Assembly: GCF_003688415.1 (NCBI RefSeq)
Contig: NZ_REFJ01000003.1
Span: 186,001-250,000 of the forward strand
Direction: 5' to 3'
DNA length: 64,000 nucleotides
From: Umboniibacter marinipuniceus
GTDB lineage: Bacteria; Pseudomonadota; Gammaproteobacteria; Pseudomonadales; DSM-25080
Below the pieces are notes generated by a model that was given only the letters and a program-made list of their open reading frames with translations, had not been told where the DNA came from and made no database searches. Of this stretch, positions 1-64,000 are shown piece by piece (positions within the stretch are counted from its first letter, which is position 1; each line of letters begins with the position of its first letter). Made by a program: the position numbers and the translations under genes.

Positions 1-724
1 CCTTTGAGACATTAACCGCGGTTGATAACGCTTTTTGCCACAGCAAAAAAGTGATGCTCATTTCAAATAATCCTACCCATAGAACGCTGGCATAGGAAGG
101 GTTGTCAGGCCAACTCTCACCTGAATAGAATACCATTAGCCAAACTGCCGGAAGCGCTACGCTAAAGCTTATTGCTAAATTTACTAAGGAATCACCGCTA
201 ATTTTAGTTGAAAGCAACCAATACCCAGCCCATAGCAACGTGCTGAATAGTGCCAACGACAACCCAAGCAGATCAATATCAAACTCAGCCGGCGACTTCC
301 CCTGAAGAGCAATCACCACTACACCGAAATAGCCCAACACACTCGCTATCTTATCCACCCGTCGCAGCGGCTTCTTTAATAGTGGCACTGCCAGCCAAGA
401 AAATGCGATAGCCCAAGTATAATTAACTGGTTGGGCGATCTGCGCAGGTAGACGATCATAGGCTTCAAAAAGCACTAAATAGTAGGCTGCCGGGTTTAAT
501 AATCCTGCCAGTGCCAGAAGGCTGAAACGCTTCCTAAAGGTAGTTTGAATATTAGCTCGGGACGATGTACTGAACACTACTAACCAAAGTACTAACGTGG
601 AAACCGTTACCGACAGCGCCAGTAACTGAATCACTGAAAAGTCCTTCAGTGCTAACTTAAAAGCCGTAGCAACGGTTGACCAAAGCAGAACAGCAGCCAG
701 GCCGTATAATATTGATGGATGCAT
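1..724 (-). CDS. EamA/DMT family transporter, partial (C-terminus outside window)
   Basis: My reading of the minus strand from the ATG at 724 gives an open frame to the window edge, about 241 residues, starting MHPSILYGLAAVLLWSTVAT. The pattern of roughly 20-residue hydrophobic segments, an early AVLLWSTVA helix and a QPVNYTWAIAFSWL segment is typical of the drug/metabolite transporter (EamA) superfamily, whose members have ten membrane helices and export or import small metabolites. The substrate cannot be told from sequence. About 50-60 residues of a normal 300-residue member are missing beyond base 1. It lies downstream of the MvaT-like gene on the same strand, but a strong intrinsic terminator separates them, so it probably has its own promoter. 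Confidence 0.8.
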   Translation of the reverse strand, partial: MHPSILYGLAAVLLWSTVATAFKLALKDFSVIQLLALSVTVSTLVLWLVVFSTSSRANIQTTFRKRFSLLALAGLLNPAAYYLVLFEAYDRLPAQIAQPVNYTWAIAFSWLAVPLLKKPLRRVDKIASVLGYFGVVVIALQGKSPAEFDIDLLGLSLALFSTLLWAGYWLLSTKISGDSLVNLAISFSVALPAVWLMVFYSGESWPDNPSYASVLWVGLFEMSITFLLWQKALSTAVNVSK

Positions 725-740
725 CGAATTCTCGTGTTTA

Positions 741-768
741 TAAAAAAACGGAGCGCCTCGCGCTCCGT
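741..768 (-). terminator. Intrinsic terminator of the MvaT-like gene
   Basis: An 8-bp GC-rich stem (ACGGAGCG / CGCTCCGT, five-base loop) at 748-768 is followed on the minus strand by TTTTTTTA. It sits 30 bases after the stop of the MvaT-like gene and before the start of the EamA transporter gene. Confidence 0.85.
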
Positions 769-796
769 TTTATATAGAAAGCTGTGCCCGTTAGAA

Positions 797-1285
797 TCAA
801 ATTTTCCAACTCATTAAGGTCTCGTCACCATATTGCTTGGACCAATCTTTTAATACCTTGGGTGCTCGTTTTAACTTCTCAACAACCTCGCCAGTGTGAG
901 GATTTTTATATCGACCCACTGGTACTTTAGGTTCATCACTAACACGCTTTTTCTTCGCTGACTTCTTTAGCTTCGCCGATGGTTTGGTAATAGCTGCCTT
1001 CAACTGAGGGTTATCGGCAAAAAATGCGGCAAGCTTCGCGAGATATTTAGGAGGATTCTTTTGCTTAGCCGCCGCTTTGACAACGCTCAGAAACTTATCC
1101 CCTTTAGCGCTTAAAAGATCAACTTCTGACAAACCATAGTCTGCAGCTAAGCGTTTCATCACGTTGCCAAACTCTTCTATACCCTGCAACTTATCGGCCT
1201 GGGCCTGCTTTAACGCCTCAAGCTTCTCTAGCTGCTTTTTATGCGCTTGGATTTCTTTATCAATATCAATGTTGAGTAAGCCCAT
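797..1285 (-). CDS. MvaT-like H-NS family nucleoid protein
   Basis: Protein of 162 residues. Residues about 8-45 form a charged heptad-like helix (dimerisation coiled coil), a Lys/Ala-rich linker follows at 100-118, and the C-terminus carries RYKNPHTGEVVE followed by LKDWSKQYG and a final SW. This matches, from memory, the C-terminal DNA-binding domain of Pseudomonas MvaT (YKNPHTGEVIE, then LKEWKAKWG, then SW). MvaT proteins silence AT-rich and foreign DNA by oligomerising in the minor groove. The central AT-pincer segment differs: the usual KGGNHKT is LKRAPKV here. The N-terminal part is also longer than MvaT (about 124 residues). ATG start. The upstream 1286-1509 gap is AT-rich and probably holds divergent promoters. 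Family call is firm; functional equivalence to MvaT is inferred. Confidence 0.8.
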   Translation of the reverse strand: MGLLNIDIDKEIQAHKKQLEKLEALKQAQADKLQGIEEFGNVMKRLAADYGLSEVDLLSAKGDKFLSVVKAAAKQKNPPKYLAKLAAFFADNPQLKAAITKPSAKLKKSAKKKRVSDEPKVPVGRYKNPHTGEVVEKLKRAPKVLKDWSKQYGDETLMSWKI

Positions 1286-1509
1286 TTAAGGCCCCCTTTA
1301 TTAGTTTAGATTTATTGAAATTGATGCTTCGCAATGCTTTCTGCGCTACGTTTCCGATAAACCATGCTAAATCCTCTTAGCAATCTTGTTACACTCGTTT
1401 ACGGCTGAAGCATGTGCTCTAATTATAACCATAATAAACTAGTTGGCTAGCCTACTATATGTAATAGTAAGTAATGGCTTTAATGTGAAAATTTGGTATC
1501 TCTAACATT

Positions 1510-3870
1510 ATGAATAAATTTCTACTTCGTATTCTACTACCCCTAACGGTAGTTATCTTATTAGCGTTTGCGGTAATCTTTATTGCCGGGCAGTTATCAA
1601 CGGCTCGCCTAGATGGCACCGTGGATTCAACTCATATTAGTGCGCCTGTCGTTGTTTCTCGTGATAGTTATGGCGTTCCTCATATCACTGGAGAATCGCG
1701 AGCAGATATTGCCTTTGCGATGGGCTACCTTCACGCCCAGGAACGCTTCTTTCAAATGGATTTGCTGCGCCGCGCCGCCGCGGGCGAGTTGAGTCAACTT
1801 GTGGGCGAAATGGCGATCGACCGTGACAAACGCTACCGATCTCATCTACTCAGAGAAAAAGCGTTAGCGGCCGTTGATGCCTTACCAAGTAATCACCTAA
1901 ACATCGCAAGCGCCTATACTAACGGTGTCAATCAAGGGCTGGCTGAGCTCACCGTTCGCCCCCCAGAATACTGGCTGTTGGGCCAGGCTCCCAAGCCTTG
2001 GTTAATTGAAGATAGCTTTCTGGTGAGTTTTTCAATGTGGATTCAATTGAATGATGAAGAAGCGTCTTTTGATCGAATTCGTCATAAGTTCTCTAACGCA
2101 GCACCCACTGCTCTTCATGCATTCCTTGCGCCAACCTTCTCTGAATGGGAAGCTCCACTCACTGCGTATGAATATCAACTACCCGCTACGCCATCCGCAG
2201 AGCTTATTGACCTATCCCTTAACACTGAGCTTGCTGAGCAGACCATTGATGTTGAGCAATTTAGCGCAATAGGTAGCAACAATTGGGCCATAGCAGGAAG
2301 TCGTAGTTCAACGGGTAAAGCCATTCTAGCCAATGACATGCATTTGGGTATCCAAGTGCCCAATACCTGGTATCGCGTTAGCTTCCAGGCCGGCGAAGCT
2401 ACTCCAATGGTTGGCGTAAGCCTTCCTGGTGCCCCACTTATCGTAGCGGGCTCTAACAGTATGGTTGCATGGGGATTTACCAACTCCTATGGCGATTGGA
2501 GTGATCTCATTAGCTTAGAGTTAAATGAAGATAGCACTGCCTATCGAACTAACGCTGGCTGGGAAGCAATTCAGATTCAAATTGAAGATATTCTTCTGCC
2601 AGATGGAAGATCCGTGCAACACGAAGTCCAGCTAAGCCGTTGGGGACCGATCTTGGCAAACAACGATGGCGGGACCTACGCCACCCGGTGGCTGGCTCAC
2701 GAAGCTCAAGCTGTTAATCTAAACCTGCTTGAAATGGAGCATGCCGCCAACGTGCACGAAGCTAAAATCGTGTGCAACCAATCTGGCATTCCCCCGCAAA
2801 ACTGCACCATGGCAGATAGTGAAGGAAATATTGGCTGGACTATTGGTGGCTATATTCCACAACGTATAGCCATTGATTACGGCGTACCAATAGCCTGGCA
2901 GGTCGCAGATATTAGCTGGGATCAGCAACTTAATATTGCCGACTACCCTGCCATTATCAATCCTGAAAGTGGACAAATTTGGACGGCCAACGCTAAGGTA
3001 GTCACTGGCGCAATGTTGGAGAAAATTGGCTCGGACGCCTACGACCTTGGCGCTCGTTCGATGCAAATTCGCGATAACCTGAGTACGCTTGAAAACGCGG
3101 ATGAATTTGATCTATTCGCCATTGCCTATGATGATCGCGCGCTTTTCTATCAACGTTGGGCAGATCACTTAATCTCAAGACTTGATGAATCTTCGGAGCT
3201 TCGGCATCAATCAGCCGCTCTTGCATTACGCAACTGGAACGGCAGAGCCGAGGCCTCCCAGATGGGTATGTCACTGGTGGCGGAATATAGAACTGCGCTT
3301 ATTTCAGACGTTTATCAACGAATAGGGCAATGGCTGAACACTGAGTTCAATGCCAAGTTAACTGAGCGAGAAGCAGCTCGGATAAGCAGAGGCGAAGATA
3401 CCGTATGGCAGCTCCTTCAGGATCAGCCGCCGCATTTCTTGCCTTACGGGGTGTCGTCTTGGAAGGAGTATGAATTGGCTATTTTCGATGAAATTATCAC
3501 GCCGTGGCTAGCCGAAAATGATACCTTAAGTACACGAGCAGAATGGGGCAGTGTAAATGGCGTTACCATCTCTCACCCACTTTCAGCTGCTTTGCCGAGC
3601 GTCTTAAGGAACTTTTTAGATATGGAAAGGCTTCCTTTGAACGGCGCCACAAATATGCCGCTTGTGCAATACGGGAGTTTAGGCGCGTCGGAGCATATTA
3701 TTGTGACCCCAAGTGCGGAGTCTCAGGGACTCTATAACATGCCTGGAGGCCAATCAGGCAATCCTTTTTCACCCTTCTACCGTATTGGACACACAGCTTG
3801 GGCCTCTGCCCAACCACTACCAATACTTTCCACAGGAACCGATTATCAATTCACTATTCAACCTAAGTAG
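1510..3870 (+). CDS. Penicillin acylase family protein (Ntn hydrolase; possible acyl-homoserine lactone acylase)
   Basis: Protein of 786 residues with an N-terminal hydrophobic segment (5-27) that could be a signal peptide or anchor to the periplasm. Family members are made as one chain and cut autocatalytically into alpha and beta subunits, the new N-terminal Ser of the beta chain being the nucleophile. Here GSNNWAIAGSRS places that residue at Ser256 after Gly255. Other family marks are RDSYGVPHI near residue 51, the MGYLHAQERFFQMDLLRR segment at 71-88, and NDMHL at about 275. Length fits quorum-quenching acylases of the PvdQ/QuiP type and penicillin G acylases alike, so the substrate is open. 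It is a single gene flanked by oppositely oriented neighbours, with no quorum-sensing genes nearby. No clear ribosome binding site precedes the ATG. Confidence 0.87.
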   Translation: MNKFLLRILLPLTVVILLAFAVIFIAGQLSTARLDGTVDSTHISAPVVVSRDSYGVPHITGESRADIAFAMGYLHAQERFFQMDLLRRAAAGELSQLVGEMAIDRDKRYRSHLLREKALAAVDALPSNHLNIASAYTNGVNQGLAELTVRPPEYWLLGQAPKPWLIEDSFLVSFSMWIQLNDEEASFDRIRHKFSNAAPTALHAFLAPTFSEWEAPLTAYEYQLPATPSAELIDLSLNTELAEQTIDVEQFSAIGSNNWAIAGSRSSTGKAILANDMHLGIQVPNTWYRVSFQAGEATPMVGVSLPGAPLIVAGSNSMVAWGFTNSYGDWSDLISLELNEDSTAYRTNAGWEAIQIQIEDILLPDGRSVQHEVQLSRWGPILANNDGGTYATRWLAHEAQAVNLNLLEMEHAANVHEAKIVCNQSGIPPQNCTMADSEGNIGWTIGGYIPQRIAIDYGVPIAWQVADISWDQQLNIADYPAIINPESGQIWTANAKVVTGAMLEKIGSDAYDLGARSMQIRDNLSTLENADEFDLFAIAYDDRALFYQRWADHLISRLDESSELRHQSAALALRNWNGRAEASQMGMSLVAEYRTALISDVYQRIGQWLNTEFNAKLTEREAARISRGEDTVWQLLQDQPPHFLPYGVSSWKEYELAIFDEIITPWLAENDTLSTRAEWGSVNGVTISHPLSAALPSVLRNFLDMERLPLNGATNMPLVQYGSLGASEHIIVTPSAESQGLYNMPGGQSGNPFSPFYRIGHTAWASAQPLPILSTGTDYQFTIQPK

Positions 3871-3892
3871 CTAGCGTTAGAAATTCGGTCAA

Positions 3893-4513
3893 TCAGCTTG
3901 CTTTGTGGAGACCACACTCGGCGTTATCGCTGAGTTTGGTTGGATCGAAGTAATGCGTTGGGGAAGGCAAGTTGTGACGTTTGAGGTAGGCCTCGATGTC
4001 TTTTTGCTGCCAATAGAAGAACGGCGCTACTCGCAGTAGGCCACGATGATCAAGCGAGACAATATCAAGCGTCTTTCGGTAATCGGTTTCGTAACGACTA
4101 ATGCCCGTTAACCAAACATCGGGCTGATACGTTTGAATGGCACGTTGGAAAGGCTCCAATTTTACCTCTTTAGTAAAACGGGAAAACGCAATTTCATCCT
4201 CTGGTACCGGTACGCCCCCCGAGATGGCAAGTCGACGTTCGGTGGTAACTTGAGGAGTGAATACCTGAAGGTTTGGTTTGAACCGGCTAATGATTTGTTC
4301 AACATACTGATAGGTATGTTTAAGGTTATAGCCATGATCTACCCAAATTAACGGTAGTTCAGGCGCTTCCTTTTGCAGTGCGTGAATCAGTACTGCTGAA
4401 GTTTTACCAAAGCTCGTGGTCGCGATTGGACGCTTACTCACACTCAGCGCCCAACGGATAATTGCCGCAGGGGATTCGTGTCGAAGAGTTTTGTTAATCG
4501 CTGTTAAATCCAT
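3893..4513 (-). CDS. cysH: Phosphoadenylyl-sulfate reductase family protein
   Basis: Reduces PAPS (or APS) to sulfite in assimilatory sulfate reduction. Counted from a TTG at 4531 the frame has 212 residues; the ATG at 4513 (206 residues) is the likelier start. A PP-loop for the adenylate reads TTSFGKTSAVLIH, and the C-terminus ends in the catalytic ECGLH motif. The cysteine pairs that bind the 4Fe-4S cluster in APS reductases are absent, which points to the thioredoxin-dependent PAPS type. The usual SFGAQSA loop is SFGKTSA here, and the GLRR-type segment is GISRYETDYR, so it is a diverged member. No other sulfate-assimilation gene lies beside it. Confidence 0.82.
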   Translation of the reverse strand: MDLTAINKTLRHESPAAIIRWALSVSKRPIATTSFGKTSAVLIHALQKEAPELPLIWVDHGYNLKHTYQYVEQIISRFKPNLQVFTPQVTTERRLAISGGVPVPEDEIAFSRFTKEVKLEPFQRAIQTYQPDVWLTGISRYETDYRKTLDIVSLDHRGLLRVAPFFYWQQKDIEAYLKRHNLPSPTHYFDPTKLSDNAECGLHKAS

Positions 4514-4634
4514 TTCTAGTGTCTCTACCAATCATCTATGGTAGTAACATTAAACGAAAGCTTATAACCTTATAAATACAATCTTGAACTACAACTGTAA
4601 CCTTTAGTTATAAGCCCCCATTTCTAGTGGACGT

Positions 4635-6029
4635 TTAGTTCCCTTCAGCCGGGATATGAGAGGCGAGGTAAACGAGAGTAATCCATGCCGCAACGTTCTG
4701 ATTTAATGCCTCAGGATCAATCTTATCCAATGTGTCATTAGCGGTGTGGTGGTAGTCAAAGTAGTCAGTACCATCTTGGCTCAACCGTACAACCGGTATA
4801 CCGAGCTGTTGAAGGGGAATAATGTCGGGCCCACCACCTGACTCTAGTCCACCGCGCTCTATGCCTAATGGCTCCAGGATTGGGAATATTTGCTCAAACG
4901 AAGGTAATAGCGCTTCGCTGACATTGGTATCGTAACGCCACACGCGCCCAGCACCGAAATCAGACTCAGAGCCCAAAAAGTGCTGTGCTATCTCAGTCTC
5001 ATGAGCCGCCGCGTATGCATACGCGCCAATCAGCCCCTGCTCTTCATTGGCAAAGGCCACCATTCGAATTGTTCGTCCAGGTCGTGCATCCTCTGAAAGA
5101 AGACGATGAGCCGCCGCTGTGGTAACCGCAACACCAGCACCATCATCTAACGCGCCGGTTCCTAAATCCCATGAATCAAGGTGTCCGCCAATGACGATAA
5201 CTTCTTCTGGCCATCTAGAACCCGTTACCTCAGCAATCACATTATGCCCAGTGTAAGTGCCGGTGAAACCCGCTGAGATATCTATCGAGACCGTTAACGC
5301 TCCACGCTGAAGCAATCGCTCTACTTGGTCCGCATCGGGATTAGATAGCGCTGCCGCAGGAATCTTTGGAATGTCCTCGTCGTAACGCATCATTCCCGTA
5401 TGGGCAAAACGATCGCTGTCGGTGCCTACACTACGAATTAAAACGGCTACGGCACCTTTGGCTCCTGCTACTTTGGCGCCACCACTTCTGCCCGCCACTA
5501 CTGGTCCATAGCCACTGCCATCAATGGTCTTCTCCATGCGCTTATTGATGAACACAATCTTCCCAGCTACCTCTTCGTCCGCAGCAGCTTGAAGATCATC
5601 GATGGTCGCAAAGTACACCACTGGAGCAACCAACACACCATTGGTACCCACACTACCGCCGAGGGCAGTAATGGCAAGCGGCTGCTCAAATGGTGCAACC
5701 ACATTAGCCATTTCATGATGGCGTTCCCATAGCGGGTACTCAACGGGCTCTAAGGTTACCTTATCGAAGCCCAGGTCACGAAAGCGTTGCTCCATCCACT
5801 CCACGCCCTTTGCGTCAGATGGCGTTCCAGGCATGCGAGCCCCCACCTCTGTGGTGAGATCTTCAACGACTTCCCACGCTACATTGCTTGCTAACATTTC
5901 GTCACGAAGTTGTGCTGCCGTTCGAAGTTGCTCATCCGTCAAAGCTCCGGCTGTTTGATTCGGCGGGGTTTGTTCGCCACCGCAACCAACCAATAGTGCC
6001 GAGAGGCACAGGAGTGGAAGTAGTTTCAT
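4635..6029 (-). CDS. M28 family zinc metallopeptidase, lipoprotein
   Basis: Protein of 464 residues. A lipobox LVGC puts the lipid-modified Cys at residue 16, so the mature protein is membrane-anchored, facing the periplasm or outside. The M28 catalytic core is clear: GGHLDSWDLGTG with metal ligand His283 and Asp285, then ALDDGAG with bridging Asp295, ANEEQGLIGA with the Glu pair 329-330, and a late YHHTANDTLD with the last ligand. A protease-associated (PA) domain probably occupies about 130-250, inserted ahead of the core as in many secreted aminopeptidases. AAGGAAACAAC lies just before the ATG. Likely an aminopeptidase or glutamate carboxypeptidase-like enzyme used in peptide scavenging; the exact substrate is unknown. 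Confidence 0.88.
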   Translation of the reverse strand: MKLLPLLCLSALLVGCGGEQTPPNQTAGALTDEQLRTAAQLRDEMLASNVAWEVVEDLTTEVGARMPGTPSDAKGVEWMEQRFRDLGFDKVTLEPVEYPLWERHHEMANVVAPFEQPLAITALGGSVGTNGVLVAPVVYFATIDDLQAAADEEVAGKIVFINKRMEKTIDGSGYGPVVAGRSGGAKVAGAKGAVAVLIRSVGTDSDRFAHTGMMRYDEDIPKIPAAALSNPDADQVERLLQRGALTVSIDISAGFTGTYTGHNVIAEVTGSRWPEEVIVIGGHLDSWDLGTGALDDGAGVAVTTAAAHRLLSEDARPGRTIRMVAFANEEQGLIGAYAYAAAHETEIAQHFLGSESDFGAGRVWRYDTNVSEALLPSFEQIFPILEPLGIERGGLESGGGPDIIPLQQLGIPVVRLSQDGTDYFDYHHTANDTLDKIDPEALNQNVAAWITLVYLASHIPAEGN

Positions 6030-6118
6030 GTTGTTTCCTTTATAATGTAAAAATCGACGTTATCAGGCTAACGTATAAAGCTAGTAACGGCAAAATAATG
6101 TGTTTAAGAGGTTATCAA

Positions 6119-6598
6119 ATGGATAAAATTCACACTCACTCGGTAGTCACCTTCGATTTTGTCGCGCGGACCGCCACGGGGCAAGAGCTGGACAGTAGCG
6201 TTAAGAGAGGTGAACCGCTCCATATATTGATGGGTGCCGACAATGTTATCGAAGGAATTGAAGACGCGCTTCTCGGAAAGTCCGTAGGCGATTCAATGAA
6301 CCTCGACATTCCAGCAGCGAAAGCCTACGGCGAGTACGTTGATGAGCTGGTTCAAAATGCGCCACGAGATGCTTTTCAAATCGACAGTCTTGAGGTGGGA
6401 GATCGCTTCAACGCGACAACCGAAGATGGGGAGGAAATCTCAGTAAAGGTCACCCATATCGATGGTGACTCCATTACCGTCGACGGCAATCATGAGCTAG
6501 CTGGCCTCGACCTGAACTTCAGTATCGATGTACTGGCCGTTCGTGAGGCCACCGAAGTTGAAGTAGAAATTGGGCAGGCGATTGAAGACGAAGGCTAA
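6119..6598 (+). CDS. FKBP-type peptidyl-prolyl cis-trans isomerase, SlyD/FkpB-like
   Basis: The frame is open from 5888, but the ATG at 6119 gives a 159-residue protein beginning MDKIHTHSVVTFDF, which fits the family, and AAGAGG stands about 8 bases upstream. FKBP half-motifs are GQELDSS and PLHILMGADNVIEGIEDALLGKSVGD, followed by the insert-in-flap region and an acidic tail. It lacks the His/Cys-rich metal tail of E. coli SlyD, so it is nearer FkpB or short SlyD forms. Such proteins speed prolyl isomerisation and act as chaperones in the cytoplasm. The 3' end overlaps the start of the rsuA-like gene, which suggests translational coupling. Confidence 0.87.
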   Translation: MDKIHTHSVVTFDFVARTATGQELDSSVKRGEPLHILMGADNVIEGIEDALLGKSVGDSMNLDIPAAKAYGEYVDELVQNAPRDAFQIDSLEVGDRFNATTEDGEEISVKVTHIDGDSITVDGNHELAGLDLNFSIDVLAVREATEVEVEIGQAIEDEG

Positions 6599-7283
6599 TA
6601 TCCGCTTGGATCGTTGGCTAGCCGAGCACTCAAACTTAAGCCGCAGCGAAGCCAAGGCCGCAGTGAGAGCTAAACGCGTTAAAGTAGACTGCCATCTCGC
6701 CATCAGCGCCAGCCAAAAGGTAGACTCGGAAGCGGTCATCCTAGTGGATAATGAGCTGGTTGCCATTCGTGTGCCTCAATATGTGATGTTGCACAAGCCC
6801 CTGGGCGTTATATGCGCAACCATAGATGGGCTTCACCAAACGGTAATAGACCTCCTGCCCCCAGCCTTCAAAACCCTCCACCCGGTTGGGAGACTGGACA
6901 AGGAGACTACTGGCCTCGTCATCCTTACTGACGATGGTCAGTGGAGCCACCGAGTTGCTCACCCCAAGTACAATTGCGAGAAGCGTTACTTAGTCACTAC
7001 TAAATGGCCGATCCCTGAAGCAACCATTGAACGCCTCCTCGCTGGCGTTGTCTTACGTGACGACCCAACTCCCGTGGCGGCCAAATCTATCGATCGATTG
7101 GCCGACAACCAGCTCATGATTACAATTAGCGAAGGACGCTATCATCAAGTTCGGAGAATGATTGCGGCCTGTGAAAATCGTGTAATGCAATTGCATCGCA
7201 CCAATATTGGCTCCTTGGAACTGGATATTAGTGAGGGAGAATGGCGACAATTAACGCCCGAAGAGGTTTCATCATTAGCATGA
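6570..7283 (+). CDS. rsuA: 16S rRNA pseudouridine(516) synthase
   Basis: An S4 RNA-binding domain at the N-terminus (RLDRWLAEHSNLSRSEAKAA) is followed by the pseudouridine synthase domain with GRLDKETTGLVILTDDGQW, which contains the catalytic Asp. The stretches TDDGQWSHR and ISEGRYHQVRRM are the form seen in E. coli RsuA rather than RluE or RluF, so I assign the U516 enzyme. The start must be a non-ATG codon: TTG at 6570 (238 codons with the stop) or TTG at 6582. Both overlap the end of the FKBP gene. The stop overlaps the next start in an ATGA. Confidence 0.85.
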   Translation: MGRRLKTKANIRLDRWLAEHSNLSRSEAKAAVRAKRVKVDCHLAISASQKVDSEAVILVDNELVAIRVPQYVMLHKPLGVICATIDGLHQTVIDLLPPAFKTLHPVGRLDKETTGLVILTDDGQWSHRVAHPKYNCEKRYLVTTKWPIPEATIERLLAGVVLRDDPTPVAAKSIDRLADNQLMITISEGRYHQVRRMIAACENRVMQLHRTNIGSLELDISEGEWRQLTPEEVSSLA

Positions 7284-8275
7284 CAGATCCAGCCATTGAA
7301 TTATTAAAGCCCTTCGTCTGTGGCGATACCTTGCTGCTAGCAGACGAGCATTGGTCGCTCGAAGACTGTATTAAAGCCAAACACTGTATCACCAATCGGT
7401 TTCGTTCAGCGCTACCGGATTCCGTTCTTTTTAACGACTTCGTTGCGCCTCAAGATGAGCAGTATTCGCGCGTCGTTTATCGACTGAGTAAGGAGCGGGC
7501 CGTCGTCTATCGCTGCCTAAATCTCGCCGCGGAAATGCTTTCTCTTAATGGTCAACTAGTCATCGCAGGTGGTAATAAAGAAGGGATTAAGACCGCGCTG
7601 AAGCAGGCCAAGCAGCTGTTCGGGCCACAAATTGAAACCACCCTTCACAGCGGTTATCGACTGGCGATTATTAGCAAGGCGCAGGCAATAACGGCTATCG
7701 ATGACAACAATTATACACAGCTACGAGAACTTAACGTTAAGGGACAGGCATTCTGGTCTAAGCCTGGCCTATTTGGTTGGGACAAAGTAGATCGTGGTTC
7801 TGAGATTTTAGTTGCCGCAATTGATAAGCAGTTAGATGGATCAGTTTTAGACCTAGGTTGTGGCTGGGGCTTTCTCTCTAGGGCCGCGCTTAAGCAAGAC
7901 ATTGACTCATTAACCGCTAGTGACAACAACGCGGCAGCGTTGATTGCTACAACAAAGAATTTGGCACCGTGGGCCCATAAGGTGACGGTTGTAGCGGACG
8001 ATTGCGGTGAATCATTAGCGGCTAGACAATTCAATCACATTATATGTAATCCACCCTTCCATCAGGGATTTGACCACCAGACTCAACTTACTGAAAAGTT
8101 CATCAACCAGAGCGCGAGGCTCGTGCGTCGTGACGGCACCGTTTGGTGGGTAGTAAATCAATTCGTGGGTGTGAGTCAGTTGGCCCAGCGGGCGTTTAAC
8201 CAGCGCGACCATATCGAACGCCGAGATGGCTTTGACGTATGGCGTCTTAGCGGCCCGAAGGATTTAGCAAACTAG
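7280..8275 (+). CDS. rsmC: RsmC-like class I SAM-dependent methyltransferase
   Basis: 331 residues from the ATG at 7280, which shares four bases (ATGA) with the rsuA stop; an upstream in-frame ATG at 7241 would lie inside rsuA and is less likely. The C-terminal half has the SAM-binding motif VLDLGCGWGFLS and the base-methylation motif CNPPFHQGF. The preceding PGLFGWDKVDRGSEIL matches the entry segment of the MTS family that includes RsmC, which makes m2G1207 in 16S rRNA. The N-terminal half is a diverged methyltransferase-like domain, as in RsmC. Being next to rsuA supports an rRNA target. RlmG is a possible alternative. Confidence 0.78.
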   Translation: MTDPAIELLKPFVCGDTLLLADEHWSLEDCIKAKHCITNRFRSALPDSVLFNDFVAPQDEQYSRVVYRLSKERAVVYRCLNLAAEMLSLNGQLVIAGGNKEGIKTALKQAKQLFGPQIETTLHSGYRLAIISKAQAITAIDDNNYTQLRELNVKGQAFWSKPGLFGWDKVDRGSEILVAAIDKQLDGSVLDLGCGWGFLSRAALKQDIDSLTASDNNAAALIATTKNLAPWAHKVTVVADDCGESLAARQFNHIICNPPFHQGFDHQTQLTEKFINQSARLVRRDGTVWWVVNQFVGVSQLAQRAFNQRDHIERRDGFDVWRLSGPKDLAN

Positions 8276-8358
8276 TAGCCGATGAAATAAAAACCAATTC
8301 CTGCGAAGACAATCGCAGCAATCAGCGGAACAGCTTGATTTAATAAGTCTCGAAACAT
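8272..8358 (-). CDS. Possible 28-residue single-span membrane protein
   Basis: A 28-codon minus-strand frame runs from the ATG at 8358 to a TAG at 8272. It encodes a short polar start (MFRDLLNQ) and then a 16-18 residue hydrophobic span (AVPLIAAIVFAGIGFYF). Such small one-helix proteins are often missed by annotation. It sits exactly in the gap between the rsmC-like and Rieske genes, on the opposite strand, overlapping the former by four bases. A GGG eight bases upstream is only a weak ribosome binding site, so it may be chance. Confidence 0.35.
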   Translation of the reverse strand: MFRDLLNQAVPLIAAIVFAGIGFYFIGY

Positions 8359-8452
8359 GTGCTTACCCAGATAACAATTGCGGGCTAGTCTACTGAAGCA
8401 TTCACCGCTAAGCTATCAGTGTATCGTCGCACCGAATAAGGTAAATCGCTTA

Positions 8453-8821
8453 ATGACTGAAGCCGCTAAGCACACTATAGGGTCCGTTCTAAAAGCAAAG
8501 CTTAAACTTGGCTTAAATCTGGTTTCCGTGAGTAATCGGGATATTATCTTAATTCGTAACCGTGACGACTTCATTGCCTTTGAGAACCGCTGCCCTCACC
8601 GCAATAAGGCGCTCTACCGAGACGACTCGACGTTAGAATTCGATCAACACCACCTTATATGCCAACATCACGGAGCGATTTTTGAGCTACCACACGGAGA
8701 GTGTATTGCCGGCCCTTGCGCCGAGGAGAAGCTAACTCCAATATCCTTAAGCGCAACAGATCAAACGCTGACACTCTATTTGGCCCCGGATCATAGCGCT
8801 CAGGGTAAACACGACGACTAA
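8453..8821 (+). CDS. Rieske [2Fe-2S] domain protein
   Basis: The ATG at 8453 gives 122 residues; the frame extends upstream without a better start. Rieske ligands are in place: Cys47 and His49 in RCPHRN, Cys70 and His73 in CQHHG. The protein is only the Rieske fold, with no oxygenase catalytic domain, so it resembles ferredoxin components of dioxygenases or NirD-like subunits. It has no partner reductase or oxygenase in the window, so its electron partner is unknown. Upstream AAGG is at a distance of about 11 bases. Confidence 0.82.
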   Translation: MTEAAKHTIGSVLKAKLKLGLNLVSVSNRDIILIRNRDDFIAFENRCPHRNKALYRDDSTLEFDQHHLICQHHGAIFELPHGECIAGPCAEEKLTPISLSATDQTLTLYLAPDHSAQGKHDD

Positions 8822-8899
8822 GTTTTTTGCATTTTAGCCTGCCGCTTCGCAGGAATTCTTCGTTAGCAGTAAAAAAATGGGAGCCGATGAGTTTGTTTG

Positions 8900-9604
8900 C
8901 TAATTTGCTAGTCGCAGATTACTGGCATCCTCAAGCCAGAAAAGTCCCTTTTGATCAATTCCTGCCGGTAAAATAAAGACTTCTAGCCCCGCCGCTATTG
9001 CTTCCGTTGTTAGGAGTGCATAGTGGGGATCGATTTCGCTTGCGGGCCTTACCGAGCGAATTCCTGAATGTAACACTACATAGACTAAGTAGGTAGGCAC
9101 GCCTTGTCGCGCCAAACGCGTCAATTCTCGGAGGTGTTTATGCGCTCTCACGGACTTCGCATCGGGAAATGCGCCCACCCCATCCTCTTGAATTAATAGC
9201 GTGCAACTCTTTGCTTCAACATAGCCATTCAGCTTCGACTCAGTTTGCAGAAGAAAATCAATTCGACTGCCTTCTTCTCCGTATTTTTGTTCCGCTATAC
9301 AATTTGTGTAATGAGAGTGTGAGGCCATCAATCGACGCTCCAGTGCTTGCCCCAAAAACTCATTGGCGCGCTGCGGGTTCACACAAATCCAATGCCCTGA
9401 CTGCGTTTCCGTCAGCTCCCATGTGTAGCGGTATTTACGAGACGGCTTATCACTGATGCTTAACCAAACTGTATCACCAGCCTGCCCACAGCCTGTCATT
9501 GCTCCTGTATTAGGGCAATAAACGGTTACTAACTCTCCAGACAGCTCTACGTCGGCTAGGAATCGCTTGTAACGCCGAATTAAGACTGCTGGCGTCAGTG
9601 ACAT
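8900..9604 (-). CDS. sfsA: DNA/RNA nuclease SfsA
   Basis: The ATG at 9604 gives 234 residues, the same as E. coli SfsA; an ATG at 9649 would add 15 residues but has no ribosome binding site. Family segments are LIRRYKRFLADVEL, YCPNTGAMTGC and the nuclease-like core (IDFLLQ, YVEAKSCTL, FPDAKSVRAHKHLREL). SfsA was named for stimulating maltose metabolism in E. coli and has since been described as a nuclease of the PD-(D/E)XK type. It is often found just upstream of dksA, as here, though facing away from it. Confidence 0.92.
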   Translation of the reverse strand: MSLTPAVLIRRYKRFLADVELSGELVTVYCPNTGAMTGCGQAGDTVWLSISDKPSRKYRYTWELTETQSGHWICVNPQRANEFLGQALERRLMASHSHYTNCIAEQKYGEEGSRIDFLLQTESKLNGYVEAKSCTLLIQEDGVGAFPDAKSVRAHKHLRELTRLARQGVPTYLVYVVLHSGIRSVRPASEIDPHYALLTTEAIAAGLEVFILPAGIDQKGLFWLEDASNLRLAN

Positions 9605-9737
9605 CTGGACTAAATATTCTCTTGAACTCAAAGACACGCTAGCTTCCATTCAACAATTATTAGTGGAATTTTGAGTTTGCATAGTGCCACCTTTAAAAGG
9701 TACGCTTCAAGTTGAACTAAAATTATTGGCCATCCCG

Positions 9738-9743
9738 TATAAT
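9738..9743 (+). promoter_or_regulatory. Candidate -10 box of the dksA promoter
   Basis: A perfect TATAAT lies 130 bases before the dksA start. The best -35 (TTGAAC at 9712) has an over-long 20-base spacer, so only the -10 is convincing. Transcription from here would give a long leader holding the inverted repeat at 9806-9830. Confidence 0.4.
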
Positions 9744-9805
9744 TCTTTTGGGAAGTACCCATTTTTTACTAGCTAAAAACATTTTTTTTTGCTACTTTCC
9801 GCTGC

Positions 9806-9830
9806 CTCGAAATTTTGAGAGAGTTTCGAG
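9806..9830 (+). promoter_or_regulatory. Inverted repeat in the dksA leader
   Basis: CTCGAAA at 9806-9812 and TTTCGAG at 9824-9830 are perfect complements with an 11-base loop. The hairpin would end about 45 bases before the dksA start. No T-run follows, so it is not a terminator; it could stabilise or regulate the leader. Confidence 0.4.
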
Positions 9831-9875
9831 ATTCGGAATTTTGATATTAGTTGTTTTTCAATGAGGGTTGTGACA

Positions 9876-10304
9876 ATGGCAAATCAAGCCAGTTTTTCAC
9901 TTCATGGCATCGCTCCCTATAAAGAAAAAAAGGGCGAAGAGTACATGAATATCAAGCAGCGTGAGCACTTCACTGCGTTGCTACAAGCCTGGAAGAAAGA
10001 ACTCATGGAAGAAGTTGACCGCACCGTTTCGCATATGCGTGATGAAGCGTCCAACTTTCCTGATCCCGCCGACCGTGCTACTCAGGAAGAAGAATTCAGT
10101 TTAGAACTGCGTACTCGTGACCGTGAACGCAAACTGATTAAGAAAATTGAATCAACACTCGATTTGATTGAAGCAGATGATTACGGTTACTGTGAAACCT
10201 GTGGTGTTGATATTGGCATTCGCCGCCTTGAGGCGCGCCCTACAGCTACTTTGTGTATCGACTGCAAAACACTCGATGAAATCAAAGAACGCCAGATGGC
10301 CTAA
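9876..10304 (+). CDS. dksA: RNA polymerase-binding transcription factor DksA
   Basis: Works with ppGpp in the RNA polymerase secondary channel to set rRNA and amino-acid promoter activity. I take the ATG at 9876 (142 residues) because GAGGG lies about 8 bases before it; an in-frame ATG at 9861 has no ribosome binding site. The coiled-coil arms contain the tip region [11 protein letters not shown] with the acidic residues that contact polymerase, and the zinc finger is CETC ... CIDC. The sequence from [12 protein letters not shown] to the end follows E. coli DksA closely. It heads the dksA-gluQRS-cbrA-cbrB order known from Pseudomonas. Confidence 0.95.
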
Positions 10305-10313
10305 ACAATGAAG

Positions 10314-10340
10314 AGCCGAAGCCTTGCTTCGGCTTTCTTT
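10314..10340 (+). terminator. Intrinsic terminator between dksA and gluQRS
   Basis: A 9-bp stem AGCCGAAGC / GCTTCGGCT with a three-base loop is followed by TTTCTTTTTT. The gluQRS start codon begins at 10346, directly in the T-run. Confidence 0.9.
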
Positions 10341-10345
10341 TTTCT

Positions 10346-11185
10346 ATGATAGGAAGATTTGCTCCCACCCCATCAGGACCACTCCACTTTGGCTCCCTCT
10401 GTTGTGCCTTAGCCTCGTTCCTCGACTGCCGCGCAAACCAAGGGGTTTGGCGACTTCGAATTGATGATATTGATCCGCCTCGCTGTGTTTCGGGGAGCGC
10501 AGAGACTATCCAACAACAACTGCAAGACTTTTCGCTCTTCTGGGACGGAGACATCACTTGGCAGAGTCAGCAGCTGCAAGCCTACCAAGACCAATTGCTA
10601 CGACTTGTTAATGACGGGGCTGTGTATCGTTGCAACTGCAATCGAAAGCAACTCCAAAGCCAAAATGGATTTGAGCTGGGCTATTGTATAAATCATCCTC
10701 CGGCTGCGAACGAAACTTGCGCCTTGAGGATGAATCTTCAAGGTGAGCAGTCATGGCATGACCTATTCCTTGGGCCGCAAAACTTTGATATCTCAACCCA
10801 CCCAGAACTCTGTGTGCGCCGCCGAGATGGGTTGATTGGCTATCCCCTCGCCACCGTTTTAGATGACATCTCAATGGGCATCACACACGTTATTCGCGGC
10901 GCTGACTTGCTTCCAGCGGCGGCAAGTCAACTGGCTCTCTTCGCCTATTTGGATTACCCGGCGCCACAATTTGGTCATATTCCCATCGCCACCAACGTGG
11001 ACGGCAATAAGCTATCAAAGCAGAATCATGCTGAGCCTCTGCGCTCAGCAAACCGTCCGCAACAACTTCGAGCAGCGCTAGCTCATTTGGGGCAAGCGTC
11101 CAGTGAAGCTACAGGTAGTGTCGAGGACGTTATTCGCCAAGCGATTTCATCGTGGGATCGAAGTGCCGTCCCGCAAGGGCGTTAA
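10346..11185 (+). CDS. gluQ: Glutamyl-Q tRNA(Asp) synthetase
   Basis: Attaches glutamate to queuosine at position 34 of tRNA-Asp. It is a truncated class I glutamyl-tRNA synthetase: 279 residues, HIGH-type motif in RFAPTPSGPLHFGS at 4-17, Cys/His zinc-binding residues in YRCNCNR and YCINH, and a KMSKS-like KLSKQN. The anticodon-binding domain is absent, as expected. The start must be at or near 10346 because RFAPTPSG begins at residue 4, yet no Shine-Dalgarno precedes it since the dksA terminator T-run is there. This links its expression to dksA read-through, as reported for Shigella gluQ-rs. Confidence 0.93.
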   Translation: MIGRFAPTPSGPLHFGSLCCALASFLDCRANQGVWRLRIDDIDPPRCVSGSAETIQQQLQDFSLFWDGDITWQSQQLQAYQDQLLRLVNDGAVYRCNCNRKQLQSQNGFELGYCINHPPAANETCALRMNLQGEQSWHDLFLGPQNFDISTHPELCVRRRDGLIGYPLATVLDDISMGITHVIRGADLLPAAASQLALFAYLDYPAPQFGHIPIATNVDGNKLSKQNHAEPLRSANRPQQLRAALAHLGQASSEATGSVEDVIRQAISSWDRSAVPQGR

Positions 11186-11277
11186 ACTCAACGATTGAAT
11201 TGGCAGGGGTACCGACGAATGCTACTGGACAGCGCAGCAAGATTACGGCTAAATGCTGGGAGCCAAAGGAAATCATC

Positions 11278-11445
11278 ATGAACCGCACCGTCTTATTTAT
11301 CATTATTTTGGGTTATTTATTGTCGCCTTACGTTTACACTTGGCTGGCTGACCCAAATGGTTCTTGGTATAGACCGTTCATAGTTTGGGGGCTATCTGCG
11401 CTGATTCTATCTATTATGTCTGGGAGAATTAGTCGTGACTCTTGA
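11278..11445 (+). CDS. 55-residue membrane protein upstream of cbrA (CbrX-like)
   Basis: The ATG at 11278, six bases after AAAGGA, starts a 55-residue protein with two hydrophobic spans (about 4-17 and 34-48) joined by WLADPNGSWYRPF. Its stop lies inside cbrA, overlapping it by 11 bases, so the two are translationally coupled. Pseudomonas has a small frame, cbrX, in the same place. The two-helix build with an acidic loop fits short proteins found before sodium-solute symporters, which suggests it helps the CbrA transporter domain; that role is inference. Confidence 0.75.
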   Translation: MNRTVLFIIILGYLLSPYVYTWLADPNGSWYRPFIVWGLSALILSIMSGRISRDS

Positions 11446-14362
11446 GCCATGGATTGTAGGGCTCTATGCCTTTCTTTATTTACTGTCATTATTTGGCTTA
11501 GCTACGCTTTCTGAAAAGAACATCATTCCGGTAAAAATTAGCCGCAGCCCCCTTATTCACACCTTAGCTCAAGGTACTTTTATTTCGGCTTGGGGCTATT
11601 ATGGCATTGTATCGTTAGCACAGAACTATGGTTATGGGGCTTTAGCCTACTACCTAGGTGCTGGCGCTATGCTGCTCTTCGCTCCATTCTTACTGATTCC
11701 AATGAGTAGAATTGCCAACCAATTTCAACTCAATTCTTTTGCCGACCTCATGGTGTTCCGCTTCCCGTCCGCCAAACTTGGGGTGTCGGTAACCTTAATT
11801 CTCCTCGTTTCCGCCCTACCGTTGCTTGCACTGCAAATCAAGGCCGTCGCAGAAGCTTGGCAAGTACTTAAGGTTAGCAACATCGAAACGGTCAGCCTAA
11901 ACTGGGCCCACGCTACGCTGTTCGTCATTGTCACCACTGTCTTCACCCTCGTATTTGGCTCTGGACGGCTCAACTTGAATGGCTTGGTGGTTGCGCTGGC
12001 AGCAGAATCGATACTTAAATTGGTGGGGATCTTGGCGGTAGGTATCGTTGCTACCTTCATGGTCTTCGACGGAATTGATGACCTAAACCAATGGTTAGTA
12101 AGTAATCCGGACCAGGCACAAATCCTCTATCAGATACGAGGGCAAAATAATTCGCCCTGGCTCGTCCTCATCTTTCTCTCTGGCAGTATTTTGGTGCCAC
12201 ATGCCTTCAACTACAACAACGGTCGTAAGCTTCAGCTAAAAACCTTACGAATGGGCAGTTGGCTCATTCCCATGTATTTGATGCTCATGGCACTCCCGCT
12301 CTTTCCTATCATCTGGGCCGCGAACAGTTTGGGCGCACCGCTGGCTAACACCGATTACGCAGCACTGGGTATTGCTCTCGCGCTTGAAAATCCGTGGCTT
12401 TTGATCATTATCCTATTCGGTGGCCTGTCCGCCGCTACCGGCACCATGGTGGTCGTGTTACTCACCGTCACCAGCATGACGCTCAACCATCTCGTTCTGC
12501 CATCAACGGGCATGCCCTCTCGAACCAGTCTCTATCGTTGGCTAGCAACTTGGCAGCGCTATCTAGTCGTTATTCTCGCGGCCGCTTCGCTCTTCTTTTG
12601 TTATCTTGTCGCGGATGCCAGCCTCACGGACTTGGCGTTCACCGCCTTCATGGGGACCTTGCAACTTACCCCGGCACTTTGCGCACTTGTGCTATGGCCG
12701 GAAGCCCGCGGCAGAGCAATTAGCGCAGGGGTTCTGACTGGCGGCATCTCTTGGTTCCTCTTGATGGTTGTGCCACTAGTCTTAGGTTACCCCGCGGTAC
12801 AGCTCGATTTACTAGGTTTCCAACTGGGTTTCGGCCCAGCTGAATGGCAAAGCACGCTGATGGCATCCTTTGGCTTGAACGTGGTTGTGATGGTGATCTT
12901 CCATCACCTCACTCATCAAACCGAAGAGGAACTTGCAGCGGCTAAGTTGTGCGGCCTGAATGACATATCTGTCCCCTCTCGTGAGCGACTCGTTGCGCTC
13001 ACTCCCCAGGCAATGATTGAAGCGCTCTCTCCCGCACTCGGCAAGCCCGTGGCCATGGCGGAAGTTCGTCGGGCACTTAAACAACAATCGCTGAATCTCA
13101 ACGAACGCCGTCCGTCCGAGCTCCGTAAGACTCGTGATCAAATTGAAGCTAATTTATCTGGTTTAATGGGCCCATCAATTGCTAAAGAGGTTGTTGATGA
13201 CAGCTTGCCGATGCGCGAAGTGGTCGCCGATGACCCCGTGGATCTAGTGCAGCTAGAGCAACGTCTCTCTGAGAGCCGAAGTGCACTTCCCGGTATGGCG
13301 GCGGAGCTGGATCGATTGCGGCGACACCATCGTAATACCCTTGAGCAAATGCCTATCGGTGTCGCAACCTTTACTACCGATTTCGAGATAATGCTGTGGA
13401 ATAAAACGCTGGAGAATATTACTCACATCTCTCCCGAACGCGCGACTGGGACCGTCATGACCGCCCTCCCTGAGCCCTGGGGTGAAGCCCTGCATACTTT
13501 TGTTTCGAGTGGTAACAACTTTCAACGTTTGCAACTGATTGTTGACGGAAAGCGACGCTATCTGGATCTTTCGAAGGCTCGCCGTGGTCGTAATTTTAAG
13601 GAAGGCGACAGCCGGATTCTGTTGGTCGAAGACCGAACGGAGATTGAGCAACTCCAGGAACAACTGCTTCACAAGGAGCGGCTTTCTTCTATCGGCCGCC
13701 TGGCCGCTGGGGTAGCTCACGAAATTGGCAATCCCGTAACAGGTATTACCTGCCTTGCTCAGGAATTAGAGGAAGGCGTCAGCGCCGATGATGCAGCGGA
13801 AATTGCTGCTCAAATACAGATTCAAACTGGTCGCATCAGTAATATTGTTCAGTCTATGGTCAACTTCTCCCATCCAGCCGGCGCTAGTGACCTATCTATT
13901 CGCATTGATATCAACCGCTGTATTAACGACGCTATAGCGCTATTGGCATTGCAACATCATCGCAAGTCTGTCAATTACCTGAATAACTTGGAAGATGCGA
14001 TTGAGGTTATGGGCGATCCAACGCGCTTAACTCAGGTATTTGTCAATTTACTCGCGAATGCCCGCGACGCATCGGAAGACGAGGCGGATATTAGGATTAG
14101 CGCTAAGTTAAGAGGTCAATGGTGCTTTGTGCGAGTTCAAGATGACGGCCATGGGATTGATGCTAACCACATAAAGAAGCTATTCGATCCGTTCTTTACA
14201 ACTAAGGAAGTTGGTCAAGGCACCGGATTAGGCCTTGCCATTGTCTATAATATTATCCGCCAGCATGGCGGAGAGATCGACGTCGCTTCGCCAAGAAGCA
14301 ATCAGTCTCAGGGAACCGAATTCACCATTTCTCTGCCGTTAGCGCCAGAAGAAAGTGAATGA
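11435..14362 (+). CDS. cbrA: Sensor histidine kinase CbrA (SSS transporter-kinase fusion)
   Basis: A GTG start with GGGAG eight bases upstream gives 975 residues. Residues about 5-490 hold a dozen or more membrane helices of the sodium:solute symporter (SLC5) family. A linker with a short helical domain follows, then a PAS domain at about 635-740 (RRHHRNTLEQMPIGVATF), the dimerisation/phosphoacceptor domain with His762 in GVAHEIGNP, and the ATPase domain (NLLANARDA, DDGHGI, GTGLGLAIV). In Pseudomonas, CbrA imports histidine and with CbrB controls carbon/nitrogen balance. The domain order, neighbours and downstream NtrC-type regulator make the assignment strong; the transported ligand is inferred. 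Confidence 0.93.
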   Translation: MTLEPWIVGLYAFLYLLSLFGLATLSEKNIIPVKISRSPLIHTLAQGTFISAWGYYGIVSLAQNYGYGALAYYLGAGAMLLFAPFLLIPMSRIANQFQLNSFADLMVFRFPSAKLGVSVTLILLVSALPLLALQIKAVAEAWQVLKVSNIETVSLNWAHATLFVIVTTVFTLVFGSGRLNLNGLVVALAAESILKLVGILAVGIVATFMVFDGIDDLNQWLVSNPDQAQILYQIRGQNNSPWLVLIFLSGSILVPHAFNYNNGRKLQLKTLRMGSWLIPMYLMLMALPLFPIIWAANSLGAPLANTDYAALGIALALENPWLLIIILFGGLSAATGTMVVVLLTVTSMTLNHLVLPSTGMPSRTSLYRWLATWQRYLVVILAAASLFFCYLVADASLTDLAFTAFMGTLQLTPALCALVLWPEARGRAISAGVLTGGISWFLLMVVPLVLGYPAVQLDLLGFQLGFGPAEWQSTLMASFGLNVVVMVIFHHLTHQTEEELAAAKLCGLNDISVPSRERLVALTPQAMIEALSPALGKPVAMAEVRRALKQQSLNLNERRPSELRKTRDQIEANLSGLMGPSIAKEVVDDSLPMREVVADDPVDLVQLEQRLSESRSALPGMAAELDRLRRHHRNTLEQMPIGVATFTTDFEIMLWNKTLENITHISPERATGTVMTALPEPWGEALHTFVSSGNNFQRLQLIVDGKRRYLDLSKARRGRNFKEGDSRILLVEDRTEIEQLQEQLLHKERLSSIGRLAAGVAHEIGNPVTGITCLAQELEEGVSADDAAEIAAQIQIQTGRISNIVQSMVNFSHPAGASDLSIRIDINRCINDAIALLALQHHRKSVNYLNNLEDAIEVMGDPTRLTQVFVNLLANARDASEDEADIRISAKLRGQWCFVRVQDDGHGIDANHIKKLFDPFFTTKEVGQGTGLGLAIVYNIIRQHGGEIDVASPRSNQSQGTEFTISLPLAPEESE

Positions 14363-14373
14363 TCGTCAATACC

Positions 14374-14416
14374 TAACGTTACCGGTAACACTTTTCGCTT
14401 GCATGCGGTAACGTTA
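14374..14416. promoter_or_regulatory. Palindromic site between cbrA and cbrB
   Basis: GTTACCGGTAAC at 14378-14389 is a perfect 12-bp palindrome. It is nested in a longer inverted repeat, TAACGTTACC (14374-14383) and GGTAACGTTA (14407-14416). The core resembles operators of the LacI-family gluconate regulator GntR. It may be an operator for a separate cbrB promoter, or the arms may form an RNA hairpin. Confidence 0.5.
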
Positions 14417-14462
14417 ATTGGCAAACTCAGTGTCCAGAAAATAGTCAACGGACGGAAGTTGT

Positions 14463-15863
14463 ATGCCCCACATCTTAGTTGTTGAAGATGAAGCTATTAT
14501 TCGCGGCTCTATAAAACGCCTATTGTTGAAGGCTAATTATCAGGTTACCGAAGCAACCTCTGTGGCCGATGCGTTAAGCAAAGGCGAATTGGGCCAATAC
14601 GACCTGGTACTCAGTGATCTTCGTATGCCAGGCGGTGAAGGCACTGAACTAATACCTTTTTCAACTGAAACTCCCGTCCTTATCATGACTAGCTACGCCA
14701 GTATGAAAACTGCCGTTGATGCGCTGAAAGCCGGTGCGGCTGACTACATCGCCAAACCGTTCAGTAATCAAGACCTCCTTTCTAGTGTTGCAAAGAATTG
14801 CAAAGCTAAACCCAAAGCCAAGCAAACGGGATCCACCAGTTCTACTCAATCACCAATAGGCAAACTCATTGGCCAATCGGCACCAATGAAAAAGTTGTTT
14901 AAGCTGATTTATAAAGTATCCGCCACAGATGCTACGGTACTGGTGAATGGTGAGACGGGCACGGGTAAGGAACTCATTGCTCAGGCTATTCACCAAAACT
15001 CCAGTCGCGCTGACAATGCTCTGGTATCGGTTAACTGCGCTGCGATTCCCGATACTTTGATTGAAGCAGAGCTATTCGGTCATGAAAAAGGGGCGTTTAC
15101 GGGTGCTGATTCAGCTCGCGCGGGGTTGGTATCCGCTGCGCATCAGGGTACTTTATTCCTCGATGAGATTGGCGAGCTCCCGCTCGCCGCCCAGGCTAGG
15201 CTCCTTCGCGTACTTCAGGAAGGTGAAGTTCGAGCTATTGGTTCGGTTCAACCCAAATTAGTGGATGTTCGTATCGTTGCGGCAACACATAGAAACCTAA
15301 AACGGCTGGTTGAAAGCGGGGAGTTTCGCGAGGATCTATACTATCGCCTCAACGTTATTCAACTCGTCATTCCTGCACTTCGCGATCGCGGTGCAGATAA
15401 ACTGGAGATCGCCAATAGTCTTCTAGGTCGCTATCTTGAGAAATTCGATCGCCCTGCTACCAACTTTTCCTTAGAGGCAGAGCAAGCTATATCTCGGTAC
15501 TCGTGGCCTGGAAATGTTAGGGAACTAGAGAACGCGGTTCAACGCGGCGTTATTCTCTCAGACCCCGGCAACGCAATCGAGGCTGACGATCTTGGAATTG
15601 AGACCGAGCAGAGCCCTGAAGTCATCGACGAAATCAGCGTCAACGCCACTAGCCCAAGCAGAGCACCAAGTCAGCTTGTTGAGTCGGCTGAGGCTGGCAC
15701 CGATCTCGAAGAATACTTTCAACGCTTCGTGTTAGAAAACCAAGACGCGATGTCGGAAACCGAACTTGCCCGTCGACTAGGGGTATCGCGTAAGTGTTTG
15801 TGGGAGCGCCGGCAGCGTTTGGGAATTCCTAGGAAGCGTTCATCCGTCCAACCGGTCAGCTAA
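14463..15863 (+). CDS. cbrB: Sigma-54-dependent response regulator CbrB
   Basis: 466 residues in the NtrC layout. The receiver domain has Asp52 in LVLSDLRMPGG as the phosphorylation site. The AAA+ domain has Walker A GETGTGKE (163-170) and GAFTGA (210-215), the loop that contacts sigma-54. The Fis-type helix-turn-helix at the end reads ETELARRLGVSRKCLWERRQRLG. It pairs with CbrA 100 bases upstream. In Pseudomonas, CbrB activates crcZ right after its own gene; here pcnB starts 88 bases after the stop, so the target must be elsewhere. Confidence 0.94.
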   Translation: MPHILVVEDEAIIRGSIKRLLLKANYQVTEATSVADALSKGELGQYDLVLSDLRMPGGEGTELIPFSTETPVLIMTSYASMKTAVDALKAGAADYIAKPFSNQDLLSSVAKNCKAKPKAKQTGSTSSTQSPIGKLIGQSAPMKKLFKLIYKVSATDATVLVNGETGTGKELIAQAIHQNSSRADNALVSVNCAAIPDTLIEAELFGHEKGAFTGADSARAGLVSAAHQGTLFLDEIGELPLAAQARLLRVLQEGEVRAIGSVQPKLVDVRIVAATHRNLKRLVESGEFREDLYYRLNVIQLVIPALRDRGADKLEIANSLLGRYLEKFDRPATNFSLEAEQAISRYSWPGNVRELENAVQRGVILSDPGNAIEADDLGIETEQSPEVIDEISVNATSPSRAPSQLVESAEAGTDLEEYFQRFVLENQDAMSETELARRLGVSRKCLWERRQRLGIPRKRSSVQPVS

Positions 15864-15892
15864 AACGATCAGTTTTTGCGCATTTTGTTTCT

Positions 15893-15912
15893 CTACCACG
15901 AAACTGTGGTAG
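15893..15912 (+). promoter_or_regulatory. Hairpin between cbrB and pcnB
   Basis: CTACCAC (15893-15899) and GTGGTAG (15906-15912) form a 7-bp stem with a six-base loop. No T-run follows, so termination is doubtful. A second small palindrome, CATTA-TTG-TAATG, lies at about 15922-15934. Confidence 0.4.
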
Positions 15913-15951
15913 ACTCCTGCCCATTATTGTAATGAGTCAAAATCTACATCT

Positions 15952-17268
15952 ATGCTAAATTGGTTGTTAAACAAAGTCCGCCCGTCGAAACCGCATGAGC
16001 CGGTTGCCTATTCCCGAGACGAACACATCATCTCTCGCAAGCACATTAGTCGAAATGCGCTAAAGGTAATGAGCCGCCTCCACGGCGCAAATTACGCTGC
16101 CTATTTAGTAGGTGGTGGCGTTCGCGACCTACTTCTAGGAAAGCGCCCGAAAGACTTTGACATTGCCACCGATGCCACGCCCGAAGAAGTCCGAAAACTC
16201 TTTCGCAATTCACGTATTATCGGTCGCCGATTCCGTATCGTTCATGTACGTTTTGGCCCCGAGATCATTGAGGTAACTACTTTCCGAGGACACCATTCGG
16301 ACGGTGACCAGTCCACCTCCAAACAATCGGACTCTGGGCTATTGCTTCGTGACAACGTTTTTGGTGACATTGAGGACGATGCTATCCGTCGTGACTTCAC
16401 CATCAACGCGCTCTACTACACCACTGAAGATTTTAGTGTTTTTGACTTCACAGGTGGTGTCAACGATTTAGATAATCGCATTGTGCGAATGATTGGCGAT
16501 CCTGAAACACGATATCGTGAAGATCCAGTGCGGATGCTTCGTGCTGTTCGTTTCGCCGCCAAACTTGGCTTCGAAATTGAGAAGTCCACGGCCGCTGCCA
16601 TCTACGACTGTCGCCACTTACTAGCAGACATTGCCCCAGCAAGACTGTTTGACGAAGTGAACAAGTTGTTCATGTCCGGGCAAGCGCTCGCAACACTGAA
16701 CTTATTACACCAGTATCGTCTCTTCGAGATCTTATTCCCGAATACATCGCAATACCTGGAAGATCCAATTTATCGCGAATTCCTTGAGCAAACGATGCTC
16801 AATACTGACAAACGAATTCGTGCCGAGCGGCCTGTCACTCCAGCTTTCTTATATGCTGCGTTACTCTGGCCAGACTTTAACGAACGCGTAAAACTTGCCA
16901 AGGGTATGCCAATCTTCGATGCTATCCGTGAAGCCGCCAACGCGGTCTTTTCGCAGCAAATTCGGATCACTGCGGTACCCAAGCGATTCTCCGCGCAAAT
17001 TCGAGAAATCTGGGAACTGCAATGGCGACTCCCTAACCGTGGTGGAAGCCGTGCGCAAAAGTTGGTAGAACAAAGTCGCTTCCGCGCGGCATACGACTTC
17101 CTCTTAATCCGTGAGGCTGCCGGTGAAGACTGCGATGGTTTGGGCTATTGGTGGACGAAGTACCAGCAAATGGATGCAGATGAACGTGCAAGTTTAGCAA
17201 GTAAAGTGCCTGCGGCTAAGCGACCTCGTCGCAGAAAGCGCCCAGGAAAGCCTAAACCAAAGAGTTAA
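15952..17268 (+). CDS. pcnB: Poly(A) polymerase I
   Basis: Adds 3' poly(A) tails that mark RNA for decay. 438 residues. The nucleotidyltransferase core is LVGGGVRDLLLGKRPKDFDIATDA with catalytic Asp68 and Asp70; a third acidic patch lies in DDAIRRDFTINALYY. The RNA-binding region includes GFEIEKST, and the C-terminus is a basic tail (RRRKRPGKPKPKS), a mark of poly(A) polymerase as opposed to CCA-adding enzymes. folK follows after four bases, as in many gammaproteobacteria. Confidence 0.93.
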   Translation: MLNWLLNKVRPSKPHEPVAYSRDEHIISRKHISRNALKVMSRLHGANYAAYLVGGGVRDLLLGKRPKDFDIATDATPEEVRKLFRNSRIIGRRFRIVHVRFGPEIIEVTTFRGHHSDGDQSTSKQSDSGLLLRDNVFGDIEDDAIRRDFTINALYYTTEDFSVFDFTGGVNDLDNRIVRMIGDPETRYREDPVRMLRAVRFAAKLGFEIEKSTAAAIYDCRHLLADIAPARLFDEVNKLFMSGQALATLNLLHQYRLFEILFPNTSQYLEDPIYREFLEQTMLNTDKRIRAERPVTPAFLYAALLWPDFNERVKLAKGMPIFDAIREAANAVFSQQIRITAVPKRFSAQIREIWELQWRLPNRGGSRAQKLVEQSRFRAAYDFLLIREAAGEDCDGLGYWWTKYQQMDADERASLASKVPAAKRPRRRKRPGKPKPKS

Positions 17269-17272
17269 GTCA

Positions 17273-17761
17273 ATGCAGGCATTCATTAGCTTTGGCAGTA
17301 ATCTCGGTGATCAAGTTGCAATTGTTGAGTCGGCGATTAACACGCTAAGAGCTACTAGCGCCGTGACAGTGGTGTCCGTCTCGCCTTGGTATCGATCCAA
17401 GGCAGTGGGCCCCGGAGAGCAAGGCGATTACCTCAATGGGGTTATCGAGTTAGCGACCAAACTTAGCGCAGTGGATCTGTTAGACTTCCTCCAAACCCTT
17501 GAACTCAATCACGGTCGCGAACGACTTATCCGCTGGGGCTCAAGAACGTTGGATCTCGATATTCTTTACTTCGATAATCAGAAAATCGAAACTGATCGTC
17601 TAACCATCCCCCACCCCAGATGTACCGAGCGCTCTTTTGTTATGCGACCTTGGGCTGATGTCGCCGCAGATCTGACACTTGATGACAAAAAAGTCGCTGA
17701 TATTGCAGCAGAATTAACTGACGACCAGCTTTGCTTGTGGCAAGATAACCCTATCGACTAA
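17273..17761 (+). CDS. folK: 2-amino-4-hydroxy-6-hydroxymethyldihydropteridine diphosphokinase
   Basis: Folate pathway enzyme that pyrophosphorylates 6-hydroxymethyl-7,8-dihydropterin before FolP; folP itself lies at 34 kb in this window. 162 residues, with the N-terminal AFISFGSNLGD and the signature RWGSRTLDLDILYFD, then LTIPHPRCTERSFVM. Four bases from pcnB, so they share a transcript. Confidence 0.94.
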   Translation: MQAFISFGSNLGDQVAIVESAINTLRATSAVTVVSVSPWYRSKAVGPGEQGDYLNGVIELATKLSAVDLLDFLQTLELNHGRERLIRWGSRTLDLDILYFDNQKIETDRLTIPHPRCTERSFVMRPWADVAADLTLDDKKVADIAAELTDDQLCLWQDNPID

Positions 17762-17780
17762 TCGTTTGGGGACTGCTGTA

Positions 17781-18446
17781 GTGACTAACGACGCCTTTAC
17801 CGTAACGTCAAAACCGCTATTCATCGCTGTTGAAGGTAACATCGGAGCCGGAAAAACTCGCTTAGCACGTCGGCTCGCGGAGAGTTTAAAGGCAACGGAG
17901 CTATTAGAAACGGCGAATAGCAACCCATTCCTCAATGATTTCTATCGTGATCCAAAGCAATTTGCACTCGCTACTCAGCTGCACTTTTTATTCGCACGAA
18001 ATAAGATCAATCTCCAAGTCAAAGAGGGAAGCCTCTTCGATAATCGTTATGTCTCGGACTTCCTAATCAATAAAGAACTGCTGTTTGCCTCGGTGAATCT
18101 TTCCGATCACGAGTATCAGCTTTATCAACAGGTTTACGAGTCGATGGCCATTGATTCGGTTAAACCGGATTTGGTGATCTATTTACAGACCACGACTGAA
18201 CATAGTCGTCGTCAGCTGCGTGATAATCATCGTCAAATCCAGCGCCTAATTAGCGACGATTATCTGGATAAAATGAACGATGCCTACACGCGTTTCTTTC
18301 ATTTCTACGATCAGTCGCCTTTACTTATCATCAATGCCTCTGAGATTGATCTTGATGACGATCAAGAGTACGAGGCGTTTTTCCAGTGTTTGCTGGCGAA
18401 CCGACATGGCCGCCACTACTACAACCCAATACCGATGGCGATTTAA
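17781..18446 (+). CDS. Deoxynucleoside kinase family protein
   Basis: Phosphorylates deoxynucleosides for salvage. A GTG at 17781 lies about 9 bases after TTTGGGGA and gives 221 residues; a TTG at 17766 is possible. Walker A is VEGNIGAGKT near residue 18; LFDNRYVSDFLINKELLF matches the DRS-like substrate segment; the lid region is RRQLRDNHRQIQRLI. Members include dAK/dGK of Gram-positive bacteria and animal dCK/TK2; specificity cannot be called. It is set between folK and panB with near-abutting ends, so it is in the operon. Confidence 0.85.
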   Translation: MTNDAFTVTSKPLFIAVEGNIGAGKTRLARRLAESLKATELLETANSNPFLNDFYRDPKQFALATQLHFLFARNKINLQVKEGSLFDNRYVSDFLINKELLFASVNLSDHEYQLYQQVYESMAIDSVKPDLVIYLQTTTEHSRRQLRDNHRQIQRLISDDYLDKMNDAYTRFFHFYDQSPLLIINASEIDLDDDQEYEAFFQCLLANRHGRHYYNPIPMAI

Positions 18447-18460
18447 CGCCGAGAGATGCA

Positions 18461-19252
18461 ATGAATAAAGTAACCATTCAAACCTTACAGAAGCTTAAAT
18501 TAGAACGACAGAAATTTGCCGTCGTCGCTGCCTACGATGCTTCGTTTTCGACCTTATTAGCTGAAGCTGGCGTGGATGTTATCCTCGTTGGTGATTCACT
18601 TGGCATGACTGTCCAAGGTCACAATACAACGGTCCCTGTCACCATCGACGATGTCTGCTATCACACTCACGCCGTGAAGCGCGGAAATGACACGTCCTTA
18701 ATTATTGGTGACCTTCCCTTCATGACCTATAGCTCACCCCAAGATGCGCTACTGAACAGCACCAAACTCATGCAGGCGGGTGCGCACATGGTGAAACTAG
18801 AAGGCGGCCGCTGGTTAGCAGAGGCCATCAAAGCGTTATCTGACTGTGGAATCCCCGTCTGCGCTCACTTAGGGCTAACACCTCAATCTGTGAATAAGTT
18901 AGGTGGCTACAAAGTCCAGGGACGCGACGCAGACTCTGCCCAGGCAATGATTGAAGATGCCATGGCTCTGGAGGCCGCTGGCGCTGATCTAATGGTGCTA
19001 GAGTGTGTTCCAAGCGTGCTCGCTAAGCGCATCAGCGAACAACTTAGTATTCCGGTTATTGGCATCGGTGCGGGTTCCGATACCGACGCCCAAGTATTGG
19101 TAATCTACGACATGTTGGGAATTTCTACCAAGTCGCCGAAGTTTTCAAAGAATTACCTGCAATACAACCCGAGTATCCCGGCGGCGCTTGCAGACTATGT
19201 CGACGAAGTAAAACGCGGTGCTTTCCCAAGCCTAGAGCACAGCTTCGAATAA
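18461..19252 (+). CDS. panB: 3-methyl-2-oxobutanoate hydroxymethyltransferase
   Basis: First committed step to pantothenate, making ketopantoate from ketoisovalerate and methylene-tetrahydrofolate. The ATG at 18461 follows GAGAG and gives 264 residues, the usual size; the frame extends upstream into the kinase gene. VGDSLGM (Asp45) and GDLPFMTY (Asp84) hold the metal ligands, and AHLGLTPQSVNKLGGYKVQG is the family block. panC, the usual partner, does not follow; a convergent acetyltransferase gene does. Confidence 0.95.
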   Translation: MNKVTIQTLQKLKLERQKFAVVAAYDASFSTLLAEAGVDVILVGDSLGMTVQGHNTTVPVTIDDVCYHTHAVKRGNDTSLIIGDLPFMTYSSPQDALLNSTKLMQAGAHMVKLEGGRWLAEAIKALSDCGIPVCAHLGLTPQSVNKLGGYKVQGRDADSAQAMIEDAMALEAAGADLMVLECVPSVLAKRISEQLSIPVIGIGAGSDTDAQVLVIYDMLGISTKSPKFSKNYLQYNPSIPAALADYVDEVKRGAFPSLEHSFE

Positions 19253-19253
19253 G

Positions 19254-19742
19254 TTACTCGCGCTGCTCAACCTCTTGGTAGAGCGGCTTAAAACCCCGCG
19301 CAAGATAGTTTGGCAATGCAGCGGGGTGATCCCATGTACACGTATTCACGGTGAGTTTAGGGCTACGAAGCAAACCTTGCGCTATCGCAAACTCCAGCGC
19401 AAATTTCCCCAAGCCACGACCAACAGCGTGCGGCGCTAGACCAAAGTATTGCAGATCCGTTACGCCCTTCTCTGTGGCTAGCTCAAAATAACCTGCCGGT
19501 GTGCCCCGATCATAGATAATCCAAAGCTCGCAGCCTTCAGCGTGTGTCTGCCACTGTTCCGATGTAAGTTCTAACTTATCTGTCCACCCCCAGTCGGCGC
19601 CAACCCACCGGTAGAAGAAGGCGTTGAGAGCGCCCACCGATTGGGTGCTTTGCTTGATTTCACAACCTTCCGGCTGACTTGATACGGCCACAAAATCCGC
19701 AGATTCTATGGCCAGATAGTATACGGTTACGGCTTCACTCAT
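19254..19742 (-). CDS. GNAT family N-acetyltransferase
   Basis: 162 residues with the acetyl-CoA binding segment YFGLAPHAVGRGLGKFAL (R/Q-x-x-G-x-G type) at about 98-115 and the C-terminal NTCTWDHPAALPNYLARGFKPL. The first 50 residues are variable. The acceptor is unknown. It converges on panB with one base between the stops. Confidence 0.82.
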   Translation of the reverse strand: MSEAVTVYYLAIESADFVAVSSQPEGCEIKQSTQSVGALNAFFYRWVGADWGWTDKLELTSEQWQTHAEGCELWIIYDRGTPAGYFELATEKGVTDLQYFGLAPHAVGRGLGKFALEFAIAQGLLRSPKLTVNTCTWDHPAALPNYLARGFKPLYQEVEQRE

Positions 19743-19921
19743 AGGGCTCTTCCTTCATCACTCTGATCCACAGGACGACTGTCATTTTTAAATGATGGGC
19801 ATAGTAACGTCAAACTCAGGCTTTGACGAGCAACGATAATAGTACGTAAGTCTAGTGCTTTGGAACCTGCGCCATGAGCAATGGCTATGTTAGACTTGGT
19901 AAAAACATTGAGGAAATTATC

Positions 19922-21109
19922 ATGTCTGCAGTAATTGTCGCCGCAAAGCGGAGTCCAGTAGGTTCGTTTGGCGGATCGCTCGCTAGCCTAAGTGCCGTAG
20001 AAATTGCTACGCAAGTAGTCAAGGACTGCCTAAACAGTATCAACCTAGCACCGGAACTGGTTGACGAACTTATAGCCGGTCAGGTACTTACTGCCGGCTG
20101 TGGCCAAAACCCGGCCCGTCAGACTGCGCTTGCCGCGGGTCTTAGTCAGCAGTGCGCTAGCCTAACCATCAATAAGGTCTGCGGTTCTGGACTAAAGGCT
20201 GTCGCCCTAGCCGCTCAAGCCATTGACAATGGTGATGCCGAGATAATCATTGCCGGTGGCCAAGAAAGCATGAGTAATGCGCCGCATGTATTACCTAACA
20301 GTCGCAAGGGTCAGCGTATGGGCAACTGGAACCTCGTTGACACCATGGTTAACGACGGCCTTTGGGATGCCTTTAATGACTATCATATGGGTATCACAGC
20401 GGAGAATCTTGTTGCGGCTCACCCTACTCAAAATTTAAGCCGCACGGCGCAGGACGAATTTGCCGTAGCTTCTCACCAGAAGGCCGCAGCAGCTCAAGCA
20501 GCCGGCTGGTTCAAGCAGGAAATCACGCCTATTAGCGTTACTCCTCGTCGGGGTCCAACTGTTGAGGTTAGCCAAGACGATGGCATTAAGCCTGAGGCAA
20601 ACATTGACTCGCTAAGCCGACTTCGCCCAGCATTCGATAAGAATGGTTCCGTGACTGCCGGTAATGCCTCGTCACTCAACGATGGCGCGGCGTTTGTGGT
20701 GGTCATGAGCGAAGCAAAGGCTAAGTCGTTAGGACTTACTGTGTTGGCCCATATTAGCGCGCATGCTAGCGCTGGTGTTGCACCCGAGATTATGGGCACC
20801 GGACCAGTACCAGCAACGCGAAAAGTACTCGAGAAGGCAAACTGGGAATTGGCAGAGGTTGACCTGATTGAAGCGAATGAGGCCTTCGCCGTTCAAGCAC
20901 TGTGCGTTAGTCAATCGCTCGCGCTTGATAGCAACAAGGTGAACATAGGGGGGGGTGCGATTGCACTGGGACATCCCATTGGCGCTTCAGGCTGCCGAGT
21001 TTTGGTAACATTACTTCACCACCTAGAACGGACCCAATTAAAACGCGGTATTGCCACGTTATGCATTGGTGGTGGCCAAGGTGTCGCGATGGCGGTTGAA
21101 CGTCGATAA
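19922..21109 (+). CDS. Acetyl-CoA C-acetyltransferase (thiolase)
   Basis: The ATG at 19922 is preceded by GAGGAAATTATC and gives 395 residues, a typical tetrameric biosynthetic thiolase. The acyl-accepting Cys87 is in NKVCGSGLKAV; the NEAFAVQ, GGGAIALGHPIGASG and LCIGGGQG blocks supply the catalytic His and second Cys. It condenses or cleaves acetoacetyl-CoA. No phaB/phaC or hydroxybutyryl-CoA genes are next to it, so a role in PHB synthesis, ketone use or fatty acid breakdown is not settled. Confidence 0.93.
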   Translation: MSAVIVAAKRSPVGSFGGSLASLSAVEIATQVVKDCLNSINLAPELVDELIAGQVLTAGCGQNPARQTALAAGLSQQCASLTINKVCGSGLKAVALAAQAIDNGDAEIIIAGGQESMSNAPHVLPNSRKGQRMGNWNLVDTMVNDGLWDAFNDYHMGITAENLVAAHPTQNLSRTAQDEFAVASHQKAAAAQAAGWFKQEITPISVTPRRGPTVEVSQDDGIKPEANIDSLSRLRPAFDKNGSVTAGNASSLNDGAAFVVVMSEAKAKSLGLTVLAHISAHASAGVAPEIMGTGPVPATRKVLEKANWELAEVDLIEANEAFAVQALCVSQSLALDSNKVNIGGGAIALGHPIGASGCRVLVTLLHHLERTQLKRGIATLCIGGGQGVAMAVERR

Positions 21110-21130
21110 GCGCAATAGAGAGCGCTCTGC

Positions 21131-21171
21131 GAGCATGACGACACCGGTTTAGTAGCGGCGCGGTCATGCTC
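21131..21171 (+). promoter_or_regulatory. Inverted repeat in the thiolase trailer
   Basis: GAGCATGAC at 21131-21139 and GTCATGCTC at 21163-21171 are perfect complements with a 23-base GC-rich loop. It lies between the thiolase stop and the terminator at 21183-21216. Confidence 0.45.
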
Positions 21172-21182
21172 AAGTTGCAGAC

Positions 21183-21216
21183 ATAAAAAAACGAGGCCAT
21201 TGGCCTCGTTTTTTTG
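21183..21216. terminator. Bidirectional terminator between the thiolase gene and pnp
   Basis: Stem AACGAGGCCA / TGGCCTCGTT with A-run before and T-run after, so it can end transcripts from both converging genes. Confidence 0.9.
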
Positions 21217-21230
21217 ATCGCTAATTGAGC

Positions 21231-23354
21231 TTAGTCTTCACTAGACTCAGAATCAGCTTCTGGAGCAGGTGCTTCAATAGTCTCTTTGATAGACAGCTTG
21301 ACGCGACCGCGTTGGTCAACATCAAGTACTTTCACCTTAACTACGTCACCTTCATTGAGGTAATCACCCACTGCGTTAACACGCTCGTGAGCAATCTGAG
21401 AGATGTGTACTAGACCATCTTTACCCGGAAGGAAGTTAACAAAAGCACCGAAGTCTACGATCTTCTGAACCGTACCTTCGTATGTAGCACCAATCTCAGC
21501 TTCAGCCGTAATGCCTTCGATCATGTTGACAGCGGCACGTAGATCTTCGCCATTAGCTGCGTAGATTCTGATAGTACCATCATCTTCAATATCGACGTCT
21601 GCGCCAGTTTGCTCAGTAATAGAACGGATCGTTGCACCGCCCTTACCAATCACGTCACGAATCTTGTCGGTGTGAACCTTCAAGGTGTGGAAACGTGGAG
21701 CCGTTTCGGCAACATCAGAGCGAGACGCTGCGAGCACCGAATTCATCTCTTCAAGGATGTGCAAACGCGCGTCCTTTGCTTGAGATAGCGCGGTATCCAT
21801 GATTGATTCGTTAATACCCTCAATCTTGATATCCATCTGCAATGCAGTAATACCCTGCTCTGTACCAGCTACCTTAAAGTCCATATCACCAAGATGATCT
21901 TCATCACCAAGGATATCAGTTAGGACGGCAACTTCTTCGCCGTCTTTCACAAGACCCATCGCAATACCTGCTACCGGTGCCTTCAGCGGAACACCTGCGT
22001 CCATCATTGCGAGTGAAGTACCACATACTGACGCCATTGAAGACGAACCATTTGACTCGGTGATCTCAGAAACCACACGAATGGTGTATGGGAATTCTTC
22101 AATGTTTGGCATAACCGCAGCAACACCACGGCGAGCAAGACGACCATGACCGATTTCACGACGACCGACACCACCCATACGACCCGCTTCACCTACTGAG
22201 TAAGGAGGGAAGTTGTAGTGCAGCATGAAGTAGTCACGGAAGCTACCAGTTAGTGCATCAACAATTTGAGAATCACGAAGTGAACCCAAAGTTGCTACCA
22301 CGATAGCCTGTGTTTCACCGCGAGTGAACACTGACGAACCGTGTACATTTGGCATTACGGCCACTTCGCTCTTAAGTGCCCGAACGGTAGTAGTATCACG
22401 ACCATCAATGCGCGGCTCACCAGCAAGAATACGACGACGGACGATACGCTTCTCTAGCTTACCGAAGTAAGATGAGACTTCGGCTGCATCGTAATCCGAC
22501 GCGTCAGTTGCCAAGGTAGCAATCGCTTCATCACGAAGGGTTGAAAGTGTACCTGAGCGCTCTTGCTTAACCGTAATCTGGTAAGCGGCTGCAACTTTCT
22601 CACCGAAAGCGAGATCTAGAGCCGCAACTAGCGGTTCGTTAACTGCTGCGGCCTGCCAATCCCAAGTTGGCTTAGCCGTTTCGCTAGCCAATTCGTTGAT
22701 TGCGCTGATCACTGTCTGCATTTCCTGGTGACCGTAAAGCACCGCACCAAGCATGATGTCTTCAGGAAGCTCATTAGCCTCCGACTCAACCATTAGCACT
22801 GCATCCTTGGTACCGGCAACAACCATGTCAAGTTCAGAAGCTGGTAGCTCACTGATAGTAGGATTTAATAGGTAGCCTTCGCTCTCTGAATAACCAACAC
22901 GTGCACAACCAATTGGGCCAGCGAATGGAATACCAGAGATAGCCAATGCAGCAGAAGTACCAATCATTGCCGCGACATCTGAGTCAACTTCTTTACCCGC
23001 TGACATCACAGTACAGACAACCTGCACTTCATTCATAAAGCCATTCGGAAATAGCGGGCGAATTGGACGATCAATCAAACGTGATGTCAGGGTTTCTTTC
23101 TCTGACGGACGACCTTCACGCTTAAGGAAGCCACCTGGGATTTTACCTGCGGCATAGGTTTTCTCGATGTAATGAACGGATAGAGGGAAAAAGCTCTGGC
23201 CCTCTTTGGCGTTCTTATCACCAACGACCGTACATAAAACAACCGTGTCATCCATCGATACTAAAACGGCACCATCAGCTTGACGAGCCAAACGGCCGGT
23301 TTCAAGCGTTACTTGGTGTTTACCGTATTGAAACTGTTTAATTACAGGATTCAC
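21231..23354 (-). CDS. pnp: Polyribonucleotide nucleotidyltransferase (PNPase)
   Basis: 3'-5' phosphorolytic exoribonuclease of the RNA degradosome. 707 residues from a GTG start preceded by AAGGAAAATAAT. Two RNase PH domains are visible ([37 protein letters not shown]), followed by a KH domain ([15 protein letters not shown]) and an S1 domain ([23 protein letters not shown]). The C-terminal tail is short and acidic. It follows rpsO with a hairpin between, as in E. coli. Confidence 0.97.
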
Positions 23355-23383
23355 ATTATTTTCCTTTATCTGTAAAACAACAA

Positions 23384-23400
23384 CGGGCGCTAGGCGCCCG
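23384..23400 (-). terminator. rpsO-pnp intercistronic hairpin
   Basis: CGGGCGC / GCGCCCG with a three-base loop, followed on the minus strand by TTGTTGTTTT. It is placed like the partial rpsO terminator of E. coli, near which RNase III and RNase E process the transcript. Confidence 0.7.
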
Positions 23401-23414
23401 AGGTTGTAAGTGAC

Positions 23415-23684
23415 TTAGCGACGTAAACCTAGACGCTTAATCAAGTCGGCGTAGCGAGCAACATTTTTACCCTTAAGGTAATCAAGCAACTTACGACGCT
23501 GATTTACCATACGGATAAGACCACGACGGCTGTGGTGATCTTGCTTGTTGCCTTTAAAGTGGCCCTGAAGCTTGTTGATGTTATGCGTCAACAAAGCTAC
23601 CTGAACTTCTGGTGAACCAGTATCGCCTTCGCCCTGAGCGTAATCGGCTACGATAGCCGCTTTTTCTTGTGCACTTAGTGCCAT
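23415..23684 (-). CDS. rpsO: 30S ribosomal protein S15
   Basis: 89 residues, the full family length. [17 protein letters not shown], then [22 protein letters not shown] is the S15 signature. Binds 16S rRNA early in assembly of the platform. GAGAGGAG precedes the ATG. Confidence 0.97.
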
Positions 23685-23779
23685 GAGTCATACTCCTCTC
23701 ATAATATGCCGTAAAATCAAGCCTGACCGCGCATATTTACAGACAGGTTCGTCCCTTTCGGGAAAGTCGCATTACTGCG

Positions 23780-24724
23780 TTATTCAGCCACTAGGCGCCT
23801 TGGCGCCAACAGGCCATCTTCGTTAACTTCACCAATACCCATGAAGTTACCAGATTCATCTGCAATTCTAACCCAATCTCCCGCATCTGCGATACGTAAA
23901 ATTGCATTATCTTGCACGGGCTGACCCTGACGAAGATAATAAGCTGCTGCTTCATTCAACACAACTTTAGGTAGGTGGTCCACTGCAGCTTCAATTGGAA
24001 TCAACAAATGATCCAAAACTTCTGCGCGGTTCTCACCTCTCATTTCCGAGAGTTGATCTAATGTGTGCGCATCATCTTCGTGGAACGGGCCCGCTTGAAT
24101 ACGATGTAGAGCGGTAACGTGTGCACCACAGCCAATCGCTTCACCAATATCTTCAACCAAGGTACGAATATAAGTTCCCTTGGAACAATGAACATTGATC
24201 ACTGCCTCCGGGTATTCGCCTGGAGTAAATGATTTCAGCTCAATATGGAACAAGGTAATATCGCGAGCTTCACGCTCGACAGTCTTACCTTCACGCGCTA
24301 GCTTGTAGAGCGGTACGCCATTGTGCTTAAGCGCTGAATACATTGACGGAACCTGCTTCTGCTCGCCCTCGAAGCGCTTTAGTACTTCAACGACATCCGC
24401 TTCAGTAAGCTCCGGTGCTGGTGTGTGATCACGCTCTTCGCCCTCAACGTCACCGGTATCGGTGCGAACACCGAATTTAATACTAGCGTTGTACTCTTTA
24501 TCAGCGTCCAGTAGAAACTGAGTAAATTTAGTGCCTTCGCCAAAACAAATTGGCAATACGCCAGTTGCCTTCGGATCCAAGCTTCCTGTGTGACCAGCCT
24601 TTGCGGCGAATAGAATTCGCTTCGCACGCTGCAGTGCATCATTGGAAGAATCACCAATACCTTTATTTAATACCAAGATCCCATCTAAACGACGGCCAAA
24701 TGGTCTTCTACGCCTTCTTGCCAC
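23780..24724 (-). CDS. truB: tRNA pseudouridine(55) synthase
   Basis: Makes pseudouridine 55 in the T-loop of tRNAs. 314 residues from a GTG with AGGAG six bases before it. Catalytic Asp is in GHTGSLDPKATGVLPICFG; later KGTYIRTLVEDIG is the second family block. A basic leader (ARRRRRPFGRR) precedes GILVLNKG. Separated by three bases from rbfA. Confidence 0.96.
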   Translation of the reverse strand: MARRRRRPFGRRLDGILVLNKGIGDSSNDALQRAKRILFAAKAGHTGSLDPKATGVLPICFGEGTKFTQFLLDADKEYNASIKFGVRTDTGDVEGEERDHTPAPELTEADVVEVLKRFEGEQKQVPSMYSALKHNGVPLYKLAREGKTVEREARDITLFHIELKSFTPGEYPEAVINVHCSKGTYIRTLVEDIGEAIGCGAHVTALHRIQAGPFHEDDAHTLDQLSEMRGENRAEVLDHLLIPIEAAVDHLPKVVLNEAAAYYLRQGQPVQDNAILRIADAGDWVRIADESGNFMGIGEVNEDGLLAPRRLVAE

Positions 24725-24727
24725 GAA

Positions 24728-25105
24728 TTACTCCTCGTCGTCGCGGCGGTCATCTGACACCGCGCGATCAATCAATCCTGAAAGGTATGACCCCTGTGAG
24801 ACACTCTTGTCATATAAGAACTTAATCTTTGGGGTTGTACGCATTCTATGTGTTTTACTTAAGAGCGAGCGGAGGTAGCCAGCTGCACCGTTAAGCACTT
24901 TGACACCTTCAGCTATTGCCTCTTCGCCTTCAACCCCCATAAAGGTGACAAACACCTTTGCGTAACTTAAATCGCGAGTCACTTCGACGTCAGTAATACT
25001 TACCATACCAACTCGTGGATCACGCATTTCACGCTGGATCAAAAGCGACAATTCCTTCTTCAAGAAATCGCCGACTCGATCTGTTCTTGCAAACTCTTTA
25101 GCCAT
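24728..25105 (-). CDS. rbfA: Ribosome-binding factor A
   Basis: Late 30S maturation factor that binds the 16S 5' end region. 125 residues with the KH-like fold: RVGDFLKKELSLLIQREMRDPRVG and the ending RTTPKIKFLYDKSV. It lies 11 bases from the infB stop. Confidence 0.96.
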   Translation of the reverse strand: MAKEFARTDRVGDFLKKELSLLIQREMRDPRVGMVSITDVEVTRDLSYAKVFVTFMGVEGEEAIAEGVKVLNGAAGYLRSLLSKTHRMRTTPKIKFLYDKSVSQGSYLSGLIDRAVSDDRRDDEE

Positions 25106-25116
25106 AAAACCTTTCT

Positions 25117-27630
25117 TTAAAGACTACGTTGAATTTCGAGGACTTCAAATACTTCGATTTGGTCACCGACTTTTACATCATAGTTCTTAACGCCGATTCC
25201 GCACTCCATTCCGTTACGAACTTCCTGAGCGTCATCTTTGAAACGACGAAGCGATTCCAATTCACCCTCGAAGATCACCACGCTATCACGAAGAACGCGA
25301 ATTGGCTTAGCACGATAAACTGTGCCTTCTGTCACCATACAACCAGCAACCTGGCCGAACTTCGGCGAACGGAATACTTCACGTACATCTGCGATACCAA
25401 CGATATTCTCGCGAAGCTCAGGCGCCAACATACCCGTTAACGCAGCCTTAAGATCATCAAGAAGATTGTAGATAACACTGTAGTAACGAATCTCAATAGA
25501 CTCAGCCTCAGCAGTACGACGCGCGGTGGCGTCAGCACGAACGTTAAAGCCGAGCATAATCGCTCCCGATGTCACCGCTAGGTTAACGTCAGTCTCGGTA
25601 AGACCGCCCACACCACTGGAGACAACCTGAACCTGAACTTCGTCATTACCAAGGTCTGCAAGCGCCGCCAAGATCGCTTCAAGCGAGCCACGAACGTCTG
25701 CTTTAACAACCACCGACAAGGTCTTCTTATCGCCTTCTTCCATGTTAGTAAACATGTTTTCAAGCTTCGCTGCTTGCTGGCGAGCCAGTTTATCGTGACG
25801 ATCGCGGTCATGACGAGACTGAGCCACTTCACGAGCACGACGCTCGTTAGGCACAACTAAGAACTCATCACCTGCGGCTGGAGTGCCATCAAGCCCTAGA
25901 ATTTCTACCGGAATAGACGGACCAGCCTTAGCAACGGTTTCACCGTTCTCATCCAACATCGCACGAACTCGTCCGTACTGATGACCTGCAAGAACGATAT
26001 CCCCCTTTTCAAGCGTACCCGCCTGAACAAGGACGGTTGATACCGAACCGCGCCCCTTATCTAGGCGAGATTCAATCACCACGCCACGTGCTGAACCAGA
26101 ATGGACTGCCTTCAACTCAAGAACTTCTGCCTGAAGCAAGATGGCTTCAAGTAGCTCATCGATACCTTGACCAGTATGAGCAGAGACTTCAACGAACTGA
26201 GTATCACCGCCCCAATCTTCTGGAATAACTTCCTTTGCCGCTAACTCGTTCTTAACACGGTCTGGATCGGCACTTTCTTTATCCATTTTGTTAACCGCAA
26301 CGATAAGTGGTACGCCGGCTGCCTTGGCGTGTTGAACCGCCTCTTCAGTCTGGGGCATTACACCATCGTCAGCTGCTACCGCCAAGATGACGATATCAGT
26401 AGCCTGTGCACCACGGGCTCGCATTGCCGTAAATGCAGCGTGTCCTGGGGTATCCAGGAATGAAATCATTCCGTGACCAGTATCAACGTGGTAGGCACCA
26501 ATATGCTGGGTAATACCACCTGCCTCGCCCGTGGTCACATGCGTTTTACGGATGTAATCAAGGAGTGAAGTCTTACCATGGTCAACGTGACCCATGACGG
26601 TTACAACTGGCGCGCGAGTTAATTCCTCACCGTCGGTTTGAACAAAGTCCTCAACCAAGCTTTCTTCCATTTGGTTTGAAGAAACAGTCTTTACCGTGTG
26701 ACCCATTTCTTCAACCACTAGGGTTGCAGTGTCCTGGTCTAGCGCCTGGTTAATGGTAGCCATTGAGCCCAACGACATCAGTGTCTTAATCACTTCACCC
26801 GCTTTAACGGCCATAGCTTGAGCCAGTTCACCAACCGTAATGGTCTCTGGAACTTCTACTTCACGAACAATCTTCTCTGTCGGCTTTTGGAAGCCATGTT
26901 GATTATCAGCACGTGCTCCGCCGCGGGCGTTCGATTTCGCCTTAAGCTTCTTGCGGCCACCGCGGCGATCGAAGTTTTCACCACGACCAAGCGGCTTCTT
27001 TTTACCCTTTGGCTTTTCAGCTTCGCGCTCACGACGCTGTGGCTGTGCTTTCTTGGCTTCAGCTTCCTTCAAGGCAGCTTCTGCCGCAGCACGAGCTTGA
27101 ACTTCCGCTGCTTTACGCTCTTCTTCAAGACGCGCAGCCTCGGCAGCCGCCGCCTTTTCAGCTTCCGCATTCTCAACGTTCGCTTGAGCCGCTTTCGCTT
27201 CTGCCGCTTTCGCCTCTGCCGCTGCAGCTTCCTCAGCCGCTTTAGCCGCAGCTGCCGCTTCTGCTGCTTCCTTAGCTTGTGCTTCTGCCGCTGCTTTTTC
27301 AGCGGCTGCCGCTTCAGCTTCGTCCGCCGCAATTTCTTCTGGACTGCGCTTTACAAAAGTGCGTTTCTTACGAACTTCGACGGCTACAGTTTTGCGTCCA
27401 CCTGCTTTTAACGTGGTGGTAGTTTTACGCTTTAAGGTAATCTTCTTCGGCGCATCCGTTGATTCACCATGAGACGCCTTTAGGTGATTCAAAAGGGTCT
27501 GCTTCTCTTCAGCGGAGACCAAACTGTCGCCTTTGCGCGTTTTCAACCCTGCATCCTTCATTTGTTCAATGAGTTTGCTTTGAGTTGTACCAATTTGTTC
27601 TGCTAAATCTTTAACTGTTACATCAGCCAT
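25117..27630 (-). CDS. infB: Translation initiation factor IF-2
   Basis: GTPase that brings fMet-tRNA to the ribosome, with the initiator tRNA genes encoded just upstream. 837 residues. An N-terminal IF2-N domain (1-50) is followed by an Ala/Glu/Lys-rich low-complexity stretch at about 90-200 and a basic stretch near 205-235. The G domain has GHVDHGKTS (G1), DTPGHAAF (G3) and NKMDK (G4). The rest is domains II, III and the fMet-tRNA-binding domain IV. GGGGAGAAATTAC precedes the ATG. An internal start for a short IF2 form is likely but not identified. Confidence 0.97.
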
Positions 27631-27672
27631 GTAATTTCTCCCCGTGTTTCGTATTCGCGACGCTCTTTGGTA

Positions 27673-29154
27673 TTACTCGAACCAAGGCGCACGGGCTGTC
27701 ATGATAAGTGCGGCTGCGCGCTCCTCATCGAGTTCGTCAATGTCACTAATGTCATCAACGGCTTGCTCTGCTAGATCGTCCATAGTGATGATGCCGCGGC
27801 TCGCTAGTACGAACGCTAAATGACGGTCCATGCCATCCATCTCTAACAGATCTTTTGCTGGTTCGGCTTTCTCAAGACGCTCTTCAGAAGCAAGCTCTAA
27901 TGTTAGCAATGCATCTTTAGCACGGGTGCGAAGCTCGGTAACCATCTCTTCGTCAAAACCTTCGATAGACAGCATTTCTTCCATCGGCACGTAGGCAATT
28001 TCGTCCAAACTAGTGAATCCTTCGTCAGCCAATACTTCCGCCAACGATTCATCAACATCTAAATGCTCAATAAAGAGATTAACGAATTGACCCACTTCTG
28101 CTTGCTGGCGTTCAGCAAAGTCCTCAACAGATAGAACGTTAATACGCCATCCAGTCAATTCACTCGCTAATCGAACGTTCTGACCCGAACGACCAATGGC
28201 CTGAGCCAGGTTCTCGGCATCCACCGCTACGTCCATTGAATGCGCATCTTCATCAACGACAATTGACTCAACTTCCGCTGGAGCCATTGCGTTGATCACG
28301 AGCTGAGCTGGGTTATCGTCCCAAAGGATGATATCTACACGCTCGTTCTGAAGCTCACCAGATACCGCCTGAACGCGCGACCCGCGCATACCAACACAAG
28401 CACCTACTGGGTCAATACGACCATCGTTAGTCTTAACCGCAATCTTAGCGCGTGAACCTGCGTCTCGAGCTGCTCCACGAATCTCGATAACCTGTTCAGA
28501 GATTTCCGGAACCTCGATCTTAAACAACTCGATCAACATTTCATTCGACGCACGGCTAAGGATAAGCTGTGGGCCTTTGCCATCGTCGCGAACTTCCTGG
28601 AGTACAGCGCGGACACGATCATTCATGCGGAATATTTCACGAGGGATTAAGTTCTCGCGAGGTAAAATAGCCTCGGCATTAGCACCCAAATCAACCTTGA
28701 TCCACTCACGGTTAACGGTCTTAACCGAGCCACTTAACACTTCACCAATTCTCAGGCGATACGCATCAGCAATTTGCTGACGCTCAGCTTCACGAACCTT
28801 TTGCACGATAACTTGCTTTGCAGTTTGCGCAGCAATACGGCCAAAGTTGATATTCTCGACCTGCTCTTCATGGAAGTCGCCAATCTTGAGCTCTGGGTTT
28901 ACTTCCGCTGCTTCTTCAGTGGTTAGCTGAGTACCTAGAATTGCTAGGACATCATCGGCGACCACTTCCCAACGACGAAACGACTCATAGTCACCTGACT
29001 CACGGTCAATCACTACTCGAATGTCTGATTCTTCTTCGTAACGCTTTTTTGTAGCTGTCGCAAGCGCGGTCTCAATAGCTTCGAAAATAAGCGACTGAGG
29101 TACACCCTTCTCATTTGATACAGCTTCCGCAACTAACAGAATTTCTTTATTCAT
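27673..29154 (-). CDS. nusA: Transcription termination/antitermination protein NusA
   Basis: 493 residues: N-terminal polymerase-binding domain (1-130), S1 domain ([21 protein letters not shown]), two KH domains ([37 protein letters not shown]) and two acidic AR repeats at the C-terminus, as in E. coli. It promotes hairpin pausing and termination and is known to feed back on its own operon in E. coli. The tandem terminators upstream of rimP are natural targets for such control. Confidence 0.97.
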
Positions 29155-29185
29155 ATTCGCGCCCTTAAAAACGATAATCTAAAAA

Positions 29186-29653
29186 TTAATTATTAAAAGT
29201 AGGAATGACCTTAGCCTTTTCGATCGATTCAATTGGGAAGACTAATTCTTCCCCATCTACGTGAAGTACAACCTCATCGCCTTCGATACCGACAATTATT
29301 CCTTGATACTTACGTCGACCTTCAAAGGCCATACGCAGCTGTAGTTTAATCTTTTCGCCAACACTACCTTGGTAGTGCGATAACTTAACTAACGGGCGAT
29401 CCAAACCAGGCGATGACACCTCGAGCGTGTACTCACCGCTTATTGGATCTTCAACATCCATCACCGAAGAGACCTGACGGCTTACGCGCTCACAATCCTC
29501 TAAGCTCACCCCAACCTCAGGACGATCAATATAGAGGCGAAGCGTGACGTCCTTGCCCTTTGATAAATACTCCAACGTCCAAAGTTCGCAGCCAAGGGCT
29601 TCCACTACTGGTGCCAGCAAAGCCTCTAACTTATCCGCTTTTGTTCCTGCCAT
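29186..29653 (-). CDS. rimP: Ribosome maturation factor RimP
   Basis: 30S assembly factor. The frame is open from 29695, but the ATG at 29653 with GAGGTTTATA before it gives 155 residues starting MAGTKADKLEALLAPVVEALG, the normal family start; the upstream ATG lies inside a terminator stem. The block EYTLEVSSPGLDRPL is diagnostic. Confidence 0.95.
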   Translation of the reverse strand: MAGTKADKLEALLAPVVEALGCELWTLEYLSKGKDVTLRLYIDRPEVGVSLEDCERVSRQVSSVMDVEDPISGEYTLEVSSPGLDRPLVKLSHYQGSVGEKIKLQLRMAFEGRRKYQGIIVGIEGDEVVLHVDGEELVFPIESIEKAKVIPTFNN

Positions 29654-29673
29654 TATAAACCTCAAAATTAACC

Positions 29674-29695
29674 AAAAAATGGGATCTAAACCCAT
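29674..29695 (-). terminator. Second (proximal) terminator ahead of rimP
   Basis: On the minus strand ATGGG, a seven-base loop, CCCAT, then TTTTTT. Short stem, so weak alone. It lies 21 bases before the rimP start, after the stronger hairpin at 29731-29750. Confidence 0.55.
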
Positions 29696-29730
29696 CCCTA
29701 CTCAAACTTCTTTGTAACGTCCAAGTAGCA

Positions 29731-29750
29731 AAAAGCCCCTAAAAAGGGGC
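29731..29750 (-). terminator. First terminator ahead of rimP-nusA-infB
   Basis: On the minus strand GCCCCT, TTTT loop, AGGGGC, then TTTTTG. It lies between the tRNA-fMet array and rimP, where the E. coli metY-rimP operon also has attenuators. Confidence 0.8.
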
Positions 29751-29935
29751 CATCGTAGGGTGATCAACGTTAGCCTTTGTGCGCACACAATTGGCATAAG
29801 CTTCACCTAACTGTCATCTCTTAAAACTCAAGAGATCAATGCGCTTTCATACGAAAGGCTAAGGTCATCGTCCTTCGATCCTCTAGAAACCAATCTAAAG
29901 GTGACCTTACTTAAAAACATCTACCATCTTAAAAT

Positions 29936-30139
29936 TGGTAGCGGGAGCTGGCTTATCACCATCGACCTTCAGCGGCTGCGCCGGTTGAAAGCTGAGCCCG
30001 ACCGGGCACTCTATCTAAACAACTACCATCTTAAAATTGGTAGCGGGAGCTGGTTTATCACCATCGACCTTCAGCGGCTGCGCCGGTTGAAAGCTGAGCC
30101 CGACCGGGCACTCTATCTAAAAAACTACCATCTTAAAAT
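29936..30139 (-). repeat. tRNA-fMet-derived repeat pair 1 (two 102-bp units)
   Basis: Two head-to-tail units begin at 29936 and 30038 and run up to the tRNA gene at 30140 with exact 102-base spacing. Read on the minus strand each unit has a 25-base spacer containing AAGATGGTAG, then GTCGGGCTCA (tRNA positions about 27-36), a 22-base segment in place of TAACCC, GAAGGTCG, a T-arm whose loop TTCGAAT has become TGATAAG, and the exact tRNA 3' end CCAGCTCCCGCTACCA. The T-loop change rules out a working tRNA. Confidence 0.85.
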
Positions 30140-30216
<77 letters not shown>

Positions 30217-30405
30217 TCAAACTGGTGCAAATTATAAGCGATTAGCTCCACTAGTCAACCCAGAGGAACCCCTAACACACCTATAACGCTAATCAAAACG
30301 ACGTTTAGTCCCTACATTGACTCAAGCTCTAAGAAACATGCCAATGTATAACTAAGTGAGGCATCGACTCACATTCACTTCGTGAGCCGAGAAACGAACC
30401 ACCAA
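30217..30405. other. Spacer between tRNA-fMet copies A and B
   Basis: 189 bases without a gene. It holds the promoter of copy A (30231-30258) and a small hairpin (CTCAC / GTGAG) at about 30368-30386. I see nothing else in it. Confidence 0.6.
30231..30258 (-). promoter_or_regulatory. Sigma-70 promoter for tRNA-fMet copy A and rimP-nusA-infB
   Basis: On the minus strand TTGACT (30258-30253), a 16-base spacer and a perfect TATAAT (30236-30231). Initiation would fall about 8 bases before the tRNA 5' end. Confidence 0.8.
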
Positions 30406-30606
30406 TAGTAGCAGGAGCTGGCTTATCACCATCGACCTTCAGCGGCTGCGCCGGTTGAAAGCTGAGCCCGACCGGGCACTCTATCTAAAACCACCATCTT
30501 AAAATTGGTAGCAGGAGCTGGCTTATCACCATCGACCTTCAGCGGCTGCGCCGGTTGAAAGCTGAGCCCGACCAGGCACTCTATCTAAAAACTACCATCT
30601 TAAAAT
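30406..30606 (-). repeat. tRNA-fMet-derived repeat pair 2
   Basis: Units begin at 30406 and 30506 (100 and 101 bases) and end at tRNA copy B. Both have CCTGC in place of CCCGC near the tRNA-like 3' end, so these units carry small shared changes; the far unit also has CTA instead of CCA at its end. Confidence 0.85.
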
Positions 30607-30683
<77 letters not shown>

Positions 30684-30746
30684 TCAAAAACATTAATCCT
30701 TTCGGACTTTCACAACGAACCTCAACCGAGGTTAAATTCTTCATTG

Positions 30747-30938
30747 ATAGCTGGCTTAACACCATCGACCTTCAGCGGCTGCGCCGATTGAAAGCTGAGC
30801 CCGACCGGGCACTCTATCTAAAACTACCATCTTAAAATTGGTAGCGGGAGCTGGCTTAACACCATCGACCTTCAGCGGCTGCGCCGATTGAAAGCTGAGC
30901 CCGACCGGGCACTCTATCTAAAACTACCATCTTAAAAT
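30747..30938 (-). repeat. tRNA-fMet-derived repeat pair 3 (outer unit truncated)
   Basis: The inner unit is 30839-30938, 100 bases. The outer unit lacks about ten bases of its tRNA-like 3' end and is recognisable from about 30749. Both have TGTTAAG in the dead T-loop where pairs 1 and 2 have TGATAAG or close variants, so units within a pair resemble each other more than units of other pairs. Confidence 0.8.
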
Positions 30939-31015
<77 letters not shown>

Positions 31016-31153
31016 TCAAAAACATTAATCCTTTCGGATTTTAGAACCAACACCTTAAACTAAGGCAGGATCTTACTTCTTCTTCCGCACGCTCAAACCA
31101 AGCTACTAACACAGCCTTCAACAAGAAAGGAAGAGAGAAATTAACACTAAGAA

Positions 31154-31341
31154 CTGGCTTATCACCACCGACCTTCAGCGGCTGCGCCGGTTGAAAGCTG
31201 AGCCCGACCGGGCACTCTATCTAAAACTACCGTCTTAAAATTGGTAGCGGGAGCTGGATTATCACCATCGACCTTCAGCGGCTGCGCCGATTGAAAGCTG
31301 AGCCCGACCGGGCACTCTATCTAAAACTACCATCTTAAAAT
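31154..31341 (-). repeat. tRNA-fMet-derived repeat pair 4 (outer unit truncated)
   Basis: Inner unit 31242-31341, 100 bases; outer unit recognisable from about 31154. The inner unit has GGATTATCACC, a form between the repeat (GGCTTATCACC) and the true tRNA (GGATTCGAACC), as expected from recombination between the two. Confidence 0.8.
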
Positions 31342-31418
<77 letters not shown>

Positions 31419-31437
31419 TCAAACTGGTTTTTTTATA

Positions 31438-31523
31438 TGGTGCCGAAGGCGGGACTTGAACCCGCACGAGCATAGCTCACTACCCCCTCAAGATAGCGTG
31501 TCTACCAATTCCACCACTTCGGC
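31438..31523 (-). tRNA. tRNA-Leu (GAG)
   Basis: 86 bases with CCA encoded: acceptor GCCGAAG / CTTCGGC, anticodon arm CTATC-TTGAGGG-GGTAG (anticodon GAG), a long class II variable arm and T-loop TTCAAGT. Sits right after secG, as leuU does in E. coli and the equivalent gene in Pseudomonas. Confidence 0.95.
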
Positions 31524-31533
31524 TAATTTACTA

Positions 31534-31881
31534 CTACTGAGGGACCTCTGGCGCTTCATCTTCCGACGAATCATCAGCCATTACCGGCACATCAGTGTCA
31601 GCGCTCGGAACTTCCTGAATTTCAGGAACCACTGAGTTCTGAACTTGACTCTTCTCCTTTGCGATATAAGCCAACGAAAGACTTACCGCAAAGAAAACGA
31701 ATGCTAAAATTGTTGTAGTACGCGTCAGGAAGTTACCTGAACCCGAACTACCAAATACTGTCTGTGATGCACCAGCGCCAAATGAAGCACCTGCATCCGC
31801 ACCACGACCTTGCTGAAGCATAATTAAAGCGACAAGCGCTACAATTACAACAACAAAAACTATGATTAACACTTGTTCCAT
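31534..31881 (-). CDS. secG: Preprotein translocase subunit SecG
   Basis: Small membrane subunit of the SecYEG channel. 115 residues: helix at about 4-22, the loop [34 protein letters not shown]-type motif between residues 20 and 53, a second helix at about 54-72, and an acidic, Ser/Pro-rich tail. Its ATG follows the tpiA stop directly. Confidence 0.95.
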
Positions 31882-32631
31882 TTAGCTTAACGCCTCAATA
31901 ATCTGCATAAATGATGTGGGTTTCAGCGATGCTCCGCCAACCAAACCACCATCAATATCAGGCTGAGCAAACAGCTCCGCCGCACTTTGTTCATTAACGC
32001 TGCCACCGTACAAGATGGACAGACTCTGCGCCGCTACCGAACCAAAAAAATCACCGGCAAACTGACGTATAAACTGATGTATCTCTTGCGCTACCTCTGG
32101 GGTAGCTGTCAATCCGGTACCAATAGCCCAAACAGGCTCGTACGCTACCACCACCTTTGACAACTGACTCACTTCCAAACGACTGAACACTGCGCTTAAC
32201 TGAGCACCAATAACTTCCTTCGCCTGACCAGTTTCGTACTCTACCTGAGATTCGCCGCAGCATATTACAGGAATTATCTCGTGAGACAATAGGCCTTTCA
32301 CCTTATCGGCAACTTTTTCATTTGTTTCCTGAAAAAATTGACGACGCTCGGAGTGCCCTACCAAGCAAAAGCTTACACCCAAGTCACTCAGCATTGCTGC
32401 CGAGACCTCTCCAGTGAATGCTCCCTGGTCGAATTCACTCACGTTTTGAGCGCCAACCATAAGACCTTCACACTTGCCACTCATATAATCCAAGTAACCA
32501 AGCGTTGGAGAAACACCTACTCTGACACCCGCTTTAGCGGTATGTTTGAAGACCTCCAACCAATCGTCAATATCCTTACGCTGGTTGTTAAGCTTCCAAT
32601 TTCCAAGTACGTAGTTAACTCTCATAACCAT
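31882..32631 (-). CDS. tpiA: Triosephosphate isomerase
   Basis: Interconverts dihydroxyacetone phosphate and glyceraldehyde 3-phosphate. 249 residues: NWKLN with the catalytic Lys, LVGHSERR with the His, AYEPVWAIGTG with the catalytic Glu, and ILYGGSVN for phosphate binding. An ATG two codons later (32625) fits family N-termini slightly better; GGAG serves either. Placement between glmM and secG is the Pseudomonas arrangement. Confidence 0.96.
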   Translation of the reverse strand: MVMRVNYVLGNWKLNNQRKDIDDWLEVFKHTAKAGVRVGVSPTLGYLDYMSGKCEGLMVGAQNVSEFDQGAFTGEVSAAMLSDLGVSFCLVGHSERRQFFQETNEKVADKVKGLLSHEIIPVICCGESQVEYETGQAKEVIGAQLSAVFSRLEVSQLSKVVVAYEPVWAIGTGLTATPEVAQEIHQFIRQFAGDFFGSVAAQSLSILYGGSVNEQSAAELFAQPDIDGGLVGGASLKPTSFMQIIEALS

Positions 32632-32714
32632 CCATCTCCGATGAATCAGTCAGTGGCGCGAATCTTATAACAGCGCACCAGGACTGACAAGAATTTTTTA
32701 AACTTTTCAACAAC

Positions 32715-34061
32715 TTAGCTCAGGGATGCGCGAACAACATCAGCCAAGACCTCTACGTGCTCGTCTACCAAATCCTGGGTCTCAGCTTCCACCATCACAC
32801 GAATAAGCGGTTCAGTGCCGGAGGGACGCAACAAAACCCTCCCACGCTCACCTAAGGCCGCCTCGCTTGCGGATACAGCATCCCAAATCGACTTCGTGGA
32901 ATCCAACGCTGCAATTCGCTCCACCGAGACGTTAATCATTCTCTGGGGATAACGAGTCATACCAGCTTTTGCATCGGCGAGGGTCATCTCCAGCGAGCGA
33001 ATCGCAACTAAAACCTGAAGCGCAGCAACGAGGCCATCGCCAGTACTTTGCACATTAGAGCAAATGATATGCCCCGATGACTCACCGCCAATAGGCCAGT
33101 TATTTGCCTTCATTGCCTCGATGACATAGCGGTCGCCAACTTTGGTACGAACAAAGCCCATTCCCATCTTCTTAACCGCAATTTCTAGCCCCATATTCGA
33201 CATCAGCGTACCCACGACACCGTCACAGGCTAATCCACGCTCGTAATTGTAGCGCGCCAATAAGTAGAGAATGTCATCACCATCAAGTAGCTCGCCATGC
33301 TGATCAACCATAACCAATCTATCTGCATCACCATCAAGCGCAATCCCGAGATCGGCAGATTCCTCAATCACCTTAGCGCGAATTGCCTCAGGTGAGGTTG
33401 ACCCAACAGCCTCATTGATATTACGACCATCAGGCTTCGCACCAATGGTAATCACTTCCGCTCCCAACTCTAGCAGCACCTTCGGCGCGACCTGATAGGC
33501 CGCTCCGTGGGCACAGTCGACAACAATCTTCATTCCTTGCAAGGAGAAGTTTCTTGGGGCGGTAAACTTCGCAAACTCAACGTAGCGACCACCCGCATCG
33601 GTGACATGCGAGGCCCTACCAAGGTCTGCAGAGTCAACAACTGTCATCTCCTCATCAATCATCCGCTCGATGGCAGACTCAACCTCATCGGGGAGTTTCT
33701 GACCAACACTGGAGAAGAATTTAATACCGTTGTCATAGTGTGGGTTATGGGAGGCACTAATTACGATACCAGCCATGGCATTAAAGGTCTCTGTAAGGTA
33801 GGCAATCGCCGGCGTAGGCATAGGCCCAAGTAGACCGACATCAACCCCCGCCGCGATCAAACCTGATTCAAGTGCCGACTCAAACATATAGCCCGACGAG
33901 CGTGTGTCCTTGCCAATCAAAATGAGGGGACGGCGATCACCGCGCTGCTGCATAAAAACCTTTCCTGCAGCCCAGCCTAACTTCATGACAAATTCAGGAG
34001 TAATTGGGAATTGGCCGACGCGACCACGAACACCATCGGTGCCAAAGTACTTTCGAGACAT
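32715..34061 (-). CDS. glmM: Phosphoglucosamine mutase
   Basis: Converts glucosamine 6-phosphate to glucosamine 1-phosphate for cell-wall and LPS precursors. 448 residues. Phosphoserine Ser104 is in GIVISASHNPHYDNG; metal-binding loop is ALDGDADRL; substrate loop GGESSGH; RPSGTEPLIRVM binds phosphate. Follows folP after 26 bases. Confidence 0.96.
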   Translation of the reverse strand: MSRKYFGTDGVRGRVGQFPITPEFVMKLGWAAGKVFMQQRGDRRPLILIGKDTRSSGYMFESALESGLIAAGVDVGLLGPMPTPAIAYLTETFNAMAGIVISASHNPHYDNGIKFFSSVGQKLPDEVESAIERMIDEEMTVVDSADLGRASHVTDAGGRYVEFAKFTAPRNFSLQGMKIVVDCAHGAAYQVAPKVLLELGAEVITIGAKPDGRNINEAVGSTSPEAIRAKVIEESADLGIALDGDADRLVMVDQHGELLDGDDILYLLARYNYERGLACDGVVGTLMSNMGLEIAVKKMGMGFVRTKVGDRYVIEAMKANNWPIGGESSGHIICSNVQSTGDGLVAALQVLVAIRSLEMTLADAKAGMTRYPQRMINVSVERIAALDSTKSIWDAVSASEAALGERGRVLLRPSGTEPLIRVMVEAETQDLVDEHVEVLADVVRASLS

Positions 34062-34087
34062 ATAAAACTTACCCTATTTCTATTTTT

Positions 34088-34909
34088 TTATTGATCGAGC
34101 GCGAGGAATGTTGCAATAGCGTCGCGGGTCGATTTGACGTCATGAACCCGAAGAATTCGTGCGCCATTTTGCAAAGCATGATAGCCGAATAGCGCACTAC
34201 CGACCACCCTTTCATTGACTTCTCTAGCCGTCACATCACCGATCATCCGTTTTTTTGAAACACCGATTAACAGTGGTGCATGATCAGCTAGTCCCGACAA
34301 GCCCCTCATCAGGGCGAGGTTATGCTCAAGCGTTTTACCAAAACCAAAACCCGGATCTAACCAAACCCGATCCTCGGCGACACCCGCTCGTGACGCTTCA
34401 GCTCTTCGCTGGAGCAGAAAGTCAACTACTTCCGCGCAGACGTCATGGTAGCTTGGGGCGATCTGCATGGTATTGGGCGTACCTTGCATATGCATCACGC
34501 AAATTGGGAGTCTCGTCTCAGCCGCCGTTGCAAGCGCACCCTCTCGAGTAAATGCACGTACGTCGTTCAACATATCAGCCCCCAAGCATGCTCCTTCCCT
34601 CATCACCGAAGGGGTGCTAGTGTCGATACTGACGGCAACATCAAAATTCGCCTTAATTACCTCTACGGCTGGAAGCACGCGATCCAACTCAGCTTGCTCC
34701 GTGACGGCCGCAGCTCCTGGACGCGTTGACTCTCCACCGACATCTATAATGTTAGCGCCTTCAGCGACTAGCCTCGCTACGGTATCAACAATCAGACCGC
34801 CATCAAGCGCGGAACCACTGTAAAGCGCGCCGCCGTCAGAGAAGGAGTCTGGCGTTACGTTGAGAATCGCCATGATTTGGGGGGTCGGATTTGAAAAGGC
34901 ACTATGCAT
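34088..34909 (-). CDS. folP: Dihydropteroate synthase
   Basis: Target of sulfonamides; joins p-aminobenzoate to the pterin made by FolK. 273 residues with MAILNVTPDSFSDGG and GANIIDVGGESTRPGA as the two signatures, and VSKKRMIG later. Lies between ftsH and glmM as in most gammaproteobacteria. Confidence 0.96.
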   Translation of the reverse strand: MHSAFSNPTPQIMAILNVTPDSFSDGGALYSGSALDGGLIVDTVARLVAEGANIIDVGGESTRPGAAAVTEQAELDRVLPAVEVIKANFDVAVSIDTSTPSVMREGACLGADMLNDVRAFTREGALATAAETRLPICVMHMQGTPNTMQIAPSYHDVCAEVVDFLLQRRAEASRAGVAEDRVWLDPGFGFGKTLEHNLALMRGLSGLADHAPLLIGVSKKRMIGDVTAREVNERVVGSALFGYHALQNGARILRVHDVKSTRDAIATFLALDQ

Positions 34910-34920
34910 TATCGTCCTCT

Positions 34921-34950
34921 AAAAAAAATGCTTCCTTTCAGAAGCATTTT
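34921..34950. terminator. Hairpin with T-run between ftsH and folP
   Basis: ATGCTTC / GAAGCAT, six-base loop, with A and T runs on the two sides. On the minus strand TTTTTTTT follows. It would reduce ftsH transcription into folP. Confidence 0.8.
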
Positions 34951-34954
34951 TGAA

Positions 34955-36880
34955 TTATTTCGATTCTTCGCTGTCACCAGCGTCATCATTTGGAGCTGGA
35001 TCAGGCTCTCCATTATCGGCCTCAGCCGCCGGAGCAGATCCGTACCCCTTAGCCTCAGACTGAGTCTCCCAATTACTCGGCGGGCGAACCTCAGTACGAT
35101 TCATTAGATCATCAACCTGAAGTGAGTCAATAGTCTCAAATTCCATGAGTGCGTCTTTCATTGCCTCGAGGATATCGCGATTCTCCTTCAAAATAGTTGA
35201 CGCTCGCTCATAACAGGAATCTGTGATGCGGCGTACTTCGGTATCAATCGCCTTCGCCGTTTCACCAGAAACTCGCGGTTGCTGCCCCTGCTGAGCTTGG
35301 CTTTCATCGCCAGCGTAGTTCAACGGGCCCAACTTCTCGGAAAGCCCCCACTTAGTGACCATATTGGTAGCTAAGGCGGTAGCGCGCTCAATATCATTTT
35401 GCGCCCCAGTTGTAACACCATCGAACCCAAGCGTCATCTCTTCGGCGATACGACCACCAAACAACGCGCAGATTTGTGATTCTAAGCCACGCTTCGAAAT
35501 GGAGTACTTATCCTCTTCTGGCAGGAATTGTGTGACGCCTAAAGCTCGCCCTCGGGGAATGATCGAAACCTTATGCACCGGATCATGATCTGGCACCAAA
35601 CGACCGATAATAGCGTGACCCGCTTCGTGATAGGCTGTATTCACCTTCTCAGAATCCGACATGACCATCGACTTACGCTCAGCGCCCATCATGATCTTGT
35701 CTCGCGCTCGCTCAAACTCATCCATTGTCACCAAACGCTTGTTCATACGCGCAGCGAAGAGACTTGCTTCATTGACTAGATTAGCCAAATCAGCGCCACT
35801 AAAGCCTGGCGTGCCCCGAGCGATCACCGGCACATTAACGTTATCAGAGACTGGCGTTTTACGAAGGTGGACACGCAAAATTTGCTCGCGACCCCGAATA
35901 TCTGGCAGTCCAACAAACACCTGTCGATCGAAACGACCAGGACGGAGTAGTGCCGAATCCAACACATCAGGTCGGTTTGAAGCAGCAATTACAATTACCC
36001 CTTCGTTACCTTCAAATCCGTCCATCTCCACGAGAAGCTGGTTTAGGGTTTGCTCACGCTCATCGTTGCCGCCGCCTACACCGCCACCACGATGACGACC
36101 AACTGCATCGATTTCATCAATAAAAATAATGCAAGGTGCACGCTTCTTAGCCTGTTCAAACATATCACGCACACGTGATGCACCAACACCGACGAACATT
36201 TCAACAAAGTCAGAGCCCGAAATTGAAAAGAATGGCACCCGCGCTTCACCAGCGATTGCTTTTGCCAACAATGTTTTACCTGTTCCTGGCGGGCCAGCCA
36301 TTAAGACACCACGCGGAATTTTTCCGCCCAAACGTTGGAATTTACTCGGATCACGGAGGTACTCTACCAATTCAGATACTTCTTCTTTGGCTTCATCGAC
36401 GCCCGCAACATCGGCAAAACTGGTCTTGATCTCATCTTCACTTAGTAAACGAGCCTTAGATTTACCAAAACTCATCGGGCCGCCCTTGCCGCCGCCACCG
36501 CCTTGCATCTGGCGCATGAAGAAAATAAACACAGCTACAATGATGAGCACAGGGAGAATGGAGTAGAAGAGATTCTCCAAAATACCCGGCTGTTCCACTG
36601 GCTCACCGGTCACTTTAACGTTTGCACTGTAAAGGTCGTTCATTAGCGCATCGTCGTAGTACGGAATAAAGACCTTAAAATCTTGACCGCTCGTATCGGT
36701 TCCGCGAATGACTGAACCCTGGAAGGTGACAGCATCAACCTGACCTGCTTTAACAGACGTAATGAAGTCACTGTAGGCCATATCCTGACTAGTGTTTGGA
36801 CTACTAAAGTTTTGCAGCACCATGAAAAGCACGGTGACAATTACTAGCCAAAGTACCATGGTCCGAGTCATATCTTTCAA
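34955..36880 (-). CDS. ftsH: ATP-dependent zinc metalloprotease FtsH
   Basis: Membrane-anchored AAA+ protease that removes damaged membrane proteins and regulators such as sigma-32 and LpxC in E. coli. 641 residues: membrane helices at about 7-24 and 106-122, Walker A GPPGTGKT (196-203), Walker [12 protein letters not shown], zinc site HEAGH (418-422). The start appears to be a TTG at 36880 with GAGGA seven bases before it; the ATG three codons on has poorer spacing. The C-terminal 40 residues are acidic and low in complexity. A heat-shock type promoter stands upstream. Confidence 0.96.
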
Positions 36881-36935
36881 AGAAGCATCCTCAAAGTTGT
36901 GCGACGTGTATCGCCGCGTTGTTATCTAAACAACT

Positions 36936-36964
36936 ATATCGGGTCTAGATCCTAGTTTTTCAAG
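36936..36964 (-). promoter_or_regulatory. Candidate sigma-32 (RpoH) promoter of ftsH
   Basis: On the minus strand CTTGAAA (36964-36958), 14 bases, CCCGATAT (36943-36936). The sigma-32 consensus is CTTGAAA then CCCCATnT with 13-14 bases between. The site is 56 bases before the ftsH start. The rest of the 36881-37182 gap shows nothing else I can name. Confidence 0.6.
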
Positions 36965-37182
36965 TATCGGCCATAATTACTTTTTTTACTACTTCGGTAA
37001 TCCAATAAATTCTAAGCTTTATGCTCGTCATTGACGTTAACACTCAAGCTAGGCGAACATTCATGGTAACGAAGCCATCTAAGTGAATAATTATTGTACT
37101 CAGGCGAATCACTTAGTTCGCTTTCCTGTGCTTTAATGTAGAATGCCGTCAAACGATGAATTCAACTTGGTAGAGTTAACTA

Positions 37183-37485
37183 ATGACACTCACACAACAA
37201 CGTAAAAAACAACTTCGCGCAATTGGCCACAACCTCAAACCGGTTGTCATGATCTCTGAAAATGGCCTAACGGAAGGCGTACTCAACGAACTGAATCGCG
37301 CGCTAAATGATCACGAGTTAATCAAGGTTAAGCTCGCTATCCCTGAGCGAATCGATCGGGCCGAGGTTGCCAGTGCCGTTGTTGCCGAGACCAACTCTAC
37401 GCTTGTTCAAACCATCGGCAAGATCATTCTTATCTGCCGTGAGGCCCGCAAGCCTAATCCAAAGCTTTCCAACCTACTTCGATAA
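37183..37485 (+). CDS. yhbY: Ribosome assembly RNA-binding protein YhbY
   Basis: 100 residues, the whole CRS1-YhbY (CRM) domain: LRAIGHNLKPVVMISENGL and a late QTIGKIILICREA. Binds pre-50S particles in E. coli. It normally stands divergent from rlmE-ftsH; rlmE is missing here and ftsH is the direct divergent neighbour. Confidence 0.93.
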   Translation: MTLTQQRKKQLRAIGHNLKPVVMISENGLTEGVLNELNRALNDHELIKVKLAIPERIDRAEVASAVVAETNSTLVQTIGKIILICREARKPNPKLSNLLR

Positions 37486-37557
37486 GCTGTTAGCAAGCTA
37501 AAAGTGGTGGCTGACACTCACCCCCACTGGTGAGTAGCTCCAAAGTTAAGCCGCAAA

Positions 37558-37588
37558 AAAAAAGAGCCTTCGCAGGCTCTTTTTTTGT
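37558..37588. terminator. Bidirectional terminator between yhbY and greA
   Basis: AGAGCCT / AGGCTCT with TCGC loop, flanked by nine A and seven T bases; serves the two converging genes. Confidence 0.92.
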
Positions 37589-37608
37589 CACTAAAAAATC
37601 AATGCTAG

Positions 37609-38082
37609 TTAGTGCTCAACCGCATCGATTTCGAACTCAACCACTCCGGCCGGGGTTTGGATATTCACCACATCGCCAACCATCTTACCGATCAAGCCTC
37701 GGGCGATTGGTGAAGAATAGGAAATCCGATTCTCCGCTGGATTCGCCTCATCTTCACCAACAATGCGATACTGTTTTTCTTCCTCAGTATCAACGTTAAT
37801 GATGGTTACCGTTACGCCAAAAATTACCTTTTCGGTTGCCGGGATTTTTTTGATATCAATAATCTGTGCATCGGACAACTTCGCTTCAATCTCTTGAATA
37901 CGCCCTTCGCAGAATCCTTGCTGCTCACGAGCAGCATGGTACTCAGCGTTCTCCTTCAGATCACCGTGCTCACGAGCCTCAGCGATAGCCTTGATAATAG
38001 TGGGGCGATCCACCTTCTTCAAACGCTCTAGCTCAGTCTCGAGCGCTTGCGCGCCCTCGACTGTCATAGGAGTCTTATTCAT
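37609..38082 (-). CDS. greA: Transcription elongation factor GreA
   Basis: Rescues backtracked RNA polymerase by stimulating transcript cleavage. 157 residues: N-terminal coiled coil with the acidic tip [16 protein letters not shown], then an FKBP-like C-terminal domain ([16 protein letters not shown]). The start shares four bases (ATGA) with the carB stop, so it is the last gene of carA-carB-greA. Confidence 0.96.
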
Positions 38083-41000
38083 CCTTTAATACTCCCATGT
38101 AGATCTTGTAGGCGGCGAACTTGAACCTCACCTTTATGCTGAAGCGCCATGCACACCGCACGGCCACCAGCCAAGGTGGTGGTGTAGTATACGCGATGTA
38201 TCTCTGCGCTCGAACGGATTAGCGCCGAGTCACGAATCGCTACACGCCCTTCAGTGGTGTTGATAATCATTGTAATCTCATCATTACGAATCATATCCAC
38301 AATATTTGGGCGCCCTTCCATTACCTTGTTCACCAAGCGAACTGGGATATTGGCTTCCTGAAGCACCTTAGCGGTACCTCGAGTAGCAACCAGCTCAAAG
38401 CCTAGCTCTACAAGGTCACGGCCAACTTCCACAACGCCCTCTTTATCAGGTTCACGGACCGATAGGAAAGCTACACCCTCCGTCGGCACTTCGTCGCTCG
38501 CGCCAAGCTGTGCTTTAGCGTAGGCTTCAGCGAAGGTATCGCCCACACCCATAACTTCGCCCGTAGACTTCATTTCAGGCCCAAGAATTGGGTCAACACC
38601 AGGGAACTTATTGAACGGGAACACCGCTTCCTTAACCGAGAAATAATCCGGAACAATTTCCGAAGTAAAACCTTGATCAGCCAGTGAAATACCTGCCTGA
38701 CAGCGCGCAGCAACCTTAGCAAGGCTAGTACCGATACACTTAGAAACGAACGGAACCGTTCGTGAGGCGCGTGGGTTTACCTCAATAACGAAACACTCTC
38801 CGTCTTGGTAAGCGAGCTGAACATTCATCAAACCAATAACACCTAGCTCAACCGCCATGCTCTTTACCATCTCGCGCATTTCATCTTGCACGTCAGCGGG
38901 CAGAGAGTAAGGAGGTAATGAACAGGCTGAGTCACCCGAGTGAACACCTGCCTGCTCAATGTGCTGCATGATTGCACCGATGACAACGGTCTCGCCATCT
39001 GATACCGCATCAATATCTACTTCGATTGCTGCATTAAGGAAGTGATCCAATAGAACCGGCGCATCATTGGATACTTCAACCGCTTCGCGGAAATAGGTGC
39101 GTAGCTCAGTTTCGCTGTAGACAATTTCCATAGCTCGACCACCAAGGACATACGAAGGACGTACAACAAGGGGGTAACCAATCTCTTCAGCTCGAACAAC
39201 AGCCTCATCAATTGAACGCACCGTAGCGTTACGCGGCTGGCGCAGGCCTAGGCGTTTAATCATATCGGAGAACTGCTCACGATCTTCGGCACGATCAATC
39301 GCTTCCGGCGTAGTACCAATAATTGGTACGCCAGCAGCTTCAAGTTCACGCGCAAGCTTCAGCGGTGTCTGACCACCAAACTGCACGATAACACCCTTAG
39401 GCTGCTCAAGATCACAGATTTCTAACACATCTTCGAGCGTGACTGGCTCAAAGAAAAGACGATCTGATGTGTCATAGTCAGTTGAAACCGTTTCTGGGTT
39501 ACAGTTAACCATGATGGTCTCGTAACCGTCGTCTCTCATTGCTAATGCTGCGTGAACACAGCAGTAGTCAAATTCAATTCCCTGGCCAATTCGGTTAGGC
39601 CCACCGCCGAGAACAAGAATCTTATCGCGGCCACTTGGCGCTGCCTCACACTCTTCTTCGTACGTTGAGTACATGTAAGCCGTCGCGGTGGAGAATTCTG
39701 CCGCACAGGTATCAACTCGCTTGTAGACGGGGCGAATATTCATCTTCTGACGAGTACGACGGAATTGCTTTTCGCTGACACCGAAAAGCGTTGCCAAGCG
39801 CGAATCAGAGAAACCCTTGCGCTTTAGTGCGTACATCGCGTCTTTGTCAATGTTAGACAGCGCAGTAGTGCTAATTGACAGCTCGGTATCGATAATGTCT
39901 TTGACTTGCACCAGGAACCAAGGATCAATAGACGAGAGCTCGAAGACCTCCGCTACCGACATACCCGCGCGGAAGGCATCGCCTAAGTACCAAACTCGGT
40001 TTGCGCCAGGCGTTGACAACTCACGACGAATAACCGATTCAAAGTCAGGCGCATCAATATCTACTATGGTCTCGAAACCTGCAGAACCGACCTCTAGGCC
40101 GCGCAGTGCTTTTTGGAAAGACTCTTGGAAGCTACGGCCAATCGCCATAACTTCACCCACAGACTTCATCTGCGTGGTCAAGCGCGCATCCGCATCACCA
40201 AATTTTTCGAAGGTAAAACGAGGGATTTTCGTCACAACGTAATCAATCGCCGGCTCGAACGATGCCGGTGTTGCACCACCCGTGATGTCATTCTGAAGCT
40301 CATCTAAGGTGTAACCAACTGCCAGCTTTGCCGCCACTTTGGCAATCGGAAAACCGGTTGCCTTTGAAGCTAACGCTGAAGAGCGCGAGACCCGCGGGTT
40401 CATCTCAATGACCACAAGGTCGCCATTTTCTGGATTTACCGCGAATTGAACGTTTGAGCCACCGGTTTCAACCCCGATCTCTCGGAGCACTGCCACCGAG
40501 GCATTACGCATAATCTGATATTCTTTATCCGTTAGGGTCTGTGCTGGCGCTACGGTGATTGAATCGCCTGTGTGAACACCCATCGGATCAAAGTTTTCGA
40601 TTGAGCAGATGATGATACAGTTGTCGTTCTTGTCGCGAACAACTTCCATTTCGTACTCTTTCCAACCAATTAATGACTTATCGATTAGCAGTTCTGAAGT
40701 TGGTGATAGATCTAGACCACGAGTACAAATCTCTTCGAACTCATCACGATTATAGGCAATACCACCGCCCGATCCACCCATTGTAAAGGAAGGTCGAATG
40801 ATGATCGGGAAACCAAAGCGATCGCGGATAGCGCGTGCTTCATCAAGGTTACGAGCGATACCTGCTGGCGGACACTTAAGCCCAATACGCTTCATGGCCT
40901 GATCGAACAACTCGCGATCTTCCGCCATGTTGATGGCATCTCGGCTTGCGCCGATTAGCTCACACTCGAACTTCTCGAGCACGCCATTATCCGCAAGAGC

Positions 41001-41300
41001 TAGCGCACAATTTAGCGCAGTCTGACCACCCATTGTTGGCAGTACTGCATCAGGTCGCTCTTTTTCGATAATCTTCGCCACAGTGCGCCATTCTACTGGC
41101 TCAATATAGGTCGCATCAGCCATAGCCGGATCGGTCATGATCGTAGCGGGGTTAGAGTTAACTAGAATAACTCGATAACCTTCTTCACGAAGCGCTTTAC
41201 ACGCCTGCGCACCGGAATAGTCGAACTCACAGGCCTGTCCAATTACAATTGGACCAGCACCCAGGATCAAAATACTTTTAATATCTGTACGTTTTGGCAT
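38079..41300 (-). CDS. carB: Carbamoyl-phosphate synthase large subunit
   Basis: Makes carbamoyl phosphate for arginine and pyrimidines from bicarbonate, ammonia from CarA and two ATP. 1073 residues, the full size, with two homologous ATP-grasp halves ([39 protein letters not shown]), an oligomerisation domain between, and a C-terminal allosteric MGS domain ([16 protein letters not shown]). Ten bases from carA. Confidence 0.97.
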
Positions 41301-41310
41301 ACCCGCTCCG

Positions 41311-42444
41311 TTATGCTTTGCGCTGAGCCATCAGCTCAATAAAGTGGTCAAATAATGGTGCTGCATCGTGTGGACCAGGACTTGCTTCAGGGTGTCCCTG
41401 GAAGCTGAATGCTGGTTTGTCCGTGCGGTGAATACCCTGAAGAGAGCCATCAAACAATGACTTGTGCGTCGCCACGAGATTACCTGGCAGCGAGCTCTCA
41501 TCTACAGCGAAGCCGTGGTTTTGAGATGTGATCATGACCTGCTTAGTTTCGAGCACTTGTACAGGGTGGTTAGCACCGTGATGACCGAACTTCATCTTTT
41601 CGGTTTTAGCGCCAGAAGCCAGTGCAAGTAGCTGATGCCCAAGGCAGATACCAAAGATCGGCAGGTTATCTTGCTCTAGCAGCGTTTGAATTGCTTCAAT
41701 TGCATAAGTACACGGCTCTGGGTCACCTGGACCATTCGAAAGAAACACGCCGTCTGGCTCCATCGCCAACACTTCGCTCGCTGGGGTCTGAGCCGGAACA
41801 ACTCGTAGCTCAACGCCACGATCAACCAGCATACGCATGATGTTGCGCTTGATACCATAATCGTAGGCAACAACCTTGTAAGGCTTCTCGGCTGGCGAGA
41901 CGAAACCCTTTCCTAGCTGCCAACTACCAACTTCCCATTTGAACGCGTTTGAGGCGGTAACTTCTTTGGCGAGATCCATACCCTTCAGACCCGGGAATGC
42001 TTTCGCCTTTTCAATTGCCTCTTCTTCGCTGGCAAATTGCCCCGCGACGATACAACCACTCTGCGCGCCTTTCTCGCGAAGGATACGAGTTAAGCGACGA
42101 GTGTCGATGTCGGCAATACCAACGATGTTATGCCGTACTAAATAGTCACTAAGATTTTCTTTGCTGCGGAAGTTTGACGCCAGCAAGGGAAGATCACGAA
42201 TTACCAAGCCCTTGGCCCAAACCTTTTGCGATTCTTCATCCTCGCTGTTTGAACCCGTATTTCCAATGTGAGGGTAAGTTAGGGTAACAATCTGTTCGGC
42301 GTATGATGGGTCAGTTAAAATTTCCTGATAACCTGTCATGGCCGTGTTGAAAACTACCTCACCACTAGCGGAACCCGTCGCACCAATTGCAGTGCCTCGA
42401 AAAACGCTTCCATCTGCTAACGCGAGAATGGCTATGTGACTCAT
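41311..42444 (-). CDS. carA: Carbamoyl-phosphate synthase small subunit
   Basis: Glutaminase subunit. 377 residues; class I amidotransferase domain with nucleophile in [14 protein letters not shown] and the [10 protein letters not shown] and [11 protein letters not shown] blocks. GAAGGAGACGAA is just before the ATG. The leader upstream contains a mini-ORF and an attenuator-like terminator. dapB, which precedes carA in Pseudomonas, is not here. Confidence 0.97.
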
Positions 42445-42543
42445 TTCGTCTCCTTCGAACGTAGGGCCTTACATTTCTGGCACAACAAAGCACCTAGCCT
42501 TTCGACTACGTGATTTTCATTGAACTCAAAAACGTTCGGCTAT

Positions 42544-42573
42544 AAAAAAGCGAGATGAGCTCTCTCACCTCGC
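42544..42573 (-). terminator. Attenuator-like terminator in the carA leader
   Basis: On the minus strand GCGAGGTGAG / CTCATCTCGC (loop AGAG) is followed by TTTTTT. One pair is G-U on the minus-strand RNA but would be an A-C mismatch on the plus strand, so the hairpin is built for minus-strand transcripts, that is, for carA. It lies 100 bases before the carA start. Confidence 0.8.
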
Positions 42574-42605
42574 TTGGAATTTGATGCATGCCGGAGCTTT
42601 TAGCT

Positions 42606-42638
42606 CTAGCTGCCGCCGCCAAATAAAACGTTTTCCAT
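42606..42638 (-). CDS. Possible carA leader peptide, 10 residues
   Basis: ATG at 42638 to TAG at 42606 encodes MENVLFGGGS. It lies between the -10 box at 42681-42686 and the terminator at 42544-42573. Its ATG falls in the loop of an imperfect hairpin (42619-42650: CCAATAAACG with CGTTTTATTTGG). No Arg codons are present and the ribosome binding site is weak, so the frame may be fortuitous. Confidence 0.35.
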   Translation of the reverse strand: MENVLFGGGS

Positions 42639-42680
42639 ATCGTTTATTGGCACCTGTGACGGCTCTTTGACTGGGAGCAA

Positions 42681-42686
42681 ATTATA
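42681..42686 (-). promoter_or_regulatory. Candidate -10 box of the carA promoter
   Basis: A perfect TATAAT on the minus strand; no good -35 at the right distance (TAGCTT or AGCTTG). The 42445-43019 gap also holds the leader structures below it and the divergent kinase promoter; the middle part, about 42720-42950, shows nothing I recognise. Confidence 0.45.
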
Positions 42687-42956
42687 TCCCAAGCGCCTAC
42701 ATCAAGCTAGCAAAAGTTTTGACTCATGCATTCGTAATATTACCGACTTTAGACCGTGTAATAGGTTACACCGCTAATATCAGCAATCTTCCAAGCTACT
42801 CTAAAAATAGACCAAGATTATCAATACAACCTACTTTTGCGCCCCTCTTCTATGGCTTTGGACCGCTCAACAGTAACAGGCGCTGCTAATGTGGCCGAAC
42901 CCGCCTCGGCTAACCGAATAAAATTAGCGATAACTCAGGTAATTTACGCGCTAAAG

Positions 42957-42984
42957 TTGCAAATTTACGCTGCGCAACGATAAT
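42957..42984 (+). promoter_or_regulatory. Candidate promoter of the PfkB-family kinase gene
   Basis: TTGCAA, 16 bases, GATAAT, ending 36 bases before the ATG. Confidence 0.5.
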
Positions 42985-43019
42985 GACCGCTTTATAGACA
43001 TCATCAAATGTGAGCCCGC

Positions 43020-44015
43020 ATGAACAACTATCAGATTTTTGGCTTGGGTGCCGCCCTCGTGGACACCGAAATTGAAGTGAACGATCAAGACTTGGTCGAC
43101 ATGAACATTGATAAGGGCATTATGAGCCTCGTTGACGACGCTCGCCTTCACGAAGCCCTCGATCAGTTGAATGATCGCGGAACGGTCGCTTCGCGCGCAA
43201 GCGGTGGTTCAGGCTGCAACAGTATTATTGCAGCGAGCTACTTCGGTGCGAAGAGCTATTATTGCTGCCAAGTGGCCGACGATGAAAATGGTGCTTTTTT
43301 CGCCGCTGACTTACGAGCAGCCGGCGTTGACAGCAACACTGGCATTAATGACCCGGCTGGCACAACGGGACGTTGCTTAGTTCTGATTACACCAGACGCA
43401 GAGCGCACCATGAACACTTGCCTTGCCATCAGCGAGACTCTTTCAGTGGCCGAGCTTGATGAGTCCGCTGCAGCCTCTGCAGATTGGGCATACATTGAAG
43501 GTTATCAAGTAACCTCTGCAACTGGTCGCAAGGCGGCCATCCGTCTTCGCGAAGTGGCTCGCGCGGCCGGTAACAAAGTTGCCCTATCACTGTCTGACCC
43601 AGCCATGGTGCAGTTTTTCCGCGAAGGTATGCTACAGATAATTGGCGATGGCGTGGACCTACTTTTCTGTAACGAGCAGGAAGCACTTCAATTCACTAAC
43701 ACTGACAACATTGATGCCGCAGGCAAAGCGTTGCGTGAATTCAGCACCGCTTATGTGATTACCCGCGGTGCAAATGGCGCGGTCAGTTTTGATGGTAAAG
43801 TAGAGCGCAGCCATGCGGCGAGCAAGGTTAAAGCCATCGACACGAATGGCGCTGGCGACATGTTCGCAGGCGCTTTCCTCGCGGCGATTTGCCAAGGAAA
43901 GAGCTGGGAATATGCCGGCGAGCTGGCAAGCACCGCAAGTGGCGCAGTGGTTTCACAGTTCGGCCCTCGCCTGAAGCCAGAACAACATGCTGCCATCACA
44001 GCAACCATTAGCTAG
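43020..44015 (+). CDS. PfkB family kinase, adenosine kinase-like
   Basis: 331 residues of the ribokinase fold. FGLGAALVDTEIEV opens the protein, ASGGSGCNSIIAASYFGA binds the sugar, and DTNGAGDMFAGAFLAAI holds the catalytic Asp and anion hole. The overall match is to the adenosine kinase-like branch seen in many proteobacteria rather than to fructokinase or ribokinase, but the substrate is inferred. It stands alone, divergent from carA and convergent with polB. Confidence 0.85.
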   Translation: MNNYQIFGLGAALVDTEIEVNDQDLVDMNIDKGIMSLVDDARLHEALDQLNDRGTVASRASGGSGCNSIIAASYFGAKSYYCCQVADDENGAFFAADLRAAGVDSNTGINDPAGTTGRCLVLITPDAERTMNTCLAISETLSVAELDESAAASADWAYIEGYQVTSATGRKAAIRLREVARAAGNKVALSLSDPAMVQFFREGMLQIIGDGVDLLFCNEQEALQFTNTDNIDAAGKALREFSTAYVITRGANGAVSFDGKVERSHAASKVKAIDTNGAGDMFAGAFLAAICQGKSWEYAGELASTASGAVVSQFGPRLKPEQHAAITATIS

Positions 44016-44037
44016 TCATTAAGCTAAATTAGAACCG

Positions 44038-46329
44038 TTAGAAATCTAAGCCAATTTGTTGACTTATTAACGCCTCTAACCTTTCGCCAAATACCGCCAG
44101 CAGAGAATCCACTGCTGGCGCTATTTGCTTCTCTAAATAGTGATCGTAGTCCATCTTGCGATTAGAAATCCCCACCGGTTCCGGGCCTTGCAGCGTGATG
44201 CGGTATTCAATCCAATCCCCCCTCCGCGGCTTTCTTGGCAACATCTTTGCCGCTTTGACATGAGGTGGAATTTGCTTCTCGTAGGCGTCTAGCGGCTTTC
44301 GGAGACGCTTTCGATATATAAGTTCACTATCGAAAACACCGGTATACATCTCACGCGTGAGCGAAATCAGCCACGCTTTCCATTCCAAACCAAAGAACAC
44401 TCGTTCAAACAGCTCTGCTTGAACACGGCGTGCAAGGTGACTCCAATCGGAGCGAACATTCTCTAAGCCTTTGAACACCACTTGATCGCCTACCAAGCCG
44501 GCATAACGTTTTTTACTGCCATATTCCTGATGGCGAATCGTTGGCATGAAAAACCGTTTGAAATGCGTTTCAAATTCAATCTCAAGCTGACTATCCAGGG
44601 CGAAATTGGCACGAAGCCGCTCCCGCCAGAAGACATTTAAGCCTTGCTGTAATGCTTGACCAATTTGGTTAGCAAGCTCATCTGTTAGCGCCTCGCCAAC
44701 GAGCTCAACAAACACCGAATCCGTATCGCCATAAATTACCCGATGACCTTGCTCCTCAATCCATCGAGCACTCTCCTGCAGAATCTCATGACCTCGACGC
44801 GTTATACTCGAGGCCAGTCTTGGATCAAAAAAACGACAGACGGATGAGCCAAGCACTCCGTAGCAGCTGTTCATAATAATCTTCAACGCGCTGGAACGTG
44901 CCGAATCTCCAGCACTCTTCGCCTCATCTCGGGCTCGCCACAGCGACTCGATAATACCAGGCAGGATACTCGCCTCACGCCGAAACATCGCTCCGTCAAA
45001 ACCCGGTACTGCACCGGCACTGGGGTTAGCTTCAGCCTCCCACAGTGCGCACGGGTCGACGAAGAAAGTTCGAATAATACTGGGGTAGAGACTTTTGAAG
45101 TCCAGCACCAGCACATGCTCAAACAAGCCCGGCACCGAATCCATGACGAAACCACCAGGGGACTCAAAGCTAAACATTCGCTGACCTTGGAGCGGGGCAA
45201 CGTAACCAGCTCGATGTAATCTTGGCAGGTATAGGAACTCAAATTGAGCCACCGAACCGCCAACTCGGTCTAACTCCGCACCGGTCAAGCGTGCGCGTTC
45301 TACTAGGTAAGAAATAAGTCCAGTTCTCTCGAGAATACGGAGCACTAACTCGCAATCAATCAGATTGTAATTGGCTAATTGACCGGGATCATCTTGATGC
45401 CAAGCAATGATTTCATCAATCCCATGACTCGCGCCAATTAGCTTCCCATCACCTAGCAATTGCTGCGACACAAACTCCAAACTATGCGAGCTAAAGTGCC
45501 AACCCGCTGACTTTATTCCGTCCATGGCGTCTACAATACTGCGCCCCTGAACCCTGCAATAGCGCCTTTCGTCACGATCCTCGCGCCATGCGACTACTTC
45601 GTTGTCACGACCAATCCGAAAGGCGATGCCGAGCGCTTCACATCGCTGCTGAATCACCCACATGTCGAACTGAATACAATTCCAACCCGTCAGGATATCG
45701 GGATCAACTCGGCGTACCCACGCTAAAAATGCCTCAATGCAAGACCGCTCATCCACTACACCCTCAAACTGATCACTACTTTCGTGACCCACGACCCAAA
45801 CGGCTCGTTCTAACGGCGTAACCGCGGCAATGGAAATGATGGTATTTTGATAGGCATTGGTTTCAATATCGAAACTAAGCAGCGAGAGCGGCACGTCCAC
45901 GCTTGCAGGTCTTAGCTCAGGATTTCTGATGGTCCCACTTGAATCCTTAGCACCGCCGCTCCAACTCGCTTCGCCGCAGATGAATCGCTCCATCAAAAAA
46001 CGATCCGGCGGCTTAACATCGTACTCTAATGGATACAGACCTCGGTCAATTAACTCATAAGCGGCTGATTGGTGACGTGCCCAGGCGTTGAAGTACACAG
46101 CCCAAACAGCTTCTTGGGAATAGGTTTTTAACTTGAGTTGTTTACACTCAGCCGCATACCTTAGCGCAGTACCAGATTGCTGATAGTCAGCATCGCTGAG
46201 AAAGAAAACGGGGCGTTCGCCCCGTACTTGGATAGATTGAGCTTGGTCTTGGGTGGCAAACCAGAATTCCAAGACCAGATAGCCGCCAACATCACGCCAA
46301 TTTCTACTGAGGAGAAGTCCCTGGCTCAT
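44038..46329 (-). CDS. polB: DNA polymerase II (family B)
   Basis: Repair and translesion polymerase, part of the SOS response in E. coli. 763 residues against 783 in E. coli. Exonuclease motif LSFDIETN, polymerase motif A DFKSLYPSIIR, motif B KIIMNSCYGVLG, motif C YGDTDSVFVE, and the KKRYAG segment. All catalytic residues are present. The start overlaps the preceding DUF2333 gene by four bases. I did not see a convincing LexA box near by. Confidence 0.95.
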   Translation of the reverse strand: MSQGLLLSRNWRDVGGYLVLEFWFATQDQAQSIQVRGERPVFFLSDADYQQSGTALRYAAECKQLKLKTYSQEAVWAVYFNAWARHQSAAYELIDRGLYPLEYDVKPPDRFLMERFICGEASWSGGAKDSSGTIRNPELRPASVDVPLSLLSFDIETNAYQNTIISIAAVTPLERAVWVVGHESSDQFEGVVDERSCIEAFLAWVRRVDPDILTGWNCIQFDMWVIQQRCEALGIAFRIGRDNEVVAWREDRDERRYCRVQGRSIVDAMDGIKSAGWHFSSHSLEFVSQQLLGDGKLIGASHGIDEIIAWHQDDPGQLANYNLIDCELVLRILERTGLISYLVERARLTGAELDRVGGSVAQFEFLYLPRLHRAGYVAPLQGQRMFSFESPGGFVMDSVPGLFEHVLVLDFKSLYPSIIRTFFVDPCALWEAEANPSAGAVPGFDGAMFRREASILPGIIESLWRARDEAKSAGDSARSSALKIIMNSCYGVLGSSVCRFFDPRLASSITRRGHEILQESARWIEEQGHRVIYGDTDSVFVELVGEALTDELANQIGQALQQGLNVFWRERLRANFALDSQLEIEFETHFKRFFMPTIRHQEYGSKKRYAGLVGDQVVFKGLENVRSDWSHLARRVQAELFERVFFGLEWKAWLISLTREMYTGVFDSELIYRKRLRKPLDAYEKQIPPHVKAAKMLPRKPRRGDWIEYRITLQGPEPVGISNRKMDYDHYLEKQIAPAVDSLLAVFGERLEALISQQIGLDF

Positions 46330-47360
46330 CCGTTATTAAGGAGATCTCGGAGGTCGATCAAGGCAGCATTGGCACGTGAGATATAGTTGGATAGCACCAA
46401 TGAGTGATTGGCCAACATCCCATACCCACTTCCATTGAGAATCATCGGGCTCCAGATTTGTCGTTGAGTACCCTCTAATTCTCTGATGATCTGCTCTAAG
46501 CTGGCTTGCGCTCGCTTCTTTTCCAACACGTCCGCGAAATCAAACTCAATGGCCTTGAGCGTTTGCGCCAGTCCCCAGCAATATCCACGAGCCTCGTAGA
46601 ATACATCATCAATTTCTAACCACGGTGTTCCAACATACACTAATTGAGCCGATGCAGTTGACTGCTGAGCCGCTGTGTCTCCGGCCAAGTCGGTATTCAC
46701 TCGAGCTTCTCCTACCGACGCGGCTAAGCGCTGGGAGTAAGAGCCTAGGCGAGAGCCCACGGTGGTCAACCACGCGTTAAGATTATCGGCTCTGGCAAAG
46801 AATTGTGCACTTTGGTTGGATTCATCATTTAGGCGTTCAAGGTAGTCCTCTAGATACCTAATACTATCTCGATACTGCCCCTCTGAAGCAGGTAACAACC
46901 AAGAACGATGATTGTAATTGAGATTAGGCTCAGCCTTCTTCAGCGCTTCATCCTCAGTAGACTGAGTTTGTGAACGAGAAAATTGCTCTCGCATTGCCTT
47001 AGCGAGGTCGCGAATTTGAACTAGCGCCCCGTACTCCCAATTTGGGATATTATCCAACCATACACCAGGCGGTGAGATATCGTTGGCAATATACCCCCAA
47101 GGTTTGTCCAATAGTGTTTCCGTTTGCACTATCAGAGATTGTGTAGTTAGCGAGCCGATAACCGGCTCTTGCCCTGGGTAACGCTCGGCAAAGGCCTGAC
47201 GAACATCGAAGGGCTCAGGCTCGGAACTGATTACCACACCCACAATTGCCATCAGTAGGAGATAGACACCCAGAAGTATCGCAATCCAGCGCCAAAAGCC
47301 GCCATCAACACGATCACTTTGATCAGTACGCCAATTTGTCCACCTTTCTTTAATCGTCAC
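46326..47360 (-). CDS. DUF2333 family inner-membrane protein
   Basis: 344 residues from a GTG with GAAGGGG eight bases before it. One membrane helix at about 24-46 follows a short basic cytoplasmic start, and the rest would be periplasmic, rich in helices (EPFDVRQAFAERYPGQ; PPGVWLDNIPNWEYGALVQIRDLAKAMR). I recognise the family DUF2333 from these blocks; its function is unknown. Translational coupling to polB is conserved here only as far as I can see. Confidence 0.8.
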   Translation of the reverse strand: MTIKERWTNWRTDQSDRVDGGFWRWIAILLGVYLLLMAIVGVVISSEPEPFDVRQAFAERYPGQEPVIGSLTTQSLIVQTETLLDKPWGYIANDISPPGVWLDNIPNWEYGALVQIRDLAKAMREQFSRSQTQSTEDEALKKAEPNLNYNHRSWLLPASEGQYRDSIRYLEDYLERLNDESNQSAQFFARADNLNAWLTTVGSRLGSYSQRLAASVGEARVNTDLAGDTAAQQSTASAQLVYVGTPWLEIDDVFYEARGYCWGLAQTLKAIEFDFADVLEKKRAQASLEQIIRELEGTQRQIWSPMILNGSGYGMLANHSLVLSNYISRANAALIDLRDLLNNG

Positions 47361-47385
47361 TTTAGTACCCCTTCCGTGTTACCAA

Positions 47386-47802
47386 CTACTGCGCCACAAC
47401 GGGCAATAGAAACTTAATACTTTCACCTGACTCGAATAAGATTTCAAAGTCAACTTCCGAGTCTTTATCTAAATCGCTTACGCCCATCATCATGATGTGC
47501 AGTGCTCCGGGCGAAAACTTAATGGTTGAATTCGCTGGCAGCTTGATATTCTCAGCGTGTCGCATCTTCATGACACCATCAACGTTCTCAACTCGATGAA
47601 ACATCGTGTGCCGGGCTGCGCTCGATGATATCGAGGCTAACACAAGCTCAACACTACTGGTATTTCTCAATTCGAGATAGGCGGCGGCTACCGATGTGCC
47701 CGGTGGTGGCAGACGAACCTCTCCGCTGATGACAGAAAGCTCGGCTTGAACTGTCGAGCTGATTAACATCATCGCGGTAAATACCCAATTTCTAAATCTC
47801 AT
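47386..47802 (-). CDS. Copper chaperone PCu(A)C family protein
   Basis: The ATG at 47802 gives 138 residues with a signal peptide ending near STVQA; an in-frame TTG at 47826 is less likely. The copper site follows the family pattern H(M)x10Mx21HxM: HTMFHRV, MKM, and ALHIMMMG. Such periplasmic proteins deliver Cu(I) to cytochrome oxidase. Lies back to back with dsbD, another periplasmic redox gene. Confidence 0.87.
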   Translation of the reverse strand: MRFRNWVFTAMMLISSTVQAELSVISGEVRLPPPGTSVAAAYLELRNTSSVELVLASISSSAARHTMFHRVENVDGVMKMRHAENIKLPANSTIKFSPGALHIMMMGVSDLDKDSEVDFEILFESGESIKFLLPVVAQ

Positions 47803-47893
47803 CTGACAGTTTACACTCCCTAACAAATTTCAGAGGACAATATCTGTCTTCATCATACGAACAAAAATGCAGTAAGGGTAGGTACTAGCCAAC

Positions 47894-49558
47894 ATGTTTA
47901 AGAAAATTTCACTCACGCTAGCCACGCTGCTTATCTTGGTAAGCACCGCCGCCTTTGCCCAGTTTACGGACAACGGGGCGTTTCCTGCCGCGCCTAGCTT
48001 TCTCGCTGTAGATGAAGCCTACCAAGCATCCCCTGAGTGGCGCGACGGCGAACTCTCCGTCATCTGGGACGCTAAGCCCGGCTACTATCTCTATCAGCAT
48101 CAGTTCGCCCACCAGCTCAACGGCCAACCGTTGGACGTTAGCTACCCTGACACGGCTATCATCAAGTTTGATGAATTCTTCAACCAAGAGCTGTCTGTTT
48201 TCTATGACAATGCCTTCGTGGTGGCAACCACTCTAGAACCCAGCGTAGGTGACATCTTAATGCTGAGTTTCCAAGGCTGTGCCGACGCGGGCTTGTGCTA
48301 TCCGCCCGAAACTTGGTACTTCGAATACCTAGGCAATGGCGCATTCTCATCAACGGAGGGTGAGCAAGCCGAGTATAGTAATTCGGACGTCGCGCCGCTC
48401 GCCACCCCCAGCTTTTCATGGTTAATGATTTTTTCTGCCTTTCTTGGCGGACTGATCCTCAACGCAATGCCGTGCGTGTTTCCAGTGCTTGCTCTCAAAG
48501 CAACAAGCTTTATTAACGCCGGTGCTTCGGCGAAACAACACGCATGGATCTATACCGCAGGCGTAGTACTAAGTTTCTTGCTCTTCGCAGTGGTGATTGT
48601 TGCGCTAGCCTTAGCGGGGCAACAAGTTGGCTGGGGCTTCCATCTCCAATCTCCTGTTATGGTAACCATCCTAATTTATCTGTTCGTTGCCATGGCGTTA
48701 GTATTAGCCCTGGATATGCCGCTAGCACAACGACTCATGGGAGCAGGCTCGGAACTCCAACAGGGGCATTCAAAGTCAGCAAGCTTTTTTACTGGACTAC
48801 TCGCGGTAGTGGTAGCCAGCCCGTGCACTGCTCCATTCATGGGCGCAGCGATGGGCGCGGCGCTAACTCAATCTGCCACCGCGACTTTTGCCATCTTTAT
48901 TGCTATCGGCTTCGGTATGGCCGCCCCCATTCTCGTACTTAGCTATTGGCCAGGGCTCATTCAGCGCCTACCAAAGCCAGGCCTCTGGATGGTCAAGGTT
49001 CGAGAATTTATGGTATTTCCACTCCTGGCTACCGCCCTCTACTTGCTTTGGGTTGTTGGTCAGCAAACTGGCGTCACGGGGTTGACTATGATTGCGTTGG
49101 GCGCACTCCTCATCGCCTTGGCACTATGGTTGATCAATATGCCATCGAAAGGTGCAAAGCTGTCGGGAGTTATTCTGGTTGCGCTCGCCGCTTACCTCGC
49201 TCAGCCGAGCGAACCAACTATTAGCAAGTGGGTGGACTACTCACCACTAGCCCTTACTCAAGCACGCAGCGAAGGGCCGGTATTTGTGGATGTTACTGCT
49301 GCGTGGTGTATTACCTGCCTCGCCAATAAGCGAGTACTGAACGCCGAGACTACACAGTCAGCGTTCACCGCCAATAATGTGACACTTATTGAGGCCGACT
49401 GGACTTCTGCCGATGAAAATATTAGCCGCTATTTAAGTCTTTACGGCCGCGCTGGCGTACCGCTTTATGTCTTCTATCCGGCTAACTCAGAAGCAGGCAT
49501 TGTGCTGCCACAGTTACTCACTGAGCGTGTTATTTTAGAGACTATTAATTCAAATTGA
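47894..49558 (+). CDS. dsbD: Thiol:disulfide interchange protein DsbD
   Basis: Carries electrons from cytoplasmic thioredoxin to periplasmic DsbC/CcmG-type proteins. 554 residues: signal peptide (about 1-22), N-terminal domain with Cys129 and Cys135 in CADAGLC, a membrane domain with eight helices containing the Cys in NAMPCVFPVL and in VASPCTAPFMG, and a C-terminal thioredoxin domain with Cys472-Ile-Thr-Cys475. All six redox cysteines are therefore present. Confidence 0.95.
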   Translation: MFKKISLTLATLLILVSTAAFAQFTDNGAFPAAPSFLAVDEAYQASPEWRDGELSVIWDAKPGYYLYQHQFAHQLNGQPLDVSYPDTAIIKFDEFFNQELSVFYDNAFVVATTLEPSVGDILMLSFQGCADAGLCYPPETWYFEYLGNGAFSSTEGEQAEYSNSDVAPLATPSFSWLMIFSAFLGGLILNAMPCVFPVLALKATSFINAGASAKQHAWIYTAGVVLSFLLFAVVIVALALAGQQVGWGFHLQSPVMVTILIYLFVAMALVLALDMPLAQRLMGAGSELQQGHSKSASFFTGLLAVVVASPCTAPFMGAAMGAALTQSATATFAIFIAIGFGMAAPILVLSYWPGLIQRLPKPGLWMVKVREFMVFPLLATALYLLWVVGQQTGVTGLTMIALGALLIALALWLINMPSKGAKLSGVILVALAAYLAQPSEPTISKWVDYSPLALTQARSEGPVFVDVTAAWCITCLANKRVLNAETTQSAFTANNVTLIEADWTSADENISRYLSLYGRAGVPLYVFYPANSEAGIVLPQLLTERVILETINSN

Positions 49559-49714
49559 GTCACACTAAAGGGTGCTAATCCCTTAAACGCGCGTTTGAAA
49601 TTGTAGCTAAATGTCACAAATATCATCAAACTGCAACGAAGTTAGACTTTTTATTGGACTATGTTCTGGTTTTACTGCAAAATTAGCAGAAATCAGAACT
49701 GACTGGTCACAAAA

Positions 49715-50152
49715 ATGTCTACGCTGTTACTTTTACATGGTCCCAACCTCAACCTTCTAGGAACTCGAGAGCCTGAAATATACGGTTCAGAGAGCTTGGA
49801 GAATATCAACACTCGATTACGTGATACGGCAACCGCTTCAGGTCATGAATTATTGAGTTTTCAAAGCAACCATGAAGGCGCTCTGGTCGATCGCATCCAG
49901 CAAGCGGCTGGCGAAGGCGTTTCCCACATTCTGATCAATCCCGCTGCTTATACCCATACCAGCGTCGCGATTCGCGATGCCTTGCTTGCAGTGGCTATTC
50001 CATTTACCGAAATTCATTTGTCGAATCCTCATAGTCGCGAGGAGTTTCGTCATCATTCATTCCTCAGTGATATCGCCCAAGGTGTAGTGGTTGGTTTTGG
50101 CCCACAGAGTTACGACGTGGCCCTAAATGGCATCCTAAGCACATTGGCATAA
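49715..50152 (+). CDS. aroQ: 3-dehydroquinate dehydratase, type II
   Basis: Shikimate pathway enzyme. 145 residues: [49 protein letters not shown] (Tyr/His catalytic region) and [17 protein letters not shown]. Placed before accB as in Pseudomonas. Confidence 0.96.
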
Positions 50153-50204
50153 CACTGAACGAAATACATTTGTTTCCGCTCACCCTATTAGAGAGTAAAA
50201 AGTC

Positions 50205-50657
50205 ATGGACATTCGTAAAATTAAAAAACTAATCGAACTGCTCGAAGAATCAGACATCGGTGAAATTGAGATCAAAGAGGGCGAAGAATCGGTTCGCATC
50301 AGCCGTGGTAGTGGCGTAGCTTACGCTCCAGTTGCTGCACCAGCTCCTGCGCCAGTTGCTGCCGCTGCTCCTGCCGCCGCGCCTGCTCCAGTTGCTGCGG
50401 TTGAAGCCGAAGCAGCAGTTCCGGCCGACGCCCTTAAGTCGCCAATGGTTGGTACTTTCTACGGCGCACCAGCCCCAGGCTCAGCACCTTTCGTAACGGT
50501 CGGACAAACCGTTAAAGCCGGCGATGTAGTCTGCATCGTTGAAGCAATGAAAATGATGAACCAGATCGAAGCTGATAAATCTGGCGTTGTTGAGGCGATC
50601 CTTGTTCAGGATGGCTCTCCGGTTGAATTCGACCAGCCACTTATCGTTATTGCTTAA
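50205..50657 (+). CDS. accB: Biotin carboxyl carrier protein of acetyl-CoA carboxylase
   Basis: 150 residues: an N-terminal helix domain, a flexible Ala/Pro linker at about 40-75, and the biotinyl domain with Lys116 in EAMKMMNQ. Carries CO2 for malonyl-CoA synthesis. accC starts 15 bases on. Confidence 0.97.
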
Positions 50658-50672
50658 TTCGAGGTTGCACTT

Positions 50673-52013
50673 ATGTTGAAGAAAGTTCTCATCGCAAACC
50701 GCGGCGAGATTGCACTTCGCGTTTTACGAGCCTGTAAAGAGCTCGACATCAAAACCGTCGCAGTGCATTCCGTTGTGGATCGCGATCTCAAGCACGTAAG
50801 GCTTGCCGATGAATCCGTATGTATCGGCCCTAACCCTTCACCGCAGAGCTACCTGAATATTCCAGCTATTATTGCGGCCATGGAAATAACAGGGGCCGAC
50901 TCGGTTCACCCCGGTTATGGCTTCTTGGCTGAAAATGCCGATTTTGCTGAACAAGTAGAAAATAGCGGCTTTACCTTTATTGGCCCTAGCGCCGATGTTA
51001 TTCGCAAGATGGGTGACAAGGTTGCAGCTATTGAGGCAATGATTGAAGCTCAGGTCCCAACAGTCCCAGGTTCTAACGGCCCTCTTAATGATGACCCTGC
51101 GCGAAATGAGCGTCTCGCCGATGAAATCGGTTTGCCAGTCATCATTAAAGCCGCGGCTGGCGGCGGTGGACGTGGGATGCGTGTTGTCCATGAGAAATCT
51201 GAACTCATCAATTCGATTGCCGTGACTAAAGCTGAAGCTGCCGCGGCCTTTGGTGATGGCACTGTGTACATGGAGAAGTTCTTACAAACTCCTCGCCACG
51301 TAGAGATTCAGGTCCTCTCTGATAAACATGGCAACGCTATTCATCTTGGTGATCGTGATTGCTCACTTCAGCGTCGCCATCAAAAAGTACTGGAAGAAGC
51401 ACCAGCACCGTTCATCGATGAAGAAGCTCGTGCACAGGTGCAAAAAGCCTGTACCGATGCCTGTAAGAAGATTGGTTACGCCGGTGCCGGCACCTTTGAA
51501 TTCCTCTATGAGAACGGGAAGTTCTATTTCATTGAAATGAACACCCGAGTTCAGGTTGAGCATCCTGTCACTGAGATGGTGACGGGTGTGGATATCGTAA
51601 AGGAGCAGCTCCTTATTGCCGCTGGTTTACCACTTTCCTATACGCAAGATCAAATTGAGATCAAAGGCCACGCCTTTGAATGTCGTATTAACGCTGAGGA
51701 TCCTGTCCGCTTCCTACCCAGCCCGGGTAAAGTGGACGTCTTCCATGCGCCAGGCGGCCTTGGTGTTCGCGTTGACTCACATCTTTATAGTGGCTATACC
51801 GTCCCACCTAACTACGATTCGTTAATCGCTAAGGTGATTTGCTGGGGTGATACCCGCGCTGAAGCTTTGAAACGAACTGAGCGAGCGCTCGGCGAGACAG
51901 TAGTTCAAGGAATCAAGACCAACATCCCGCTTCAGGTTGATCTAGTGACCGACCCAGAGTTCAAGAAAGGCGGTATCAACATCCACTATCTTGAGAAGAA
52001 ATTAGGAATGTAA
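50673..52013 (+). CDS. accC: Biotin carboxylase subunit of acetyl-CoA carboxylase
   Basis: 446 residues; ATP-grasp enzyme that carboxylates the biotin on Acc[18 protein letters not shown], the Gly-rich loop [31 protein letters not shown] and [14 protein letters not shown] are present. Followed by a strong terminator, so accBC ends here. Confidence 0.97.
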
Positions 52014-52034
52014 GCTTCCCATTGAAGATATCAA

Positions 52035-52061
52035 AGGCGCAGATTGTTCTGCGCCTTTTTT
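52035..52061 (+). terminator. Intrinsic terminator of accBC
   Basis: AGGCGCAGA / TCTGCGCCT, TTGT loop, then a T-run. Confidence 0.93.
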
Positions 52062-52109
52062 GTTGGAACTGTTAAACTTCGGTTATTACCATTCGAGGAA
52101 CGCTAAACC

Positions 52110-52991
52110 ATGAACTGGCTGCAAATAAAGTTCGATTTACAACGAAGCGATGTTGAAGCATTTGAAGACCTGCTACTCGCAACGGGATCTCATGCTATCA
52201 CACTTCGCGACAATGAAGATGAGCCAGTCTTAGAGCCAGGCGTTGGAGAAACTCCGCTTTGGTCAAATACCCAAATCACGGCATTGTATGATGCTGATAT
52301 TGATGTTGACGCCCTAATTTCCGTTATTCAAGATCACTGGACTGGAGCGTTACCTAGCTACCGAGCAGAGATTCTTGAAAACAAAGATTGGGAGCGAGCC
52401 TGGATGGACAACTACCATCCAATGCAATTTGGTGAGCGTCTTTGGATTTGCCCCAGCTGGAAAGAAGCGCCAAACCCGAATGCCGTTAACCTTATGCTTG
52501 ATCCGGGATTAGCCTTTGGCACCGGAACCCACCCAACCACTTCACTGTGCTTAAAATGGCTAGATGAACAGACTTGGAATAGTGAATTAGTATTGGATTT
52601 TGGCTGCGGTAGCGGAATTCTCGCTATTGCTGCACTTTTGCTTGGCGCCGATACAGCTGTGGGTGTGGATATTGACCCCCAGGCAGTTGATGCCACCTAC
52701 GAAAACGCGAGCCGCAATCAAGTCAAGCCTGAGCGAATTAGCGTTTACCTCCCTGAAAACGCACCAAAAGTTCTGGCCGACATCACAATCGCCAACATTC
52801 TCGCTGGTCCACTTGAAGCCCTATCCGATAAACTGATTAAGCAGACCAAGATCGGCGGCAGAATAGTACTCAGCGGTCTCCTTGCAGGGCAAGCTGAAAT
52901 TGTTGCAAAGTCCTACGAACACGCTATTGACTGGAATCCCGTGACCCTGCAAGACGGATGGGCTAGACTGGACGGTATAAGAATAAAATAA
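52110..52991 (+). CDS. prmA: Ribosomal protein L11 methyltransferase
   Basis: Trimethylates L11. 293 residues: N-terminal substrate-recognition domain, then the SAM site VLDFGCGSGILAIAA and ANILAGPL as the catalytic-loop motif; LDPGLAFGTGTHPTT precedes. Eleven bases before the DUF3426 gene. Confidence 0.95.
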   Translation: MNWLQIKFDLQRSDVEAFEDLLLATGSHAITLRDNEDEPVLEPGVGETPLWSNTQITALYDADIDVDALISVIQDHWTGALPSYRAEILENKDWERAWMDNYHPMQFGERLWICPSWKEAPNPNAVNLMLDPGLAFGTGTHPTTSLCLKWLDEQTWNSELVLDFGCGSGILAIAALLLGADTAVGVDIDPQAVDATYENASRNQVKPERISVYLPENAPKVLADITIANILAGPLEALSDKLIKQTKIGGRIVLSGLLAGQAEIVAKSYEHAIDWNPVTLQDGWARLDGIRIK

Positions 52992-53002
52992 GCACTCCAA
53001 GA

Positions 53003-55090
53003 ATGAGTAAGTCACACAACTACATCGTTTTTTGCCCCGCCTGCAAGGCTCGCTTTTACGTCACTAAGCCGATGTTAGCGCAAGCCAATAGTCACGTGCG
53101 ATGTGGTTCCTGCAGCAAGGTATTTAGTGCGGCCTCTCAGGTATTCCCGGTAGCTGACAATGCTGAGTTCGAGGGATACTTCGAAGACCTAGCCTATGCC
53201 GTGGATGACATCGCCCCAGTCCAGCCTGGACAGATTGATTCAGCGGACTGGCTAGACGACGAACTCATTGCGCTAGCAGAACTTGATGCTGAACGCTCTT
53301 TCAGTGACGACGAACTACCCGAGATCGATGACGACATTTTTCGTGAGATCGACGATGAACTCAATTCCCTGCTCGCCGATCAGATTGCCAATAACGAGGA
53401 TGATTACCCTGAGGCTCGTATTGACCTAGATTCTTCGTTATTGTCCGACAATGACAGCAACCCTCAGCCTATCGGTCAACACAACAACGCAGCCTCGCTA
53501 GAGAAGATTGCTTCTGAATCAGAAGTAACGGCCGAAACAGAAGTAACGGCCGAAACAGAAACATCAGCCGAAACAGAAGCATCTGACGAACCAGAAGCAT
53601 CTGACGAACCAGAAGCATCTGACGAAACCGAGACAAAAGAGCACCTCTCCCAGAGTCACGAGCATCGAGAGCCAAGTATAAGTTCGGAGTTCTTCGCAGA
53701 TCTTACACTGAGTGCTAATGAAGCCGAAGACGACCACGCGAAGACAATAAGCTTCGAACATATGCCAATTATCGATACCACCGATGATGCAGTCCTAGCA
53801 CCCGATGAAAAACAGAGTTTAACGAGTGAAGGTAGCTACGACGCGGAGAGTGATTTGGTAGAAGCCGATAAATCCATCGGTGAGAGCGTTGATGGTGATA
53901 ACGTCTCTGCAGACATAGCTGTGAGTGCGAAGCACATTGATGAAGAATGTGTAGAAGTGTCGCCAGAAGAAGCTCCCGAAATAGCAACTCAACAAGACGC
54001 TGAAAACGCAAACGCTGAAGAATCATCCCAAGAAGACACTGAAAACGCAGACGCTGAAGAGTCATTCCAAGAAGACACCGAGAACACCGGCACTGAAGTC
54101 GCAACTAGAGAAGAACCTCACTCCAGCGACGATGCGCTCAACGACATAAGCTCGGTTCAGCTCGATGACGAAGAAGCAGTGCTAGGCAAAACGGCCAACG
54201 ACGATGCTCAGCACGAGACTCCCTTTGAAGTGGGCGAATTCTCGGATTTCAATGATGATGTTAGAGAACTCGAAGAACCTGAAGAGCTTGAAGAGCTTGA
54301 AGAGCTTGAAGAGCTTGAAGAGCTTGAAGAGCTTGAAGAGCCTGAAGAGCCTGAAGAGCTTGAAGAGCTTGAAGAGCCTGAAGAGCCTGAAGAGCTTGAA
54401 GAGCTTGAAGAGCTTGAAGAGCCTGAAGAGCCTGAAGAGCCTGAAGAGCCTGAAGAGTCTGAAGAGCCTGAAGAGCCTGAAGAGTCTGAGGAGATTGCAC
54501 CATCTGAGCAATCTGAGCAACTTGAAGAACCTGAACAGCTTGAAGAGTTTGAAGATGGCCATAACGACCAGTCGTATCAGCCTCACTTGGCAGAAATGGA
54601 TTTGGCACTGCAGAACACTAGCAGATTACCAACCATAGCCTGGAGCGGGCTCTCGCTCATCTTATTGCTGATTTTCGCTGCACAGCTAGCGTGGCTAAAT
54701 CTTGCTAGTTGGTCCACGCAGGATCAGTACCGACCCTATTACCTAAGCGCATGTGAGCTCCTCAACTGCGAAATACCTCGCTACGACAATATCGAGGCAA
54801 TCGAGATCATAGATTTCAATATTCAAGCTGACGAAACCGAAGGCTTGCTTGACGTGAACGTCAGCATTCGTAACTCCGCAGCGTTTGCCCAGCGCCTACC
54901 AACACTTCAACTCGAATTCAGCAGTGCCAGTGGTATCCCAGTCACCACGCTGAATTACGACATCCGCCAATTGCTGACGAGCACTCCAATGGAGCAACTC
55001 GAGCCAGGAAAAGTCATCACGATTCAGTTCTATGTGGTTGACCCCGGTGACATCGCCACCAGCTACCAAGCTTACATTGTAAAAAATTGA
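53003..55090 (+). CDS. Zinc-ribbon and DUF3426 domain membrane protein with long acidic repeats
   Basis: 695 residues. An MJ0042-type zinc ribbon at the N-terminus has Cys11, Cys14, Cys34 and Cys37. The middle, about 45-540, is extremely acidic and low in complexity, and includes 25 perfect tripeptide units (LEE, PEE or SEE). One membrane helix lies at about 546-566 and the C-terminal 125 residues form the DUF3426 domain. The layout puts the zinc ribbon and acidic region in the cytoplasm and DUF3426 in the periplasm. Relatives in the prmA-dusB interval of pseudomonads are much shorter. Function unknown. Confidence 0.85.
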   Translation: MSKSHNYIVFCPACKARFYVTKPMLAQANSHVRCGSCSKVFSAASQVFPVADNAEFEGYFEDLAYAVDDIAPVQPGQIDSADWLDDELIALAELDAERSFSDDELPEIDDDIFREIDDELNSLLADQIANNEDDYPEARIDLDSSLLSDNDSNPQPIGQHNNAASLEKIASESEVTAETEVTAETETSAETEASDEPEASDEPEASDETETKEHLSQSHEHREPSISSEFFADLTLSANEAEDDHAKTISFEHMPIIDTTDDAVLAPDEKQSLTSEGSYDAESDLVEADKSIGESVDGDNVSADIAVSAKHIDEECVEVSPEEAPEIATQQDAENANAEESSQEDTENADAEESFQEDTENTGTEVATREEPHSSDDALNDISSVQLDDEEAVLGKTANDDAQHETPFEVGEFSDFNDDVRELEEPEELEELEELEELEELEELEEPEEPEELEELEEPEEPEELEELEELEEPEEPEEPEEPEESEEPEEPEESEEIAPSEQSEQLEEPEQLEEFEDGHNDQSYQPHLAEMDLALQNTSRLPTIAWSGLSLILLLIFAAQLAWLNLASWSTQDQYRPYYLSACELLNCEIPRYDNIEAIEIIDFNIQADETEGLLDVNVSIRNSAAFAQRLPTLQLEFSSASGIPVTTLNYDIRQLLTSTPMEQLEPGKVITIQFYVVDPGDIATSYQAYIVKN
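53511..53634 (+). repeat. Imperfect 18-bp coding repeats
   Basis: Tandem units such as GAAGTAACGGCCGAAACA and GAAGCATCTGACGAACCA encode EVTAET and EASDEP blocks. Part of the acidic region of the DUF3426 protein. Confidence 0.8.
53994..54095 (+). repeat. Imperfect 42-45 bp coding repeats
   Basis: Two to three copies of a unit encoding DTENADAEES-FQE-like blocks inside the DUF3426 protein. Confidence 0.7.
54269..54493 (+). repeat. 9-bp tandem repeat, 25 units, in frame
   Basis: Exactly 225 bases made of units of the type GAAGAGCTT or GAAGAGCCT (some TCT), encoding 25 x (L/P/S)EE. CTT and CCT units alternate in blocks, which points to repeated duplication by slippage or unequal exchange. Since the unit is nine bases, length changes keep the frame. 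Open frames on the other strand and in other phases here are side effects of the repeat. Confidence 0.95.
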
Positions 55091-55155
55091 TCCTTTTTCA
55101 CTCAAACTTCTTTAGCTTGGCGGCATCATAAGCTAGAATCGCTCGCCCAGAACAA

Positions 55156-56127
55156 ATGGCTAATGAGATGTATCGCATAGGTCCCTATCAGTTATCGAAC
55201 CCCACTATACTTGCCCCCATGGCTGGCGTAACGGATTTACCGTTTCGTCGCTTATGCCATCGCATGGGTGCAGGGCTTGTTGTGGGTGAAATGCTGACGT
55301 CAGACATCTCACTTTGGAATTCAACGAAAAGTAGGCATCGACTTCGCCACGATAACGAAGTTACGCCAAAGGCCATTCAGATCGCCGGCGGCGACGCTGA
55401 AATGTTGGCCAACGCCGCACAGATGACTCAGCAGCTTGGCGCACAGATTATCGACATTAATATGGGCTGCCCTGCCAAGAAGGTCTGCAAGAAAGCTGCT
55501 GGCTCGGCATTACTGAAAGATGAGGCGCTAGTTACCGAAATTCTCCATGCGGTCGTTGCCGCGGTGGATGTACCCGTGACGCTGAAGATTCGTACCGGGT
55601 GGTCTCCAGAGCAACGAAATGGTGTCACCATTGCAAGAATTGCTGAAGACGCTGGTATTAAGTCGCTAGCTGTTCACGGCCGGACTCGCGCCTGTAAATA
55701 TCAAGGCGAAGCAGAATATGAAACCATTCGTCAGATTGTTGAAGCCGTTGATATCCCTGTCGCCGCAAACGGCGATATTGAGACGCCAGAAAAAGCAAAA
55801 GAAGTGATAGAATTCACTGGCGCAAAAGCGGTCATGATAGGCAGAGCCGCTCAAGGTAGCCCCTGGCTATTTCGCGAGATTAATCATTACTTGGCCAATG
55901 GTGAACACTTACCAACTATTGACCGTAAAGAACAAGCCGAGATTCTCCTCGATCATATTAAACAGCTGCATGAATTCTATGGCCCAGTCATGGGTTACAG
56001 AATTGCGCGTAAGCATGTCAACTGGTATCTGAAGCCCGTTGGCGCGGATCGAGAATTTATAAAGATGTTTAACAGCATCGAAAGTGAAGCAGATCAACTA
56101 AAGACCATTTCAAATTTTTTGAGTTAG
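55156..56127 (+). CDS. dusB: tRNA dihydrouridine synthase B
   Basis: 323 residues, FMN enzyme reducing U17 in tRNA (E. coli assignment). LAPMAGVTDLPFRRLC, the catalytic Cys105 in NMGCPAKKV, and VHGRTRACKYQG. An ATG four codons on would also fit. Operon with fis, 32 bases downstream, as in most gammaproteobacteria. Confidence 0.95.
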   Translation: MANEMYRIGPYQLSNPTILAPMAGVTDLPFRRLCHRMGAGLVVGEMLTSDISLWNSTKSRHRLRHDNEVTPKAIQIAGGDAEMLANAAQMTQQLGAQIIDINMGCPAKKVCKKAAGSALLKDEALVTEILHAVVAAVDVPVTLKIRTGWSPEQRNGVTIARIAEDAGIKSLAVHGRTRACKYQGEAEYETIRQIVEAVDIPVAANGDIETPEKAKEVIEFTGAKAVMIGRAAQGSPWLFREINHYLANGEHLPTIDRKEQAEILLDHIKQLHEFYGPVMGYRIARKHVNWYLKPVGADREFIKMFNSIESEADQLKTISNFLS

Positions 56128-56159
56128 AAAAAAGACCTAATAGGAGAGGAACTCAGAGC

Positions 56160-56432
56160 ATGAGTGAACAGCTGTTAAAGGCCACCGAGGCCAACGTTGA
56201 AGATTACCCGACATTACGCGACTCGGTAGCCCGTTCAATGCGCAATTATTTCATGGCCCTAGAAGGCCAGGAACCAAACGAAATCTATGACATGGTCATG
56301 AATGAAGTTGAAGAACCTCTTTTAGAAGCGGTAATGAAGTTTACGAAGAATAACCAATCTCGTGCAGCCAGCATTATGGGACTAAACCGAGGAACTCTTC
56401 GCAAGAAGCTAAAGCGTTACGATATGCTTTAA
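56160..56432 (+). CDS. fis: DNA-binding protein Fis
   Basis: Nucleoid protein that bends DNA and activates rRNA promoters. 90 residues (98 in E. coli). The helix-turn-helix at the C-terminus is NQSRAASIMGLNRGTLRKKL. The N-terminal beta-hairpin arm is shorter and less like E. coli. AGGAGAGGA before the ATG. Confidence 0.95.
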   Translation: MSEQLLKATEANVEDYPTLRDSVARSMRNYFMALEGQEPNEIYDMVMNEVEEPLLEAVMKFTKNNQSRAASIMGLNRGTLRKKLKRYDML

Positions 56433-56541
56433 AAGTCCTCTCGTTGGGGGGTATCAAGCTATGTGCTTTGCCCCCAAAGCGCCCTTCCCTCCATCAATCT
56501 TCTCTCCCAGAGCCTTACCCCTCTAAATGGTAATAATTGCT

Positions 56542-56553
56542 GCGACATGTCGC
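56542..56553. promoter_or_regulatory. Palindrome upstream of purH
   Basis: GCGACATGTCGC, a perfect 12-bp palindrome about 50 bases before the purH start. TAAAAT at 56575-56580 may be the -10 box, putting the palindrome near the -35. It does not match the E. coli PurR operator. Confidence 0.4.
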
Positions 56554-56605
56554 CGTCGTTTTTGTAAAATTCAACGTTTACTATGTACCACTACTAGAGG
56601 CTCTC

Positions 56606-58171
56606 ATGTCAGTAACTGCTGTTAAACGCGCGCTAATTAGCGTGTCAGATAAATCAGGTGTCGTCGATTTCGCTCGTGAACTAGTCGCCCAAGGTGTTGA
56701 AATCCTATCCACCGGCGGAACGTTTAAGCTACTAAACAACGAGGGGATTGCTGTTACTGAGGTCGCCAAAGTCACCGGTTTCCCAGAAATCATGGACGGC
56801 CGAGTCAAGACTCTACACCCCACTATTCATGGCGGTATTCTTGCGCGCCGTGGTCAAGATGACGAAACCGCAGCAACTCATGGTATTGGCTACATCGATA
56901 TGGTCGTTGTCAATCTCTATCCTTTCCGTGAAACTATTGCCCAAGCTGATTGCTCGCTAGACCATGCGATTGAGAACATCGATATCGGTGGCCCAACAAT
57001 GGTTCGAGCTGCGGCAAAAAACCACAAGTATGTTGGCATTGTTGTGGACGCGGGCGACTACGATCGTATTATTGATGAACTAAAGTCTGACGGAGGACTT
57101 AGCTCAGTACTCAAGCGCGAATTGGCCGCCAAAGCCTTCGCCCATACCGCAGACTACGACGGTGCTATCGCCAACTACTTGGGTGCACTCGAGAACGATG
57201 CACCCAGCGACGCTTTCCCAACCACATTTAACCGCCAGTTCGTTAAAACTGAAGACTTGCGCTACGGTGAAAACCCACATCAGCGTGCCGCGTTTTATCG
57301 CGAACATGACTTAAAGGAAGCCAGTGTTGCGAGCGCAGTTCAGCTAAATGGTAAAGCGCTGTCATTCAATAACATCGCCGATACTGACGCTGCCCTTGAA
57401 TGCGTTAAATGCTTCGAAGAGCCTGCCTGCGTGATTGTTAAGCACGCTAACCCCTGTGGTGTAGCAATTGGTTCAAATATCTTAAATGCCTACGATCGCG
57501 CTTTTAGCACTGATCCAACTTCAGCCTTTGGTGGTATTATCGCGTTCAACCGTGAACTCGATGCTGACACCGCCAAGGCCATTATTGACCGTCAGTTTGT
57601 GGAAGTCATCATCGCTCCGAGTGTGAGCGAGGAAGCTGCCGCGATCGTGGCAACGAAGGCCAACGTTCGCCTCTTGAGCTGTGGAGACTTAACGGAGCAA
57701 GGCGCTGCGTATGACTTTAAACGCGTCAACGGCGGCTTACTCATCCAAGACCGTGATCTCAAGCCTATTAACGCGGATGATCTTAAGGTAGTGAGTAAAA
57801 TTGCACCCTCTGCGGAGCAGGTTCGTGACTTACTATTCGCTTGGAACGTGGCGAATTACGTCAAGTCCAATGCCATTGTGTATGTGAATGATGGAATGAC
57901 AATCGGCGTGGGTGCTGGACAAATGAGCCGAGTTTACTCTGCTAAAATTGCGGCCATCAAAGCCGCTGACGAAAACTTGGTGGTTGAAGGCTCAGTGATG
58001 GCCTCGGACGCATTCTTCCCATTTAGAGATGGTATTGACGCAGCCGCTGCAGCTGGCATCAAAGCCATTATTCAACCAGGCGGTTCAATGCGCGATGAAG
58101 AAGTTATCGCCGCCGCCGATGAACACGGCATCGCTATGGTGTTTACTGGCGTTCGTCACTTCCGCCACTAA
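56606..58171 (+). CDS. purH: Bifunctional AICAR formyltransferase/IMP cyclohydrolase
   Basis: Last two steps to IMP. The ATG at 56606 follows AGAGG and gives 521 residues; the frame extends 23 codons upstream without cause. N-terminal cyclohydrolase ([30 protein letters not shown]) and C-terminal formyltransferase ([23 protein letters not shown]). Twelve bases before purD. Confidence 0.97.
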
Positions 58172-58182
58172 GGAGTTTAAAA

Positions 58183-59454
58183 ATGAACATATTAGTTATT
58201 GGTAGTGGCGGTAGAGAGCACGCCCTTGCATGGAAGTGTGCTCAAAGCCCACTCGCAGAGAACGTATTCGTTGCCCCCGGCAATGCGGGTACTGCACTAG
58301 ACGCACAGCTGAGCAACGTTAGCTTGGACGTCAGCAATCATGCTGAAGCCATTCGGTGGGCCAAGGAAAACAAGATTGGCCTAACTATTGTTGGTCCTGA
58401 GCAGCCTTTGGTTGACGGTATTGTTGATGCCTTCGAAGCTGAGGGGCTCGCAATTTTTGGACCGCGCGCAGGCGCAGCGCAGCTGGAAGGATCCAAACAG
58501 TTCGCCAAGGATTTCTTAGCTCGCCACCAGATTCCAACGGCTTTCTATGAAGTCTTTACAGAAGTTGCCCCAGCGCATGCTTATATTGATGAGAAAGGCG
58601 CGCCAATTGTTGTGAAGGCCGATGGTTTAGCAGCCGGAAAAGGCGTGGTAGTAGCTCAGACTGCCGACGAAGCGAAGCAAGCCGTCACAGATATGCTCCA
58701 AGACAACGCCTTCGGCGATGCCGGAAGCCGAGTAGTCATCGAAGAGTTTCTCGCTGGTGAAGAGGCCTCGTTCATCGTCATGGTCGACGGTGAAGATGTG
58801 CTACCCATGGCTACCAGCCAAGATCATAAAGCACGTGACAATGGTGATTTAGGACCGAATACCGGCGGCATGGGTGCCTACTCACCTGCACCGTTAGTGG
58901 ATGAAGCCATGCACCAGCGAGTAATGAAAGAGGTCATCTACCCAACAGTGAAAGGTATGAATGCCGAGGGTAACTACTTCCGTGGCTTCCTTTATGCTGG
59001 TTTGATGATTGATGCTGATGGTGTCCCTAAGGTTTTGGAGTTCAACGTTCGCTTTGGTGACCCTGAAACCCAACCTATCATGTCTCGCATGAAGAGTGAC
59101 CTTGTGGCTCACTGCTTAGCAGCAACTCAAGGTTCTCTAGCAAGCGAATCCGCTGAGTGGGACCAACGCTATGCACTAGGGGTTGTTATGGCCGCCGGTG
59201 GATATCCGTTTAGCTATGCCAAGTCGCGTGTTATCTCAGGTATCGAAGAGGCTGACACCGTCAGCAAGGTTTTCCATGCAGGCACTGCTATGCAAGGCGA
59301 TGATGTCGTGACCTCTGGCGGGCGAGTACTGTGTGTTGTTGCACTTGGCCACAACGTTGCCGAGGCACAGCAAGCCGCCTACAACGGCGTAGCGAAAATC
59401 AGTTGGGAAGATGAGTACCACCGAACTGATATCGGCTTCAAAGCCATTCGTTAA
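58183..59454 (+). CDS. purD: Phosphoribosylamine-glycine ligase
   Basis: 423 residues, ATP-grasp enzyme of purine synthesis. VIGSGGREHALAWK, GPEQPLVDGI, DHKARDNGDLGPNTGGMGAYSP and LEFNVRFGDPETQ are present. AAGGAG precedes the ATG. Confidence 0.97.
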   Translation: MNILVIGSGGREHALAWKCAQSPLAENVFVAPGNAGTALDAQLSNVSLDVSNHAEAIRWAKENKIGLTIVGPEQPLVDGIVDAFEAEGLAIFGPRAGAAQLEGSKQFAKDFLARHQIPTAFYEVFTEVAPAHAYIDEKGAPIVVKADGLAAGKGVVVAQTADEAKQAVTDMLQDNAFGDAGSRVVIEEFLAGEEASFIVMVDGEDVLPMATSQDHKARDNGDLGPNTGGMGAYSPAPLVDEAMHQRVMKEVIYPTVKGMNAEGNYFRGFLYAGLMIDADGVPKVLEFNVRFGDPETQPIMSRMKSDLVAHCLAATQGSLASESAEWDQRYALGVVMAAGGYPFSYAKSRVISGIEEADTVSKVFHAGTAMQGDDVVTSGGRVLCVVALGHNVAEAQQAAYNGVAKISWEDEYHRTDIGFKAIR

Positions 59455-59474
59455 AGGCGAAAGCCAAAAGCAAT

Positions 59475-59502
59475 AAAAAAGCAGCCAATGGCTGCTTTTT
59501 TT
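59475..59502. terminator. Bidirectional terminator between purD and crp
   Basis: GCAGCC-AAT-GGCTGC flanked by A-run and T-run, between converging genes. Confidence 0.92.
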
Positions 59503-59529
59503 ATTGGAACTTAGAAGGTAACAGGGTAA

Positions 59530-60174
59530 TCAGCGTGTACCGTAAACTACCATGGTCTTACCGCTAACGGAAACAAGCTCTTGCTCTTCTAGGTTCTTCA
59601 GTACACGACCTACCATTTCGCGCGAACAACCAACAATCCGACCAATCTCCTGACGTGTAATCTTGATCTGCATACCGTCTGGATGTGTCATCGCATCTGG
59701 CTGCTTAGCTAAATCAAGTAAGGTTCGAGCTACCCGACCAGTCACGTCTAAGAAAGCGAGATTACCCACTTTCTGAGTAGTTTCGCGAAGGCGATGCGCC
59801 ATCTGCTGACACAGAGCCTCTAAAACCTCTGGGTGTTGATGACTCACCTCGCGGAATCGAGCGAAACTGATCTCGGCGACTTCACATTCAGTTTTTGCAC
59901 GGACCCATGCAGAGCGAGTAGGCTCTTCGCTGAATAAGCCCATCTCACCAAAGAAGTCACCAGAATTAAGGTAAGCAACGATCATCTCGCGACCTTCGTC
60001 CTCATCTTCTATCAATACGGTAACGGAACCTTTGATAATAAAGTACAGCGCGTCGGGCCGATCACCAGCATAAATGACCGTACTCTTGGCAGGGTAACGG
60101 CGACGATGGCAGTGATTCAAGAAGTCGCTAAACTTGTCTACCGGCGAAATAATGGGCCGAAAACTTGAGACCAT
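59530..60174 (-). CDS. crp: cAMP-activated transcriptional regulator Crp/Vfr
   Basis: 214 residues. cAMP-binding pocket [22 protein letters not shown] with Glu77, Arg87 and Ser88 in place; helix-turn-helix at about 174-195 reads [20 protein letters not shown], the recognition helix being that of Crp (CSRETVGR in E. coli), so target sites should be TGTGA-N6-TCACA-like. Position next to osmC-coq7 and trpC is that of Pseudomonas vfr. Confidence 0.94.
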
Positions 60175-60352
60175 ACGTATAGCTCCTAGGTTTAAAGTTA
60201 TTATTGTTTATCTTATCGCTATTATGAGATTAATCAAACTAACATGACCACTAGTTTCAGCGCTTAAATGATTTGTTTGTGAACTAGGCTCTAATTTTCT
60301 TTATGTTATATTAGCTTAAGTTAGTTAATTTATTGATTTGGAAGCAAAAAAA

Positions 60353-60778
60353 ATGGAATCGAAGCTAAGTTGGCAAGGTGGTGTCAAATTCTTGGCCACT
60401 GCTGGAAGTGGTCATCAAGTTCTTATGGATGGAGCCCCCAATGCCGGTGGAGAAAATGCCGGCGCACGCCCGATGGAACTCATCCTCATGGGGCTTTCGG
60501 GCTGTGCGAGCTTTGATGTAGTAGGAATTCTTAAGAAGGCAAAGCAAGATGTGGAAGCCGTAGATGTTGAGGTCAGTGCCAACCGAGCAGACGAAACGCC
60601 TGCCGTGTTCACCGATATCCATTTAACATTTATTGTTACTGGCCGTAACATTAAGGCTGCCCTAGTAGAACGCGCGGTTAAACTCTCCGCCGAAAAATAT
60701 TGCTCGGCTTCAATTATGCTGGCGCGAGGTGGTGTAAACATTACTCACGAAATTGTGATTAAGGAGCCCGCTGCATGA
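60353..60778 (+). CDS. OsmC family protein
   Basis: 141 residues from the ATG at 60353, eight bases after GGAAG. Pattern of the YhfA branch: a Cys in [13 protein letters not shown] and another in [11 protein letters not shown], which in OsmC/Ohr proteins reduce peroxides. It overlaps coq7 by four bases. A TGTGA half-site at about 60279 might serve Crp, but the second half is poor. Confidence 0.85.
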
Positions 60779-61413
60779 TAGCCCTTAGTGTTATTGATAA
60801 GTTCATTACTCAAAGTGATAGAGCGCTGCGAACCATAGCGGCAGGCGAACAGACTAGCGATAGACCGTCTCCAGCGAGGCAACAGCCTCATTGCGAAATG
60901 ACAGACTCCGAGCGCGCTCACGTCGCCGGCCTGATGCGCGTAAACCACGCAGGTGAAGTCTGTGCTCAAGCGCTCTATCAGGGCCAGGCTCTCACGGCAA
61001 AATTGCCGGAAGTTCGCCTAGAAATGGAACATGCTGCGGCTGAGGAAGTTGACCACCTAGTTTGGTGTGAAGAGCGCCTCAATGAGCTAGACGCGAAGCC
61101 AAGTATCCTCAATCCACTTTGGTATGGAATGTCATTTGCCATTGGAGCCACTGCTGGACTCGTCTCAGATAAGGTAAGCCTGGGCTTCGTTGCTGCAACC
61201 GAAGACCTAGTCTGCGGTCATCTGAGTTCTCACCTAGATAAAATTCCTGAAGACGATAAACGAACTCGAGCGGTATTGGAGCAAATGCATGAAGACGAAC
61301 TTCGTCATGGCGAAGCGGCATTGGCAGCCGGCGGCTATGAGTTCCCTGCGCCAATTAAACGCGGGATGTCAGAAGTGGCAAAAGTGATGACTACCTTGGC
61401 TTATCGCTGCTAA
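60775..61413 (+). CDS. coq7: 3-demethoxyubiquinol 3-hydroxylase
   Basis: Ubiquinone synthesis, the di-iron Coq7/UbiM-type step present where UbiF is absent. 212 residues: Glu in [45 protein letters not shown], and [12 protein letters not shown] give the carboxylate/His ligands. Starts with ATGA overlap on the OsmC gene. Confidence 0.93.
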
Positions 61414-61463
61414 GCGCTGTACCAAAGCTCTAAACCAAGCCTCCGAAGCCATGAATTCCTGCG

Positions 61464-62267
61464 CTAAGCCGCAGGAAAGAATAACTTCGCCAACTGATGC
61501 CCTGGGTTCTCTGCTCGCATAAAGGCCTCACCAACCAAGAACGCGGAGACGTCATTCGCTCGCATCAATGCTACGTCTTCAGCCGTGTGAATACCACTTT
61601 CCGTGACCACCGTACAGTCTTCCGGAATGCGTTCAAGCAATGAAGTGGTGGTGGATAATGAGGTCTCAAAGTTGTGCAGATTACGATTATTAATCCCTAC
61701 TAAGCGTGGATTAACACGCAACGCAGATTCCAATTCATACTCGTCGTGAACTTCAATGAGTACATCCATACCCAGCGTTGTCGCCAAATTATGAAACTCA
61801 GCTAATTGCTCATCGCTAAGAATAGCAACAATGAGCAAAATACAGTCTGCCCCAAGCAATCTTGACTCCCAAATCTGGTAGGCATCCACCACAAAATCTT
61901 TGCGAAGGATAGGCAAGCTAACTTCTTCACGAGCCTGCTTAAGGTAGTCATCTGAGCCTTTAAAGAAAGCGATGTCGGTGAGTACTGATAAACAAGCGGC
62001 ACCGTGATCCTCATAGGCTCTAGCGATCTCCTTCGGAACGAAGTGTTCGCGAATAACACCCTTACTGGGAGATGCCTTCTTTACCTCGGCAATAATCCCA
62101 GCACCAAGTTCTGACGCGCGATCCTTCAGCTGCGTTACAAAACCGCGACACGGTGGCAGCCCAACCAGCATAGGCTCCAATTTATCTTGCGGCAAGAGTC
62201 GTTTACGCTCTTCAACTTCTAGCAACTTATGCGCGACAATTTTTTCTAATACCGTAGGTACGCTCAC
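61464..62267 (-). CDS. trpC: Indole-3-glycerol phosphate synthase
   Basis: 267 residues, monofunctional (no fused TrpF). KKASPSKGVIREHF is the phosphoribosyl-binding signature; LRKDFVVDAYQIWESRLLGAD and VGINNRNLHNFE follow. GTG start overlapping the trpD stop (GTGA). Confidence 0.96.
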   Translation of the reverse strand: MSVPTVLEKIVAHKLLEVEERKRLLPQDKLEPMLVGLPPCRGFVTQLKDRASELGAGIIAEVKKASPSKGVIREHFVPKEIARAYEDHGAACLSVLTDIAFFKGSDDYLKQAREEVSLPILRKDFVVDAYQIWESRLLGADCILLIVAILSDEQLAEFHNLATTLGMDVLIEVHDEYELESALRVNPRLVGINNRNLHNFETSLSTTTSLLERIPEDCTVVTESGIHTAEDVALMRANDVSAFLVGEAFMRAENPGHQLAKLFFPAA

Positions 62268-63295
62268 GAAAACTCCCCTAACAACTGACTAAACTCAGCT
62301 AATTCTTTTAATTTTTCACTCGCAACGCCCGAGGCAATGATATCTAAGGCGATGGTAACCCCCTCGGCAATGGAATCTGCAACACCGCCCACATAGAGCG
62401 CCGCACCAGCATTAAACGCAACCATCTGAGAAGCAGATTCATGATCGCCCTTCAATGCCTGCTGTAACATTGACAAACTCTCAGTTGGCCCATTAACACA
62501 CAACGCGCTGATATCAGTCAGCGCCTCTAACCCCACTTCGCTCGCGGATACTTCATACTCAGAGATCTTGCCATTACGAAGCTCTGCCACCGTGTTGTTG
62601 GCCGCTAAGGAGAATTCATCCAGCCCATCGCCTGAGTGCACCACAAGTGCGTGTTCTGATCCAAGCTCCTGAAGGGCCTGGGCAACCGGTACCACCCAAG
62701 CTTTATCAAACACGCCTACTAACTGACGGCGAACTGAGGCTGGATTGGTCAACGGACCGAGAAGATTAAAGACGGTGCGCACTCCCAATGCTTTTCGAGC
62801 GGGAATGGCATATTTCATAGACGGGTGATGGTTAATGGCAAACATGAAACCCAACCCGACTTCATCAATACATCTGGCCAGTGCGGGGCCCTGTAGCGTT
62901 AGATTCACACCAGCCGCTTCCAAAACATCGGCTGAGCCCGAGCTACTTGATACACTCCGATTACCGTGTTTAGCCACGGTTAATCCAGCTGCCGCAACCA
63001 CGACTGAGGCCGCTGTAGAAACATTGAAGAGATTAGCGCCATCACCGCCGGTGCCAACGATATCTACCGCATTGCCTGCCTTAATCACTACCGGTGACAT
63101 AAGACTACGCATAACGTCCGCTGCCGCTGCAATCTGACCCGGCGTTTCACCTCTTAGTCTTAGGGCAACCAAAAAACCGGAAATTAATTCATTTGATACT
63201 TCGCCGCTCATTAGCGATTGCATGGCCGCACGCATCTGATCATTACTTAGCGGTTGATTATTAAGTAAGCACTCTAGTGCTGCGTGTACCGCCAT
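62264..63295 (-). CDS. trpD: Anthranilate phosphoribosyltransferase
   Basis: 343 residues; VGTGGDGANLFNVST and KHGNRSVSSSSGSADVLEAAG are the PRPP-binding blocks. Start overlaps the trpG stop by one base (TAATG). Confidence 0.96.
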   Translation of the reverse strand: MAVHAALECLLNNQPLSNDQMRAAMQSLMSGEVSNELISGFLVALRLRGETPGQIAAAADVMRSLMSPVVIKAGNAVDIVGTGGDGANLFNVSTAASVVVAAAGLTVAKHGNRSVSSSSGSADVLEAAGVNLTLQGPALARCIDEVGLGFMFAINHHPSMKYAIPARKALGVRTVFNLLGPLTNPASVRRQLVGVFDKAWVVPVAQALQELGSEHALVVHSGDGLDEFSLAANNTVAELRNGKISEYEVSASEVGLEALTDISALCVNGPTESLSMLQQALKGDHESASQMVAFNAGAALYVGGVADSIAEGVTIALDIIASGVASEKLKELAEFSQLLGEFS

Positions 63296-63879
63296 TAGCG
63301 CGTCCCCTTCAAAAATAGTTCGAACTGATCATGGCCATGCTCAGACAGGATTGACTCTGGGTGGTATTGCACACCTTCAATATCTAATTCACGATGACGA
63401 ACCCCCATGATCTCCTCAATTTCACCGTTTTCGTCTTGGGTCCATGCCGTAATTTCTAGGCACTCAGGTACCGACGATTTATCAATCACCAAACTGTGAT
63501 AGCGGGTGGCAGTAAAGCCTTGCGGCAGGCCTGAAAAAACACCAACATTGCGATGAAAGATGGGGCTGGTCTTGCCATGCATCACTTGTGCAGCACGAAC
63601 AATCTTCCCACCAAACACTTGGCCAATACTTTGATGGCCTAAACACACGCCTAGAATTGGGAGTTTTCCCATAAAGTGCGCAATGACGGCCATTGAGACA
63701 CCGGCCTCATTAGGCGTACACGGCCCTGGCGAAATAATAATCTTCGCTGGATTCAGCGCCTCAATCTGTGCCACCGATAACTCATCATTACGAATGACCT
63801 TAACATCCGCCTTCAACTCGGCTAAATACTGCACAATGTTGTAGGTAAAGGAGTCATAGTTGTCGATCATCAAAATCAT
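63295..63879 (-). CDS. trpG: Anthranilate synthase component II (glutamine amidotransferase)
   Basis: 194 residues; nucleophile Cys79 in [15 protein letters not shown] and His/Glu in [12 protein letters not shown]. May also serve p-aminobenzoate synthesis. Overlaps trpE by four bases. Confidence 0.95.
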
Positions 63880-64000
63880 TGCTGCCGCTCCTTTTTAGCC
63901 GATAGCATCGAGGCGGCGCGAAGCACAGCACGCGCCTTATTTCGGGTTTCTTGCCACTCCAAATCTGGCTGCGAATCCGCGACCACCCCAGCACCAGCCT
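63876..64000 (-). CDS. trpE: Anthranilate synthase component I, C-terminal fragment
   Basis: My minus-strand reading of the last 125 bases gives [17 protein letters not shown], then [13 protein letters not shown], and a stop that overlaps trpG as ATGA. GAG(I/V)VADS...P..E(W/Y)QET is the C-terminal block of TrpE/PabB enzymes. The bulk lies outside the window; gene order makes trpE rather than pabB likely. Confidence 0.85.

Follow-up and report, generated by a model that had tools for sequence, protein, structure and literature searches.

A conserved terminator stem in the carAB-greA leader of Umboniibacter marinipuniceus and its relatives

What does the leader ahead of carA in Umboniibacter marinipuniceus do, and which of its features bear on the expression of the operon? 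The window (the whole stretch of DNA analysed, 64 000 nucleotides) carries carA, carB and greA in that order on the minus strand, as in carABgreA attenuator systems (family searches). The first-pass annotation took the leader for a transcription attenuator assembled from a TATAAT box, a hairpin with an ATG in its loop, the ten-codon frame MENVLFGGGS, a GAGCT hairpin and a terminator. All of these were found on the minus strand at the places it gave, and of them only the terminator is conserved. The features are as follows.

37609–38082, minus strand: greA, the third gene of the operon (NF001264, 252.7 bits)
38079–41300, minus strand: carB (NF003671, 1730.8 bits)
41311–42444, minus strand: carA (TIGR01368, 484.9 bits; ATG at 42444)
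42450–42454, minus strand: AGGAG, the likely carA ribosome-binding site, as read from the sequence
42528–42597, minus strand: full extent of the conserved element in the carA leader (by R1 and R2)
42544–42549, minus strand: run of six T following the terminator stem (sequence)
42548–42575, minus strand: conserved core, the intrinsic terminator hairpin AAGCGAGGTGAG-AGAG-CTCATCTCGCTT (covariation and model matches)
42594–42606, minus strand: GAGCT-AAA-AGCTC hairpin, not conserved (sequence)
42606–42638, minus strand: ten-codon frame MENVLFGGGS, judged to be chance (ATG GAA AAC GTT TTA TTT GGC GGC GGC AGC TAG)
42618–42651, minus strand: imperfect hairpin with the ATG (42638–42636) in its loop (folds)
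42681–42686, minus strand: TATAAT, −10 box of a putative promoter for carA; no good −35 lies at 16–18 nt (sequence)

Against dinucleotide shuffles the window leader has the more stable fold (z = −3.3; none of 200 shuffles equals it), and the terminator contributes much to this; in the window scan the terminator scored on the minus strand only. Elsewhere in the window are a ribosomal S15 leader (RF00114, 23628–23750, minus strand, 55.9 bits) and a cluster of five tRNA genes (30143–31523, minus strand), four of which score equally.

The terminator stem among relatives

The 150 carA upstream regions compared come from 80 named records and from 70 genomes of the order to which the window belongs, among them its own genome and those of two congeners; 75 genomes had a carA match, and G024, G034, G043, G053 and G073 were omitted. 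A pattern search found a near-identical stem, AAGCGRGRTG...CAYCYCGCTTTTTT, in 110 of the 150. The pattern behind this first alignment fixes CG...CG and the T-run, so that invariance at those sites is built in, and it passed over stems with long loops (L021, L125 and each of the eight Acinetobacter loci were found afterwards). Removal of near-duplicates from the 110 hits left 85 leaders, and alignment A1 is a subset of 61 rows hand-picked for diversity. The first-pass annotation had proposed a search for covarying stems in relatives' carA leaders; in the 61-row alignment the terminator stem has 12 pairs, eight of which change on both sides with pairing kept. Conservation is concentrated in the paired stem and the loop is variable.

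A covariance model, R1, places the element upstream of carA and on the carA strand in 111 of the 150 loci, 61 of these rows having trained the model; the 111 comprise 53 of the 80 named loci and 58 of the 70 from the order (manual row counts on the carA strand, with a far match at L042 517–581 and antisense rows dropped). The window site scores 44.6 bits, the best in its genome, with the window itself among the training rows. For that reason the window's genus was left out of a second model, R2, whose top hit in the window is still this site (34.4 bits) and which also finds both congeners. Of 195 genomes of the order, R1 matches 156 at E ≤ 0.01; the 39 left without a match include several lineages. 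At 30 of the 30 best R1 loci carA lies directly downstream on the same strand, and the same holds for all 78 R1 loci (18 of them among the 30) fetched from genomes not represented in the first set; these 78, the second set of leaders, were chosen on R1 score, some genera may occur in both sets, and one locus, L285, was left unparsed. By R1, R2 and covariation alike, the strand-specific terminator seen before carA in the first pass is real and goes beyond chance.

As a control we looked at the terminators 3′ of greA, which were found in 11 of 30 loci; their stems are unrelated and differ even between congeners. Since the carA terminator stem is conserved while these are not, the carA leader stem looks to have been kept by selection rather than by mere descent. 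On the alignments and model matches, the element is present in most of the order, with counterparts in Acinetobacter and perhaps also in Alteromonadales. Five loci of Alteromonadales type (L035, L051, L061, L055 and L065) have similarly built terminators upstream of carA, e.g. ACGGGATG...CCCGTTTTTT; the element may not be confined to the order. The element is also present on L056 (CAMAXE010000006.1), which is titled as a Klebsiella pneumoniae metagenome-assembled genome; the title looks wrong.

All eight Acinetobacter loci (L038, L042, L043, L047, L052, L058, L063 and L066, four of which were folded) keep the outer stem and the T-run, and a second hairpin with a T-run of its own is nested in the loop. 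As the outer stem persists around a complete inner terminator, it may do more than terminate.

The base pairs themselves point to the strand on which the stem acts. At three stem pairs read by script on the carA strand, G·U outnumbers A·C by 34 to 3 in the 85 leaders, and in 61 other leaders by 26 to 3; the selection pattern permitted A·C as freely as G·U at these pairs. Because G·U is far in excess on the carA strand, and the two would be swapped on the other strand, we read the structure as selected in the form of carA-strand RNA, and by this pairing signature the terminator stem works as RNA on the carA strand. A DNA operator was considered and is unlikely, as the spacing of the arms varies and G·U is favoured over A·C.

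The Rfam family P31 (RF01676) spans the same terminator and the sequence between it and the ribosome site of carA, above cut-off, in four of four Pseudomonas-group loci, but it is modelled on the strand opposite carA, and its consensus is mismatched where the carA strand has G·U. The window scores 18.5 bits against it on the plus strand, below the gathering cut-off of 40. The pair counts favour the carA strand, and the P31 entry may therefore be on the wrong strand. This strand question concerns the Pseudomonas-group carA upstream regions L123, L135, L073, L079, L095 and L106.

Leader peptide, upstream pairing and promoter

A ribosome translating MENVLFGGGS, or a frame that crosses the terminator, might decide whether the terminator forms, in the manner of pyrBI. 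The ten-codon frame does exist, other frames run across the terminator (in the window MHQIPSEVRELISLFY..., in L005 others), and a leader peptide is reported for P. aeruginosa (in parts of PMC4997734). We nevertheless regard translation coupling as very improbable. MENVLF occurs in only two of the 150 loci, the window's own genome (L001) and its closest relative (L004), and the frame is absent from the third species of the genus, whose leader differs (L005). It stops 30 nt short of the terminator stem, neither a clear Shine–Dalgarno sequence nor a good ribosome site goes with it, and a closed ATG frame of at least ten codons arises in 23% of shuffles of the window leader. In a set of 146 leaders, closed mini-ORFs eight or more codons long are as frequent as chance predicts (21, with 20.7 in shuffles); 46 leaders have ORFs running through the terminator against 53.0 in shuffles, and a Shine–Dalgarno sequence with an ATG is below chance (2 against 7.0). 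For P. syringae DC3000, the passages concerned in PMC4997734 report that the leader peptide was not found and that such a start codon is lacking. MENVLFGGGS thus looks like a chance frame, and the mini-ORF loses the part in an attenuator that it had been given. A leader peptide as a general feature was rejected; no conserved, translatable leader ORF is placed to affect the terminator.

The other proposal of the first pass was that repeated GAGCT/AGCTC elements pair in alternative ways. More generally, the 5′ leader could pair with a terminator arm according to the state of a ligand, as in a riboswitch or antiterminator. Across relatives the leader before the terminator folds on itself somewhat above chance (mean z −0.65 ± 0.12) and pairs modestly above chance with the 40 nt after the terminator (mean z −0.44 ± 0.13); in the window CGGC (42593–42590) and GCCG (42540–42537) make a candidate closing stem. 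Pairing with the terminator arms is nevertheless at chance over the 85 leaders (z −0.06 ± 0.12 for the 5′ arm and +0.04 ± 0.11 for the 3′ arm), and antiterminator pairing with either arm was rejected on this result. The GAGCT hairpin occurs in one of the 85 leaders, with only GAGC/GCTC retained in L004 and an unrelated hairpin in L005. The distance from the −10 box to the terminator ranges from 28 to 182 nt among relatives, and the window leader has no Rfam 15 riboswitch match above cut-off. A ligand-dependent switch of this kind is accordingly unlikely, and the repeat pairing did not survive the comparison. The imperfect hairpin with the ATG in its loop is kept in L004, whose carA is 99% identical, and has other sequence in its place in the congener L005.

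The −10 sequence TATAATTTGCnCCC is also present in both congeners, i.e. it is kept within the genus. The promoter scan scored no sigma-70 pair on the minus strand of the window, because TATAAT has no good −35 partner. Upstream of the terminator in relatives, a promoter like T(G/A)GACA-17/18-TANAAT was found in 61 of 85 leaders (5 of 85 shuffles) and in 53 of 77 leaders of the second set (9 in shuffles), the control in both sets being one shuffle per leader with dinucleotides not kept.

In many of these promoters a TTT starts 7–11 bases after the −10 box (22 of 60 leaders against 2.7 in shuffles, and only one of 60 at positions 15–19); in the second set the figure is 11 of 31 non-redundant leaders against 1.8 in shuffles (21 of 52 before removal of redundancy). 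Typical forms are GTTTAAC, AATTTGCC and GATTTTTTG. A UUU tract would thus stand at the predicted start of about a third of the relatives' carA promoters (e.g. L019, L028, L062, L074 and L121), as it does at the E. coli carAB promoter P1, where transcription starts GUUUGC and is reported to be controlled by UTP-sensitive slippage (reiterative transcription; parts of PMC6245113). By this likeness, carA promoters in some lineages of the order may share the slippage start known from E. coli, the starts being predicted. The window reads TTGCTCCCAG after its −10 box, which has no UUU and differs from a UTP-slippage start, where three or more U follow a purine at +1; the slippage lead therefore concerns the relatives and not the window. 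Unlike in the window, no such terminator is reported at E. coli P1 in the passages of PMC6245113 on that promoter.

Among protein regulators, ArgR of the E. coli type was ruled out, as PF01316 has no match in the window's genome; this concerns the E. coli type and not the AraC-type ArgR of Pseudomonas. PF00156 has six matches in the genome, which are PyrR candidates. A regulon sharing the element was also considered and rejected: nine other R1 sites examined in the genome (E ≤ 0.6, opposite-strand repeats dropped) adjoin unrelated genes, none lying upstream of a recognisable pyr gene. The sites sit either at the 3′ end of a gene or between two genes, glnA, ihfB and rluB being examples (names read from translations rather than from a family search).

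Relation to the Pseudomonas leader and proposed mode of action

The closest known system is the carABgreA leader of Pseudomonas, described in PMC4997734, which cites Kwon (1994) and Livny (2006). In P. syringae this leader has a promoter and a Rho-independent terminator, past which the 3′ end was mapped; breaking or removing the stem raises reporter expression, and uracil lowers that of the full-length fusion. In P. aeruginosa, as cited there, removal of the stem-loop abolishes the pyrimidine response, and P32 and a transcript of about 80 bases are reported, with a leader peptide said to be made. The window shares with this region the operon, the place and the order of promoter (putative in the window), terminator and carA; its stem is matched by R1 and R2, and Pseudomonas loci rank among the best R1 matches. 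The window leader is longer (by sequence about 105 nt from the −10 box to the stem, compared with about 50 in Pseudomonas) and lacks both the T-run on the opposite strand and a shared leader peptide. The pyrimidine response through the stem-loop is reported for Pseudomonas only.

We consider the window site to be a member, in another lineage of the same order, of the Pseudomonas carAB-greA leader attenuator (the P32 region), with a probability of about 0.6. The attenuator very probably belongs to the known pyrimidine brake first seen in Pseudomonas, and regulation in U. marinipuniceus is inferred by analogy with it. The lack of a good −35 in the window promoter counts against an attenuator of the P32 type, and so does the absence of R1 matches from several lineages of the order. 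The idea of a transcription attenuator ahead of carAB-greA is upheld in part: conservation and the Pseudomonas work (parts of PMC4997734) speak for it, while the build from a mini-ORF and pairing repeats does not stand.

In such an attenuator, RNA polymerase would start just after 42681 and transcribe some 100 nt of structured leader before meeting an intrinsic terminator whose stem sequence is far better preserved than those of ordinary terminators. Part of the transcripts would end there as a short RNA and the remainder would continue into carA, carB and greA. Termination would be conditional and, if Pseudomonas is a guide, would rise with pyrimidines. By exclusion of a ribosome on a leader peptide and of a conserved antiterminator, the signal may be read by RNA polymerase itself, through nucleotide supply, or by some hairpin-binding factor. 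The mechanism is probably not a ribosome reading a peptide, although the leader peptide reported as produced in P. aeruginosa (PMC4997734, in part) stands against a peptide-free mechanism there.

The terminator might instead be fixed and unregulated, lowering carAB-greA expression and freeing a short P32-like RNA that perhaps acts in trans, with control at the promoter. This would agree with the failure to find a conserved sensor, antiterminator or leader peptide among the relatives' leaders and with the 80-base transcript of P. aeruginosa. It would also agree with three reports for P. syringae in the same parts of PMC4997734: deletion of P32 had little effect, growth being little changed and qRT-PCR unchanged with arginine plus uracil, and ArgR acts jointly on P32 and carA. 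A fixed terminator is, however, hard to square with the uracil effect on the full-length P. syringae fusion and with the loss of the pyrimidine response of P. aeruginosa without the stem-loop (both as given in PMC4997734), and a conserved paired stem with a variable loop is unlike the seed of a typical trans-acting small RNA. We think it rather improbable. The P32-type attenuator can be taken further, tentatively, to an order-wide, ribosome-free pyrimidine attenuator in which the near-invariant lower stem AAGCGAG/CTCGCTT would be a recognition site for a factor or part of a terminator tuned to nucleotide supply, joined in many lineages by a UTP-slippage start; this extension is possible, though doubtful.

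Two other leaders invite comparison. The Polynucleobacter carA motif (parts of PMC8632094) is likewise a structured RNA upstream of carA that was proposed to be cis-regulatory, but it is a beta-proteobacterial extended imperfect hairpin by the ribosome site, proposed as a riboswitch, and is not a terminator element. GraL of E. coli (parts of PMC2965389) likewise involves premature termination upstream of an operon containing greA; it is the leader of greA itself and has another sequence, whereas greA comes third in the window operon. In the limited collection of literature searched we found no description of the element across the order.

P32, which PMC4997734 calls Pseudomonas-specific in a passage citing Livny (2006), would on these matches be part of an element spanning most of the order. 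The comparison counts against leader peptides as the general sensor and favours the carA strand over the strand of the Rfam P31 model, and it makes the pyrimidine control of carAB outside E. coli directly testable.
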